Origin: Pseudo-nitzschia pungens
Lineage: Eukaryota; Bacillariophyta; Bacillariophyceae; Bacillariales; Bacillariaceae
Length of the DNA stretch: 64,000 nt
NCBI GenBank assembly: GCA_037355855.1
Contig: CM074761.1
Coordinates: 6,095,346-6,159,345 of the forward strand
Direction: 5' to 3'
Below, piece after piece: positions 1-64,000 of this stretch. Under the pieces are notes generated by a model, which was not told where the DNA came from, made no database searches, and saw only the letters and a list, made by a program, of their open reading frames with translations. The translations under genes were made by a program, and so were the position numbers. Every line of letters begins with the position of its first letter. Positions within the stretch are counted from its first letter, which is position 1.

Positions 1-3000
1 AGACTAAAACAAACAGACGTAGAGAAGCTCGGAATGGTCTTGAAGAACATAAAGAACATAAAGAACAGTTCTTCAAAGAACCTAAAAGGTCATAGAGAAC
101 CTGAGTCGGGACATAGGTCATAGAGAACCTTGAAGTAGATAGAAACATTGTTTTGTTTCTTAAAATATAAATGGTTTGTTTCTTGTATATTTCTTGTGTG
201 TCGTAGTTTTGGGACATACGACAGAAAAAGCATGTCCTCATCCGAATAGCAGCTGCTCTGTCTATTGCGCCATCTGTTGCATGCTATTTGGTGCTAATTG
301 GTTGTTTTCAGGTATGCTGACACCGATTTCCGTGTGTCAAGCTAAGCTTACTACTTGTAAGACCTTACTCCGTACTTCGTATTTTGTGGCGATTATCTGT
401 TGTGATGCAATGTACCAGCAGTAACCTTCGTCTGATAAGTGATTTCAGACGTGGGTCGAAAATTATCGTGCCGGGTCTTTTTGGGCTAAATATTTGACCA
501 GACCCTCTTGTTTCATTTTTTCAGTCCATAGTATGATGCTCTAATTTTGTCATTCCTACCCACTAATTTTGTCATTCCTACGCACTAATTTTTCCATTCC
601 TACTACCCACTAACTTTTTCATTCCTACTAGGCACTTATTTTGTCAGCCTCCAAGCTTCTTGACATTTTCAGACCATTGGCTCGTAGTAATATCTCAGCC
701 TCCATGGATATAATTTTTCATGCATCGTCCTCGTACTTTCTCATGCTCGGTTCTTGTATTTTTCAACAAGGTCTATCTTCAGCATTATATCTCAGCACGG
801 AACAATCTTCGATTCTAAGAATCACATAATTATGTTACACTGCCTATTATTGAGGTTAAGAACCAGCACTACTAGTAGTATTCTGACTACTACTACTACC
901 AAATACTTACTGCATTGGTAAAAACTGGATTTCAGTTGCTGTCATATTGCTGCACTTCAGCTACCGTCCTCGCATTGTATTTTAGTGGCCATTGCATTGT
1001 ATTGCCGTTGCATCCTATCTCAGTTGCCATTGCATTGCATTTCAGTTGTTCTAGTTTTGAGATATATGACATCCACTGGATGGACGGCCCTCTGAAAGTT
1101 AGTACATCATGTTCCAACATGTTGCTTGTACCAATAAGGTTTACATACGTCCCTGATAAAGTACAGTTTTGATTGATTTGTGTCATGCGGTGAGTTCTGA
1201 AAAAAAATTTCTTTGCACTTTGCACTTGGCAAGCTACTACTACCGCCGGTAACCTTACCCGTCAAAAACTAAAATGGATCACGTCGGAGTGACAGATTGT
1301 TCTTCTTGCCTAACTACTAGTATCCGACCAAATACCTCCTCCCAGCAGTAACGGAAACCTCCTCAACGAAAGTTACAACCTGTTCATAAACACTATAAAC
1401 CAACTGTTTGCAACAACTCCTGTTGACATCGGTGACTTACATCCATAGCTTTTGCCCCCGGTACTACTAGTTACTAGCGGTTTGGTCGCAAAATTCCCAA
1501 AAATTGATTCATTATGGTAAATGTACTAGACACTGGTACATTTTCTACACGCGACCCTACAATCGAGTGAAAAAAAACGAATGCGAAACCAAAAAAAAAA
1601 ACGAATTCTCGAACCATGGTGTGTCCTCTGCGCGCAAGCCGAAAAACCATGCCGGCTCGATGCTGTCACTCAAAAACACACAATTTTTGGCCCATTTTCT
1701 GTGTTTGGGAGCTTACTAAGGGAAGAATAAGCAAAGTTGTTTAAAAGTGAATATATTGTAGAGTAGATTCTTGTTAGCTAACAGATGATGTCTTTACTTC
1801 GAACAGAGGTGGTGTTTGCAAGGAGATATTGCAAAAAGCAAAGTTGCTGTCACTCGATGTGATCCAGTATGGTAAACGTGATCCATTTAAGTTTTTGACG
1901 GGTAAGGTTTACCGTAATGGGAATCGAAACTGTATTTCTCAATACTTACGGTAAGTTACGGTTGAGGGTAATTACTGGCAAGGAGATACTCCGTCTGTTA
2001 TTCGATACACAAGCTACGCGCAAGGTGATGATTCACCGAACTCAATCTTCGGGCATGCGCAACCAGGCGACAGAAAGAAAAAAATTCCATTGGTGAGACT
2101 AAGTGTACAGTGCAACAACCACGCAGTTTTGTACCCACTTCTTCGTCTCTGTATTCACAAAAGACCGGGATCGTCGAGGTGTACTGCTATACTACCACTT
2201 CATGGATCATCGTGTATTTGTGTCCGCGAACTCCTCACAAAAGACCTTTCTTCCCTGCACTCACAAAAGAAGACAGGGGTCTTCATTTATTCTTTGGTTC
2301 CCTCCTGCATTACCGAAAGACCGGGGGATCATCATCTTGTTTTATTTGATTCGCAGCACGACTCCCGAAAGACCGGGAGCATCGAAGATTGAGAAAGCGT
2401 GATGAAACTAATCGTCGAGTCGCCATCGCTTGTTTCTGACTTCTGGCTTCAGTTTTTCAGCAAGTTTAATGTCTCTAGAGTCCAGATGGAACGACCAGAG
2501 ACGACGGAAAGATGACTCATTCTGTATTTTGAATTCCTGTACTACCTCTTTTGGATTGTCCCGAAAAATAATGCTTCGAAGTAGTAAGGTTAAATTACTT
2601 ACCGGTAAGGCTACTTCTATTTTGTAACCGTACCGTACGTTGCACATATGTACTACGTAGAAGCATCAGCCATTTCGAGTACAGTATTTGCGGGATAAGT
2701 AATTTCTGTGACCCAGTGTCCAACCGGGAATAATACAAGATTTACAGTGGGACCCGTAGATCGTATTTCGTATTACTGCAGTATGATGTTGTCTTCTTAT
2801 TATCAATACGGTATCTCTGTCGTTCTGCTTTTGTTCTCATCGTACTACCGGTAGTACTTACGAACTTCGTAATAATAATAATACTATGACCCGTTGTTCA
2901 AACGGGAATAATACAAGATTAACGAATGGAATCTGTAGCAGGTCTTATTTCCGTCGTTCTGCCTCCTTTGTTCTCGTCATTCTTCTACTAGTATCTACGG

Positions 3001-3227
3001 TATGTAAAGATTGCATTAAAATAACCTTACCCGGTAGATAGTCTAATGGTACGCTTGGTCTTGACGTACGGTACATCACTTACATGTTGCATGGTATTCA
3101 GGTTTGTGATTCCAACTCGGTCCACCCGAATGCAACTTGAATTCGTCTCACAAATCAAAATCGTTACACAAATCAAAATCGACATTATTATCCAAGACTA
3201 TTATTTATCATTATCTATTTGCTGACC
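1..3227. other. Intergenic region, no gene recognised
   Basis: I see no convincing coding region here; open frames are short and unrelated to known families. The stretch holds small imperfect repeats: a tandem of CACTAATTTTGTCATTCCTA-like units near 536-650, TTGCATTGTATT/CAGTTGC-type degenerate repeats near 930-1050, several CACAAAAGACCGGG-like words near 2155-2390, and a diverged duplication around 2700-2760 and 2885-2950 (both contain CGGGAATAATACAAGATT). The last 200 bases must include the protease promoter, but no clear TATA element stands out. Confidence 0.6.
536..652. repeat. Short tandem repeat, about 24-30 bp units
   Basis: Four imperfect copies of CTAATTTTGTCATTCCTAC with a CCAC/CGCA linker follow one another. 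Units differ by a few substitutions and length changes. No function is visible. Confidence 0.7.
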
Positions 3228-4934
3228 ATGAAAATTAATTGCACGGGGTTCCTTTTCATCGCCCTCGCCGCTGTACAGCAAGTGGCTTCCGCTTCACCTC
3301 CCAACGTGGACCGGCACGATATACACCGTCGCTACTTGACAGAAGAAGAAACAGAATGCATCCTGTACCTGAGAATGGAGCAAGCCTCAGAAGACAAAGA
3401 CAACGAAGACAACGAAACATGGACCTGTCAATTTACAAGGGAGCAACAAGAGAAGTTCGGAATGCCCGTCGACACAATGGAAATCGAGGGCGTCCCGGAA
3501 GACTTGTTGGCATTGGCGGTTTCCGGAGAGACGATCCTCAAGTTCAAGGATGGCGCTGTCATCCAATCTAAACAGGACTTCGGAGCCATGGTGATCTCCA
3601 GCAGAAGCGAAGGGTCGGTCGAGGTCCAAGCCATGTCGAGCAAGGACTCCCGTATTTCTCGCAACGCAAGGCGGACCACGGGGAACTTTCGAACCCTGGT
3701 GGTTCGTGTCATTGACAGTCACAACAAAGAGGGAGAAAGTGCTTCAAAATTGAGGAGTGAGATCTTCAACGATTCCTTCAACATGAAGACGCAACTAAAG
3801 GCCTGTTCCCATGGCCAGATGACCATCGAAGAAGCTGGCATTGTGGACGTCAAGGTCGACACTCCTATCGACAGCAGTATCCATCATTATGATTACGGAA
3901 AACTGGCAAAGTCAGCAGCGGAACTGAAGTATGGTGGAAGTGTTGGTCTTGGCAACACGTACGACCTGGTCATGTTCTGTTTCCCTCCATCCAGCAGAAC
4001 GTTTGCTGCTTATGCTTATGTGGGTGCATGGGACAGCTATTACAATGATGAGTATTGCTCGATGCCGGGCGTCCAACAGCATGAGATTGGCCACAACCTG
4101 GGACTCGGACACAGCACTCAGAATGGAGCCGAATACGGCGATATGGCGACATCAATGGGCTATGCTTATGTTGGGGACAATGGCCCAGGAAAGTGTTTCA
4201 ATCCCGCCCACAACTACCAGTTGAGATGGTACGAGCAGCAGCAGCTGTCGATCAAGCCCATGGAATTGTCTGGTCCCCAAACCTTCGTCTTGAACGGAGT
4301 AGACGACTATAAGCGGTGGGGATCCTCCGGCGGGGAACTCGTTGTGTTGCGTCTTGTCTACTACGGAGATTCTCACAACGCCTGGGATTACTACGTTGGG
4401 TACAACCGCAACACGGGAATCAACGCGGGCACTGCATACGCCAACACAGTGACCCTCATTTTAAAACATGAAAATGGTCCTTATGGATGGAGCGACAAAA
4501 CCAGTAGATGGGATGTTAGTGTCGGAAAAAGGATCACAATTCCCTCATCAGAGGGGCCCAATGTCTACATAGACTTTCAATCCATTCAAAATGGCGGGAA
4601 GGATGCAATCGTCGTCATCTCCAATAGCAACGGTGGGGGGCCAGTGCCACAGCCAACGCAGAAGCCGATTGCTTCTCCTACTCGGTTGCCAACTCCGTCG
4701 CCCACTTCGAGTTCGAGTTCGTCCTCCACTCTGAGCTGTGAGGACAACCCAGATTTCAAGTTCAAGGGAGATCACAGAAAGAACTGCAAGTGGGTTGGAA
4801 AGGGAGGTACACAAAATCCTAAGAAGAAGAAGAAGATCAAGAAAAAATGCAAAAAGAAGGTCAGCCGGGAAAAGAAGGTTTGGGACTTCTGCCCGGAGAC
4901 GTGCTCCCTGGTCGACATGGGACCCTGCGTCTAG
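3228..4934 (+). CDS. Secreted M11/gametolysin-type zinc metalloprotease
   Basis: A 568-residue protein, started at the ATG at 3228 because it opens directly into a signal peptide (MKINCTGFLFIALAAVQQ, cleavage near ASA). The zinc site is HEIGHNLGLGH with ligands H285, H289 and H295 and catalytic E286. It is followed by a Met-turn-like GDMATSMGY. This arrangement is typical of peptidase family M11 (gametolysin), which cuts extracellular matrix proteins. After the catalytic region comes a Pro/Thr/Ser linker (about residues 470-500). A small Cys-rich, Lys-rich C-terminal module (about 502-568, CEDNPDFKFKGDHRKNC and CPETCS) resembles terminal domains seen on many diatom secreted proteins. The gene is intronless and has no operon-like neighbours. 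The substrate is unknown; I infer an extracellular or cell-wall role. Family assignment is firm, specificity is not. Confidence 0.9.
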   Translation: MKINCTGFLFIALAAVQQVASASPPNVDRHDIHRRYLTEEETECILYLRMEQASEDKDNEDNETWTCQFTREQQEKFGMPVDTMEIEGVPEDLLALAVSGETILKFKDGAVIQSKQDFGAMVISSRSEGSVEVQAMSSKDSRISRNARRTTGNFRTLVVRVIDSHNKEGESASKLRSEIFNDSFNMKTQLKACSHGQMTIEEAGIVDVKVDTPIDSSIHHYDYGKLAKSAAELKYGGSVGLGNTYDLVMFCFPPSSRTFAAYAYVGAWDSYYNDEYCSMPGVQQHEIGHNLGLGHSTQNGAEYGDMATSMGYAYVGDNGPGKCFNPAHNYQLRWYEQQQLSIKPMELSGPQTFVLNGVDDYKRWGSSGGELVVLRLVYYGDSHNAWDYYVGYNRNTGINAGTAYANTVTLILKHENGPYGWSDKTSRWDVSVGKRITIPSSEGPNVYIDFQSIQNGGKDAIVVISNSNGGGPVPQPTQKPIASPTRLPTPSPTSSSSSSSTLSCEDNPDFKFKGDHRKNCKWVGKGGTQNPKKKKKIKKKCKKKVSREKKVWDFCPETCSLVDMGPCV

Positions 4935-5321
4935 CCGCACCATACTACAATTCGACTCGTGTCGAATCAACTCAATAGTTCTCAATTCTATCATAATTAA
5001 AAATCATGTCTGAAACAAGTAACAAAATATATACGAATCATGATGTCACCCATCGTAGTTTATTCCCTAAATGCTCCGTACATAGTAGACCAGCAGCACC
5101 AGCAATAATAAGAAGTTGGATAGAGCGTGTGGTTAAAGACTAGGGTCGTCATGTTTTTTTTGTGTACCGGCACCCACGAAAAAGGAGATGAGACGGGTGG
5201 AGCGACGAAATGACAAAAGCAAGGGACAGTGGAGCAACAAAAACCACGGATCAACGAAACAAAGAAACGTGGAGCGACGAAACGACGAAACAAGAAAACG
5301 GTGGAGCAACAAAAACGACCT
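4935..5321. other. Intergenic spacer with GGAGCAACRAAA minisatellite
   Basis: Downstream of the protease is about 250 bases without recognisable features. From about 5198 to 5320 there are degenerate GGAGCRACRAAAC units. The same units resume at 10849-10893 on the far side of the LTR element, so the element landed inside this minisatellite. Confidence 0.6.
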
Positions 5322-5690
5322 AACAAGTTGTATAACTGGAAATTATGAGCTCTTATCATTCTATCGATCTAACATGTGTTCTCTCTCTTTTACATGGTCG
5401 CTCGTGATAAGTGTGTTTGTTGCTCCATTCTTTATCTTCTTCAGTTAATACTTCAACCGTGTTCTTTGGTTGTGTTCTTTGGATACTTCAATATCTTGCG
5501 CACCTCTGGGCGCGCTCTGTTTCTACGCGCGATACTGTTGCGCTCACTGTCTGTTTCTACGCGCGTTACTGTTGCGCTCACTGTCTGTTTCTACGCGCGT
5601 TACTGTTGCGCTCACTGTCTGTTTCTACGCGCGGTACTGTTGCGCTCACTTTCTGTTTCTTATTACTTAACAACCTTGTTCTGTGTTGTT
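5322..5690 (-). repeat. 3' LTR of the 5.3-10.8 kb element
   Basis: 369 bp, matching the copy at 10474-10842. It contains four consecutive 34-bp units (CTGTTTCTACGCGCGTTACT plus GTTGCGCTCACTGT) at 5517-5652, present equally in both LTRs. The outermost bases AACAAG and TTGTT are nearly inverted repeats. Confidence 0.93.
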
Positions 5691-5806
5691 CCCTCCTTAA
5701 TATGTGCTGTAAGGATTCTAGAAATGGGAAACATAGAATGGCTGAGGCACGTATTACTGTTTCATGATTAAAATGTTTTTCTTATATAATTCTTTTTGTA
5801 CTTATC

Positions 5807-7387
5807 TTATTTGGTCATGAATTCATTGACGAGACTGTGAAAGGCTGTTTGTCCCAAAGGCTTGGTGAGGATGTCTGCATAGTTATCTTGGGATCTGATG
5901 TGGTTGACAGAGATGACCTTTCCTGCTTGGTTCTCACGCACAAAGTGGTATGCCAAGGCAATTGATTTCTTATTCAAGGAGCTTGCAGGATTAGTTGAAT
6001 TCAGCACCACACTCTTGTTGTCCACATAAATATCTGCTGGCTTGGTGATGAAAACTCCCATGGATCTCAAGTGGTATCTCAATCTGATTGCCAAAGCCAC
6101 AGCATCCTTCAAGGCTGTAAACTCAGCGCCGAAGGTACTGGTGTGAACTGAGGTCTGGCGTTTGGATTTCCAGTACACCGGTGTGGATCCAACAAATGCA
6201 ATCAGTCCTGTAATGCTTCTGCCTGTCACCAAATCATGAGCATGATCACTGTCACAAAAGATTGTAATCTGCAATTCTTTTACTTTTGGAATTGGGAACA
6301 TGGGATCCAACTCCTCCTTATAATACTTGTATTGGTGAGTAAAATCCTCCATCCGTGTTGGTTCTTCATTGACTGTAGTTCTTGGGGGTCTTGGATCCAC
6401 AACTAGGCCTTTGTTTTTATACTTCTTGAGATATCCAAGTATATATCTTGCCATTTCAAGGTGATTCTTTCTGGGGCTCGCTGAAAATCTGGATAAGGAA
6501 GATACTGCATATGTGATATCAATTCTCCCGGTCAACACCACCCATTGGCACAAACCTATGATATGTTGAAATTCCTTGTGCTCTGTTACATCCAGGAATT
6601 CGGATGTATCCAGTTCTGGTCTGCAATCTGGATGCATGGGGACATGGTTTGGGTGGAGGGTGAGTCCATGCTTGATTTCATACTTCCTTAGAACTTCTGT
6701 GATGTAAGATCCCGAATTGAGAAGAATCCTGCCATCCTTGATTTGTCTCACACTTGTTCCAAGATAGTACTGTGGCTTTTCTTCAATATTTCTGAGGGCA
6801 AATTCTTGTTCAATGAGTGCGATCCAGTTCTCCGGTTTCTTTGCAACAACAATCAAATCATCCACATGAGTTGCAATGTAACAATACCCCTCCCCTTCAG
6901 GCTCTGGGCGCATCCATAAATCAGGGTCTGCGTGCGATGGTCTGAACCCTAAACCTGCAAGTGTATCAGCAAAGAAATCCATGTACGCTCTGCTGCTTCC
7001 AGCAAGACCATACAAAGCGCGTTGTATTTCAACTTTGCAACCCTTGTTTTTGCCAAAAACATCATCTGCCCAACACCATACCTTCTCTTGGTTAGGGGCT
7101 GTAGGGAATGCATTCCCAACATCTGCTGTCATTAAATCAAGCTTCTGGTGCTGCGCAATTAGGAATAGCAGGAATACAGAGAGACTGTCCACTTGGCTGG
7201 AATAAGTGTTGACATGGCTGGAGTCAACCAAATGCCCTCCTGCAACTAAACGTGATTTGTATCTTCGGTCTTCGCTCTTTACATCCCATATCATTTTCAG
7301 CTTGACCTCTTGCCATCCTTCAGACTCTGGGAATTCTGTTGAGGACTTCTTTTTCAGTTCCAATATTCTCCCTCCTGGTTCTGACAA
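5807..7387 (-). CDS. Copia pol, reverse transcriptase and RNase H part (frameshifted)
   Basis: This frame carries the second half of pol. It has the RT fingers and palm (KSRLVAGG, TADVGNAFPTAP, an ALYGL motif), the catalytic THVDDLIVV block (HVDD where copia usually has YVDD) and copia RNase H motifs (IFCDSDHAHD, TFGAEFTALKDA, YVDNKSV, ADILTKPLG). It has no ATG near its 5' edge and overlaps the end of the upstream gag-integrase frame at 7320-7387. It would therefore be made only by ribosomal frameshifting, or is disabled by a one-base change. The upstream frame ends soon after RSVVRTRR, the block that normally leads into RT, which places the shift at about 7330-7387. The enzyme would copy element RNA into DNA in cytoplasmic particles. 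Confidence 0.88.
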   Translation of the reverse strand: MSEPGGRILELKKKSSTEFPESEGWQEVKLKMIWDVKSEDRRYKSRLVAGGHLVDSSHVNTYSSQVDSLSVFLLFLIAQHQKLDLMTADVGNAFPTAPNQEKVWCWADDVFGKNKGCKVEIQRALYGLAGSSRAYMDFFADTLAGLGFRPSHADPDLWMRPEPEGEGYCYIATHVDDLIVVAKKPENWIALIEQEFALRNIEEKPQYYLGTSVRQIKDGRILLNSGSYITEVLRKYEIKHGLTLHPNHVPMHPDCRPELDTSEFLDVTEHKEFQHIIGLCQWVVLTGRIDITYAVSSLSRFSASPRKNHLEMARYILGYLKKYKNKGLVVDPRPPRTTVNEEPTRMEDFTHQYKYYKEELDPMFPIPKVKELQITIFCDSDHAHDLVTGRSITGLIAFVGSTPVYWKSKRQTSVHTSTFGAEFTALKDAVALAIRLRYHLRSMGVFITKPADIYVDNKSVVLNSTNPASSLNKKSIALAYHFVRENQAGKVISVNHIRSQDNYADILTKPLGQTAFHSLVNEFMTK

Positions 7388-10292
7388 CTGAGCGCATGAG
7401 GATCTGGCGCTTGGTCTTCTTAGAATCTGGTTCAGTTAAAATGTAGTATGTCATGGCGTCGCCACATGAATCAGCAAAAGCTAAAAATCTCCCCTTCAAC
7501 ATGCTATCTTTTGGCGTCTTGTTCTGGGGTTGATAGTACCAAATAGGCTCATAGAAATGGAAGCGCAAGTGTGAGATATCAGGAGTCCATCCATGTGAGA
7601 CTTCGGATGGGGTTTTCCAATTCAAGGATGCACGAGAACAAACATTATTCACTTGGCAAACCCATTTTGCACACCAATGAGCCAAGGATTTAGGAGCTTT
7701 GAACATTGCCAAACAGTTAGAGATCATCTTGCTAAGTCTCCCCCATTCTGGTTCAGCCGGATTTTGGTGTGGGTGATATGGTTGGCTTGTCCTGGATCTC
7801 GTGCTCACTCTGGCCTCTCTCAGCACTTCGCTCCACTTCACCCCTGTCTCCGCTTGCGCATTGTCACTGATCATTGTATCTGGAGCACCATGCTCTCTGA
7901 GATAATCCTTCAAGGCAGTAGTACATTGTGACACTTGTTTTAGTGGGTGGAAAGACCACTTCTTTGACTTCACTCCAGAGAAGAACTGACCACCATTATG
8001 CCCTTGGCTTGTCTTTTCAGAGAAGAAAGTATAATCTGTGGCAACTGATTCATTTTGTCGTGGGTAATGGAAGCCTCTGAAACGCTTCCTATAGTGCTTC
8101 CTGGGGATATCCCTGTTCTCTTCTTCAATCTCTGTATAGAATTGGGTTGTATTTTCCAGAGTCTTCTTTACCACCCTCTCAGGGAGCATTGCCATTCTCT
8201 TCCTTAGTTCCAGCATGGGTAGTTGGCCGAAACTGAACTTCTGAAACTTCCTCTTGCGTCGGAGCATAGGGTATTCCCTGAGGTCTGGTGGTGCTGGGGA
8301 ATTCAACTCAAACAGCTCCAAAGACTCCATGTCACCTTCTGTTGGTTTTGATAGCTTGAAAAACACCTTCTCTTCATCGTGCCAAAAGGGTAGGAACGTT
8401 GTCCCGATTTTGATACCACAGTCTGGATATTGTGGTTGCACTCCAACTCTCACGCCATGATCTCCCATATCCATGGATGTTAACAAAGACTCTCCTTCAG
8501 TGCTGTCCCGGTCTTCAGTGATAAAGGTTGCATAGTGAACCAATAAAAGAACTGGGTCTTCTCTCCCGGGGACTGTTGCTTTGGTCACTGCACTCACCAC
8601 TGGGTGTCCGTCCATAACATCACTGGACATAAATGGTTTCACTGCAGAGGTCAATCCTGTCTCTCCTCCAACCCGAATCCATGCCTTCTCAGTCACCGTA
8701 GGTCTATTCCCACCTCCACTGTCCATAAGGGCAATATTCTCTCCCTTGGAGATTTTCATGGGGAACCTTCTGGTTGTCTTCACCTTCAGTCTCTGGCTGC
8801 GTCGGGGCGTTGATATACTGGTTGAAACCTGCTGCTGCTGCGCTTTCAGCTGCTCTCGCTGCTTCTCTTGCTGCTGAAGCGTCTGCATCTCCTCTTGTTC
8901 CTTCCCCTTTTCAACCATATGAAAACGTACTGCTTTGAGAGGAACGCTGCCTACAGGGAACAATTCCGATTCGTCGATTGAGCCGACACTAAGGGCGTCA
9001 GCGTCATCAGGAGGTTCAGGTAAGGGTGCCGGTGCAGCGGCAGGGGTTGCTGGAGGAGCAGGTGGCCCCGGCGGTGGAGGAAGCTTGGGATCTGGCTCAA
9101 GGGGCTCTTCTGCAACAGACACGGTGGGATCTAACATCACACGACGGACACGGCGAGGACGACCCCCACTTCGGCCATACATGCGTCTGGGAACGTCGGT
9201 GTTGCCCATCCCATCATCCTTGGGCTCTCCGATCTTGATACCATTGACGGGACTGGGAAAGTCATCTGGTGGATACTTGTGACGTACAGCGTTGTTATAT
9301 TTGAGAACATAGGTACGTTCAGAATCTTGTAAGTTTCTCCACGTCTCTGGGGGAATCCTGAGAATACCAAGCATGTTAGGGTGAAGTGTAGTGCCACCCA
9401 AAGAGAGGGTTCCTTGTTGGCCCATTTGTCCATCGATGCGCCGGCGCTTTCCCTCATACTGGAGCTGAAATGCCAATTCTTGGCGGCGTTTGGCTTCAGC
9501 ACGACGTGCAATTCCTTTCCGAATATTCGCTTGTTCTTGCTTACGGAGTTTCAGGACAAGTTCTTTCAGGGTCAGAGTGGACTGATGTTCCACCATGCTG
9601 TTGGTTGTGTAGTCCAGAGAGGAGTCGTGAATATTCTGGATGAAGAGGCTCTTGGCTTCACATTCTCGAATGCCAAAATTGGGGATACGATGCAGCTCGT
9701 AGTAGATCAACTCAAAACGGTTGATATAATCTGCAATGTCACCGCCTTCATACAATTTGACGTTCGAAAGCTTCAGACGGAGTGTCTCAGCATGGGATTC
9801 TTGCTGGGATTTGGAGTCGTACCAATTAAGGAGTTCGTTCCATGCACCATGTCCATCCGTCTCATCTCGGTATTGATTAACCTGCGAATATGCGCGCCCG
9901 TTGCATGTGGCTGCTGCGATGGTAGAGTATAAGACGTGGTTCCGGTTTGGATCCTTGTCAGCTTCCTCTCTGCTGTTCATAACCTTTTTGAAGCCGGTAC
10001 CGTATAACACACTCTCCGCTTCAGCTTTCCATTTGACCCAGTTCGATTGGCATCCGTCGAATGTCTTCACATCTCCTACACGGAGCGTCTGAAACCCTTC
10101 GCGTTCTTCTTTCTTTTCAAGTTCCTTCTCTAGTTTCGTGATCTTGTCTCGTAGGGTCTCTTCAGTACTCGTGGGTTGGGGTTTAATGGTAGGTGTGAAC
10201 AACCATTTGATTGCTCCTGTAATCGCTTGGGTGAAAGAGAAGGGTTGGTATGTTTCGTTGGTGTTGACGGATAGGTCGGCGGCGAAGGACAT
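7320..10292 (-). CDS. Copia gag, protease and integrase polyprotein
   Basis: Start chosen at the ATG at 10292 (MSFAADLSVNTNET). The frame is open further upstream, but that part is a poly-Lys run encoded by an A-tract in the leader. The first 350 residues look like gag (WVKWKAEAESVLYGTGF, ADYINRFELIYYELHRI, typical copia gag blocks); no CCHC knuckle is evident. A Pro-rich stretch follows. Next is an aspartic protease signature ALMDSGGGNRP, then an integrase core with TDYTFF, ISDNAQAE and NPAEPEWGRL supplying the D, D and E residues. The frame stops just after the integrase, where RT should continue in the same frame in most copia elements. Confidence 0.87.
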   Translation of the reverse strand: MSFAADLSVNTNETYQPFSFTQAITGAIKWLFTPTIKPQPTSTEETLRDKITKLEKELEKKEEREGFQTLRVGDVKTFDGCQSNWVKWKAEAESVLYGTGFKKVMNSREEADKDPNRNHVLYSTIAAATCNGRAYSQVNQYRDETDGHGAWNELLNWYDSKSQQESHAETLRLKLSNVKLYEGGDIADYINRFELIYYELHRIPNFGIRECEAKSLFIQNIHDSSLDYTTNSMVEHQSTLTLKELVLKLRKQEQANIRKGIARRAEAKRRQELAFQLQYEGKRRRIDGQMGQQGTLSLGGTTLHPNMLGILRIPPETWRNLQDSERTYVLKYNNAVRHKYPPDDFPSPVNGIKIGEPKDDGMGNTDVPRRMYGRSGGRPRRVRRVMLDPTVSVAEEPLEPDPKLPPPPGPPAPPATPAAAPAPLPEPPDDADALSVGSIDESELFPVGSVPLKAVRFHMVEKGKEQEEMQTLQQQEKQREQLKAQQQQVSTSISTPRRSQRLKVKTTRRFPMKISKGENIALMDSGGGNRPTVTEKAWIRVGGETGLTSAVKPFMSSDVMDGHPVVSAVTKATVPGREDPVLLLVHYATFITEDRDSTEGESLLTSMDMGDHGVRVGVQPQYPDCGIKIGTTFLPFWHDEEKVFFKLSKPTEGDMESLELFELNSPAPPDLREYPMLRRKRKFQKFSFGQLPMLELRKRMAMLPERVVKKTLENTTQFYTEIEEENRDIPRKHYRKRFRGFHYPRQNESVATDYTFFSEKTSQGHNGGQFFSGVKSKKWSFHPLKQVSQCTTALKDYLREHGAPDTMISDNAQAETGVKWSEVLREARVSTRSRTSQPYHPHQNPAEPEWGRLSKMISNCLAMFKAPKSLAHWCAKWVCQVNNVCSRASLNWKTPSEVSHGWTPDISHLRFHFYEPIWYYQPQNKTPKDSMLKGRFLAFADSCGDAMTYYILTEPDSKKTKRQILMRSVVRTRRENIGTEKEVLNRIPRV

Positions 10293-10473
10293 GTTGGAAT
10301 ATATATATTTTTTTTTTTTTTTTTTTTTAAAGATATGTCGGTAGGTAGTTAGGGTATGATCGTTAAAAATAAAAAGAATTTTCAATCGTGCGTGTTTCGA
10401 AATGTTGAGTATCGAACGCGGTTGAATAATTCGTGTGGTAGAGTAATTTTATTGCGATCTGCGACTGTTAATC
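10293..10473 (-). other. Retrotransposon leader with long A-tract
   Basis: The 5' untranslated leader between the 5' LTR and the gag ATG. It contains a run of roughly 20 A on the minus strand (plus-strand T run, about 10309-10328) ending about 17 bases before the ATG, next to an alternating AT stretch. Confidence 0.7.
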
Positions 10474-10842
10474 AACAAGTTGTATAACTGGAAATTATGA
10501 GCTCTTATCATTCTATCGATCTAACATGTGTTCTCTCTCTTTTACATGGTCGCTCGTGATAAGTGTGTTTGTTGCTCCATTCTTTATCTTCTTCAGTTAA
10601 TACTTCAACCGTGTTCTTTGGTTGTGTTCTTTGGATACTTCAATATCTTGCGCACCTCTGGGCGCGCTCTGTTTCTACGCGCGATACTGTTGCGCTCACT
10701 GTCTGTTTCTACGCGCGTTACTGTTGCGCTCACTGTCTGTTTCTACGCGCGTTACTGTTGCGCTCACTGTCTGTTTCTACGCGCGGTACTGTTGCGCTCA
10801 CTTTCTGTTTCTTATTACTTAACAACCTTGTTCTGTGTTGTT
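10474..10842 (-). repeat. 5' LTR of the 5.3-10.8 kb element
   Basis: 369 bp, no difference seen from 5322-5690, including the four 34-bp units at 10669-10804. As the 5' LTR of a minus-strand element it would hold the promoter. Confidence 0.93.
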
Positions 10843-11229
10843 ACGACCGAAAAAAAACAACGGAGCAACGAAGACAATGGAGCAACGAAACAGGGGTGAG
10901 TAGTGTAATACGAATATCACCTGATCATTGCTCTCTCTACAAGTCGGTGTTTGTTGCAGTGCTGGATCGACTAACACTTCTTTTTTCCGTTCATTTTGTA
11001 CCAGTGGCAGTGATCGATTGCACCACCAGCAGCATTGACAATTTCAGCTGCAGCAGCAACGTCGGTCGACTGAAACATGAGCAGGAGGAACGACGGCCCA
11101 TTGTAGGAGCATTAGGATCAGAAGGAACGTCGATCGATTGAAACATATGACTCAATTAAAAAAAGAATTTCCTTATTGTCAATTTTTACGACTTGTTACG
11201 CTACTGAGTGAGTTATATCGTTAGTACCC
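10843..11229. other. Intergenic, remainder of minisatellite then unique sequence
   Basis: Begins with the target duplication and the rest of the GGAGCAACGAA minisatellite (to about 10893). The rest is unique sequence with no gene recognised. Confidence 0.5.
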
Positions 11230-12663
11230 TTACCACATCATTTGACCAGTAACAAAGGCTAACAAAAGGAGATTGTGGTAGAGGTGAGATACCTTGTTGA
11301 AGGGAGATGAAGAGCCATGCATATTGTATGTGTCAGTCCCTTTAGAAATCTTGAATTTGTGTCGCTGATTGAAGGCAGTTGCATTTTCAAACATATATCT
11401 CATGTCAGTTACTTGAGACACATCCCATTCATTGAGTGGCTGGTTGAAATGACTGGCATTACGAAACATAGAACTCATGCCAGCTACTTGAGAAACATCC
11501 CATTCATTGAGTGGCTGGTTGAAATGAGTAGCGCGCCAAAACATATAACTCATGACAGTTACTTGAGAAACATCCCATTCATTGAGTGGCTGATTGAAAT
11601 GACTGGCTTCATCAAACATAGAACTCGTGTCGGCTACTCGAGAAACATTCCATTCATTGAGTGGCTGGTTGAAAGGAGTAGCGCGCCAAAACATAGCACT
11701 CATGTCAGTTACTTGAGAAACATCCCATTCATTGAGTGGCTGATTGAAAGAAGAGGAGCCAGCAAACATCCAACTCATTGTGCGCACTTGAGAAACATCC
11801 CATTCATTGAGTGGCTGATTGAAATGAGTAGCGCGCCAAAACATTAAATACGTATTAGTCACTTGAGAAACATCCCATTCATTGAGTGGCTGGTTGAAAG
11901 AATATGTCTCGGTAAACATTCGATTCATGTCGGACACTTTAGAAACGTCCCATTCATTGAGTGGCTGGTTGAAATTGTGTATGCCATAAAACATGAAATG
12001 CATGTCAACCACTTGAGACACATCCCAACAGTTCAACGGCTCATTGAATTCTTTAGTCGAAAAGAATGCGAAAGCCATGTTTTTGACTTTGGTAACATTC
12101 CAGCAATTCAATGGAACACCAGCATGTGGACAATCCAATCTGTCACCAGCATAGTTGTACTCCGTAGCGCAGTTGTCAATCATGGAACGAAGCTCATCGT
12201 CTTCAATCACAGGACGTTCAGCAGAAAACATTCCACAATACACCTCACAATCCATTGTTCCAGGTGAAGTTCCATCAAGATTGCGCCCCAGCAGTGCATC
12301 CCAATCGGTCGTTCCACTTGATCCTGCAACTTCCTCTTTATCCTCAACAAGTTCCATTTCCAAAATACCAAGATCTGGAGCATCAATGGTGTCATTCTCA
12401 TTGGTAGTGTCTGCACCATGATCAATTGTATTTGCAAGGGGAGTGTTCTTCTTTCCCTGAAACACATCAGAACCATACGAAAGAAACATGCCCTTGTCAC
12501 TTTGGTGTTTCTTGGGAAAGAGTTTGTGGTCGCCAAGGTTGTCAGGACTCCACCATGGTTGGTTGGGAGGGAGTCGTGCTTGCATATCATCCCCTTGATC
12601 TCTAACTTTGCTTGCAGTGGTATATCCTGCAAGGGTCGTAATGGCAATGGTCTCAAAGAGCAT
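11230..12663 (-). CDS. BspA-like (DUF285) leucine-rich repeat protein
   Basis: A 477-residue protein started at the ATG at 12663, where a hydrophobic signal-like segment begins (MLFETIAITTLAGYTTASK); longer in-frame extensions lack support. Residues about 183-431 are ten 25-residue repeats of the form FNQPLNEWDVSQVTDMSAMF, followed by a degenerate eleventh. This is the BspA/DUF285 class of leucine-rich repeat, common on surface proteins and greatly expanded in diatoms and some other stramenopiles. The N-terminal third is acidic and unrelated to anything I recognise. The tail ends in a hydrophobic segment (LYHNLLLLAFVTGQ), which may be a membrane anchor. The repeats are 75 bp at DNA level and very similar, so copy number probably changes readily. 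Role inferred: extracellular binding or adhesion; no enzymatic residues are seen. Confidence 0.88.
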   Translation of the reverse strand: MLFETIAITTLAGYTTASKVRDQGDDMQARLPPNQPWWSPDNLGDHKLFPKKHQSDKGMFLSYGSDVFQGKKNTPLANTIDHGADTTNENDTIDAPDLGILEMELVEDKEEVAGSSGTTDWDALLGRNLDGTSPGTMDCEVYCGMFSAERPVIEDDELRSMIDNCATEYNYAGDRLDCPHAGVPLNCWNVTKVKNMAFAFFSTKEFNEPLNCWDVSQVVDMHFMFYGIHNFNQPLNEWDVSKVSDMNRMFTETYSFNQPLNEWDVSQVTNTYLMFWRATHFNQPLNEWDVSQVRTMSWMFAGSSSFNQPLNEWDVSQVTDMSAMFWRATPFNQPLNEWNVSRVADTSSMFDEASHFNQPLNEWDVSQVTVMSYMFWRATHFNQPLNEWDVSQVAGMSSMFRNASHFNQPLNEWDVSQVTDMRYMFENATAFNQRHKFKISKGTDTYNMHGSSSPFNKVSHLYHNLLLLAFVTGQMMW

Positions 12664-14728
12664 TTTGATTTTGTAGATTGAAGAATTTCTGCAATGTAAT
12701 TCAAAACCAACAACGAAGACAAAATATGTCAGATACGCCACTTGAAAAACCGCAAAAATTGATTTTTGGAAACAGTTTTCCGATGAAAGTACAAGTACCA
12801 TACATGCAAGTAGTAGTAAATTGTATCAAAAACAACGAAACCTGGATATGCGTCGACCACTGGTGTACTCGTCCGAATCATCAGCACAATTTGATGAAGC
12901 ATTCGTGTCATGAACTCATACCGTATATTATAATTTGCATTTGACGCACTATTGTATGTACAACAACTCCGCTCCAGAGGTTCCGTCCCTGAAATTCCAT
13001 TGACCATTCAATCATACCGGTACGGTAGTGCACAAAGTACGAGTACCATATGGACGGGCTTGCGTGTACCCACAAGATTACCTGGTACGCCCAGGTACGG
13101 TACTCAACGCAGCAAGTACCAGTACTCTGTCGCACAAGGTAGAACGGTATCGATTCGAACGAAGACTTACGCTTTGCTTTCTGGTGTTCGTTTCACGATG
13201 TGAAAATTAGGAGTAATGACAATTATGAAAGGTGTTCCTTCGTTCTCTCTCTTTTTTTTCCCGTCACGTGCAATCTGGTTGTTTTACGCGTAAATATGAG
13301 TGATTACGGCAACAGCAAAACAACCACCAGCAGCGATCGAGAAAAACCACTCTTGAGAGATCGGAGGGAAACTGCATCGGGATCCAAATATTGGTCGACA
13401 AAAACTTTTCACATACTACGGAATTCCTATCAGCTGTCCCCCGGTTTCCGTAGAAATTAGTAGTGGAGGATGTAGAACCAGGGGACAGCTGATAGGAACT
13501 TTGTAGTAGTCCGTTGATGCATTTCGTGACTTGCATGCGTTCGTTCACAAAAATTCAATCCGATGATTTGTTTTCAGTGACTGATATGCGCTCGATGACA
13601 GAAATTTCGATCCGTTTTCGATAGGATACCTTCTGATTACGGTAGAGTAAGTTGCCACAATTTTTCAGATTCGCGACAATCCGCACCGATCGATCGATTC
13701 GATCCGAAGGCGTCGACCGTTCCGAACCACGGCGGCGCGACCGCAGCCGCTAGAGGGGGGAGGAAGCGGGCGCGGCGGGGGAAGACGAAACGGATCGACT
13801 TCCCACGACCCATCCTCCACGCGCGAGGACTGTCCTGGTGCGGTGCGGTGCGGTGCACGCGCTTGCTTCCCATCGGACGAACGAACGAACGAAACGAAAA
13901 AACGAACGATCGAACAAACGCCGAGGGTGTTTGGTGTTCTCGGTGAGAAGTACCGTAATTACAGTAATTAAGTCATATTCGACCTCGAAGACGTTCTTCG
14001 TTTTGCCACACGAACGCGGAAGCCAAATGGCCGAATGGATCGTATCGCATCGCTTTTGGGACCGCAATCGGCCTCTGGCGGTTTGGGATCTTCCCGGGGG
14101 TTGCGCTTGAAATCATAGTATAGTATTGCATGCATAATATTTGTTATTATTTATTGTACTTGGTAGTAATAATACTTGGTAGTATGGTATCGATATCATT
14201 ATTTTTTTTGCCAACACGAACATGGGTCATACAGTACGAACTAATAATCACGACCGGTGAACACGAACCGATGCCACGAGCATTCGCACGAGCAACTCAA
14301 TCACCGTGCGGTGTGCGGAAAGAGAGGGCACACGAAGCGAGTCCTTCGTGTGCGCGTACGGTACGAGCAATCACCAACCGTACCGAAACCATGCCGGGAA
14401 CCTTACCGTTCAACTCAACCCACAAACGAGGAGTCGAATCTTGCCGGCACCGGGACCGGCATCGGGCACGATCGAGCAAGGTTGCGGTAGTGCGGCGCGG
14501 AACGCGGGAGGCGTGCCCGCCGATACCGGTTGTTTTGTTTGCAAGAGGATGACGAGGATTCTAGTCTCACCGAATTGTTGCGGATTGCGGATCGCGGATG
14601 GATTCCATCATCATTGTTCTTGTTGCGCTGCGCTGCGCCGGGCCGAGATGGTTCGTGCGTCCGACTTCCTTCCCCCCGTCTCGTTCCGCCCGCGAGCGAA
14701 TGCTTGGCGTTGCGCTCTCGGGCTCGGT
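12664..14728. other. Intergenic region
   Basis: No gene recognised. Contents: the BspA-like gene promoter side, an 18-bp inverted repeat at 13424-13498, a run of CGAACGAA-type units at about 13876-13925, and GC-rich sequence approaching the 3' end of the gamma-glutamyl hydrolase. Plus-strand open frames near 14130-14728 have no familiar features. Confidence 0.5.
13424..13498. repeat. Inverted repeat, 18-bp arms, 39-base loop
   Basis: TTCCTATCAGCTGTCCCC at 13424-13441 is exactly complementary to 13481-13498. It lies in intergenic DNA upstream of the BspA-like gene. Function unknown; it could be a small hairpin or a mobile-element remnant. Confidence 0.8.
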
Positions 14729-17017
14729 TCAGCGACGCTTGGTTCGGAGCAGGGAACGGTCGGCAGCAGTGGTGGATGCGACAGCGGCTGTGTCCCCAGA
14801 GCTGGTCCCCGAAATGCTTCGTGCATTGGCATTGTCGTTGGCATTGTCGTTGTTGGCATCAGTCCCGGTCGCAATCTCCGCCTCCCCCCCTGCAACACCG
14901 TTCCCACCCATCGCTGTGGAAGATGACAACGATGACAAGACCGACGATCCTAGGGTTGTTGCTGCTGTTGCTGTCGCTGTTGCTGCTATTGCTGCATCCT
15001 CCTCCTTTTCCTTTTCCTTCTCCCAGTGGCTCGCCGGGGGAATGAGGTACTTTTCCTGAAACTCCGTGGCCAAAACCCGCGGATAGGTAAAGACCAGGGG
15101 AAAGCGCGCCGGCTTGGTGTATTTGGGAGCGTTGGGATCGGACGACGGCGACGAAAGGTCGCGACCGCTGTCGTTGCGTTTGTCTCGGTTTCGGACCCGG
15201 AGCAGTTCCCTGGCTTTTTCCACCAGATACGTCGCCTGGTAGTGCCCCACCGCAATGCCCTCCGGCGAGTGGTCGATGGCCTCGTACGGAATGTTGGTGC
15301 CGGGGTAGAGTCCGTACTCGTGGGCGTTCTTTTCGGGGTGGTACTGGACGGCGTACACGAAATCGAAATCGTGCTCGCCATCGTGCTCGCCATCGTACCC
15401 GTCATCGTACCCGTCATCAAACTCGTCGTGGCGATTGCGATTGCGATTGCGATTCCGATTGCGGTTGCGACGGGAATCGTGCCTCGCGGGCTCGATCGAC
15501 GCCACAAAGGGTCGGCCCGCGCGATCGTAGCCGAGCGAGGTCACGGCAAAGCGCTCGGACAGACCCGGGGGAGCGCGGGCAAAGGTTTCGGGCGGGAGTC
15601 CCATCTCGTGGTTGTGGAGCGTCACGTTGCGCGTGGTAACCACGGTTCGGACCCAGTCCGGTCCAAAGATCCCCGTGTTTTTTGCGGTTTCGGTTTCGGT
15701 TTCGCTTTCGATTTTGTTGGTGGTTGGTTTGTTGGTCGGAGTGGGGGAACGAACGTCGTACAATGGCCAGCTGACGTTGGTGGCATCGAATCCGTTTTGG
15801 AGGATGGTGGGATCGTATCCGAGGCGAATGCAGTCCTCTCTGTTGTTGTAGTGACGTTGCCGGTGGTGGTGGAAGTTGCTTTTTCTATTGTTACTGTTTT
15901 TGTCGGTTTTGGCGCTTGTCTCATGGGAATGGAAATCGGAATCCGAATCCGAATCGGACTCCGAATCCGAATGCGAGCGCTGGTACGCGTAGTCATAGGA
16001 CTCCACATCCACATCGACATCCACATCGACATCCACATCGACATCCACAACCACATCGACATCCACATCCGCATCGACATCCGCATCGACATCCGCATCG
16101 ACATCCACATCATCGCATGCCGCCAAGCGCACAATGAACTCGAATCCGGCGCAGGTTCCCCACAACGGAATGGGGTCGATATTATTGTTGTTGTTATCGA
16201 TGTTGTTGTTATTGTTATTGTTGTCGATATTATTGTTGTTGTTGTTGTTGTTGTGTTTGTGTTTGTGTTTGTTTTCCCCGGTTCTGTTTCTGTTTCTGTT
16301 TGTCGTTCGCGCGGGAGCCGGAGCCGGAGCCGAAGCTTCCTTCAGCAACCTCCACACGGAAATGGCCGCCGGACCCGGCACCGAAGCGGCTCCCCCCGGA
16401 AACAAGACCCCGTCCACCTGTTCCAGGAGTTCTTCCACCAGCTCTCGGGACGCGTCAAAGGGAATCGGGATGCTCCGGGCCCCCCCGTCCTCGAGCCACC
16501 GGACGTACGACGCCGCAATGTACGAGTTGTAGTTTTGCGCGTTCGCGTGAGCGTGAGCGTGAGCGTTCGAGTGCGCGTTCGGGTGCAACGAGTCGGTCTC
16601 GGAATCGTCCCTGCCGGAATTGGAATTGGAATTGGAATTGGAACCGGAATGATTCGAATCATCCGAATTCTTCAAGGGATGCGACAGGATTCCAAACACG
16701 AGCGGCCTCGACGGGAGAAGCGGTGGCTGTTGCTGCCGAAGGAAAAGCCGTTGTGGTTGTTGTTGTTGTTGTGGTTGCGGTTGCTGTTGTTGTTGCTGCG
16801 GTTGTTGTTGCGGTTGTTTTTGTTGTCCGGGTGATCGTAGTGGTTGTGATTGTTGTGGGTTGACGTCGTCGCCACCGCCGTCGTGGCTGTCGTCTTTGCT
16901 TGCATCCTGTTGCTGTTGCTGATGCTGTTGCTGATGCAACTCGGTGGAAGAAGTACCCGTCGTTATGGCTGCCGACAAGAGAAGCAAACAGCAGAACGAG
17001 AGTCGGAAACGAAGCAT
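14729..17017 (-). CDS. Gamma-glutamyl hydrolase (peptidase C26) with low-complexity insertions
   Basis: A 762-residue protein started at the ATG at 17017, which begins a signal peptide (MLRFRLSFCCLLLLSAAITT). The family removes glutamates from folyl polyglutamates, usually in a vacuole or lysosome or outside the cell. Core blocks are present in order: RPLVFGILSHP, YVRWLEDGGARSIPI, VDGVLFPGGA, the nucleophile block GTCAGFE with Cys289, HNHEMGLPPETF, and VQYHPEKNAHEYG with catalytic His560. Family members are normally 300-400 residues. The excess here consists of Gln-rich, Asn-rich, Asp-Val and Arg-Asn tracts inserted between core blocks, plus a long low-complexity tail. The core is in one open frame and the key residues are kept, so the enzyme is probably functional. 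Some tracts may in fact be small in-frame introns. Confidence 0.88.
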   Translation of the reverse strand: MLRFRLSFCCLLLLSAAITTGTSSTELHQQQHQQQQQDASKDDSHDGGGDDVNPQQSQPLRSPGQQKQPQQQPQQQQQQPQPQQQQQPQRLFLRQQQPPLLPSRPLVFGILSHPLKNSDDSNHSGSNSNSNSNSGRDDSETDSLHPNAHSNAHAHAHANAQNYNSYIAASYVRWLEDGGARSIPIPFDASRELVEELLEQVDGVLFPGGAASVPGPAAISVWRLLKEASAPAPAPARTTNRNRNRTGENKHKHKHNNNNNNNNIDNNNNNNNIDNNNNNIDPIPLWGTCAGFEFIVRLAACDDVDVDADVDADVDADVDVDVVVDVDVDVDVDVDVDVESYDYAYQRSHSDSESDSDSDSDFHSHETSAKTDKNSNNRKSNFHHHRQRHYNNREDCIRLGYDPTILQNGFDATNVSWPLYDVRSPTPTNKPTTNKIESETETETAKNTGIFGPDWVRTVVTTRNVTLHNHEMGLPPETFARAPPGLSERFAVTSLGYDRAGRPFVASIEPARHDSRRNRNRNRNRNRNRHDEFDDGYDDGYDGEHDGEHDFDFVYAVQYHPEKNAHEYGLYPGTNIPYEAIDHSPEGIAVGHYQATYLVEKARELLRVRNRDKRNDSGRDLSSPSSDPNAPKYTKPARFPLVFTYPRVLATEFQEKYLIPPASHWEKEKEKEEDAAIAATATATAATTLGSSVLSSLSSSTAMGGNGVAGGEAEIATGTDANNDNANDNANARSISGTSSGDTAAVASTTAADRSLLRTKRR

Positions 17018-17355
17018 CGTTTGTCGATTCCGAAGTTCGTGATTGTAGCTAAGCGGAGTTGTACGATTCCGTAAGACGTACGGTATGGTTTGTTCTCCCG
17101 AGAGAAAATAATAATAATAATAATACGAAGAGAATATTATTATTATTATTATTTGGAGGAGAGGAGGAGTTTGTTGATTGAAATTGTGTACTCGTACGAG
17201 TAAGCTTAAAAGGTTACCGTCACTTACGGTAAAGTACCGTGCTGTTACCGTACGAAGTACTGTAATCCACGAGGAGGACCGTTTTCCCTTGCAACCATTC
17301 GTGCGAGGTTTCAAAGTAAAACCGTAAGGTACCGGTAAGGTTAAAACTTACTTTT
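17018..17355. other. Upstream region of the hydrolase gene with AAT/ATT hairpin
   Basis: Contains AATAATAATAATAATAAT at about 17109-17126 and the complementary ATTATTATTATTATTATT at about 17136-17153, able to fold back on each other. The rest is rich in GTAAGGTTA/TACCGTA words frequent throughout the window. No gene seen. Confidence 0.6.
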
Positions 17356-17720
17356 GTAATCCGAAGTTTTCTCGGATGAGCACGTGCACTCGCGGATGGG
17401 CACGTGCACTCGCACCTAAGTAATAATTTTAAATAATTTGAAAAAGCGCGCAATGGAAAAAATGAGTGTCATTTCTTTAGTAATGGACTTATTTCTTTGG
17501 TAATGGATCGCATTTCTTTGGTAATGAGATTGCATTTCTTTGGCAATGAATTGCATTACTTCGGAATTGCTTCGAATTGATCCTCCCAGAACGCACAAGG
17601 GCACTCACCGGAAAGGGACAAAGCATATGCCAAAATAAGGCTGAGAATGGTCAAATGGACCCATTTCTTGCCAGAGAGCACACCATGGTGAATATTAAGG
17701 CTGTAGATGCCAAAATTCCT
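17356..17720 (+). repeat. U left-end repeat (repeat B), copy 1
   Basis: Shares long near-identical blocks with 37380-37706 (reversed) and with 62070-62260. It starts with the CACGTG-containing terminal units, then copies of AATGGNNTNCATTTCTTTGG, then a block around CCTCCCAGAACGCACAAG. In all three copies the last block keeps an open frame of about 45 codons (here 17577-17713; key words LPERTRALTGKGQS and FLAREHTMVNI). Confidence 0.82.
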
Positions 17721-17785
17721 GCAAAAATGATGGTGTGTTGTAGAACAGAAAACAGAGCTTGGAGAACGGGTAGAACGGGTAGAAT

Positions 17786-18146
17786 TGCGCTCGTAGCGAA
17801 CCCCAAGAAATGGACATGTAGATCAGGTAGAAAATGCGCTTGTAGTAGAAAGTGCAACCTCGTGCTGGGCTGCTGTTTGTCCTCGGCTTCGCCTCGTACA
17901 AACAGCAGCCCAGCACTCGGTTGTCGTAGGGAATTTGCGCTCGTAGCGAACCCCAAGAAATGGACATGTAGATCAGGTAGAAAATGCGCTTGTAGTAGAA
18001 AGTGCAACCTCGTGCTGGGCTGCTGTTTGTCCTCGGCTTCGCCTCGTACAAACAGCAGCCCAGCACTCGGTTGTCGTAGGGAATTTGCGCTCGTAGCGAA
18101 CCCCAAGAAAATGGACATGTAGATCAGGTAGAAATGCGCTCGTAGA
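17786..18146 (+). repeat. 150-bp tandem repeat with two CTCGG-apex hairpins
   Basis: Two full 150-bp units and part of a third (each beginning near GCGCTCGTAGCGAACCCC, about 17787, 17937 and 18087). Each full unit contains a perfect hairpin: arms 17862-17880/17898-17916 and 18012-18030/18048-18066, loop CCTCGGCTTCGCCTCGT. The tandem lies just beyond the stop codon of the recombinase gene. Confidence 0.9.
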
Positions 18147-21100
18147 TTAATATCGTGAAAAACGATCATCTTCTCTTCTTCTGTAGGGATTACGAGGACG
18201 CGCTTCAGGGCCAGGTCGAAAAGGATGGTGGTGATCAGGCTCAAAAGAGACACGCCTGCTGTGTTCCCTTTCCATGGGAGAGAGCCTGTGGTGTTCCTCA
18301 TAGGTGTGATAGTGATTATCCCCAAAAGAGACACGGTGAGGGCGTTCTTGCTGACGAGAGCGTTCTCGTGGAGCACAAACTCCATACGATGAAGAGGACC
18401 ACCGAGCTGCTCCCCTTTCACCAAGAGTGGGGGGGTCCTGAGGGCGTTCCTGAGGGTGTTCCTGAGGGCGTTCTTGTGGAGCATAGAAAGACCGACGAGC
18501 TCGAGGAGGAGGATAGTACTCCTCGTCCTGGTGGTGGTACTCAGCAGTGTGTCGTGGTGTATCATAGTAAGACAAGCGACGCGGGTAGTAATTCTCGTAG
18601 TATGATGATTGCTCATCGCGCTCATGATAGTGTCGGTCGGGAGGATAGGGCATCCGACGCTGATCTTCAAAAGAGAGAGATCGAGGGCAGTAGCGGCCGC
18701 GCCGATCCTCATACCGATCCTCATGCTGGTGTTGCCAGGATTCCTCGTATCGTTGCTGATTGCGTTCTTGCTGATTCTTGTTAGTAAGCTCAATAAATGG
18801 AGGGGGGGCAGGAGACGATCCTTCTTGCGATTCGGAAAGAGTAATATTGGATGGGATATCACGACTAGTAGCCTTGATTGCTGGTGGTACCTCAAATCTC
18901 TGCGTCATCAAACCCAGATCTCCAGCCGCTTGTTGAGAAGAACATGAATTCTGGTCGTCCTTGGAGCCATCATTGAACGAACCTAGTGTGTGGATTGTTC
19001 CCAGAGGGGAATCACTGTAGGGATCTGAAGAATCATTCAAAAATTGATTGCAAGCAGCTTGATCATCTGCATGAGAGAGAAGGCTCTTACTCAAATCTTC
19101 AGTCGTAGTAGAGTTCAATGATGCTGGAGAGGGGGGCTTCTTCAACTCAGCTCGGATTTTTGACGGTGAGCCGTGTTTCACCAGAATCGCCTTATCGAAA
19201 GCTTCTTGATTAGGTTCCATGTAATTCATCGTCGTAGAGATATGTGAATGACCACCAATAGTTTTCAGCACAGCTGCAGTTACACCACCATTTACAGCCT
19301 TAGAGATAGCGCCGTGTCGCTTTCCATGAGCAGTACACTTCTCTGCGTTAGTGTAGCCGCTCCACTTAGCAATAAGCTTCATTTTCTGATTCACACTGTG
19401 CTTGCCAATCACCTTGCTCGCAAACGCACTCAGTCTCCATGTTTTTCCTTGCTTTTGCCACTCCTGCAAAAACAGAAAGATCGATTAAAAAAAATGTGAG
19501 TAAAATCGTTGTACAGAGGAGAACAAAAAGGGGAAAACTTACTTCAATCTGTGCCTTTGATGCAGGCCTCCGGAAGATGCGATTAGCACCTTCACAGTCG
19601 TCGGGGACCCAAGAAAGGAGTTTCAGTGTAGTTTGGTAGCAGGACATGGGATGGCGATTGAACGGACAGGGGAGAATCTTCTTCTTGTTATTACCATCCT
19701 CACGCGTTGGATTCCGAAGTGAGAGTGTATTTTGTTTCTGCCCAGTATAATTGTCCTTCAACCGAAAGTAAGGGATATCTTTGAACGCGCCTTTCTCAAT
19801 TTTACCAAGTTCGAAGTCTTCTTTTACGAGCTGTGTGGGTTCTTTGCAGCCACGAAGAGCGCATTCAAACAGGAGATTCTCCAGGGCACACCAGACAAAG
19901 TGTTCATCATTGCCAAAAGGATCAAGCGGGTTGTCCGGATCTTTGATGGCCTTCCACCTCTTCTCGAACCACTTCGGATCAAAACAGGCCTTGTTGGGGA
20001 GGGTACCATACAGACTCCTGTGTTCCAACACAATTTCGCAGTTCCTCTTCCAATATGCTTGGAGTTCGCCTTGAGCGTTGAAGTCCTTCTTAAACGAATA
20101 AGTAATACCATTTTTACTGAAGACAGCGAAAAGGCGTTTGTACATGGTTTCGAGAGTCGACACTTCAAACTGGGCTTCAGCCCAGAGCTTGGGGTCTTTG
20201 GATAGATCAATGCCTCGATATTCTTTCTTGTAGAGTGTCAACGCGTGAACAATCAAACATTTGTTCAAGACCGACTTCTTCAGTGGACTGATAGGAGCGC
20301 GACATTCAACATAGAGACGCCGAGTCTTGAGAGCAGGACACTCTGGATCAGGAATGATATCAGCAAGCGATCCCAACTGTGGATGCTTTTCCAATGCTTG
20401 GAAGAACTCAAACTCGTCTACCAACTTTGCCTTCTCGTAAGCCTTGGTATTGAAGTGAAGACCTGTAATCTCCTCAGTGTTTGTACCAAATGCAACTGGA
20501 TTCTCAGCAATACCCTTCAGAATTGCCGCCAGGGAGAACACTCCATCCACTACACCACCACCATTCGCGGTGACTTCTGGCAGCTGAAGCTCTTCAACAT
20601 CGATACCGACTGCTGCATCTTCAATAAGAGTGGGGGGGGCGTCGTTCGAAGATGGTGTCGTCGTACTTCCCGCGGGCTCAGTAGGAGGAGGAGATAGTGT
20701 CGTCCAATCAGTAGTATTCTGGCGGTGGCATTTCTGTCCCTTTCCAATGGTGATAGGAGGAGAGGTAGCAGGGGGAGGAGCCTTCTTCTTCTTGGTGTAG
20801 GGGTTCTTCCGTATTGGATTGTTCGATGCTGCTGTAGATTGTTGTCTTCTTGTTGATGCTGTAGACACAGAACGACTCCTCGGAGCTGGAGCTGCAGTAG
20901 ACCGAGTTTGCCGACCGGTAGTGATGCCATTGCTGCGAGTAGTCCTCACCATGGTGAATGCTGTAAAAAAATGGTCAGCAGTGAAAAGTGTTGTCGTCGT
21001 GAGTAATCGAGAACCAAAAACGCCACCAGCGCGTCAAAGAAAAGGAGCAAAAAGCACTCCCTCCTCGTACTGGCTGCTGTTTGTTCTCGGCTAGCGCCTC

Positions 21101-21163
21101 GTACAAACAGCAGCCAGTACTCGGATATCGTTGAAACTTACCAGTGAAGAGAGCTGATCCCAT
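18147..21163 (-). CDS. Tyrosine recombinase/integrase (Crypton-like), three exons
   Basis: Read as three exons on the minus strand: 21163-21142, 20960-19543 and 19463-18147, joined by introns 20961-21141 (GTAAGT...ACAG) and 19464-19542 (GTAAGT...TTTTTGCAG). The joined frame gives 918 residues beginning MGSALFTAFTMVRTTRSNG. The first 150 residues are basic and Ser/Ala/Thr-rich. The catalytic half has box-I Arg377 (ECALRGCKEPTQL), the HGKRH box (H526, R529), GGHSHIS (H552) and the nucleophile Tyr561 (TTMNYMEPN), so the full tyrosine-recombinase set is present. After about residue 600 comes a long Arg/Tyr/His/Pro-rich tail of unknown role. It should cut and rejoin DNA through a 3'-phosphotyrosine intermediate in the nucleus. 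The small first exon could instead be untranslated, with the start at 20952. Confidence 0.82.
21067..21120. repeat. Palindrome P3 inside recombinase intron 1
   Basis: Arms GTACTGGCTGCTGTTTGT (21067-21084) and its exact complement (21103-21120) around loop TCTCGGCTAGCGCCTCGT. The stem resembles P1/P2 but differs at paired positions in both arms. It lies in intron 1, so it would be a strong hairpin in the pre-mRNA as well as in DNA. Confidence 0.92.
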
Positions 21164-21499
21164 GGTCAAAAGCAAAAAAGCGATTGTCGTCAGTCACTGG
21201 AATTAACTGACGAGTAGTCGAAAACACTTCCACAGCGCTCCCTGAGCACACAAAACACACCAGATGATACTCTTGCACTTACAGACTAGTATATAAACTT
21301 GGATACAGTTGAAATAGGATGGAAAGAGTCGAAAAGCAGAATCCCATGGTCCGACGCGTTTTGTAAATCAAATTTTTTGAAATAATGATTTGGTCGATAA
21401 TCCAAGCAAATCCAAGCAAGAAGCAAGAAGCACCGTGTACACTCGTTGAAACTTAAAAATACAGTACATATCATACAGAGCCGTACGTACACAACTTTC

Positions 21500-21915
21500 A
21501 ATCGCGCCTGTTGGATCTCTCTTAATGCGCGCAGGGCACGACTCATTTGCTCAAAGCACGGAGGTGTGTGTGAAAATCGTCCCCTCATTTCTCTCCTACA
21601 CAACACTGTGTACTGCTCACCTACAGAGTCCCACAACAAAAAACAAACTTATTACTCCAGTAACTTTCTCCAGTTTTTGTGTACCTTTGCCTAAAAGTGC
21701 AGTACACGTCGTTATCGTTACGGGATAGAAATACAGTAATGCAAATCAAGTTTTCGTGTACCGTTGCCATTAACTGCAGTACACACACAGGTTTTTGTGT
21801 ACCGCAACGAAAACACGCTGCAGCAGCAACAAGCAGCAAGCGCTGCTTGCTGGCAAAGATGTTGCAGCAGCAACAAGCAGCAAGCGCTGCTTGCTGGCAA
21901 AGACCTCCTCCTCCT
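21500..21915 (+). repeat. U spacer region, copy 1
   Basis: Recurs in diverged form at 61420-61760 and reversed at 35918-36190. Shared words include CTCTTAATGCGCGC, CTCATTTGCTCAAAGCACGG, CAGAGTCCCAC, several TTTTCGTGTACCG units, and AGCAAGCGCTGCTTGCTGGC, itself a small palindrome. The last block is doubled here (about 21829-21859 and 21870-21900). Function unknown; it sits between the recombinase promoter side and the palindromic end. Confidence 0.75.
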
Positions 21916-21980
21916 TTTGTGCTCACCTCGAAACTTCGGATTACGCAATTAATATACCTTACCTCCTTAACCTCCTCCTC

Positions 21981-22082
21981 GTGGTCCCCAGAAGCAGCGC
22001 TGTAACATCCCCAGCTCTTTTCCCTCGGCTAGCGCCTCGGAGAAAGAGCAGGGGATGTTGCAGCGCTGCTTCTGGGGACCAC
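21981..22082. repeat. Palindrome P4 (first stem of U1 right end)
   Basis: Arms of about 48 bases with roughly four mismatches, from GTGGTCCCCAGAAGCAGCGC to GCGCTGCTTCTGGGGACCAC. The apex is CCTCGGCTAGCGCCTCGG. Homologous to P7 with changes matched in both arms. Confidence 0.92.
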
Positions 22083-22093
22083 TCGGAGTCGGA

Positions 22094-22187
22094 TTGGTTG
22101 GCACGTGTCTCACCCTAAGTATTGAATATTCCTCGGCGCGCGCGCCTCGGAATATTCAATACTTAGGGTTCGACACGTGCCAACCAA
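22094..22187. repeat. Palindrome P5 (second stem of U1 right end)
   Basis: Arms of about 40 bases: TTGGTTGGCACGTGTC ... CCCTAAGTATTGAATATTCC and complement, apex CTCGGCGCGCGCGCCTCGG. Includes a CACGTG core in each arm. Separated from P4 by CTCGGAGTCGGA. Nearly the same stem occurs in P6. Confidence 0.92.
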
Positions 22188-22252
22188 AACAGGAGGACGG
22201 TATATTACTTTCAGTAAGGTTCGTTCTGATTGAAAATTCGAAGAAACAAATA
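22144..22252 (+). repeat. 109-bp direct repeat, left copy
   Basis: From GCCTCGGAATATTC to GAAACAAATA. It matches 25862-25970 with no difference seen by eye. It starts in the apex of P5, runs through the U1 right end, and finishes at the TA that begins the next transposon. Confidence 0.9.
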
Positions 22253-25200
22253 AGACGGTCCGAATAAAAATGTGTCGTCTCTGCAAAATGACCCAAAATG
22301 ACTGTAAAAATAAAAAAAGGCATATTGCATCAATCGATAGAGCTCATTTTAAGTTTGTAGCTGATGTTTTCCTTTGGGTCCAACTCCTTCTAGAAGAGAA
22401 CTTATGAAGAAATGACTGCAAACAATCGATTCAAACGTTACTCACATGGTATGTCAGTAGGCGCGCGCATGTGTCAAAAACTATCAGTTTCATTCTTGTT
22501 AACCACTCCACTGTGCGCGATTATTGAGTTTCTCTTTGTTTATCAGAAGCAAGACTCCCATGTTTTTTTTTCTTTCTTTCTTTATTTTCGATCGGTACAA
22601 TCCCACCTGCAATGAGCTCAATGACAAGAAGTTAGTGTGAGTACCTCATCAGCTCAGCACCTCTACTGCTAGCATTTGACTACAACCTCCGGACGATCGA
22701 TACTTACTGCTGCTGCTGCTGCCTCTCCTGCTGACGAACAAGGGGTTGCATCGAACAAGACAAACATGAGACTAAAACGCTCAATGATCACGCCGGAGGA
22801 GTTAGAAGCAGAACAACGCCAAGAAGAAGCAGCAGGAGATGCTGCTGATGATGAAGCAAGGATCCGGCTCCACACAAGAAGAAGAGGGGAAAGCTGTCCA
22901 AGTGATGAGGAGAGCATTGGTTCTGTTCCTTTTGATTGTGTTTCTCATCCGTTTGTCACCTTTCGGAAGAAAGAAAACAAAAGAATGTCTGACAACGAGA
23001 AGATAAAGCACTGTATTAAATGGATCGATATGGCGCCTCCCTACTGCAAAAAGATCTACGTACCAAGGAAAGGAGTTGACAAACTGTCCAGATGTACCTG
23101 TCTCAGTATCATTGAATCCTTTGGTGAATGGAAAAAAAGAAGAGCAGTGGCAGAATACATGGTATTCTTTTCAAAGAAGACAAAGGCAGAACAACAACAG
23201 ATTATCATGAATTGGATAAAATACACTTCTGGTGCAGAGGACAACAACGCGTCACATACTAGTGATATACCACCACCAGTCGGACGCCGGAAGTACTTCA
23301 TTCCTTTTCTAACTCCCACTGCCAAAGAAGGAACAAGGGACACGACAAGAAGAACCGATGCCGGCGCTGATCCCCAGAGAGTTTTGTTCCCTAGTGTCAT
23401 CAGCAATACTAGTAACAACGCAGAAGACTCACCAGAAGGGAACTTGTCAGGGATGGAGAACTATAAAATCTGCAGATCAGCTGTTGCTTTTCTGCTGGAC
23501 TTTGGGCTTCGAAAATGGAAGACTTGTGAGAGCGCTGTAAAAAAGAATATCATACCACTGCATGGAAATACGAACAAACGCTCAGGGTATGGTCTCGAAT
23601 TTGATACAGCAGTGAGGGAAGATTTACATGTTTACTTCCAGAAGATGTCCTTGTTTGCAGAGCCAACGTCAACAAGAATTGTTCGTGAGATCGGAGGGGT
23701 AGGATTAAGGGATGGAGAAGATGAGATCAGAGAGCTTCCATCAAATCAGTCAAAGCGCGCAATGTATGATCGATTTGTTGAAAGCAGGGGATGGCGTGTA
23801 CAGAGAAGGGGCAACAGCTACAGGTATGTTCTTAATGAAAGTGAAGAACAAGATCCCCCTGCAAAACCATACTGTGCTTTGTCTACCTTCTGCAATTTCT
23901 GGTCAGACAACTACTCGCATTTGAAACTTTCGAAGCCCCGCGAAGACACTTGCACAATGTGCCATATCTACTACCACAGGATGAAGCACCTTGCAAGGAG
24001 AAGAGGTACTAGTACTAGTCCTCCTCATAGTACTCAAGAAGTTGAAAAAATGTTAGAGTTCTGTTCCACAGCTTCCCGTCTTCCAGAACAAACATTCCCT
24101 GCTATGGAACTACCAGCAATTGTTCAAGAGTCAACGTCTGGGGAAATGAAGGAGCAAGTGAGGGAAGCAATACTCCATGTGACAAGGGTTCAAGATCAGA
24201 GGAAATATGCCAATGAAAAGATCAAACTTGCGCGTGTGGATGCAAAGGCCAACAAGCCACACGCTGAACGTGTTCGAACCATAGTCATGGACTACAGTCA
24301 GAACGTTGGTCTTCCACAGCTTGGATCCACTCAGCCCGGAAAGACGTACTATTATTGCCCCCTGAGAGTCTTCATTTTTGGTATTGTTGACTTCGGTGTC
24401 CCTGGAGAGTCCCTTGACGCCTTTGTATATCACGAGGGACAAGGGGGAAAGGGAGGGAATCACGTTGCTTCCATGCTGATGAAATACTTGAAAGAAAAGA
24501 ACTGGCTCCGCAATGATGAGTGTGGAAAAGAGCTGAATATTCTGTGTGACAACTGCCCTGGACAGAACAAGAATAATTTTGTTCTAAGACTAGCTGCATT
24601 CCTTGTCCAAGCTGGATATTTCAAGCGCGTCAGCTTTATCTTCTACATTGCAGGACATACAAAGAATGCTTGTGACCGGTGGTTCAATATACTCAAAAGG
24701 CAGTATCGCGTCTCAAATATTTGGACGTTCAATCAGTTATTGAAGAAGTTGGATACACATAAGCGCGTTCGAATTGTAACTATGAAGGAAGGTGAATTCA
24801 AAAAGTTTGACGAATACACCAACAAGGTCTTCAAGAAGATCAAGGATCTTCTGACTGCTCACAACTTCCATGCAGATGACTCTCGTGTGGAATACATGAC
24901 AATGGAACAGGATCGAATTGGAGGAAAGACTTGGACGCAAAAAATTGTGTTAGGTGGTGGTACGACGCTTGAGCAGAGGAAGGAAGAATTTAGGAAGTGG
25001 GAAACTACAATCAACTGTGAGAGTACACCAGGGATCCCTCCAATAAAGCAGATGGAGCTGTTCACAAAGTGGCGTCCCATTGTCCCGGAGAAGCATCAAG
25101 ACGAGATGTGCCCAGAGCCCCCGGCCGACGTGAAAGCAATGTATGAAAAGGATAAGGCAAGAAGGAAGGAAAAAAGAGAGCAAAAGAATAAAAAAGCAAA

Positions 25201-25389
25201 GAAATCACCAGCAACAGCAGGGGCACCACCACCACCACCAGCAGCACCCCCCACGGAATTGACGACACCTGAATCGATCGAGGAGGTACAACTGCCGCCG
25301 GTCGACGATCCGGCGACATCCACCATGGTGGTGGTGAACCCTAGTACCAGTACTAGTGGTGAAGCAGATTGCCTGCTGGATAGTGGAAG

Positions 25390-25421
<32 letters not shown>

Positions 25422-25861
25422 CTCCTGTTGCGCTTGCCACGCTATAGAAAATAATAATAATAAGGATCTACTTGTAGTAGTACTAGTGCTGACAGTTTAC
25501 TTCCCCCGCCGACTCGCTCATACCACCAATGCTGCCTTGACTATTGTACCACATAGCACGCCTCCTCCTTGAATACTATGGAACAACGGATCAAACATGG
25601 TTGATTGTCGGGTAGGGTATTCGAAATGGAGACAATCAATTTTGACAGAACAATTTCTCATATGATGCATTCACGATGTTCAAATAAAAATGTGTTGTGT
25701 TCGAATAAAAATGTGTCGTGTTCAAGTAAAAATGTACTGACTGGGATTTTGGAGTCCCAAGATTGATTCTCGACAGTCTTTTGGCCATTTCTCGAAAAAA
25801 ACTATTTCCCGGGACATAGCTCGGCAGGCGCGGACGATACATTTTTATTCGGACCGTCTTA
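22251..25861 (+). mobile_element. DNA transposon with 29-bp inverted ends and DDE-like transposase
   Basis: The left end 22251-22279 (TAAGACGGTCCGAATAAAAA...) and right end 25833-25861 are inverted copies with one mismatch in 29. If the outer TA is the target duplication, the element proper is 22253-25859. Extra GAATAAAAATGTGTCGT words occur just inside the right end (about 25680-25735), as expected for transposase binding sites. One transposase gene fills the interior. The element sits exactly between two 109-bp direct repeats. Confidence 0.88.
22766..25447 (+). CDS. DDE-like (RNase H-fold) transposase, DUF7869-like
   Basis: 893 residues from the first ATG in frame (22766, MRLKRSMITPEEL); the frame is open further upstream, so an extra 5' exon is possible. 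A central block IVMDYSQNVGLPQLG, an EGQGGKGGNHVASML block, ILCDNCPGQNKNNFVLRL and AGHTKNACDRWF supply candidate acidic residues D509, D595 and D637, with spacing usual for an RNase H-fold DDE enzyme. A CTMC motif at about residues 395-400 may be half of a zinc finger. The C-terminus is Lys-rich, then Pro/Ala-rich. The CDNCPGQNKN motif resembles the domain named DUF7869 in metazoan and stramenopile proteins; that match is from memory. Position inside the inverted ends supports a transposase role. Confidence 0.75.
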
Positions 25862-25970
25862 GCCTCGGAATATTCAATACTTAGGGTTCGACACGTGCCA
25901 ACCAAAACAGGAGGACGGTATATTACTTTCAGTAAGGTTCGTTCTGATTGAAAATTCGAAGAAACAAATA
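25862..25970 (+). repeat. 109-bp direct repeat, right copy
   Basis: Second copy of 22144-22252, directly abutting the right inverted end of the transposon. It contains only the right half of the P5 palindrome. Confidence 0.9.
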
Positions 25971-26369
25971 CTAAACCTTTACTACGTATTACGAGTAAGG
26001 TTAAGATCTTACCGTACCAGATGGGAAGAAAACCTTATTAGTAGTAGTAAGGTAGTACCGTAGTAGTAACTTGGTAGTAGTAACCTTACTTCGTACCTAC
26101 TACTTTTAAACTACGTAGTATGAGAGAACGGTTTCTTGTTGACCCATTTTGAATTTTAATTCTAATAGTTCTGGAGGAGGCTGTAGATTTGCACTTATTG
26201 CTTATGGAATCCGTGTTATATAAGGCTTTTTTAATGTTTTAGTAGTAACTGGGGATGACGCACCGGTAAGACGAGGTAAAACCTTACGTAATTCTTCTTC
26301 TTCCCGTCTCGCTCGGAGTGATGAAGTGAAAATCTTTCTCAAACGTCCTAAGCGTCGTCGTCGTCGTCG

Positions 26370-26400
<31 letters not shown>

Positions 26401-26620
26401 CGTCGCCACCGCCACAGCCGTTCGAGGCAAGGGGAGGATCCATTTCCCGTGTCTCGGGGATCGGTTTGGCTCCCAAACAGGACCCCCGCGGCGGGGCACC
26501 CGCCACGACCGCGATTTCTTCGTCGAGAACGCTCTGCCGCACGTCTCGGTCGCAGAACCCGACAGCCGGGGACGGGGATGCGTTTTCGGAGGGGGGGGGG
26601 GGGGGAGGAACCGGGTGCGG
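25971..26620. other. Intergenic region with CGT/TGT trinucleotide run
   Basis: No gene recognised. Contains GTAGTAAGGTTA-type repeats (25985-26115), a GTCGTC then GTTGTT trinucleotide run at about 26353-26403, and a G homopolymer near 26590-26605. The GC-rich part adjoins the 3' side of the DUF1996 pseudogene. Confidence 0.5.
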
Positions 26621-27775
26621 TCACGGGCGGGATCGCGGTTCGTGATCCGGTCGTTCGAAGGATTCATTCATTCGGGCGGGCGTCGGAGAGTCAGTCCGTC
26701 GGGGTCCAACCCCCCGCCGGGAAGGCAGTTTTGCGGCGCGGTTTCCGGGCTGCCAGCCGTTCGCGAAATCGACGCGGTAATCACCGGTTGCTTTCGTCCG
26801 AGAGAACGCAATCGGAAACGTCGCCCCGGTAGCCGATGATGCGGGTGAAGAACCGGATCCGCGGGATCCGACGGTTGCACCCCTCCGGGCAGGGCCGATT
26901 CACGGGGCCGGTAGTGGTGTAGGCCACGAGGCCCGTGGGATCCTGCAGGCCGACGCCCTTTCTGTCGTCCCAGCGGGTTGGCATGGCAAAGCCAATGTCC
27001 GGAAAGTCGCACCGCTTCTTGGGGAACTCAAAGACGTTCATGGTGGCGGTGGCGGTGGTGGTGGTGCAGGTCTCCTCTTCTTCGCCCAACAGATCGCAGC
27101 ACTCGACCAGCAAGCTCCCGCCAATGTCACCCCCGCGGTTGGCCCCCTCCCGGTCGCTGAAGGCAATCACGCGAAAGTTCGGCGGAAAGGCCTCGGTTTT
27201 GGGCTCGACCAGTGTTGTCCCAGCGGTAGTACGGACTCGAATGGAGGTTGCTGACGCACGTGTGCGTCTTTTGACCATCCGCGGAGGTGGACACCTGGTA
27301 GGTGGAGGGGTGTCAGTACATGGACTGGTTTTCAATCCACGGAGAGGAGCTGAAATTGGGAGCCGTGTTGCGGAGATCATTGTTGGTAGTCTGTGGATGG
27401 AAATTCTGGGGACCATAAAACTGTTTTGGTTATTGTTGATGATCGTGATGATGATCATGGTGTTGCTGTCAAACAACAAGTCATTGAAAAATCGAAAATA
27501 CAGCGGTGAGCAATCGTATGCATTGATTGGTTGACACAGCACAGAACAGGACAGGGCAGGACAGCAAAAAAGCTGCTGTAACTTACAGTGTGGACGTGAT
27601 CTGAGTCACAATTGTTCGCCAGGATTGGATCGGTGCGGGCGTGGCCGCTGGGATTCTCATAGAACAGACACATCTTGACCATGGACCCGCCTTCTTCATC
27701 CTGCGCAGAGGTTGTTTGCTGGTAGTCCGTGGAGAGAATGGCTGCAGATATGGTAAGGTTGTTCGATAGCGTCAT
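26621..27775 (-). pseudogene. DUF1996 gene with a nonsense codon and two frameshifts
   Basis: Exon 1 (27775-27587) encodes MTLSNNLTISAAIL... MVKMCLFYENPSGHA ... CDSDHVHT. Intron 27421-27586 (GTAAGT...ACAG) joins in frame to FYGPQNFHPQ. Family blocks follow: ENQSMY, HPSTYQ, PYYRWDNT, EAFPPNFRVIAF, LLVECCDL, NRRIPRIRFF, and YRVDFANGW near the end, as in DUF1996 (function unknown, usually secreted). Three defects interrupt this: TGA at 27313-27315 where the family has Trp after SMY; a one-base gain near 27209-27210; a one-base gain near 26788-26789. Each flanking segment still reads as DUF1996, so decay is recent or these are sequence errors. The end at 26621 is only the first stop in the last frame. 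Confidence 0.8.
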
Positions 27776-28071
27776 TGTTCGTTGGTTTGCAATGAATGTA
27801 CGTGTAGTTGCTTTGTGTTGGTTGGGTTGGCTTGTGCTCTTTGGAAATTATGAGATCTAGGTAGATGTACCAAAATCGTTGAGTTGGAGGGGAGAACAGA
27901 TGATATCATCGGTACGTCGTCGCGACGAAGAAATCGATGTCTTGCAGGATTGTTCGTCACGTGCACCAACGGCAACCAAGACCAATTGCGATCTGGTGTC
28001 CAGGTGATGGGGTTATGAAAACATGAAATCGTACGAAGTTCGGAAAGGTATCCGAAGTAATTACTGTACGG
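27776..28071. other. Short intergenic region upstream of the DUF1996 pseudogene
   Basis: Former promoter side of the DUF1996 gene, between its start codon and the end of element U2. No feature stands out. Confidence 0.4.
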
Positions 28072-28100
28072 TACTGAAAGTAATATACCGACCTCCTGTT

Positions 28101-28193
28101 TTGGTTGGCACGTGTCCACCCTAAGTATTGAATATTCCGAGGCGCGCGCGCCGAGGAATATTCAATACTTAGGGTTCGACACGTGCCAACCAA
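28101..28193. repeat. Palindrome P6 (U2)
   Basis: Arms TTGGTTGGCACGTGTC...CCTAAGTATTGAATATTCC and complement, apex with CCGAGGCGCGCGCGCCGAGG (reverse orientation of the P5 apex). Only a few mismatches. Confidence 0.93.
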
Positions 28194-28204
28194 TCCGACT
28201 CCGA

Positions 28205-28319
28205 GTGGTCACCAGAAGAAACAGCAGCAGCTGAAACATCCCCTGCTCTTTTCCCTCGGCGGCGCCGAGGGAAAAGAGCAGGGGATGTTTCAGCTGCTGC
28301 TGTTTCTTCTGGTGACCAC
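28205..28319. repeat. Palindrome P7 (U2), perfect over about 115 bp
   Basis: GTGGTCACCAGAAGAAACAG ... CTCTTTTCCCTCGGC, three central bases, then the exact complement. I find no mismatch in the arms of about 56 bases. Compared with P4 it carries substitutions and an insertion in one arm that are matched exactly in the other. Confidence 0.93.
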
Positions 28320-28874
28320 GAGGAGGAGGTTAAGGAGGTAAGGTATATTAATTGCGTAATCCGAAGTTTCGAGGTGAGCACAATGGAGGGGACTCGTCCG
28401 AAAACTGGTTCGCGACCCCTCCCAAGAATTTATTTAGGGGGGTCGCGATTTATTCCTGGCTCATTTTGACGTAGCTCGATTCCTAGCTCTCTCCCGATTC
28501 GCAACCCCAATCGCGACCCAGTAACTACCTCAATTACGAGAAAATACGAGAAAAAAAAATAAAATTCAAACTCGACCCAAATTTTTTTTCAATCTGACTC
28601 ATTATTACCGACCCTACCATCATTATATATTATGAGACTGTTGCAGAAATTCACTCCCAAAAATTGATTTCTCATCCCGACACAAAGTATTTCCCATCAC
28701 ACCCCTCAAGAAATTCATCACAAAAATCACAATTATTACCCGAAGCCCAGGAATCGCGACCCCCATGAAAAAAAATTTTGAAACACTATGAAGCAAAATA
28801 TAAGTCTTTCTTTTGATAAATATTGATACTACTCTAATAATTGTTTATTCTCTGTTCAATTTTCTCACACACGC

Positions 28875-29205
28875 ACACACAAATTCGTCGTCCTTGAAAT
28901 CGTCGTCGCTCTTCGTTTCGATCGTCCTCGTCTTCGTCGTCCTTGAAGGCGTTGTTGCTTCTCGCTTCGATCGTCTTCGTCCTCCCTGAAGGCATCGTTG
29001 CTCTTCGCTCCGATTGCCTTCCTCTTCATCGTCCTCCCTGAAATCGTTGTCCTCTCTGAAATTGTTGTTGCTCTTCGCTTCGATTGGCTTCGTCGTCCTC
29101 TCTGAAATCGTCGTTGCTCTTCGCTTCGATCGTCTTCGTCGTCCTTGAAATCGTCGTTGCTCTTTGCTCCGATCGTCTTCGTCCTCATGCACACCACACA
29201 AATTT
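28875..29205. repeat. Minisatellite, about 45-bp GTCGTCCTTGAAATCGTCG units
   Basis: Imperfect units alternate GTCGTCCTTGAAATCGTCG and TTGCTCTTCGCTTCGATCG words. The minus-strand frame is open (Arg/Asp/Glu-rich) simply because of the repeat, so I do not call a gene. Present also at 55075-55385. Confidence 0.8.
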
Positions 29206-30054
29206 TGGTTCAAACGATTTTTAAATAATGGTCATCGTGATAATTTCATCCATACCGGTATCTGTACTGCCAGTAAAGGTCTCCTCACATCGCATCATAT
29301 TTCATCAGTTGCAATCGCATCATTTTGTCAGTTGCGATCACATCATATTTGTCTTGCGATCGCAATATGTGTCAGTTGCCCCGTCGCATCATTTTTCGCA
29401 TCATTTTTCAGTTGCCCCATCGAATTACTAAAGTTGATTCTTCCCTATCAGTAGCAAGCAGGCAACTCAATTCAGAATTAGAACAATTGAAATCCATTAT
29501 CAATACCCCAGATCTTGATGTGCTTCACTCACCGTTGCATTATATTTCATTTGCCGTTGCATCCTATTTCATCAGCAGTTGCGGTCGCCTCCCTATCAGG
29601 AGCAAGCAGGCAAGTCAATGATGCACAGTTAGACGAATCAAAATCCATTATTAATACCTCCTCCAACCTTGATGTGGTTCACTTACCATTTCCAGTTGCC
29701 GTCTTTCTTGTTCCATTTCGACCCAAAATTATGTGAAGTAAGATTTACGACACATGCATTTTCTGTCATGCATTTATTTGCTGAGAATTGATTTCTTCTA
29801 CATGATACTAGCAGTAGAGTTACTACTAGTAGTATGTACCGTACTGAAGTAATAGTAGTAGAAACCAGTAGAAAGCTGATGGTGATATCGCGCGCCACCT
29901 AAACCACAGAGAGCCTGCCCCGCTGCGCCATAATTTTTGACTGCCTCTTATGTACTACTACCTACGCACTGCAGTAGTATGTAGCAGCAGCGTATAACTG
30001 TGGTACTACTACTACAAGCAGCAAGAATAGTACTACTATCCTCAGTGAATATAC
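29206..30054. other. Non-coding part of repeat C
   Basis: Holds degenerate TCGCATCATTTTTCAGTTGC units (29290-29420) and unique sequence. Both are repeated in the second copy at 55400-56240. No gene seen. Confidence 0.5.
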
Positions 30055-31860
30055 CATCAAATCAAATAACTGAATGAATCTGGCCAATCTTTGTGTGATT
30101 CCAATGTGAATATTTCTCATCCTATGCATGGGCAAGAGTATGCAAAAAGAAGTATTCAAAAATCACCTATAATTTGGGTGTCACCACTGAATAATTAATA
30201 TTTGGTCCACTACTGGAAAATTCACTAGAAAATACTGTAAAATCACATATCTGAATGAATCTGGCCAATCTTTGTGTGATTCCAGTGTGAATATTCCTCA
30301 TCCTATGCATGGTCAAGAGTATGCAAAAAGAAGTATTCAAAAATCACCTATAATTTGGGTGTCACCACTGAATAATTAATATTTGGTCCACTACTGGAAA
30401 ATTCACTAGAAAAAAGTACCAAATCACATATCTGAATGAATGTGGCCAATCTTTGTGTGATTCCAGTGTAAATATTCCTCATCCTATGCATGGTCAAGAG
30501 TATGCAAAAAGAAGTATTCAAAAATCACCAATAATTTGGGTGTCACCACTGAATAATTAATATTTGGTCCAGTACCGCAGCATTTACTAGAAAATACTGT
30601 AAAATCACATACCTGAACAAATCTGGCCAATATTTGTGTGATTCCAGTGTGAATATTCCTCATCCTGTGCATGGGCAAGAGTATGCAAAAAGAAGTATTC
30701 AAAAATCACCAATGGTATGGGTGTCACCACTGAATAATTAATATTTGTTCCACTACTGCGGAATTCACTAGAAAAAAGTACCAAATCAAATATCTGAATG
30801 AATCTGTCCAATATTTGTGTGATTCCGGTGTGAATATTCCTCATCCTATGCATGAGCAAGAGTATGCAAAAAGAAGTATTCAAAAATCATTGAAAGTTTG
30901 GATGTCACCACTGAATAATTAATATTTGGCCCAGTACTGCGGCATGTACTAGAAAATACTGTAAAATCAAATATCTGAATGAATGTGGCCAATCTTTGTG
31001 TGATTCCAGTGCGAATATTTCTCATCCTATCCATGGGCAAGAGTATTCAAAAAGAAGTATTCAAAAATCACCAATAATTTGGATGGCACCACTGAATAAT
31101 CAAATATTTGGTCCACTACTGCAGAATCTACTAGAAAAAAGTACCAAATCACATATCTGAATGAATCTGTCCAATATTTGTGTGATTCCAATGTGAATAT
31201 TTCTCATCCTATCCATGGGCAAGAGTATTCAAAAAGAAGTATTCAAAAATCACCAATAATTTGGATGTCACCACTGAATAATTAGTAGTTGGCCCAGTAC
31301 TGCGGAATTTACTAGAAAATACTGTAAAATCAAATATCTGAATGAATCTGGCCAATAGTTGTGTGATTCCAGTGTGAATATTTCTCATACTGTGCATGGG
31401 CAAGAGTGTTCAAAAAGAAGTATTCAAAAATCACCAATAATTTGGATGTCACCACTGAATAATTAAATATTTGGTCCACTACTGCAGGAATCTACTAGAA
31501 AATACTGTACCAAATCACATATCTGAATGAATCTGGCCAATCTTTGTGTGATTCCACTGTGAATATTTCTCATCCTGTGCATGGGCAAGAGTATGCAAAA
31601 AGAAGTATTCAAAAATCACCAATAATTTGGATGTCACCACTGAATAATTAATATTTGGTTAACTACTGGAGAATTTACTAGAAAAATTACTCTAAATCAC
31701 ATATCTGAATGAATCTGGCCAATATTTGTGTGATTCCAGTGTGAATATTACCTCATCCTATCCATGGGTAAGAGTATTCAAAAAGAAGTATTCAAAAATC
31801 ACCAATGGTATGGATGTCATCACTGAATAATTAATATTTGGTTGAATAGCTGAATAGCTC
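30055..31860. repeat. 181-bp satellite array, about 10 units
   Basis: Units repeat at about 181-bp steps (for example CTGAATGAATCTGGCCAATC near 30069, 30251, 30432), each with AAAAAGAAGTATTCAAAAAT and CACCACTGAATAATTAATAT. Units differ by point changes and small indels. The array recurs at 56238-57855 with about nine units. Confidence 0.92.
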
Positions 31861-32879
31861 ACTTCCGGTATTGTGACATGTTCTTCGCAGCCAAAATATT
31901 GCTATCGAATCGTGATGTAGCAAAAGACATTCCCATGATGGGACTTGAACCAGCAACACTACATTCTGTCCACCCATTGGTGCCACTATTACTATCTACT
32001 TCTGACAGATTGATGTTCTCGCTATCTTATAATGCTACTAGTACGATCTCGGGGAAGGGGCATCGTGTATAATATGTACCAACAGGTACTATGTATGCAG
32101 ACATGTCATTTTTTCTTTTACTAAGACTGTAGACTTAGTACTGTAATCTACGTACATTGCTGTCATTTTTTCCAGTCAGCCTGTACAAACAGTACTGTTA
32201 CCTACGTACATTATGTGCATCATTGCGGTGAATTTTGTTGTTCGATTTTCCGCCCCACATCTCCCTCGTGGAGGATGTGTCATAATTTTCATTTTCGTTT
32301 CATTTCATGCATCGGAATATTCTGGCCGGACCAGTTTAACGTAGCCTTCAGGCACCGGGACCATCTCTTTTGAAGAAGACACACATGCTGTGGCGAGCTT
32401 GAGAACGGCCGCTCTTGCTTTCTGCACTGTTGTCTGATTCATATCACGGAGGTAGGGTGTGTTGAAGTCCTGGAACTACCTGGCTTACCCAGATATACGA
32501 CGTACTGAAATTGAAAACAACGAAGACGAAAATCACAACCGATTGGTGCGGAGACGGACGACGACGACGAAGGTACGATCGCTCCAGAGATGGCCGACGG
32601 GGGTACAATCGCTCCAGAGAGGGACGATGGGGGTACGATCGCTACGATTGCTTCGGACGGGGACGACGAGGGTACTAACGGTTTGTCGTTGTTTTTTTAA
32701 ATTTCGTCTTTCCAGAGAAAAACGACACCCCTACGATTTTCGGTTGTTGCGACGACGGAGACGGAGGGGAACGACCGATACGATTGCTGAAAAGGGGAAC
32801 GACCGATACGATTGCTGAAAAGGGGAACGACCGATACGATCGCTGACAAGGAAAGACGACCACGGCAAGAGTTCTTTAA
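31861..32879. other. Downstream part of repeat C and low-complexity DNA
   Basis: Contains GGGACTTGAACCAGCAAC at about 31940-31957, whose complement resembles a tRNA T-arm/B-box (GGTTCAAGTCCC); the second copy (about 57936-57956) is broken by an insertion. Then come sequence shared with 58200-58640 and GATACGATTGCTGAAAAGGG repeats near 32775-32845. No gene called. Confidence 0.45.
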
Positions 32880-35182
32880 AAATATTCTCGTGTATTATCC
32901 CCCCTGTATTATCGACGCGTTGGTTGCTGCTTGCTGTCCCCCCCCCCCTGTATTTTCGACGCGTTGCTCCTGCTTGCTGTCCCCCCCCCTGTATTATCGA
33001 CGCGTTGCTCCTGCTTGCTGTCCCCCCCCTGTATTATCGACGCGTTGCTCCTGCTTGCTGTCCCCCCCCTGTATTATCGACGCGTTGCTCCTGCTTGCTG
33101 TCCCTCCCTGTATTATCGACGCGTTGCTGCTTGCTGTCCCCCCTATATTATCAACGCGTTGCTGCTGCTCGCTGTCCCTCCTGTATTATCGACGCGTTGT
33201 TGCTTGCTGCTGCTTGCTGTCCCCCCCCTGTATTATCGACGCGTTGCTGCTGCTTGCTGTCCCCCCCCTGTATTATCGACGCGTTGCTCCTGCTTGCTGT
33301 CCCCCCCCTGTATTATCGACGCGTTGCTCCTGCTTGCTGTCCCCCCCTGTATTATTGACGCGTTTGTATTATCGACGCGTTGCTGCTTGCTGCTTGCTGT
33401 CCCCCCTGTATTATCGACGCGTTGCTGTTTGTATTATCGACTTGCTGCTTGCTGTCCCCCCCCGTATTATCGACGCGTTGCTGCTGCTTGCTGCTTGCTG
33501 TCCCCCCCCTGTATTATCGACGCGTTGCTGCTGCTTGCTGCTTGCTGTCCCCCCCCTGTATTATCGACGCGTTGCTGCTGCTTGCTGCTTGCTGTTTGCT
33601 GTCCCCCCCCCTGTATTATCGCCGCGTTTTGTATAATCGAGACGCGTTGCTGCTGCTTGCTGTCCCCCCCTGTATTATCGACGCGTTGCTGCTTGCTGCT
33701 GCTTGCTGTCCCCCCCTGTATTATCGACGCGTTGCTGCTTGCTGCTGCTTGCTGTCCCCCCCTGTATTATCGACGCGTTGCTGTTTGCTGCTGCTTGCTG
33801 TCCCCCCTGTATTATCGACGCGTTGCTGCTTGCTGTCCCCCCTGTATTGTCGACGCGTTCGTTGCTGCTTGCTGTCCCCCCTGTATTTTCGACGCGTTTC
33901 TGCTTGCTGTCCCCCCTGTATTTTCGACGCGTTGCTGCTTGCTGTCCCCCCTGTATTATCGACGCGTTGCTGCTTGCTGTCCCCCCTGTATTATCGACGT
34001 GTTGCTGCTTGCTGTCTCCCTGTATTATTGACGCGTTTGTATTATCGACGCGTTGCTGCTTGCTGTCCCCCCCCTGTATTATTGACGCGTTGCTGCTGCT
34101 TGCTGTCCCCCCCCTGTATTATCGACGCGTTGCTGCTTCCCACCCTGTATTATCGACGCGTTTCTGCTTGCTGTCCCCCCTGTATTATCGACGCGTTGCT
34201 GCTGCTTGCTGTCCCCCCTGTATTTTCGACGCGTTGCTGCTGCTCGCTGTCCCACCCCTGTATTATCGACGCGTTGCTGCTGCTTGCTGCTCGCTGTCCC
34301 ACCCCTGTATTTTTGACGCGTTGCTGTTTGCTGTTTGCTGTCCCCCCTGTATTATCGACGCGTTTGTATTATCGAGACGCGTTGCTGCTGCTTGCTGTCC
34401 CCCCCCTGTATTGTCGACGCGTTCGTTGCTGCTTCTTGCTGCTTGCTGTCCCCCCCCTGTATTTTCGACGCGTTCGTTGCTGCTTGCTGCTTGCTGTCCC
34501 ACCCCTGTATTTTTGACGCGTTGCTGTTTGCTGCTTGCTGTCCCCCCCCTGTATTTTCGACGCGTTCGTTGCTGCTTGCTGCTTGCTGTCCCCCCTGTAT
34601 TGTCGACGCGTTCGTTGCTGCTTGCTGCTTGCTGTCCCCCCCTGTATTATCGACGCGTTGCTGCTGCTTGTTGCTGCTTGCTGTCCCCCCTGTATTATCG
34701 ACGCGTTGCTGCTGCTTGCTGTCCCCCCCCTTGTATTATCGACGCGTTGCTGCTGCTTGCTGTCCCCCCCCTGTATTATTGACGCGTTGCTGCTGCTTGC
34801 TGTCCCCCCCTGTATTATCGACGCGTTTGTATTATCGACGCATTGCTGCTTGCTGCTTGCTGTCCCCCCCTTTATAATCGACGCGTTTCTGCTGCTTGCT
34901 GTCCCCCCTGTATTATCGATGTGTTGCTGCTTGCTGCTTGCTGTCCCCCCCTGTATTATCGACGCGTTGCTGCTGCTTGCTGTCCCCCCTGTATTATCGA
35001 CGCGTTGCTGCTTGCTGCTTGCTGTCCCCCCTGTATTATCGACGCGTTGCTGCTTGCTGCTTGCTGTCCCCCCTGTATTATCGACGCGTTGCTGCTGCTT
35101 GCTGTCCCCCCCCTGTATTATCGACGCGTTGCTGCTGCTTGCTGTCCCCCCTGTATTATCGACGTGTTGCTGCTTGCTGCAT
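32880..35182. repeat. 2.3-kb GACGCGTTGCTGCTTGCTGTCCCC minisatellite
   Basis: About fifty units of TGTATTATCGACGCGTTGCT followed by one to four (GCT)GCTTGCT words and a C-run. Unit length varies from about 34 to 60 bp. Variation is chiefly in the number of GCTTGCT words and in C-run length. All long open frames here are by-products of the repeat. Confidence 0.95.
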
Positions 35183-35499
35183 AGTGTCATTGTCAGTCCA
35201 TACTGTGATGGTGTGTGTCGGACCAAAGGGAGGGTGACTTCGGCTTTCGCAGAAGAAATAAAATCCATAAGATCGTTCTTAACATAATAAGTTCGGCAAT
35301 CACTGTTGGAATACAGATGCCTGGAGAGGCCTTGAGATACGTATCGGTAGGTGTGAAAGTGGCTCGATTCTTGTTTGTATCCCTTGAAGGATTTTGATTT
35401 TCTTCTTCTTCCAGAGGCAATGCAGTTGCGACATTGGAATGTCTTGGGTATTCTGGGCTCATTGGCAAAGTGCCTTGGGTCGGAGGAAGCTTTCGGCAT
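35183..35499 (-). pseudogene. Transposase-like N-terminal fragment fused to the minisatellite
   Basis: From the ATG at 35499: MPKASSDPRHFANEPR, then a zinc-finger-like FQCRNCIASGRRRK and YVSQGLSRHLYSNSDCRTYY. The Cys/His spacing with GLSRHL and a final CxxYY resembles N-termini of large DDE transposon proteins (for example KDZ/Plavaka types); this is resemblance from memory only. About 100 residues in, the frame passes directly into the minisatellite, so the rest of the gene is lost. It lies about 0.4 kb inside the right end of C1 and reads inward, as expected for that element's own gene. Confidence 0.5.
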
Positions 35500-35917
35500 G
35501 GTGGTGTGTGTTTTTGTGATGCGATTCCGGTATGTGATGTGACACCACTGAAAAAAAAAGTTGACAAAGGTGCGTGACGAAACACTTTTGTGTGATTGAA
35601 GTAAATTGGATTAAAAATTATTTGTTGTGTTGAGTCAAGTGTGTCAAATGTGTAAAATGGAATGAAAATGTGAAGAGGGACTGAATGTCAGGGTCTAGAA
35701 CAGAACATTTCCGTCGACACGTTGGGGGAGTTGAGAAAAGGGAGAAATGTGGTTGAGAATAATGGAAAAAAGTGGAGAATAATGGAAAAAAGGTTGTGAA
35801 ATAAAAAATTGGGGTCGCATTTTTTTAGACAAGTCACGATTGGGTCGCGATCCGGTCGCGATTGGTCGCGATGGGTCGCGAACCAGTTTTCGGACGCTCT
35901 TGGAGGGGACGCTTGCC
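35500..35917. other. Right terminal region of C1
   Basis: Non-coding. Subterminal GGTCGCGA words are clustered at about 35841-35883, next to the terminal inverse of CGTCCGAAAACTGG. Confidence 0.55.
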
Positions 35918-36190
35918 AGCAAGCGTTGCTTGCTGCTTGTTGCTGCTGCAGGGTGTTTTCGATACTGTTCGTGTTACTCGTAGAAATGGTACATGAAAAT
36001 CTGTACTGTAATACCAAAGTAATGCTTTTGTTTTCTAGCGTGGGACTCAGTAGATTTACAGTACACAGAGCTGCATGTGGGAGTATTTTTGTTTGAAATT
36101 TCACACACAACTCCGTGCTTTGAGCAAATGAGTCATGCGCACCCCGCGCGCATTAAGAGAGAACTCCGTGCTTTGAGCAATACTTTGCTG
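35918..36190 (-). repeat. U spacer region, copy 2 (reversed)
   Basis: Reverse counterpart of 21500-21915: GCCAGCAAGCG...GCTTGCTGCTTGTTGCTGCTGC, GTGGGACTC, CTCCGTGCTTTGAGCAAATGA, GCGCGCATTAAGAGAG. The CTCCGTGCTTTGAGCAA word is present twice (about 36110 and 36163). Confidence 0.8.
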
Positions 36191-36940
36191 GACGGGACTG
36201 TTGATGGGACTGTTGATCGGCTCGCGCATTTTTGTAGGTGGGACTGAAGATCTCAGTAGAATTAGTACTGAGGGCTACATTTCTACACGGTGTTATCATA
36301 ATATGAGCTCTTTTTTTTGGATCCCACCACCAATTGCTCATAATTTCGAAATCGATTAGTTTTCAAAAGCAAATTTGGTGCTGGTGACCATGGGAAAGCT
36401 CAGTTCCTCTCCTACTCTTGTAAGTCCTTTAACACATTGCTGCTGTTGTCGCTGATGTTGTCGCTGCTGCTGTCGATGTCGCTGCTGTTGTCGCTGATGT
36501 TGTCGCTGATGTTGTCGCTACTGATTGCTCATAATTTCGAAACTGATCAGTTTGAAAAGCAAATTCGCTGGTGACCATGGGGGAAGCTCAGTTCCTCTGC
36601 CCCTGTAAGTTCTCTAACACGTCGCTGTTGCTGTCGTTGCTGCTTTCGCATCTGTTGCTGTCTGTTGCGGTTGCTGCTGCAGCTGCGGCTGTGTCTGTTG
36701 CTGCGTCTGCTGCTGTTGCGTTCTGCCGTTGTTACTGCGGCTGCGTCTGCTGTTGTTGTTGCTGAACCCCAAGCGCTTCGCTGTTGCTTCTGCTGCGCTG
36801 CGGCTGCTTCGCTGCAGTGTCTGCTGCGCTGCGGCGTCTGCTGCGGCTGCTGTTGCGTGTTGCGTCTTTTGCAATTGCTGCTTTTGCTGTTTCCTATTCA
36901 CCAACCCACTGCTTCTTTTGCCTTCTTTGACCACAGGAAG
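36191..36940 (+). other. U2 interior: duplicated exon-1 relic and CTG-rich repeats
   Basis: Two related segments read ACCATGGGAAAGCTCAGTTC...CTTGTAAGTCC (about 36388-36425) and ACCATGGGGGAAGCTCAG...CTGTAAGTTC (about 36570-36612). They look like the tiny first exon and splice donor of the U recombinase, in the orientation expected for reversed U2. They are separated and followed by GTTGTCGCTGATGTT and CTGCTGTTGC repeats. No recombinase body follows. Confidence 0.5.
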
Positions 36941-37083
36941 AGTTCTACTGCTGGTGGTACGTTGGAAAATTCCCACCTGGCTGCTATTCCTGCTGCTGCG
37001 ACCACGGCCAGGGCCTCAGGCCTCCGTCCGAACCACAAGCATTGCCAGCTTCGATTTTGGTCAACTGTGTATTTGAGGCCTCC

Positions 37084-37372
37084 ATACGAACTACGAGCGT
37101 TTCGAGCGTTGCGACTACGAGCGTTTCGAGCGTTGCAACTACGAGCGTTTCGAGCGTTGCAACTACGAGCGTTGCGACTACGAGCGTTGCAACTACGAGC
37201 GTTTCGAGCGTTGCAACTACGAGCGTTGCGACTACGAGCGTTGCAACTACGACTGTTGCGACTACGAGCGTTTCGAGCGTTGCAACTACGAGCGTTTCGA
37301 GGGTTGCAACTACGAGCGTTGCGACTACGAGCGTTTTGAGCGTTGCGACTACGAGCGTTTCGAGCGCTGCAC
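37084..37372. repeat. CTACGAGCGTT(T/G)CGAGCGTTGC minisatellite
   Basis: Units of 15-30 bp built from ACTACGAGCGTTTCGAGCG and ACTACGAGCGTTGCG. The inverse word CGCTCGTAGT also follows repeat B at 62297-62310 and, as CGCTCGTAGC, in the U1 tandem, so the array appears to be an expansion of a U-internal motif. Confidence 0.9.
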
Positions 37373-37379
37373 CAAATTG

Positions 37380-37706
37380 CACGAAGATCCTGTCCTTTTT
37401 GGCATCTACAGCCCCAATATTCACCATGGTATGCTCTCTGGCAAGAAATTGGTCTATTTGACCATTCTCAGCTTTATTTTGGCATGTGCTTTGTCCCTTT
37501 CTGGTGAGTGCCTTTGTGCGTTCTGGGAGGATCAATTCCAAGCAATTCCAAAGTAATGCAATTCATTGCCAAAGAAATGCAATTCATTACCAAAGAAATA
37601 ACTCGATTACTAAAGAAATGACTCTCATTTTTTCCGTTGTGCGCGCTTTTTCAAATTATTACTTAGGTGCCAGTGCACGTGCTCATCCGAGAAAACTTCG
37701 GATTAC
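37380..37706 (-). repeat. U left-end repeat (repeat B), copy 2 (reversed)
   Basis: Reverse counterpart of 17356-17720 with the same block order. The conserved short open frame is intact on the minus strand (about 37541-37405). Confidence 0.85.
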
Positions 37707-38417
37707 CGTAGTAAGATTACGGAATTTTCACGTTTTCGCGCGCAGCGCGACGTTTTCACGCCGGCGTAGCCGGCGTTTCTCACAAGAAAATTCCAGGTTT
37801 CACGGAACCAGTGAAAACGGGATTCACTGAGAGAGATTCCCCTAGTTCCCTGGAGGTGCATTTTGATTTTTAGATGAAATTCCTCTGAACCCCTTCAATT
37901 TTTCCAGCGAGGTCACGTGCCATAAGAAAAAGTATCAAAAATTATCAGCGATTTTCAGTAATTAGGCACATACAATATAGGTGCACTAAGTAAAAACTTT
38001 GAATTTAAGCTTCACAACAACAATTTTCAGCTTTAGGTACATACAACTCGAGTATCAAAACTTAGGTGCACTAAGTGAATAGTTTGAATTTAAGAATCAA
38101 AAACAAGGTGCATGACCTAACAAATTTATTTGCAGAACGTTCCAAAATCATGAAAACAATCACAAATTGAGAATCAGATAAGATGCAAATTGAAAATTAA
38201 GGTACGATACACCAAACCACGTTCTATTTCTTTTGGATCAAAAGACCTGATCTACTAACACGACAGCTCCTCTATTATTACTCATCAAACAACATTCAAC
38301 CACGCCCGTTCAATGTTGTCTGAATCCACCGACGAACCAACGTTGTTTGATTCAAACGATTCCATCGGTCCCGTTTCATTCGAACGTGTTTGAATTTTCT
38401 CAGTCGTCAACTGAACA
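37707..38417. other. Upstream region of the RusA gene with small GC hairpins
   Basis: Holds hairpins CGCGCGCAGCGCG (about 37738-37749) and ACGCCGGC-GTA-GCCGGCGT (37758-37776). Two copies of a TAGGTGCACTAAGT...TTTGAATTTAAG block (about 37980-38100) follow. The RusA promoter presumably lies in 38150-38417; no motif stands out. Confidence 0.5.
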
Positions 38418-39011
38418 ATGGCTCCTACCACACGATCCAAAGCAAATCCACCTCACTTTGATACCCTGAAGTCTATGCCCTTCAAAAGAAATGCTGATGA
38501 ACTGGCAATCACTGTTGCTGGTCGACCACAGTCAATCAAGCGAACTGGCAGTCGAGGTGGAAAGACCTACAGATTTAATACCCAGAAGAAGCTGCAGAAA
38601 GAATTCGTTGCTGCCATCTCCAAAGCACAAACGCTGCATGGCTTCTCCCCAAAATCCTTTGGAAGAAGCAACATCAAAGTTACAGCTGAGTTTGTTTTTC
38701 CTCTCAAGAACGGCAATATCCAGAACGATGTTGACAACCTGGCAAAATTCCTCTTGGATTCTTTTCAACTCAAAGACAAGAATGGAGTCTCTCTCTGTAA
38801 CAACGACCGGCAAGTTGTTAGGCTTGCTGTCTCAAAAATGTATGGCATCAACTGCGGTGAAGGCCTTACAATGTTTCGCATCAAGAAAACCACTGAGGAA
38901 GCACCCAACAACTACCGTCCGTTTTGGTTGAGCGATGACGATGACGATGACAGCAGCAGTGTCAACTCTCAGGAGGTAATTGACTTGACGTTGGACAGCA
39001 CTTCTTTGTAA
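38418..39011 (+). CDS. RusA-type Holliday-junction resolvase
   Basis: A 197-residue intronless protein starting MAPTTRSKANPPH. The middle matches the RusA fold: a basic start AGRPQSIKRTGS, then IQNDVDNLAKFLLDSF with D104, D106 and K110, and NNDRQVVRLAVSK with D130. These correspond in order to the catalytic D70, D72, K76 and D91 of E. coli RusA, a dimeric nuclease that cuts four-way DNA junctions and cruciforms symmetrically. The C-terminal extension is acidic and Ser-rich and carries EVIDLTLDS, which fits a SUMO-interaction motif and suggests a nuclear setting. RusA genes are mostly phage or prophage genes and are unusual in a eukaryote; transfer or carriage by a mobile element is likely. 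It lies about 0.7 kb beyond the end of U2. Confidence 0.85.
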   Translation: MAPTTRSKANPPHFDTLKSMPFKRNADELAITVAGRPQSIKRTGSRGGKTYRFNTQKKLQKEFVAAISKAQTLHGFSPKSFGRSNIKVTAEFVFPLKNGNIQNDVDNLAKFLLDSFQLKDKNGVSLCNNDRQVVRLAVSKMYGINCGEGLTMFRIKKTTEEAPNNYRPFWLSDDDDDDSSSVNSQEVIDLTLDSTSL

Positions 39012-40300
39012 ACGAATTAACTACTAGGTTGTTGTTTATGTTGTTGTCACCATTGACATCATTTGCATTGCTGCTGTCATTTGCGTTGTTGTCATTCGCG
39101 TTGGACTGTTGTCATTTGCATTTGCATTGCTGTTGTTTGTGTCACACTGTTATTTGCGTTCCTGTTCGTGTTGCCACTGCTGTTGCTGTTTGCAACGTTT
39201 GCGGCGTTCGTATTGCTGTTTGTGTTGCTGTTTTTGTTGCCGTTTGTGTTGCCGTTTGTGTCGCCGTTTGTGTGGCCATTTGTGTTGCTGATTGCGTTGT
39301 TTGCGTTTGTGTTGCTGTTTGCGTTTCTGTTTGTGTTGCTGTTTGCATTTCTGTTGTTGTCTGTGTTGCTGTCTGTGTTGCTGTTTGTGGCGTTCACTGT
39401 GTTTCTTTCCTTGTCACTTGCGTCGACGCTGTTGCTGTTGCTGTGGCGCCTTGTTTGGCATTGTCGTCGTTCAAGTTGCTGTTGCTATTGTTCGAATCGA
39501 CGTTGCTGTTGTTTGATTGTTTGCAGCGTTTTGATTGTTTGTTCGATCCATTATTCCAGCGTTTTGATCAGCGTTTTGATCAGCGTTTCGAACCAAATTT
39601 CCGTTGTTTGCAGCGTTTTGATAGTTGTTTGCAACGTTTCGATTGTTGTTAGCGGCGTTTCGATTGCTTCTTGCACTGTTTCGATTGCTTGCAGCATTAC
39701 GAAATCGATTTCTTGCAGAGTAAGGGTTAATGACAATTCGTCTGGCATTGCTGTTGTTTGTGGTTGCTGTTGTTGTTGTTTGTATTGTTGTTGTCGTCAT
39801 TCACATTGCTGTTGTTGAAGTGGGCAATGCTGCTGCGGCGTTTGCCGTGTTTGTTTCGTTGTTTGTTTCGTTGTTTGTCTTCATTGTTTGTTGCATTGTT
39901 GTCATCGTCATTGTTCGCGTTGCTGTCGTTCGAGTTGGCGTTGCTGTTTGCATTGTTTACAGCTGCGGTGTTCGACGTTGCTGCGGCGTTCGACGTTGCT
40001 GCGGCGTTCGACGTTGCTGCGGCGTTCGACGTTGCTGCGGCGTTCGACGTTGCTGCGGCGTTCGACGTTGCTGCGGCGTTCGACGTTGCTGTGGTGTTCG
40101 ACGTTGCTGCGGCATTCGACTCTGTTTCAAAATTGATTTCGTGCGGCGTTAGGGTTGTTAATCGGACGCACAGTTCTTCTGTTGTTGTAGAACACATTTA
40201 AAATATGAGACATCAAACATTGTGTTTGCGTCATCGTTGACATTGTTTCAATAGCCGTTCCTGTCGACGTTGCTCTTGCTGTCAACGTTGCTCTTGCCGC
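39012..40300. repeat. GTTGCTGTTTG-rich low-complexity tract
   Basis: Long run of GTTGCTGTTTGTGTTGC-like words, with TTTTGATCAGCG repeats near 39555-39590 and a block around AAATCGATTTCTTGCAGAGT (39695) that recurs near 40130 and 41112. Open frames across it are repeat by-products. It contains the 18-bp array listed separately. Confidence 0.85.
39966..40125. repeat. 18-bp tandem repeat GTTCGACGTTGCTGCGGC
   Basis: About eight to nine units, nearly identical, with one GTGGT and one ATTCG variant at the right side. Confidence 0.95.
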
Positions 40301-40738
40301 TGTTTGGAGGGCTCGTAGAGTCGGTAGATTTTGTACAAGTTTAGGGATTTTGTTGTTTTAATGTTTTGCTTACTTTAATTGTGAGCAGAAATTTTTAATG
40401 TTTTGCTTACTTTAATTGTGAGCAGAAATGAATCCACTCTAATTTTCTAATTCACTAAATTTTGTTCCTCGGTCACACGTATTCTCGTGTTATTTCTCAT
40501 TTTCTTACATGCATTCTCGTGTTATTTATTGGTTTCTTTGTTCCGGTCCATTCATTCCAAGCCCCCATACATTTGTGTACTGGATCCAGTGGAGACTTAC
40601 TTAATGCTCTGTAGGCTTGGTACTTAAGGTCCTATCTTTTAGTAACTGGAAATGTTTGGACCGGTAGGAGGTAATTCTTCTTTGATTTGAATCGGGCAAG
40701 TCACTGTTTCAAGCACGACTGGAGGTCACGTCCAAACA
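40301..40738. mobile_element. Solo LTR of the copia family at 41.3-47.8 kb
   Basis: TGTTTGGAGGGCTCGTAGAG ... GTCACGTCCAAACA, 438 bp, flanked by the 5-bp duplication GCCGC (40296-40300 and 40739-40743). Same ends as the LTRs at 41263-41662, in opposite orientation. About 37 bases around TTTAATGTTTTGCTTACTTT are duplicated in tandem (about 40357-40428), explaining the greater length. Presumably left by recombination between the two LTRs of a full element. Confidence 0.93.
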
Positions 40739-41262
40739 GCCGCTGTCGCTCTCAACGTTGTTTGCGTTACTGTTCGCGTTGCCACTGCTGTTGCTGTTTG
40801 CGGCGTTCACGTTGCTGTTTGCGACCTTTGCAGCGTTGGTGTTGCTGTTGGTGTTGCCGTTTGTGTTGCCATTTGTGTTACAATTTGTGTTACAATTTGT
40901 GTTGCTGTTTGCGGTGTTTGCGTTTCTGTTGCTGTTTCCGTTGCTGTTTGTGGCGTTTGCTGTGTTTGTTTTGATCAGCGTTTTGATCAGCGTTTTGATC
41001 AGCGTCTGTAGCGTTTCGATCAGCATGTTGATTGCTGTTGTTGTTGTTGTTGTTGTTGTTCGTTTCGTTGTTTCCCATGTTCCTGTTTGCATTGTTGCTT
41101 CTTGCAATTCTGTTTCGAAATCGATTCCGTGCTGCGTAAGGGTTGTTAATCACACACACAGTTCTTCTGGCGCTGCCACTGTTGTTGTTGTTGTTGTTGT
41201 TTGCATTGTTGTCATCGTCGTCGTCGTCGTTGTTGTTGCTGCTGTTCGCATTGCGGTTGCTG
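40739..41262. repeat. GTTGCTGTTTGC-rich low-complexity tract
   Basis: Continuation of the tract left of the solo LTR; interrupted at its right side by the complete copia element. Confidence 0.8.
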
Positions 41263-41662
41263 TGTTTGGACGTGACCTCCAGTCGTGCTTGAAACAGTGA
41301 CTTGCCCGATTCAAACAAAGTGAAAATTACCTCGTACCGGTCCGATCATTCCCAAGAACTAAAAATAAAAGGTTAAGTACCGAATCTACAAGAGCTTAAG
41401 TACAATCCTACAGGAGCCAGTACACAAATGTATGAGGGCTTGGAATGAATGGACCGGGAGAGAGAAACAGATAAATAACACGAGAATGCATGTAAGAAAA
41501 TGAGAAACAACACGAGAATGCGTGTGACCGAGAAACAAAATTAAGTAAATTAGAAAATTAGAGCGGATTCATTTCTGCTCACAAAATTAAAGTAAGCCAA
41601 AGTTACAAAACAATCTCACGCCCAGTATAAAGTCTACACTGATCGTACGAGCCCTCCAAACA
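41263..41662 (+). repeat. 5' LTR
   Basis: 400 bp, TGTTTGGACGTGACCTCCAG ... GAGCCCTCCAAACA, with inverted TGTTTGG/CCAAACA ends. Confidence 0.95.
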
Positions 41663-42048
41663 TACTTCGAAGTATTACGGAGCGCTTTGTAAGATCGTCG
41701 TAGGTGGAATACCAGGTAGTAAGGTTAAGGCTTACAGATCTATCTTCCAATCAAGGAAGGTACGATTGCCGATCTATCTTCCGTATACGATACAACGAAA
41801 CGATACGGAAGGATACGATTGTGGATCTACGTGATTGCGGATCTATTTGCGGTACGACGACGGTACGGCGAATACGATTGGATCTATCCAGAGTGATACG
41901 ATTGCGGTGGACTAAGGGAGCAGACCAAGAAGAGGTAACAAAGCCAGTCCTGCAGGTGGCACTGATCCGCCACTGATCTATCCGGAGTACCAGAAGGAAC
42001 CAGATACGATTGGATCTATTTGCTGAGACAGATACGATTGGACGTCGA

Positions 42049-45000
42049 ATGGAAAATATACAACAATTAAGAGAAAGAGGCAGGCGACAACTCGCAGATG
42101 CACAAAGAAGAAGAGAAGAAAGAGAAGATAGAAGCAGAGAGAGGACCCAGAGAGATTTAGAAGAAGAGGAACTGAGTGTTGAAGACCCAAACGAGGAAGG
42201 TCTGGCAGCGGAGCTTGCGGCAGTGGATCAGCGGATCGGAGGAGCAGCAGCGGAACAACGAATTGGGGCAACAACAGTGGATCAGCGGAGGATCGGATTA
42301 GACGACGCATCGAGCAGCAGCAGCGACGACAGCAGCAGTGACGATTCCTCCGATTCAGAGGAGAGCAATTCATCGAGCGACAGTGATTCCAGTGATTCCA
42401 ACATGCCAGCATATACCAAGGTTCCGAAGTTGTCCAATGCGGGGGACGTCGATTTTGAAGGATGGTTTCGACAGTTCTTGGCCCACGCGAGCAGAAGCAA
42501 ATATGAGGAGTTTGTGAGTTCAAATCAACACCCAGACCTACCCAGTGATGGCTGCTTGGCATCCTATGCAACCATGACTCAAGAGCAGAGAAGGGCGATG
42601 AGGAAGCATACCAAAGCGATGAATGATTTGTGGACGGCATTCCAAAATAACAACACCGGATTTGCCATCATCGAGAAATCCAAGCTTGACAATGGAGTGT
42701 CCCAAGAACAGAACAAGGAGAATATAGCCAAGTGGCCCCGAGGAAGAGTTCACAGGATCTTTGAAGAGCTGTTCAAATTGTACAGGAGGACAGATACTTC
42801 AGATAGAATCCAGCTGGATAAGGACCGGAAGGCAATCAAAATGGGTGCTTTAGACCATCCCAAGGAGATATTTGAAAAGATATTCGGATTGATTCAGAAA
42901 TACCAGTACAAGACCATCCAACCCACAAACGAAGAGCTGTTTGCCACACTGTTACATGCAATCCCACAGTATTTGGTGATTACCATCACCACTCAGCTGA
43001 ATGAAATGAAGGAGCAGGGAGTCAGCGATTTCGATATTTGGGAACGCCTGGAGAAAACAGCAACAAACTTATACAATTCTGTGGTGATATTGAAAGGGAG
43101 AGGAGGCAGTGGTGTCAGAGACATGAGTTTAATTGGCGCTGACACGTTTTGCAGCCCAGTAAGCAACTCCAATCCCAGTGATGCAAGAGACCAGTGGACC
43201 AGTAAAATTGTGTGTTATTGGTGTCGAGGTGAGAATCACAAGGCCTTCCAGTGTCCAAGAAGACAGGCAGGATTACCCAAGATTCAAGCAAATGGCAATG
43301 GCAATTCAAACAACAATGGAGGCAACAGTGGAGGAAACAATGGAGGAAATGGAAGAAGGAATGGGAATGGGAACAGGAATGGCGGAGTGATGTGCAACAT
43401 CTGTGGAAAGCCACACCCAACTGAAAAGTGCTGGGAGGATGAACGCAATAAGGACAAACGCCCACGCAACTGGAAGTCAGCATTGAAACCAAGAGACATG
43501 CAGGGAGCTGCTGTGAGTGTGGACTACAACAGCGTACAATGTGATTTTATTTTAGCATCCATCATGCTATCTTCCATGCAGGGGCAGCAGTCACCTACAG
43601 CACTGCAATTATGGAGCACTCAGCAGTCAGGGGAAGATGCACCCAAAGGATTTGATCTACTTTATGATGACAATGTGTTTGTGTTCGACAGTGGAGCAAC
43701 GAGCCACAGCTCCAACAGCATGAGGGGCGCCATCAACCTCCATGAGAATTCAACAACCATTACAACGCAGAGTGGAAGTGTTGAGTCCTGCAAAGTTGGT
43801 GACCTATATTGTGAGAAATTGGATAACAAAGGCAAGTTTCAAAACCGGATGATGTTGAGCAATGTGAGTTTTAATCCAAAGTTTGCATTTAATTTGTTCT
43901 CAGCCAATGTTGCCATGGAAAGCGGATGGAGCGCTGAAGGCAGCAAAAGTACAGGATGGACCCTTAAGAAAGACAATATGGAGCTACGATTTGATATCAG
44001 AGTCCCTACGTTGACAAGCTGTGTGTGGGTTGGCTATTTCCGAAGAGTTGAAGACACCAACGAGATGACTGCAGCTGCTGTTCAGGCAGCCACAGGGCCA
44101 GGGGTGAAGATGAATATCAACCAAGCCCACCGACTTTTGGGGCATGCCAATGAAAAGAAGGTTCGAGCGACAGCCAAAGCACTGAAGTGGACCATCACTG
44201 AAGGGCCCTTGCGTCCCTGTGAAGACTGTGCCAAGGCCAAAGCCAAGCGCAAGGTATTCCCCAAAGCCAATGACCACCAAGTTGCAATGAAACCAGGGGG
44301 CAGAGTGTTCCTGGATATGGCATCAGTAAAGAAGCCTCAGGATGGATCCCCATTCATTGCCAAGCCCAATTTCCGAATGATTGTGGACGAGTACTCTGGA
44401 TGCAGATTTGTGCAATTCTTCCAGCACAAGGATGATATGGTGGAGCCTACATGTGAACTTTTTAACCATTGGAATACCAAGGGTCTGCTCGTTGAACGCA
44501 TCCGATGTGACCCTGGTGGTGAAAATGAAGCCCTCGAAGACCGAATGAAGTCAGTGGATTGGAAGATTCCAGCTGATTTTGAGTATACCTCTGTGGATAC
44601 CCCACAGCAAAACAGTGTTGCTGAGACTGCAATTTACACGACCGTATGTCGTGCCATGGCTCTATGCAGCCACGCTCATGTCCCACGTAAGTACAGATAC
44701 AGGATGTTTCCTCTCGCTGTGCACTGTGCAGTCCAAGTGGACAGGCTTGTTGTGACCAAGTCGCCCAATGGAGTTTGGGCCACCAAGCATGAGCATTTTT
44801 CGGGCAAGCTCCCAAACTATACACACCATCTCCGAGTGTTCGGTGAGGCAGGTGTCGTAAGAAGAAAGAGGAAGACCAGTCCCAAAACCAACTACAGGGG
44901 CAAGACCTACATGTTTGCTGGATATTGCCCTAACAAACCGGGTGATTGCTACCTAATGTATCACCCCGAGTCGAATACCATGACAGAAACCCGCGATGTT

Positions 45001-47409
45001 CTGTGGTTGAATCGACAATATTTTGCACCCAACTCACCACCTGAGCTACCCTTTGACTATTTTGAGTCTATGGATGGTAAATATGGTGCAATCCAACGCC
45101 CGATGGAACATGAGGGTCTCAATCGGTATGGCTCCAAGAAAGTCAGGAAAGTACAATTTCAAGCTGCAAGTGGGGGAAGTGAGCGTGTGCAAGTGCAATC
45201 CACATTGCATCCTGAATTTGAAGCATTTGAAGCCCTGGAAGCCTCCATGCGTGACAGTGATAGTGAGGATGATTTGGACATTGAGATGTATGAAGATGCC
45301 AACCAAGATGCAATTGAAGATTCGGATGATGAAGATGAAGATGAAGATGATGATGCTGAAGATGATGATGAAGAAGATGAAGATGATGATGCTGGAGATG
45401 ATGATGCAGAGGACGCAGAAGAGGCGGGAGACACCCCAGTCTCAATCCTCCGAACATCCAGATATGGCAGAGTGGTAAGAGACCCAAGGCATTCCAAGTC
45501 CAATGCCATGTATGAGTATGCCGGTTATGCATGTACATGGACCCCAGCAGAAGCCAAGTTTCACCAAGATATGAACCTTTTGAACGAACTGCATTTGCTC
45601 AATGTCTCACTACCAAGCAAGGATGCAGGACTCAATGAGCTCGCGCTTGTGGAGCTCTCGCTTGTCGGTGCAACCGGAACTGCATTTAAGAATACTGATG
45701 AGCTGAGAACTATGAACTACCAAGAGTCCATGGCAAGCCCTATGCGAGAGGCATTTGAGAAAGGTATTGATGCAGAGCATGACAAGATGGTGAAGTATGG
45801 AGTGTTTCAGGAAGTGGATGAAAGGGATGTTCCACCCGGAACCAAGTTGATGGATACTACATGGGCCAACAAGATGAAGCCAGATGGCACTGTGAGATGC
45901 CGGAATGCTGTGAGAGGATTCAAGCAAGTTGATGGCAAGCATTTTGATTCCCAGGACAAGTCAGCGCCAGTAGTAAGTGATATCACGATCAGACTGTGTA
46001 TGATCCTAATGGTGATGGCCAATTGGATGGCATATATTGTGGATGTTGAAGGCGCTTTCCTAAATGGGAGATTCCAGAATGGAGAGCAGATTTTCACCAA
46101 GGTTCCAGAGGGATATCAGAAGTATTACCCATCCTATGTGGTTCTCAAGCTGATGAAGACTTTGTATGGTACAGTCCAGGCTGCCATGCAGTTCTGGCGT
46201 GAGGCAAGGCAAGCCATGTCAGCGATGAAGATGGACAGGTGCAAAGCCGATCCGTGTCTGTTTTTCAAATGGATTGAAGGCAAGCTCCTCCTGATGTTGG
46301 TGTGGGTGGATGATTTTTGCATCATGGGTCCCGATGAGGAAGTGCTGAGGCACAAAGAGCAACTTAAGAAACTCTTTGAGTGTAAGGACGTTGGAGAAAT
46401 GGATGAGTATGTGGGTTGCCATGTTGAGCGTGATAAGAAGAAGAGGACCATGCGTTTGACACAACCCGTGAAGATCAAGCGATTTTCTGATGAGTTTCAG
46501 CTGGATGAGTGCAGAGGCAATCCTGTCACTCCAGCTGAACCTGGTTCTGTATTGAAGCAAGAGGGAGAAGGCCCGACAGACGCTGTACTGTCAAAGGAAG
46601 AGCAGACTACCTACAGGTCTGGTACAGCCATTCTCCTGCATATGATGAGATGGACCAGAATTGAGACCCAGAACGCTGTCAGAGAATTATCTAGATTCAT
46701 GACGACTGCAAGGAAGTCTCACATGAGGGCATTGAAGAGAGTAATGAAATATTGTGTTGGTACAGCCAAGAGAGGTTTGACATTGGCCCCATTTGGTAAG
46801 TGGGATGGTACCAAGGATTTTGTGTTTGAACTGATCGGAATGAGTGATTCAGAATATGCCAAAGATGAATCTAGACACAGTGTGAATGGCTGGAGCACCT
46901 GGCTGAATGGTGCAAATCTTTCAGCAAGATCCAGGATGATGCCAATTATAGCCCTGTCTGTTATGGAAGCAGAGCTGTACTCGGCAGTACAGTGTGTGCA
47001 GGATATGCTGTATGCCTGGCGTGTGATGATGTGCCTGGGGCTTGAGATTAAGCTCCCAATGGTATTGTATGTTGACAACAAAGGAGCGGTTGATTTCTGT
47101 AACAATTGGTCTGTTGCTGGAAGAACAAGACACATTGAAGTCAAACAATATTTTCTGAGAGAGCTGAAGGAGATGGGTTTGGTGAGAGTCAAGTGGAAAG
47201 AGGGTGATGACATGACGAGTGATATCTTCACCAAGAACCTACCAGGAGCGTTGTTTGAGAAGCATGGCTCCAAGTTTTATGGCAAGGATGAATATTATGA
47301 GAAGGCAAATGAATCCAAGCAACCAACCAGAGATATCAGTGGAGTATCTGTGCAGGCAAAGGAAGCCTGCGCTGAGTACACTGCTTTCTGGAGCAGTATG
47401 GTTGATTAG
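42049..47409 (+). CDS. Copia Gag-Pol polyprotein
   Basis: 1786 residues from the ATG at 42049 (MENIQQLRERG). The start of Gag is charged and Ser-rich. Two zinc knuckles follow: CYWCRGENHKAFQC (C389, C392, H397, C402) and CNICGKPHPTEKC. The protease motif is FDSGATSH (D547). The integrase has an HRLLGH...CEDC zinc module near residue 695-730, then FLDMAS, RCDPGGENE and QQNSVAET for the D, D and E residues. A very acidic Asp/Glu linker (about 1090-1140) separates integrase from RT. RT has YIVDVEGAFLNG and VWVDDFCIMG (D1421, D1422). RNase H shows GMSDSEYA, SVMEAELYS, YVDNKGAVDF and DIFTKNLPG. The frame is single and unbroken, so Gag and Pol are probably made as one polyprotein and cut by the protease. 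Confidence 0.95.
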   Translation: MENIQQLRERGRRQLADAQRRREEREDRSRERTQRDLEEEELSVEDPNEEGLAAELAAVDQRIGGAAAEQRIGATTVDQRRIGLDDASSSSSDDSSSDDSSDSEESNSSSDSDSSDSNMPAYTKVPKLSNAGDVDFEGWFRQFLAHASRSKYEEFVSSNQHPDLPSDGCLASYATMTQEQRRAMRKHTKAMNDLWTAFQNNNTGFAIIEKSKLDNGVSQEQNKENIAKWPRGRVHRIFEELFKLYRRTDTSDRIQLDKDRKAIKMGALDHPKEIFEKIFGLIQKYQYKTIQPTNEELFATLLHAIPQYLVITITTQLNEMKEQGVSDFDIWERLEKTATNLYNSVVILKGRGGSGVRDMSLIGADTFCSPVSNSNPSDARDQWTSKIVCYWCRGENHKAFQCPRRQAGLPKIQANGNGNSNNNGGNSGGNNGGNGRRNGNGNRNGGVMCNICGKPHPTEKCWEDERNKDKRPRNWKSALKPRDMQGAAVSVDYNSVQCDFILASIMLSSMQGQQSPTALQLWSTQQSGEDAPKGFDLLYDDNVFVFDSGATSHSSNSMRGAINLHENSTTITTQSGSVESCKVGDLYCEKLDNKGKFQNRMMLSNVSFNPKFAFNLFSANVAMESGWSAEGSKSTGWTLKKDNMELRFDIRVPTLTSCVWVGYFRRVEDTNEMTAAAVQAATGPGVKMNINQAHRLLGHANEKKVRATAKALKWTITEGPLRPCEDCAKAKAKRKVFPKANDHQVAMKPGGRVFLDMASVKKPQDGSPFIAKPNFRMIVDEYSGCRFVQFFQHKDDMVEPTCELFNHWNTKGLLVERIRCDPGGENEALEDRMKSVDWKIPADFEYTSVDTPQQNSVAETAIYTTVCRAMALCSHAHVPRKYRYRMFPLAVHCAVQVDRLVVTKSPNGVWATKHEHFSGKLPNYTHHLRVFGEAGVVRRKRKTSPKTNYRGKTYMFAGYCPNKPGDCYLMYHPESNTMTETRDVLWLNRQYFAPNSPPELPFDYFESMDGKYGAIQRPMEHEGLNRYGSKKVRKVQFQAASGGSERVQVQSTLHPEFEAFEALEASMRDSDSEDDLDIEMYEDANQDAIEDSDDEDEDEDDDAEDDDEEDEDDDAGDDDAEDAEEAGDTPVSILRTSRYGRVVRDPRHSKSNAMYEYAGYACTWTPAEAKFHQDMNLLNELHLLNVSLPSKDAGLNELALVELSLVGATGTAFKNTDELRTMNYQESMASPMREAFEKGIDAEHDKMVKYGVFQEVDERDVPPGTKLMDTTWANKMKPDGTVRCRNAVRGFKQVDGKHFDSQDKSAPVVSDITIRLCMILMVMANWMAYIVDVEGAFLNGRFQNGEQIFTKVPEGYQKYYPSYVVLKLMKTLYGTVQAAMQFWREARQAMSAMKMDRCKADPCLFFKWIEGKLLLMLVWVDDFCIMGPDEEVLRHKEQLKKLFECKDVGEMDEYVGCHVERDKKKRTMRLTQPVKIKRFSDEFQLDECRGNPVTPAEPGSVLKQEGEGPTDAVLSKEEQTTYRSGTAILLHMMRWTRIETQNAVRELSRFMTTARKSHMRALKRVMKYCVGTAKRGLTLAPFGKWDGTKDFVFELIGMSDSEYAKDESRHSVNGWSTWLNGANLSARSRMMPIIALSVMEAELYSAVQCVQDMLYAWRVMMCLGLEIKLPMVLYVDNKGAVDFCNNWSVAGRTRHIEVKQYFLRELKEMGLVRVKWKEGDDMTSDIFTKNLPGALFEKHGSKFYGKDEYYEKANESKQPTRDISGVSVQAKEACAEYTAFWSSMVD

Positions 47410-47435
47410 GCAAGTAAGTTCCAAGCAGGGGAGTG

Positions 47436-47834
47436 TGTTTGGACGTGACCTCCAGTCGTGCTTGAAACAGTGACTTGCCCGATTCAAACAAAGTGAAAAT
47501 TACCTCGTACCGGTCCGATCATTCCCAAGAACTAAAAATAAAAGGTTAAGTACCGAATCTACAAGAGCTTAAGTACAATCCTACAGGAGCCAGTACACAA
47601 ATGTATGAGGGCTTGGAATGAATGGACCGGGAGAGAGAAACAGATAAATAACACGAGAATGCATGTAAGAAAATGAGAAACAACACGAGAATGCGTGTGA
47701 CCGAGAAACAAAATTAAGTAAATTAGAAAATTAGAGCGGATTCATTTCTGCTCACAAAATTAAAGTAAGCCAAAGTTACAAAACAATCTCACGCCCAGTA
47801 TAAAGTCTACACGATCGTACGAGCCCTCCAAACA
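47436..47834 (+). repeat. 3' LTR
   Basis: 399 bp, one base shorter than the 5' LTR (CTACACGATCG against CTACACTGATCG), otherwise the same by eye. Confidence 0.95.
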
Positions 47835-48640
47835 TGCTGCTGTCTGTATTGCCGTTGCTGTCCACGTTAGTGTTGCTCCTGTCGCTGTTGCTGTTTGCGG
47901 CGTTTGCGGCATTCTTTCTTGTGGCATTTGCGGCATTTGCTGCTGTTTGCTTTGTTGTTTTGATTAGCGTTTCAATCGGTGTTTTGACCAGCGTTGTTGT
48001 TTGCAGCGTTCCAAAGAATCAAAGAATCGTTCGATATTGCCAAGCAATACAGCACGAAATTGAAAATTGAACGTACTACTAGGAAGAACAAAATGAACAG
48101 CAGAAGCCAGGAGAGGTGCAATGTGGTCGATGCTACTCACTCAAATTGGACGTGGTTTGCAAAGAAGCCTTCATTTTAATTACAACAAGCCATCGACGTT
48201 TTGTGTTTTTCTTTGCGGCGTTTGCTGCGTTCACCGCTGTGTTTCTTTCGTTCGTTGCAGCAGTGTTGTTGCTGGTGTTCCTGCGGTTTGTTTCGCCACG
48301 ACGGCTTCGATCCATGTTCAAAACGCCAAACATGGTGCCGTTTAAGCAGAAGAGAAGAGAGGTGCAAAGCTCTGCGTTACACTCACAAAGAATAGCTTTG
48401 GATTGGAAAGAATCGTTTATTTTAATTACAAGTATGGATCGTCGGACTTGTGTTTTTTTTTTCATATCCCTGAGTGCTGCTGTCTTAAGGTTCATGAGGT
48501 TCGTGTCTTAGAGTTTTTTGATGTCTTAAAGTTTTTTGATCGTGGGGGAAAGGGGAACCACGTCATGTACGGATGGAATGGCAGACGATGGCAGACGGTG
48601 TGAATGTTGTGAATGTTCGTTTTCACGATGTGTATTTGTG
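47835..48640. other. End of GTTGCTG tract and a diverged duplication
   Basis: To about 48000 the low-complexity tract continues. From 48100 to 48500 two related segments repeat (both contain GGTGCAA, TTTTAATTACAA and a CGTTTGCTGC or GTGCTGCTGTC end). No gene recognised. Confidence 0.5.
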
Positions 48641-49417
48641 AAAACGTGATCTTTTGTTGCGGTAAGATCTCTTTCTCTCCAAATAAAAAAAAACTTGAAA
48701 AAAACGGAGGACCTACCGTACTACGTAGTACTACGTACGACGTAGGAAGTATTTCGTAAGCCCAGTAGTAATCTTACCGTACAAAGAATTTGATGCCGGT
48801 CATCGGGTGATGGGCCATGAGAATAAATAATGTAAAAATCATTAAATAATGCCGTAACTGCACACTCCTCTGCTTGTTTATGGTGCGTATTTTCATAAAA
48901 AATTGAAGCTATGAGAGGGCAACTGTAATTATCGTATGATTCACAAGTAGATGCAAGAATAGCACAGCGTTAAGAAAGGTAGAGAATTACCAGAAAGCTA
49001 TCATACTAGTCTTGCAGAAATGATCAAATTATTTATTTTTTGGAGAAGAAAACAACAAAAATACTCAATTTTCTTGGGGACAAACATCATCAAATTTTAT
49101 AGTGAAGCTTGGTTCTCCAGAATTTATTTTAATTGAAATCGATCCAGGAAGAAGTATTAAAAATCATATCTTCATTTAAGAGACTTTAATTTTGGGAGAT
49201 CAAGATAGCGACTTCAGCGTATAAAAAATGAATTTTTATAAGAAAAGCAAGGGGGTGACTTTAAACAAGCTTCAATTTTGAGTTAATTTGGGTTTTATTC
49301 TTCTTGCTCTTCTTTTAGCAGATCATATAAATCCTTTAAAGCAGATTTCTTTTGCGCTTCGTTTAAATATTACTACTACGTATTTGCGTTCCAACTAATG
49401 ATCTGGAATTAAACCAT
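48641..49417. other. AT-rich intergenic DNA
   Basis: Notably AT-rich compared with flanks. On the minus strand near 49296-49366 a short frame ends NEAQKKSALKDLYDLLKEEQ and stops; it has the look of a protein C-terminus, but I cannot name it. It adjoins the dihydrolipoamide dehydrogenase relic. Confidence 0.4.
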
Positions 49418-49620
49418 GATTAAAAATCCTAAAATAAAACAAGCATCTGCCCCGATAATATGTGCTCCAAGCACCCTATCTGTTTTGGCACATGCAATTA
49501 GTTTTACCATTCCATCAGTATTGCCAACGCTTCCAGCACGGCTATTCACAAGGAGTGGGAATTTACCAAAAAAATTTCTGGATGCATCATGTGCTAAGGC
49601 AGATATTCCTTCTGTTTTTT
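49418..49620 (-). pseudogene. Dihydrolipoamide dehydrogenase C-terminal fragment
   Basis: The minus strand encodes FGKFPLLVNSRAGSVGNTDG directly followed by MVKLIACAKTDRVLGAHIIG. This matches the dimerisation domain of dihydrolipoamide dehydrogenase (E3 of the pyruvate and 2-oxoglutarate dehydrogenase complexes). Only about 45-65 residues remain; the flavin and disulfide parts are missing and the frame ends soon after HIIGADAC. The DNA is much more AT-rich than the intact genes in this window. It could be a decayed nuclear copy or DNA from a bacterial or organellar source. I judge it non-functional. Confidence 0.7.
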
Positions 49621-49822
49621 GACATTTTATGTTGAAGCTTTCTGATTTTGGTGGTTTTTTAGATATTGTATCAGATTTTATTGAGTTGTGTCTTGAGTTG
49701 TGTCTTGAGTTGTGTTGTGATTCAAGCTACAACAATTGCAATGGCATGAAGAATATGTTGATTTTACAATAAAAGCGTGAAGTGTCGTACCGGTACGTGT
49801 GTGTAGTGGTACTAGTAGTATA
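49621..49822. other. Spacer with TGTGTCTTGAGT repeats
   Basis: Three copies of TTGAGTTGTGTC around 49682-49715, then simple TAGTAGTA sequence. No gene. Confidence 0.5.
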
Positions 49823-50346
49823 GTTTACTTCCTCCGGTCCAAAATAACTGACCACCTAGCACATACAAGGTTGACTTTTGATCAATTTTGAACCAATTTC
49901 AACCGTTATTTTTGAACAGAACTCTCCTCAACTACGTCCTTATGCCTGGTTAGACACTAATTAGATCAGTGGTATTGATCTACCTTTCATTGCGACTTGA
50001 ACAGGGACTGTCCTGCCCTGCAACTGTGATTTCACCGCATGAAAGGGTTCCACCTTCCGGCATTTGAACCTCTAGGAAGGTTCTCTCAAAAGCTGAGACA
50101 CCAAGAAACTTTTGTCTAGCAATAGGTGATAGAAACAGGAAGAGAGTTCTTGTTCCTTCACAAAGAGACCCATTTTATAGCCCAGGTGGTGTGTTTCATT
50201 TGCATTGCTTCAGTCTAAAGGGGACCCAACGTACGCTAAGGGGACCCAACATACGCTAAAAACGAGTTTTGGCAGTTTTTTTTGATTGTGCATTCCATGG
50301 AGTTTTTTTTGTGCAATTATTTTGGACTGGAAGAAGAAGTAAAGGT
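49823..50346. mobile_element. MITE-like element with TA target duplication
   Basis: The left end GTTTACTTCCTCCGGTCCAA (continuing AATAA) is an imperfect inverted match to the right end (TTATTTTGGACTGGAAGAAG AAGTAAA at about 50318-50343). TA borders both sides (49821-49822 and 50347-50348). About 520 bp, no coding capacity. The ends resemble the CTCCGTCCCAAAATAA ends of plant Stowaway-type MITEs, suggesting a mariner-like transposase acting in trans. Confidence 0.65.
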
Positions 50347-52519
50347 TAGTCATTAGTCATAGTCTCATCACGCGCCATGTGGCAGTTTTGTTGTCAGCAC
50401 GGCACTGATTTTAAAATCAAGATTTTTTGGCCCAGTACGTACCATCCTACGTAAGTAGAGATGTCCACCATGGTGCTACTGTATGGAGGATGCCATGGTG
50501 ATTCCTCTGTTGTCACCTTCTTACTGTTTGCCAGCACCTCATGTGCTGGTTTTCTCATTGTAGTACTCTTATTGTCAACCAAACTCTAGCAACCCAAGAA
50601 TACAGTAGCATGGAGTTACAGCAGGGTGTACTACTAGGATGCTGTAGCCACAAGAAAGCTAAGAGGCTCCTAGTAGTACACTACAGAGTATTATGCTACT
50701 GCTGCAGGGTACAGTCTGTGAAGATATCCAACATGCTCTGGAGGATGCTAGTAAGTATAATGCTGGGTCCCTATGTATAGTAGATCTGTACCAGATCTAC
50801 ATACCTCTGCCTCCAATTGCTGTCTACAGTGTGCTAGTAAGAGACTGTTTGCTGAGCAATAGGAGGCTCACTAGCAACAGGCTTACTACTACTAGCCGTG
50901 AAGATATCCAGGATGGTATGGACTGCTGTGCTAAGACACCTGTGTAGGGAATTCTACTGGGGCTACAGGTATCAGCCTCCAGTAATTGTCTACAAGGTGC
51001 TAGGCTGTATGCTGAACGCTTAGAAACATGTCTAATAACTGTCACGCGACCCAACGCGACCTATTTTCAAAAAAAGCATGCCTAAATTATGCCACGCGCA
51101 ACCTTAACCTTTATTTTCGCGAGGTTTCTTCAAAGTTTTTCTCAACCCCCCCCACCTCGCGACAAAAATACTATGCTACCATACCATGCTACCCTATTAT
51201 GCTACCGTCGGGGTATGGTCATCATGTACGATTTGTACTATAACCGGACGCCTGACCCAGACAGTGACTTAGCGCGCGCTGTAGCGCTGTATTCCTGTAC
51301 GTCTAATAACTGATTTTCGACCATTTTAACAGGCTTAGCAACAGGCTTAGCAACAGGCTTAGCAACAGGCTTAGCAACAGGCTCAGCAACAGGCTCAGCA
51401 ACAGGCTCAGCAACAGGCTTAGCAACAGACCTATCCTGTTTGGTATGGGTGCTAGCAGAATTTACTAGGGTTGTCCCGTACGATTTGTACCGGTTCTTGT
51501 ACGTACCCCGAGTATAGCACCGCAATACTGTAGCTAAATGGTACAAGGTTAGGGTTGCTAATGCTACGAAATACTGGAGATGCTAACCTACCATGATACC
51601 ATGCTAAGATACTATGCTACCGCCGGGGTCGGGTCATTGGTGTATAATATGTACTATGACCGGACACCTGACCCAGACAGTTACCCAACGCGCTAGCACA
51701 CCTTTGAATCTAATTAATAAGCGGAGCAACAGGCTTAGCAACAAGGCTTAGCAACAGACCTATCCTGCTTGGTATGGGTGCTAACAAGAAGTTACTAGGG
51801 TCCTCGCATACGATTTGTACCAATCGTACGTACCCCGAGTATAGCACCTCCTGTAATGGTGTAGCTAAATGCTACAGGGTTAGGGTTGCTAAAGCTACGA
51901 AATACTGGAGATGCTAACCTACCATGATACCATGCTAAGATACTATGCTACCGCTGGGGTCGGGTCATTGGTGTATAATATGTACTATGACCGGATACCT
52001 GACCCAGACAGTTACCCAACGCTGAATCTAGTAATTAATAAGCGGAGCTACGCTACGCTACTCCGTACACTACGCTACTCCGTACGCTACCCGTATAATA
52101 CAGTACTGGAGCTACAGAGCTCTATTATCTACGAGTTATCGGAACGCTGTCACGATACGATACAGAGCTGAGCTGCGCTCATCCCCTGTAGCGCTGTAGC
52201 GCTGTATCCCCTGTAGCGCTGTATCCCCTGTAGCACACCCTGTAGCGCTGTATCCCCTGCAGCGCTGCAGCGCTGTATCCCCTGTAGCGCTGTATCCCCT
52301 GCAGCGCTGTATCTGCCGTACACCAAAATACAGTCACGAGTACACGCGGGACTGGATTAAGGATAAGGATAAAAACAATCAGCGAGCCTATAGTAGAATC
52401 GCCGATCCAAAGAGCTCTTAGAACTGTAGCAGATAGACTAACCACTAGAGCTCACAATTTGCACATCACTACTACTTTCTAATCACTAGTAGACACGGGG
52501 TATGGCATGATTTTAAAAT
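50347..52519. other. Intergenic satellites and degenerate repeats
   Basis: No gene recognised. Contents: a GTAGTACTC/CAGCACC-type stretch (50460-50950); an 11-12 bp tandem of AGCAACAGGCTT (51331-51430); a block ATACTATGCTACCG...GACCGGACACCTGACCCAG present three times (about 51168-51270, 51607-51690, 51942-52015); and a 17-bp tandem CTGTAGCGCTGTATCCC (52183-52315). Confidence 0.7.
52183..52315. repeat. 17-bp tandem repeat CTGTAGCGCTGTATCCC
   Basis: About seven to eight imperfect units; TAGCGCTG/CAGCGCTG makes each unit partly palindromic. Confidence 0.85.
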
Positions 52520-53251
52520 CAAGCTGAGCGCTGATGACCATGAGCAGAAAGGAACCGATCAACCAAGGCGACGACGGGACCGAAAGACTGCCAGAAAATG
52601 GAGGCGCAGAGAAGCAAAACAGGGGAGAGGACATCCAGTGTCTGCAGCACTAAGGAATACCAAACCCAGTGGCAGCAAGCTCCAGTAGATGGAACAGCAG
52701 CAACAACAGAGACACCTAAGGACCTAAACAGGACCATGGTCGACAGCAGAAATAATCAAAAAAATCGAAAATACACACTGAAAAAGTGACACATAAACCA
52801 GTGAGTGGACTAATTGGACCAACGCTGAGTGGATGGACAGACCGAACAGGGTATGCCAACCAGAACCGAAATATACGGATATCCGGAAAGGTATATAATA
52901 AATACCTAAACACCACTAATCCCACGGGAAACGGGAAGTGGGACCGGCCCGGTGACAGCTTAATAAAGGAGCAACGCTGGAGAACCATGGGAATCAAATC
53001 CCACAAAATAAAAACAGAAACAACTCCGGGGAACCACAGGATTCCCGGGAGCTAAAGAGAGAAACAACTCCCACCACTGGACAAGCCAGGGGAAAATTCA
53101 GTTATAACACGAGTTATCACGAGAACAGTGTAAAAATCCAGCAAAAGAACTGGAGGAACTGAGCAATCACTTTTTGCTCAATTTCAACACAAGCAGCAAA
53201 GATAACAGAAATAGTGTAACTAAATTAAATAAAATAACCGATTAACCCACC
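52520..53251 (+). other. Leader (possible LTR) upstream of the gag gene
   Basis: Has a TATATAATAAATACC box near 52891-52905 and an AATAAA at about 52961, compatible with an LTR promoter and polyadenylation site, then a leader to the gag ATG. No second LTR copy is in the window, so this is inference. Confidence 0.35.
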
Positions 53252-54580
53252 ATGGCGTCTAAAGGAACCAAGCAGAAACCCTTTACCTTTACACGAGAGG
53301 ACTGGCCAGAGGATGCCACTGCTGTAAAGATGAGCATAGACTCAGAGAAGGGAGGAGTAGCCTTCAGTGATTATCTGAAGGTACTCACCGGCACCGAAAG
53401 ACCGGAACTCTTCATTATCTGGAAAAGAGACTTCGACCAGAAAATTGCTGGCAATGAGAAGCTCCAAGGAGACCAGAAACTGGACCTTCTCCAGAGAGTC
53501 CTGTCCCACGAGGCACTCTCCATTGTCCAGATGGTCCTGGGCCGGACCTACTACGCCGAACCAGGACACAAGGTCCACAACAACCAGCTGATTCAACAAA
53601 AACTTGAGATGATCGCAATGAGGGAACCTAAGGAACCACCTAAGGAACCCCCCTCTGACGAATCCAAGGAAGCGGTGGAGGGCCCCAACGCCCCAACCGA
53701 CGACGACGTGACTGCTATGGCGGCGTCCGAGACAGAACCGGAGTCCGCCACACTGGACGGCCCGGTCCCAAAGAAAAGGGTCTCGACTGCCCTCATCCGG
53801 TACTACCAAACCCAGGGGTACAGAAAGGATGTCATTGAGGAATGCATGCATGCCCTCAAGCTCAAAATCTTTGGCAACGACATGAATGGCAAAAGATCCT
53901 ACATTCTGCTCCGAAGATTCATTCGGAATACGAAAATCGACATGAAACACGGTATCTGCTCTTGGGCGAACCGCATGGCCGAACTACAGAGCTATCTACC
54001 AGATTGCCTCTGGGAAAGCGGCGCCGCAAACGGCGCTGCTCCATCCAGCTACTCGGAAGATGACATGAAGGAAATCTTAGATTCCAACATGACACACTCC
54101 CAACGAGAGAAACTAGACCACATCGGATGGGACGTCTATTCCCACTCCTTTAACACCACTATCGACAAGCTCGAAAACCTGGAAATCACCATCCGGAGCG
54201 AGGATGAACTCCGCAAACGAATCTCCGATCTCGAGAAACAAACCGGTGGTCCCAAGAAGAACCCCAAGGCCGCATCTGGGGGAGGAAACGCCAAGTCCCC
54301 TGGCAAGAAGAAGCGCCCTATGGACAACAACGGCAACAAGCAATTGTGCAAAACCTGTGGCAAGGTCCACGCCGGCAAATGCTGGAAACTAACCGGAGGA
54401 CCCTCCAAGAAGGGGAAATTCAACCGGGAAACCATCAACTTGCTCAAGGAGCATTTTGTGGCAAAAGAAGACTCAGACAACGAGCAACATTCCAAACCCC
54501 ACTGGGGAAGGAACCTATCGAACCACGAGTACTCTTATGTACTGGCCACGGCCCAAGCTGACCACGAAGTCTCTGATGCG
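53252..54580 (+). pseudogene. LTR-retrotransposon gag gene, truncated by repeat C
   Basis: Starts at ATG 53252 in a good context (CCACCATGG), MASKGTKQKPFTFTREDW. About 443 residues are original: an alpha-helical gag body (FIIWKRDFDQKIAG, LIRYYQTQGYRKDVIEE, CSWANRMAELQSYLP), a basic linker (NPKAASGGGNAKSPGKKKRP) and one CCHC-like knuckle CKTCGKVHAGKC (C366, C369, H373, C377). At about 54579 the sequence switches to the terminus of repeat C, and the frame then runs about 43 foreign codons to a stop at 54709. The pol part is absent, so the element is dead. It differs clearly from the two copia gags in this window. Confidence 0.78.
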
Positions 54581-57500
54581 TCCGAAAACTGGTTCGCGAC
54601 CCCTCCCAAGAATTTATTTGGGGGGGGTCGCGATTTATTCCTGGCTCATTTTGACGTAGCTCCACTCGTAGCCCTCTCGCGATTCGCAACCCCAATCGCG
54701 ACCCACTAACTACCTCAATTCCGAGAAAAAAAAATAAAATTCAAACTCGACCCAAATTTTTTTTCAATCTGACTCATTATTACCGACCCTACCATCATTA
54801 TATATTATGAGACTGTTCCAGAAATTCACTCCCAAAAATTGATTTCTCATCCCGACACAAAGTATTTCCCATCACACCCCTCAAGAAATTCATCACAAAA
54901 ATCACAATTATTACCCGAAGCCCAGGAATCGCGACCCCCATGAAAAAAAATTTTGAAACACTATGAAGCAAAATATAAGTCTTTCTTTTGATAAATATTG
55001 ATATTACTCTAATAATTGTTTATTCTCTGTTCAATTTTCTCACACACGCACACACAAATTTTGGTTCGTTAGAAGAAGTCGTCGTCCTTGAAATCGTCGT
55101 CGCTCTTCGTTTCGATCGTCCTTGTCTTCGTCGTCCTTGAAGTCGTCGTTGCTTCTCGCTTCGATCGTCTTCGTCCTCCCTGAAGTCGTCGTTGCTCTTC
55201 GCTCCGATTACCTTCCTCTTCATCGTCCTCCCTGAAATCGTCGTCCTCTCTGAAATTGTTGTTGCTCTTTGCTTCGATTGGCTTCGTCGTCCTCTCTGAA
55301 ATCGTCGTTGCTCTTCGCTTCGATCGTCTTCGTCGTCCTTGAAATTGTCGTTGCTCTTCGCTTTGATCATCTTCGTCCTCATGCACACCACACAAATTTT
55401 GGTTCAAACAATTTTTAAATAATGGTCATCGTGATAATTTCATCCATACCGGTATCTGTACTGCCAGTAAAGGTCTCCTCACATCGCATCATATTTCATC
55501 AGTTGCAATCGCATCATTTTGTCAGTTGCGATCACATCATATTTGTCTTGCGATCGCAATATGATGTGTCAGTTGCCCCGTCGCATCATTTTTCGCATCA
55601 TTTTTCAGTTGCCCCGTCGAATTAAAGTTGATTCTTCCCTATCAGTAGCAAGCAGGCAACTCAATTCAGAATTAGAACAATTGAAATCCATTATCAATAC
55701 CCCAGATCTTGATGTGCTTCACTCACTGTTGCATTATATTTCATTTGCCGTTGCATCCTATTTCATCAGCAGTTGCGGTCGCCTCCCTATCAGGAGCAAG
55801 CAGGCAAGTCAATGATGCACAATTAGACGAATCAAAATCCATTATTAATACCTCCTCCAACCTTGATGTGGTTCACTTACCATTTCCAGTTGCCGTCTTT
55901 CTTGTTCCATTTCGACCCAAAATTATGTGAAGTAAGATTTACGACACATGCATTTTCTGTCATGCATTTATTTGCTGAGAATTGATTTCTTCTACATGAT
56001 AGCAGTAGAGTTACTACTAGTAGTATGTACCGTACCGAAGTAATAGTAGAAACCAGTAGAAACCTGATGGTGGTATCATTGCGCGCCACCTAAACCATAG
56101 AGAGCCAGCCCCGCTGCGCCATAATTTTGGACTACCTCTTATGTACTACTACCTACGCACTGCAGTAGTATGTAGCAGCAGTGTATAACTGTGGTACTAC
56201 TACTACAAGCAGCAAGAATAGTACTACCTCAGTGAATATACCATCAAATCAAATATCTGAATGAATGTGGCCAATCTTTGTGTGATTCCAATGTGAATAT
56301 TTCTCATCCTATGCATGGGCAAGAGTATTCAAAAAGAAGTATTCAAAAATCACCTATAATTTGGGTGTCACCACTGAATAATTAATATTTGGTCCACTAC
56401 TGTGGAATTTACTAGAAAATACTGTAAAATCACATATCTGAATGAATCTGGCCAATAGTTGTGTGATTCCAGTGTGAATATTCCTCATCCTATCCATGGG
56501 CAAGAGTATGCAAAAACAAGTATTCAAAAATCACCAATAATTTGGGTGTCACCACTGAATAATTAATATTTGGTCCACTACTGGAAAATTCACTAGAAAA
56601 AAGTACCAAATCACATATCTGAATGAATGTGGCCAATCTTTGTGTGATTCCAGTGTGAATATACCTCATCCTATGCATGGGCAAGAGTGTTCAAAAAGAA
56701 GTATTCAAAAATCACCTATAATTTGGGTGTCACCACTGAATAATTAATATTTGGTCCACTACTGCAGAATTTACTAGAAAAAATTACCAAATCAAATATC
56801 TGAACAAATCTGTCCAATATTTGTGTGATTCCAATGTGAATATGCCTCATACTGTGCATGGGCAAGAGTATGCAAAAAGAAGTATTCAAAAATCATTGAA
56901 AGTTTGGATGTCACCACTGAATAATTAATATTTGGCCCAGTACTGCGGCATGTACTAGAAAATACTGTAAAATCAAATATCTGAATGAATGTGGCCAATC
57001 TTTGTGTGATTCCAGTGTGAATATTTCTCATCCTATCCATGGGCAAGAGTATGCAAAAAGAAGTATTCAAAAATCACCAATAATTTGGATGGCACCACTG
57101 AATAATCAATATTTGGCCCAGTACCTCAGCATTTAGTAGAAAATACTCTAAAATCAAATATCTGAATGAATCTGGCCAATAGTTGTGTGATTCCAGTGTG
57201 AATATTTCTCATCCTATCCATGGGCAAGAGTATTCAAAAAGAAGTATTCAAAAATCACCTATAATTTGGGTGTCACCACTGAATAATTAAAATATTTGGT
57301 CCACTACTCTGGAATCTACTAGAAAAAAGTACCAAATCACATATCTGAATGAATCTGGCCAATCTCTGTGTGATTCCAGTGTGAATATTTCTCATACTGT
57401 GCATGGGCAAGAATGTTCAAAAAGAAGTATTCAAAAATCACCAATAATTTGGATGTCACCACTGAATAATTAAAATATTTGGTCCACTACTGCAGAATCT

Positions 57501-58640
57501 ACTAGAAAAAAGTACCAAATCACATATCTGAATGAATCTGGCCAATATTTGTGTGATTCCACTGTGAATATTTCTCATCCTGTGCATGGGCAAGAGTATG
57601 CAAAAAGAAGTATTCAAAAATCACCAATAATTTGGATGTCACCACTGAATAATTAATATTTGGTCCACTACTGCAGAATTTACTAGAAAAAATTACCAAA
57701 TCACATATCTGAATGAATCTGGCCAATATTTGTGTGATTCCAGTGTGAATATACCTCATCCTATCCATGGGTAAGAGTATTCAAAAAGAAGTATTCAAAA
57801 ATCACCAATGGTATGGATGTCACCACTGAATAATTAATATTTGGTTGAATAGCTGAATAGCTCACTTATTGTGACATGTACTTCGCAGCCAAAATATTGC
57901 TATCGAATCGTGATGTAGCAAAAGACATTCCCATGATGGGACTTGAAGAACTGGCAACACCACATTCTGTGCACCTAATGGTGCCACTATTACTATCTAC
58001 TACTGCCAAAAGGTTGTTCTCTCTATCTTATAATGCTACTACGATCTCGGGGAAGGCGCATCGTGTATAATATGTACCACCAACAGTAAGGTACTGTACC
58101 TCCACCGCTTCGCGCCAAAAGATTTGTACCAGTACCGTACATACAGTATACACAGTAACCTTACTGGAAACCTACACATCCCCTGTCTATATACATACGT
58201 ACTACTAGGTACTATGTATGCAGACATGTCATTTTTTCTTTTACTAAGACTGTAGACTTAGTACTGTAATCTACGTACATTGCTGTCATTTTTTCCAGTC
58301 AGCCTGTACAAACAGTACTGTTACCTACGTACATTATGTGCATCATCGCGTACATTATGTGCATCATCGCAGTGAATTTTGTTGTTCGATTTTCCGCCCC
58401 ACATCTCCCTCGTGGAGGATGTGTCATAATTTTCATTTTCGTTTCGGTGTTGGAATTTTCTGGCCGGACCAGTTTAAAGTGAGAGCAAGGCGCCTGGTAC
58501 CATCTTGGAGAGACTAATGGCAAAGAAAGTAAAGAACTGATCACTCTTGAAATCCTTCCTGTTATCTTTTGTTATCAAGGTAGGGTGGGCTGCAGACCTT
58601 GAGTCATCTGGCTTACCCAGATATCTACGAGTACGACGCG
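54579..58640 (+). repeat. Repeat C, copy 2 (about 4.1 kb)
   Basis: Begins CGTCCGAAAACTGGTTCGCG inside the gag gene and runs parallel to 28395-32530 with high identity throughout, including the minisatellite (55075-55385) and the 181-bp array. Its right side merges into the truncated U3 recombinase fragment. No right-hand inverse terminus is present, so the copy is incomplete or rearranged. Confidence 0.85.
56238..57855. repeat. 181-bp satellite array, about 9 units
   Basis: Same unit as 30055-31860. Unit-by-unit differences show independent gain or loss since the duplication. Confidence 0.92.
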
Positions 58641-58932
58641 CGAACGAACCTGCAGAGGACGACGAAGATGATCGGGGAGGGATGATGACACTAAAAGGTA
58701 CGACGAAGGTACGATCATAGAAGAGGGGGACGACGATGACGAGCGAGCTGACGACCACAGACCAGTGTTGTGGTTTTGATGATGCAGAGGCTGTGGAAGA
58801 AGCAGCAGATTTTCTTGAACGTTGTGCTGGTGGGACTGATCGTGCCCGGGAAGAAGCAGCCGGTGCAGATGCTGTTCTTCTTGTCCCTGCTGAAACAATT
58901 TGGCCATTCCGAATAGTTCGCACCATGGTCAA
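58474..58932 (-). pseudogene. N-terminal fragment resembling the U recombinase
   Basis: From ATG 58932: MVRTIRNGQIVSAGTRRT, then Ser/Ala/Arg-rich sequence. It recalls the MVRTTRSNGITTGRQTRS start of the 20.95-kb recombinase in composition and opening residues. The position relative to the U right end is also equivalent. No catalytic part follows. Near 58610-58625 the minus strand has TATCTGGGTAAGCCAG, a possible splice donor also present at about 32487-32500. A GTAAGT at about 59052-59058 may end an upstream exon. Confidence 0.45.
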
Positions 58933-59229
58933 AAACAGTCCAGTCCTCGAAATTTAAGAAGCAAAAGAAGATTTCGACAGAAGAAGTGAGAAAAACGAGC
59001 GAAAAACAGATTGAAACAGCTTTTCGACTACAGCGCTCACCAAGCAACTTACTGTACAAACTGGAGTGTGTAAACGTCTTTTACCTAGTCGAAATAGTGC
59101 AAAAAAAAGCAAAATCCCATGGTCGGGGTTTTTGAAAGTGGTTGATTTGAAAATAATGAATTAGTTTTGGTGGACCAATTTCGAAAGAATCCACTGTATT
59201 TTGCTGGAATCCAGTAGGAATCCAGTAGG

Positions 59230-59945
59230 ATCCAGTAGGACTCCACTCAGAACAGTCGCAATCAGTACATAATAATAATAATATACTTATTTAAGTAGGA
59301 AAATCCACCGAAGGTGGTTAAAAGCTACTCAGTCTGTAACCAGACTTTATCGTCGCCTCAATCGAAGAGAGGTTAGGCCCCAAGTTGTAGAACGACGCGC
59401 CGCCTCAACCATGGGGAATAGGCCCCAGGTTGTAAGGACGGCTATTTTGCAAACGAACCTTGGTAAGAAACAGGAAAAAAACGAACCAGTCCAGAGCACA
59501 ACAGACACTGCTGTTGCAAAGCGTACAGGAAACGGGGTAACAAGAACGTGAAAGGGAAAGACACAAGCAAAACTGTCCCTCCAATGCTGGTGTGCAGCAT
59601 CCGTAATGCTAGTGGTCAGCTGACACAAGCAAAACCCTGACTAGATACATGGTATCTGTAATGCTAGTGGTCAGCGTACAAAAGCAAAACTCCTCTCTGA
59701 ATGCTGGATTGCAGCATCACCAGTAATGCGAGTAGTCATCCCCAAACACATTCCCGTAACCACTGTATGGTACATATAGTACGGAGCCTACTACCAAATT
59801 CGTAACAGCTGTCCTTCTGTTCGAACTTCGTAGTAGGAGACACGTAGAGGAAACACGTAGAGGCGGTGGAGCCTACTACCAAATTCAAATTCGTAACAGC
59901 TGGCCTTCTGTTCGAACTTGAACTTGCTCTCCTGTAGTAGCTTGG
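59230..59945. repeat. Degenerate repeats in U3
   Basis: AATGCTAGTGGTCAGC ... ACAAGCAAAAC units near 59565-59740, a pair of TAGGCCCCA(A/G)GTTGTA words (59372-59440), and a duplicated CCTACTACCAAATTC...GTTCGAACTT block (59788-59920). No gene recognised. Confidence 0.65.
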
Positions 59946-60965
59946 AAACAGGGCCTTTAAGTGAAAACACTTATGGACCATCAGGGCTGTAGGCTTGAAA
60001 ACAGGTCTCTGCTGTACTGTGAACTGGAGGGGTATATAATGGTGGTGAAGCGTTAAGTAACATGTACTTAGCAGCTTTGGGGCTTGGGTCATAAAAACAG
60101 TAGGTCCATAATCAAAACAATTATGGACTATCAGGGCAGTAGACTTGAAAACAGATGACAGTTGAAGTGTGCATCTGAGAGGGTTATGTAGGTAGGAGAG
60201 CCTTAAGCAAGCTGTACTTAGCGGCTTTGGGGCTTGGGTCAGGAAATAGTAGGACCTTAAGTGAGAACACTTATGGTCCAGCAGGGCAGTAGACTTGAAA
60301 ACAGATGACAGTTGAAGTGTGCATCTGAGAGGTATATGTAGGTAGGAGAGCCTTAAGCAAGCTGTACTTAGCGGCTTTGGGGCTTGGGTAAGGAAACAGT
60401 AGGACCATAAGCGAAAACACTTATGGTCCATCAGGGCAGTAGACTTGAAAACAGATGACAGTTGAAGAATGCATCTGAGAGGTATATGTAGGTAGGGGAG
60501 CCTTAAGCAAACTGTACTTAGTGGCTTTAGGGCTTGGGTCAGGAAACAGTAGGACCATAAGCGAAAACACTTAGGGTCCATCAGGGCAGTAGACTTGGAA
60601 ACAGATGACATTTATACAGTACACCTGAGAGGGTTATGTAGGTGGTGGAGCCTTAAGCAAACTGTACTTAGCGGCTTTGGGGCTTGGGTCAAGAAACAGT
60701 AGGACCATAAGTGAAAACACTTAGGGTCCAGCAGGGCAGTAGACTTGGAAACAGATGACATTTATACTGTACACCTGAGAGGTATATGTAGATGGTAGAG
60801 CCTTAAGTGAACTGTACTTCTTAGCGGCTTTTGGGCTTGGGTCAGAAAACATTAGGACCATAAGCGAAAACACTTATGTACCAGCAGGGCATTAGACTTG
60901 GAAACAGATGACATCTGGAGTTTCGTGTAGAAATATTCCTACAGTGGAAGAACTTTAAGTGAGAA
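59946..60965. repeat. 150-bp tandem array, about 6.5 units
   Basis: Units at about 150-bp steps (TAGGACCATAAG near 60250, 60400, 60550, 60700, 60853) with CAGGGCAGTAGACTTGAAAA and GCGGCTTTGGGGCTTGGGT. Because 150 is a multiple of three, a minus-strand frame stays open for 291 codons (59736-60611) with a 50-residue repeat. I treat this as a by-product, though it is listed among the findings. Confidence 0.9.
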
Positions 60966-61420
60966 TCACTTAAGCAGCTTGGAAACAGTGTAGAACATTA
61001 AGTATAGCAAGATATACGTAAGGGCCTTGGTTGGAGCTTGGGAACAGATCGAAGCAGTACCGTACATCGAAAAAGAGTGGTGAATTGCTGTAGAATCTGT
61101 ACTGGAAGTGCTGTAGAAAATTATGTGTCGATCTTGGTTTTGGTGCTGCTGCTGTTGCTGATCCCTCGGTCGAGCAGTGAATTGGCAACAAACTCAACGA
61201 AAGGAAGCATCCAGCAACTGAACCGATAGCAGAAACGAAGAGCGCAGGTCTTGGTTAATACATGTAGGTCCTGGGGTTGTGATTGGGGGTGTATAAGGGA
61301 GCGAGATATCGCATGGTAAAGTTGTGTAGAAATCTACGTATTTTTAGTACTGGAACATCGGAACGTCGGACAAAATGCGCGTCGCGCAAATTGTAACAGT
61401 CGCAATCAGTACAACCAAAA
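60966..61420. other. U3 interior, unique sequence
   Basis: No gene or repeat recognised between the 150-bp array and the U spacer region. Confidence 0.4.
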
Positions 61421-61760
61421 ACCTAAACGCGCGCAGTCCCGCACGTTAGTTCTCTCTAGCGGAGTAGTGCGCAAAACAACTCTCACACACAGCCTTGTGT
61501 ATTGTCAATCTACAGAGTCCCACGTTAAAAAACAAACATGATACCAATCACAAATACTCGCAAAATACAGTCCTGTATACTTCCACGTTAAAAACCAAAA
61601 TCAATACTTTAGTAATCCAGTACAGATTTTCGTGTACCGTGTCTTTCGGCACAGCGCTGTCCCCTGCAAAACACCACCAAGCAGCTGCAACAAACAGCAA
61701 GCTACGCTTGCTGGCAAGATTCCCCTCCTTAGTCCTCCATTTGTGCTCACCTCGTAGCCG
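61421..61760 (+). repeat. U spacer region, copy 3
   Basis: Diverged counterpart of 21500-21915; ends in TTTGTGCTCACCTCG, as in U1. Confidence 0.75.
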
Positions 61761-61806
61761 TCGTAATACCTAACTAATAACCCTTTCCTCCTTCCCTCCT
61801 CCTCGT

Positions 61807-61914
61807 AGTAACTGGACTCCCGGTGTTCTTGCTGTATTTTGCTGCTGTTTTCCGAGGCAACACACGCCTCGGAAAACAGCAGCAAAATACAGCAACACCG
61901 GGAGTCCAGTTACT
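61807..61914. repeat. Palindrome P8 (first stem of U3 right end)
   Basis: Arms from AGTAACTGGACTCCCGGTGT to the complement, apex CCGAGGCAACACACGCCTCGG. One three-base bulge in the left arm, otherwise matched. The stem sequence is unrelated to P4 and P7, yet its place and apex correspond. Confidence 0.92.
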
Positions 61915-61926
61915 CCTCCGAGTCGG

Positions 61927-62023
61927 ATTGGTTTGGCACGTGTCTCTCCCTAAGTAGTGGAAAATACTCGGCGTGCGCGCCTCGTATTTTCCACCACTTA
62001 GGTCGGACACGTGCCAAACCAAT
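61927..62023. repeat. Palindrome P9 (second stem of U3 right end)
   Basis: ATTGGTTTGGCACGTGTC ... CTAAGTAGTGGAAAATAC and complement, apex CTCGGCGTGCGCGCCTCG. The outer third matches P5/P6; the inner part differs in both arms. Confidence 0.92.
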
Positions 62024-62059
62024 ACCGAGGATGGGTTATTACTTACAGTAAAACCTTAC

Positions 62060-62545
62060 CGTACAGGAATGAAATCGCATTTCTCTGGCAATAAATTGCA
62101 TTACTTCGGAATTGCTTCGCATCGATCCTCCCAGAACGCACAAAGGCACTCATCGGGAAGGGACAAAGCATATGCCAAAATAAAGCTGAGAATGGTCAAA
62201 TAGACCAATTTCTTGCCAGAGAGCGGACCATGGTGAATATTGAGGCTGTAGATGCCAAAAAGGGATCTTCGTGCAATTCGTTGCAGCGTTAGAAAACGCT
62301 CGTAGTTCGGATGGAGGCCTCAAATACACAGTTGACGTAGTAAATCGAAGCTGGCGATGCTTGTAGTTCGGACGGAGGCCTCAAACACACAGCTGACCAA
62401 AATCGAAGCTGGCAATGCTTGTAGTTCGAACGGAGGCCTCAACTTCACAGTTAACAGAGAAAAAAGGAAGCAGCAGCCGAGGCCCCGGCCACAGTCCCAG
62501 CAGCAACAGCAGCAAGGAGGGAACTTTTCCAACGTACCACCAGCA
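62060..62545 (+). repeat. U left-end repeat (repeat B) and adjoining U DNA, copy 3
   Basis: Matches 17500-17720 and 37380-37620, then the sequence seen reversed at 36940-37080 (three GTAGTTCGGACGGAGGCCTC units), ending ACGTACCACCAGCA where a copia LTR begins. It lacks the outermost CACGTG units. It stands head-to-tail with U3. Confidence 0.8.
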
Positions 62546-62958
62546 TGTTTGGAGGGCTCGTAGAGTTGGTAGATTTTGTACAAGTTTGGGGATTTTGTTG
62601 TTTAATGTTTTGCTTACTTTAATTGTGAGCAGAAATGAATCCGCTCTAATTTTCCTAATTTTGCTAATTTTGTTTCTTTTGTCTTTCGATCACGCGCATT
62701 CTCATGTTATCTCTCGCGTTGTCTCGTGTTATTTATTGGTTTCTTTTATTCCGCTCCATTCATTCCAAGCCCCCACACATTTGTGTACTGGCTTCTGTGG
62801 AATTATACTTAACTTCTTGTAGACTCGGTACTTAACCTTTTATTTTTAGTTCTTGGGAATGTTTGGACCGGTAGGAGGTAATTTTCCTTTCCTCTGAATC
62901 ATGCATGTCAATCGATCAAGTCACTGTTTCAAGCACGACTGAAGGTCACGTCCAAACA
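62546..62958 (-). repeat. 3' LTR of a copia element running off the window
   Basis: TGTTTGGAGGGCTCGTAGAG ... GTCACGTCCAAACA, 413 bp, same family as 41263-41662 but more diverged than the two LTRs of that element are from each other. The adjacent reverse transcriptase frame identifies it as the 3' LTR of a minus-strand element. Confidence 0.9.
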
Positions 62959-62984
62959 CTCTCCCCTGCTTGGAACTTACTTGT

Positions 62985-64000
62985 CTAATCAACCATGCTG
63001 CTCCAGAATGCAGTGTACTCATCGCAGGCTTCTTTTGCCTGAACAGATACTCCACTGATATCTCTGGTTGGTTGCTTGGGTTCATTCGCCTTCTCATAAT
63101 ATTCATCCTTGCCATAAAACTTGGAGCCATGCTTCTCAAACAACACACCTGGTAGGTTCTTGGTGAAGATATCGCTCATCATGTCGTCACCCTCTTTCCA
63201 CTTGACTCTTACCAAACCCATTTCCTTCAGCTCTCTCAGAAAATATTGTTTGACTTCAATATGTCTTGTTCTTCCAGCAACAGACCAATTGTTACAGAAA
63301 TCAACTGCTCCTTTGTTGTCAACATACAACACCATTGGGAGCTTAACCTCAAGCCCCAGGCACATCATCACACGCCAAGCATACAGCATATCTTGCACGC
63401 ACTGAACTGCCGAGTACAGCTCTGCTTCCATAACAGACAGGGCTATAATTGGCATCATCCTGGATCTTGCTGAAAGATTTGCACCATTCAGCCAGGTGCT
63501 CCAGCCATTCACACTGTGTCTAGATTCATCTTTGGCATATTCTGAATCACTCATTCCAATCAGTTCAAACACAAAATCCTTGGTGCCATCCCACTTACCA
63601 AATGGGGCCAATGTCAAACCTCTCTTGGCTGTACCAACACAATATTTCATTACTCTCTTCAATGCCTTCATGTGAGACTTCCTTGCAGTCGTCATGAATC
63701 TAGATAACTCCCTGACAGCATTCTGGGTCTCAATTCTGGTCCATCTCATCATATGCAGGAGAATGGCTGTACCAGACCTGTAGGTAGTCTGCTCTTCCTT
63801 TGACAGTACAGCGTCTGTCGGGCCTTCTCCCTCTTGCTTCAATACAGAACCAGGTTCAGCTGGAGTGACAGGGTTTCCTCTGCACTCATCCAACTGAAAC
63901 TCATCAGAAAATCTCTTGATCTTCACGGGTTGCGTCAAACGCATAGTCCTCTTCTTCTTATCACGCTCAACATGGCAACCCACATACTCATCCATTTCTC
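62985..64000 (-). CDS. Copia Pol C-terminal part (RT end and RNase H), partial
   Basis: Stop codon at 62985-62987; the frame is open to the window edge. It covers the end of RT (MDEYVGCHVERDKKKRTMRL) through RNase H (GMSDSEYA, SVMEAELYS, YVDNKGAVDF, DIFTKNLPG). It is almost the same protein as the end of the 42049-47409 polyprotein, with only a handful of substitutions seen (for example T to M before SDIFTKN, A to V after NLPG, A to D near EACDEY). The start lies outside the window. Confidence 0.95.
   Translation of the reverse strand, partial: EMDEYVGCHVERDKKKRTMRLTQPVKIKRFSDEFQLDECRGNPVTPAEPGSVLKQEGEGPTDAVLSKEEQTTYRSGTAILLHMMRWTRIETQNAVRELSRFMTTARKSHMKALKRVMKYCVGTAKRGLTLAPFGKWDGTKDFVFELIGMSDSEYAKDESRHSVNGWSTWLNGANLSARSRMMPIIALSVMEAELYSAVQCVQDMLYAWRVMMCLGLEVKLPMVLYVDNKGAVDFCNNWSVAGRTRHIEVKQYFLRELKEMGLVRVKWKEGDDMMSDIFTKNLPGVLFEKHGSKFYGKDEYYEKANEPKQPTRDISGVSVQAKEACDEYTAFWSSMVD

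Follow-up and report, generated by a model that had tools for sequence, protein, structure and literature searches.

The two consecutive palindromes considered here lie at the right-hand end of a tyrosine-recombinase (YR) element in the window, the 64,000-nucleotide stretch of DNA analysed in this study. We propose, with a probability of roughly 45%, that they belong to a Crypton-like YR DNA transposon, forming its right end, that this transposon may move by way of one folded strand, and that the arms of the palindromes are kept matched by templated correction together with selection. We rank this reading first because it alone accounts jointly for an internal complementary region (ICR), a stem that is free in sequence, and a rule governing mismatches. 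The first-pass annotation had treated the palindromes as an end of a recombinase element, which a Pfam Phage_integrase match, mapped ends and a recurrent GTA bear out; the ICR, the mismatch rule and further hairpins inside the element go beyond that annotation.

The anatomy of the element is solid, and its YR gene is oriented right to left. Its main parts, together with two further copies in the window, are as follows.

17359..22213, minus strand: whole YR element, 4,855 bp, both ends set where the flanks of paired copies diverge
17356..17358, plus strand: target GTA, left side (the shared crossover bases); GTA precedes 20 of 20 distinct family-1 left ends
17359..17396, plus strand: left end (LE), which begins ATCCGAAGTTTTCTCGGATGAGCACG; start conserved among family-1 copies
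18147..21033, minus strand: YR gene, comprising two long open frames (21033-19366, 19484-18147); Pfam Phage_integrase match above cut-off, E 7.7e-7
21920..21967, minus strand: ICR, an inverted RE and LE joined at GTA, with own-family identity of the ends
22188..22213, plus strand: right end (RE), AACAGGAGGACGGTATATTACTTTCA; its pairing with the ICR's RE half closes the predicted three-way fold
22214..22216, plus strand: GTA, right side, present at 16 of 18 paired sites
28072..28390, minus strand: RE of a second, inverted copy (B 28101-28193, A 28199-28325, ICR beyond)
61738..62050, plus strand: RE of a family-2 copy (A 61807-61914, B ~61930-62030), with a different ICR sequence

The far (left) end was mapped by pairing RE copies with LE copies and then reading the flanks. 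GTA stands before LE at 18/18 paired sites and after RE at 16/18, and these 18 sites yield the target consensus TTACTNNNGTA (T 11/18, T 17/18, A 13/18, C 14/18, T 15/18). The termini are ATCC... and ...TTTCA (LE sequence, ATCCGAAGTTTTCTCGG; RE sequence, GGTATATTACTTWCA), and the flanking repeat is the 3-bp GTA. A tandem pair of elements on contig C2 has the RE.LE junction TTTCAGTAATCCGAAG (L032). When the outer flanks of this pair are joined, they match over the full 186 bases, at 93-97%, in all 40 places scored out of 363 candidates; because the match runs end to end, we take such places to be empty sites with a single GTA. A second empty-site query of the genome matched its own flanks and short repeats only. 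The search for empty sites that had been suggested for mapping the ends recovered an empty site with one GTA. The palindromes had been placed correctly at the right-hand end, but the true terminus lies ~26 bp to the right of the second palindrome, at 22213, and on the left the feature runs further than had been supposed, into an inverted copy of both element ends (21920-21967).

Copies of the element are numerous. The genome searched comprises 66.9 Mb in 28 contigs, in which a 306-base DNA query found at least 107 matching pieces (40 of 43 candidates scored). Five copies with a YR match measure ~4.4-4.9 kb and one measures 2.9 kb (lengths from match coordinates); the first member of the C2 tandem pair (G000:C2:4196067-4200616, ~4.5 kb) has no YR match among the matches listed. 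Shortened copies are mostly ~1.6-2.5 kb, and some that lack a YR match, such as L025 on contig C12, retain both palindromes and the ICR. The LE of the second copy in the window appears only near 37703, from which we infer a large insertion inside that copy. Our comparisons draw on 29 distinct copies from three diverged families in this one genome. Near-identical copies were merged (for example, L023 with L021, and L011 and L012 with L010), and copies with no full A hairpin or recognised RE were left out, which reduced 81 raw fold entries, many of them false anchors, to 30 and then 29. The flanking DNA of many copies shares too little sequence for tree building.

The two frames of the YR gene are probably joined by splicing. 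Read from an alignment, its R, HxxR, H and Y residues fall in ALRGC, HGKR, GGH and MNY. Thirty-six frames of at least 60 aa overlap the element; among the nine scanned with Pfam (the other 27 are at most 142 aa), Phage_integrase is the sole domain, with no reverse transcriptase or RNase H. A Dam methyltransferase is the usual companion domain in DIRS elements, and Pfam Dam (adenine methyltransferase) had no match genome-wide at E up to 10. In a 5.8-billion-protein collection, relatives of the YR all carry the label Psemu1 (five matches; another search listed at least seven), which we take to be Pseudo-nitzschia multiseries; on this basis we describe the host as diatom-like. A PDB sequence search with P0002 returned no YR, and an IMG/VR scan with the YR homologue P0007 returned no match.

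Other repeats lie nearby. A 924-aa frame at 22673-25447 matches Pfam DUF7869 (E 1.9e-20) and has at least 10 near-complete frames genome-wide at 88-100% identity; it resembles a mobile gene unrelated to the element and may encode a transposase. This gene sits between two inverted ends, and the idea that the palindromes are its terminal repeats was rejected, as nine other listed near-complete copies lie at least 30 kb from the listed element-end matches. It is bracketed by a direct repeat (22144-22260 and 25862-25968) consisting of a half-palindrome, RE and ~40 bp of outside flank, the 25862 copy of which begins 4 nt from the centre of palindrome B. Elsewhere in the window, arrays of ~181-bp tandem repeats at 30047-31864 and 56234-57985 lie inside two copies of a longer repeat, a long array of 40-47-bp units with C runs and TATTATCGACGCGTT occupies 32900-35200, and 150-bp tandem repeats at 59964-60920 each bear the short palindrome GGACCATAAG...CTTATGGTCC.

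The palindromes, and hairpins of similar design elsewhere in the element, have the following positions.

21975..22088: palindrome A, arms 21975-22029/22034-22088, 85% complementary; outer stem variable yet self-matched
22089..22093, plus strand: A/B junction; three of its five bases unpaired in the predicted fold
22094..22187: palindrome B, arms 22094-22140/22141-22187, 91% complementary; stem more conserved than that of A
21062..21125: internal hairpin H3, falling within a candidate 5' intron of the YR gene, ~15 nt from a putative splice donor
17855..17923: internal hairpin H4, first of two copies; TC/TC mismatches at its base and its apex
18005..18073: the other H4 copy, part of a 150-bp tandem unit

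The inverted repeats stand where they had been described, including those of the reversed copy within 28101-28325 and of the different-stem copy (61807-61914 and 61949-62002), and the apex CTCGGC...GCCTCG is present as reported. The spacer motif CTCGGAGTCGGATTGG (22082-22097), which had been proposed for collecting copies, occurs exactly 24 times in the 66.9-Mb genome, against 0 for a reversed-pattern control. The segment 21931-22218 has a folding z of -20.6 with DNA parameters and -21.4 with RNA parameters, with no equal among 200 shuffles in either case. Its predicted fold is a three-way junction in which RE and the RE half of the ICR form a stem enclosing A and B; the family-3 version of this closing stem, GGAAGAGAGGTAAGT, matches perfectly and has a sequence different from that of family 1. 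The structure recurs in the 29 distinct copies of all three families, and an assembly artefact was rejected on that ground.

The ICR lies immediately to the left of A, with the two palindromes between it and RE, and its minus strand reads GGAGGTAAGGTATATTAATTGCGTAATCCGAAGTTTCGAGGTGAGCAC. With one typical copy taken per family, it agrees with its own-family ends in 45/56, 43/56 and 48/56 columns, against 32-39 across families; ICR-end alignments scored 25-36, and shuffled sequences never exceeded 9. The ICRs of family 2 (the copy labelled P8/P9 in the first-pass annotation) and family 3 (L045, L047) are quite different in sequence. Family-2 and family-3 left ends were predicted from the ICR in eight sources, allowing 4 and 6 edits. 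Sequences resembling the prediction were found in three of these, with 4 substitutions in 20 at both L043:3315 and L044:3207 and 5 edits in 23 at L045:285, and all three lie plausibly far from their own RE; the other five sources contained no LE-like match besides the ICR itself. In families 1 and 2, the spacing of the ICR differs from that of the end junction by one base.

The stems of A change in concert. We scored the outer stem from GTGG to AACATCC in 24 of the 29 copies (23 of family 1 and one, L045, of family 3), the outer stems of L001, L038, L047, L052 and L054 not fitting the pattern used. These 24 copies contain 15 versions of the left arm and 15 of the right, the two arms match perfectly in 13 copies, and the mean edit distance is 0.5 between the arms of one copy, as opposed to 6.19 across copies. 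When arms were permuted among copies, none of 10,000 shuffles came as close (observed sum 12; smallest shuffled sum 75). The stems originally quoted, GGTCCCC/GGGGACC, GGTCACC/GGTGACC and a wholly different third, are correct, and arm changes are matched far more often than chance would allow, which supports the assertion that palindromy itself is maintained.

How the arms differ points to how they may be kept alike. A minimal tree linking nine perfectly palindromic family-1 versions has 5 substitutions and 12 indel blocks (19 bases), alike in both arms, with indels in six of its eight steps; the block count reflects one arbitrary alignment per pair among the 23 copies that remain when L045 is excluded. 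In the same 23 copies, the seven distinct one-sided states are all substitutions, and indels, including those of several bases, occur in matched form only. That indels of several bases are matched, with one-sided intermediates lacking, speaks for one arm being copied from the other, as in template switching, which the portion of PMC8794818 available to us proposes as a means of both creating and mending hairpins. The correction is nevertheless far from complete, because one-sided differences persist: at least one is present in the A outer stem of 11/24 copies, and the inner part of A and B have fixed ones, including differences of length in L003, L007 and L013. Families 2 (L001, L054) and 3 (L045, L047) also carry one-sided indels in A. 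Measured against the refuting condition of the first-pass annotation, one-sided arm changes at the normal decay rate, the outcome is mixed: the family-1 outer stem has one-sided substitutions but only matched indels, and one-sided indels do occur in the inner stem and in the other two families.

Within these near-perfect stems, one mismatch recurs.

21979-21980/22083-22084 (base) and 22025-22026/22037-22038 (apex): TC/TC mismatches of A, in most copies
22133-22134/22147-22148 (apex, kept in most copies) and 22110-22111/22170-22171 (lower): TC/TC mismatches of B

At the base of A, TC/TC is found in 24/29 cases (TC/GA 2, TT/TC 1, unscored 2); at the A apex in 21/31 (TT/GC 2, TC/TT 1, TT/TC 1, GA/TC 1, unscored 5); and at the B apex in 22/31 (GA/GA 2, GA/TC 1, TC/TT 1, unscored 5). 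H4 has it at the base in 6/6 places, and its apex is inverted in one. The lower B mismatch is missing throughout one subfamily (for example, L003, L004, L019 and L022), and the RE:ICR pairing is free of TC/TC. The LE:ICR pairing sets TC against GA at the same point in three families, with one further adjacent mismatch in family 3; in family 1, LE has TC in 18/18 readable places (two more are too short) and the ICR has GA in 16/17. The orientation of TC/TC is nearly always the same. Because templated copying alone would remove such a mismatch, its persistence in one orientation indicates that selection probably also acts on the palindromes. The first-pass annotation had offered templating or selection as the cause of matched arms, and our results suggest both. 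Extrahelical bases in the bottom strand of attC offer an analogy, and we read TC/TC as a mark that may distinguish the two strands of a palindrome.

A mechanism that would join these features runs as follows. During movement, one strand of the element would become single-stranded and fold, with LE annealing to one half of the ICR and RE to the other. A and B would fold away, leaving both ends adjacent over GTA, where the YR could join them into a circle that then recombines with a GTA target. The TC/TC mismatches would break the symmetry of near-perfect palindromes and so make the two strands distinguishable. Template switching, or repair across the folded hairpin, could copy one arm to the other, and copies that fold poorly might also fail to spread, both of which would keep arms matched. 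Two observations detailed below also speak for folding: breakpoints near the centre of B in seven of 13 damaged copies, and better folding of the YR-sense strand in most copies. A more specific version, in which the ICR splints the ends, the sequence-free hairpins are structural, the tandem mismatch tells the YR which strand it has, and the element is a DIRS relative or forerunner lacking reverse transcriptase, is possible but rather doubtful.

Several observations sit awkwardly with movement through one folded strand. The ICR could be merely a YR binding site for control of the recombinase's own gene. Changes confined to one arm remain in outer A, in inner A and in B, and families 2 and 3 have one-sided indels in A. 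The mismatch rule has exceptions in the subfamily that lacks the lower B mismatch and in the RE:ICR pairing, the ICR and the end junction differ by one base in spacing, the two further hairpins within and beside the gene would fit a role in RNA equally well, and, with DNA parameters, the strands differ little in fold energy.

Such a role in RNA, in which palindromes and hairpins would act in the YR transcript in processing, splicing control or double-stranded RNA regulation and the ICR would be incidental, seems to us unlikely. Hairpins of one design stand upstream of the YR gene, in what splice-like motifs suggest is its 5' intron, and downstream of it. On the YR-coding strand, each TC/TC site becomes CGAG opposite CGAG, a tandem G-A pair. 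Tandem G-A pairs are stable, and the A and B segment of this sense strand folds better than its complement in 26/29 copies with DNA parameters, by a small ~3 kcal/mol, and in 29/29 with RNA parameters. Action in a transcript leaves the RE:ICR and LE:ICR pairings unexplained, however, and A, B and the ICR survive in shortened copies that have no YR match. Rfam returned no family above its gathering score, only sub-threshold and mostly miRNA-like matches. Moreover, seven of 13 damaged copies, a small set picked by similarity to the element end itself, have a breakpoint no more than 4 nt from the centre of B (L029, L032, L035, L048, L050, L051 and the window copy at 25862); this is the remnant expected of cutting at a hairpin tip and points to folded DNA. 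By eye, all 36 apex-type hairpins in the surveyed DNA resemble A, B, H3 or H4 of the YR element, and on that account we rejected the notion that the hairpins are independent mobile mini-elements with a TC duplication. The exact apex has 25 genome-wide matches, mostly at element coordinates, and the one at C6:3515555 adjoins an element remnant. In L025, near 399, the H4 apex is inverted and the base is not, which may be a sign of hairpin-tip flipping.

A purely double-stranded role for the ICR is just as unlikely in our estimation. Here the ICR would be an extra YR site used for autoregulation, A and B would be protein-binding inverted repeats or spacers, and no single strand would be involved. 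The ICR lies upstream of the YR gene, its core has the geometry of a YR site, with two arms around a short centre (as described in the accessible part of PMC3212892), and B and LE share GCACGTG...CTAAGTA, as a bound sequence would. The variable part of A, however, conserves pairing and not sequence, which is the opposite of a binding site, and the replacement of GA by TC between ICR and LE in three families fits pairing better.

Still less probable is the idea that long palindromes simply correct themselves during replication through neutral template switching and have no function. Template switching has been proposed to make and mend hairpins (PMC8794818, in its available text), matched indels in family 1 have no one-sided intermediates, and the mismatch has been perfectly corrected in some copies, at the A base in L017 and L032, at the A apex in L028 and L054, and at the B apex in L017. 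Yet most copies, diverged families included, retain TC/TC in the same orientation at the base and apex of A, the apex of B and H4, similar hairpins stand at four places in the element, and the ICR is also kept.

FLP carries out inversion in the yeast 2-micron plasmid, and the ICR is an inverted near-copy of the end junction. A comparable switch, in which the YR would flip the palindrome module between inverted sites in a circle, is nonetheless very improbable and was rejected, because the flipped module is absent from all copies examined: the ICR version lies inside in 29/29 (a set that includes L005 and omits L029, with the ICRs of L005 and L052 seen separately and L049 being the L005 locus), and the RE version lies outside in all 28 copies where it was recovered.

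Cryptons are among the closest known elements. The available portions of PMC3212892 and PMC8969392 describe them by short terminal direct repeats. Like CryptonS of oomycetes and the diatom Phaeodactylum, the present element is a YR-only DNA element with short terminal direct repeats, non-autonomous derivatives and a stramenopile-type host; it has a near-constant short direct repeat, GTA, and a YR with no reverse transcriptase detected in nine of 36 frames. CryptonS, by contrast, mostly have 5-6 bp repeats and TATGG termini in the accessible text of PMC3212892, where the present element has GTA and ATCC.../...TTTCA, and that text mentions neither an ICR nor subterminal palindromes for CryptonS, the word 'hairpin' occurring 0 times.

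ICRs belong to the DIRS retroelements in the parts of PMC3266345, PMC6681497 and PMC8969392 available to us. In DIRS1, the accessible text of PMC3266345 has two ICRs overlapping on a 3-bp circular junction and explains the ICR by a circular intermediate. The element shares with DIRS1-like elements an ICR complementary to both termini (in three families, with 43-48/56 columns matching its own ends), a 3-bp junction and an identical 3-bp target (PMC3266345, as far as available). DIRS1-like elements differ in having a reverse transcriptase and methyltransferase, neither of which was found here in the nine frames or, for Dam, genome-wide. As to the inverted terminal repeats of DIRS1-like elements, we saw no long ones here; by reading, the ends share only the GCACGTG...CTAAGTA motifs. 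The YR gene also reads away from the ICR, and two palindromes intervene between ICR and RE.

Three further systems offer partial parallels. In integrons, the folded bottom strand of attC is bound by a tyrosine recombinase, and extrahelical bases are important for recognition (PMC3053210, available portion). Both systems have palindromic sites with a variable stem and small constant asymmetries. In contrast to attC, where crossover falls within the folded hairpin, crossover here falls at GTA (17356, 22214), outside the hairpins; the host is eukaryotic, and no cassette exchange was seen at the hairpins. The terminal repeat of parvoviruses (AAV) places two short palindromes inside a longer one and forms a T-shaped fold at the end, as the palindromes here could, but no Rep/HUH gene was seen in the element, its ends are not hairpin-closed, and the module is unflipped in 28 copies. 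Finally, tyrosine recombinases of the strand-biased circularising elements (SE) of Vibrio make a circle from one strand and leave no empty donor site (PMC9345347, in the text available). This bacterial system serves as a precedent only. To our knowledge, it has no ICR or palindrome module.

The earlier statement that no described element has such an end agrees with our own search: the literature searched, which excluded preprints and most subscription papers and was seen in part, held no report of a YR element lacking reverse transcriptase that has an ICR or such palindromes. One proposal sees DIRS elements as a union of a Crypton YR and a Gypsy-type reverse transcriptase (PMC6681497, accessible part), and an ICR in an element with no detectable reverse transcriptase suggests that the ICR is older than, or independent of, reverse transcription. 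More broadly, palindrome A is a stem that turns over in sequence while its pairing stays, all within one genome, and as such offers a test in nature that sets arm-templated mutation against selection on the fold. The element as a whole is a small system for testing how YR transposons form circles.
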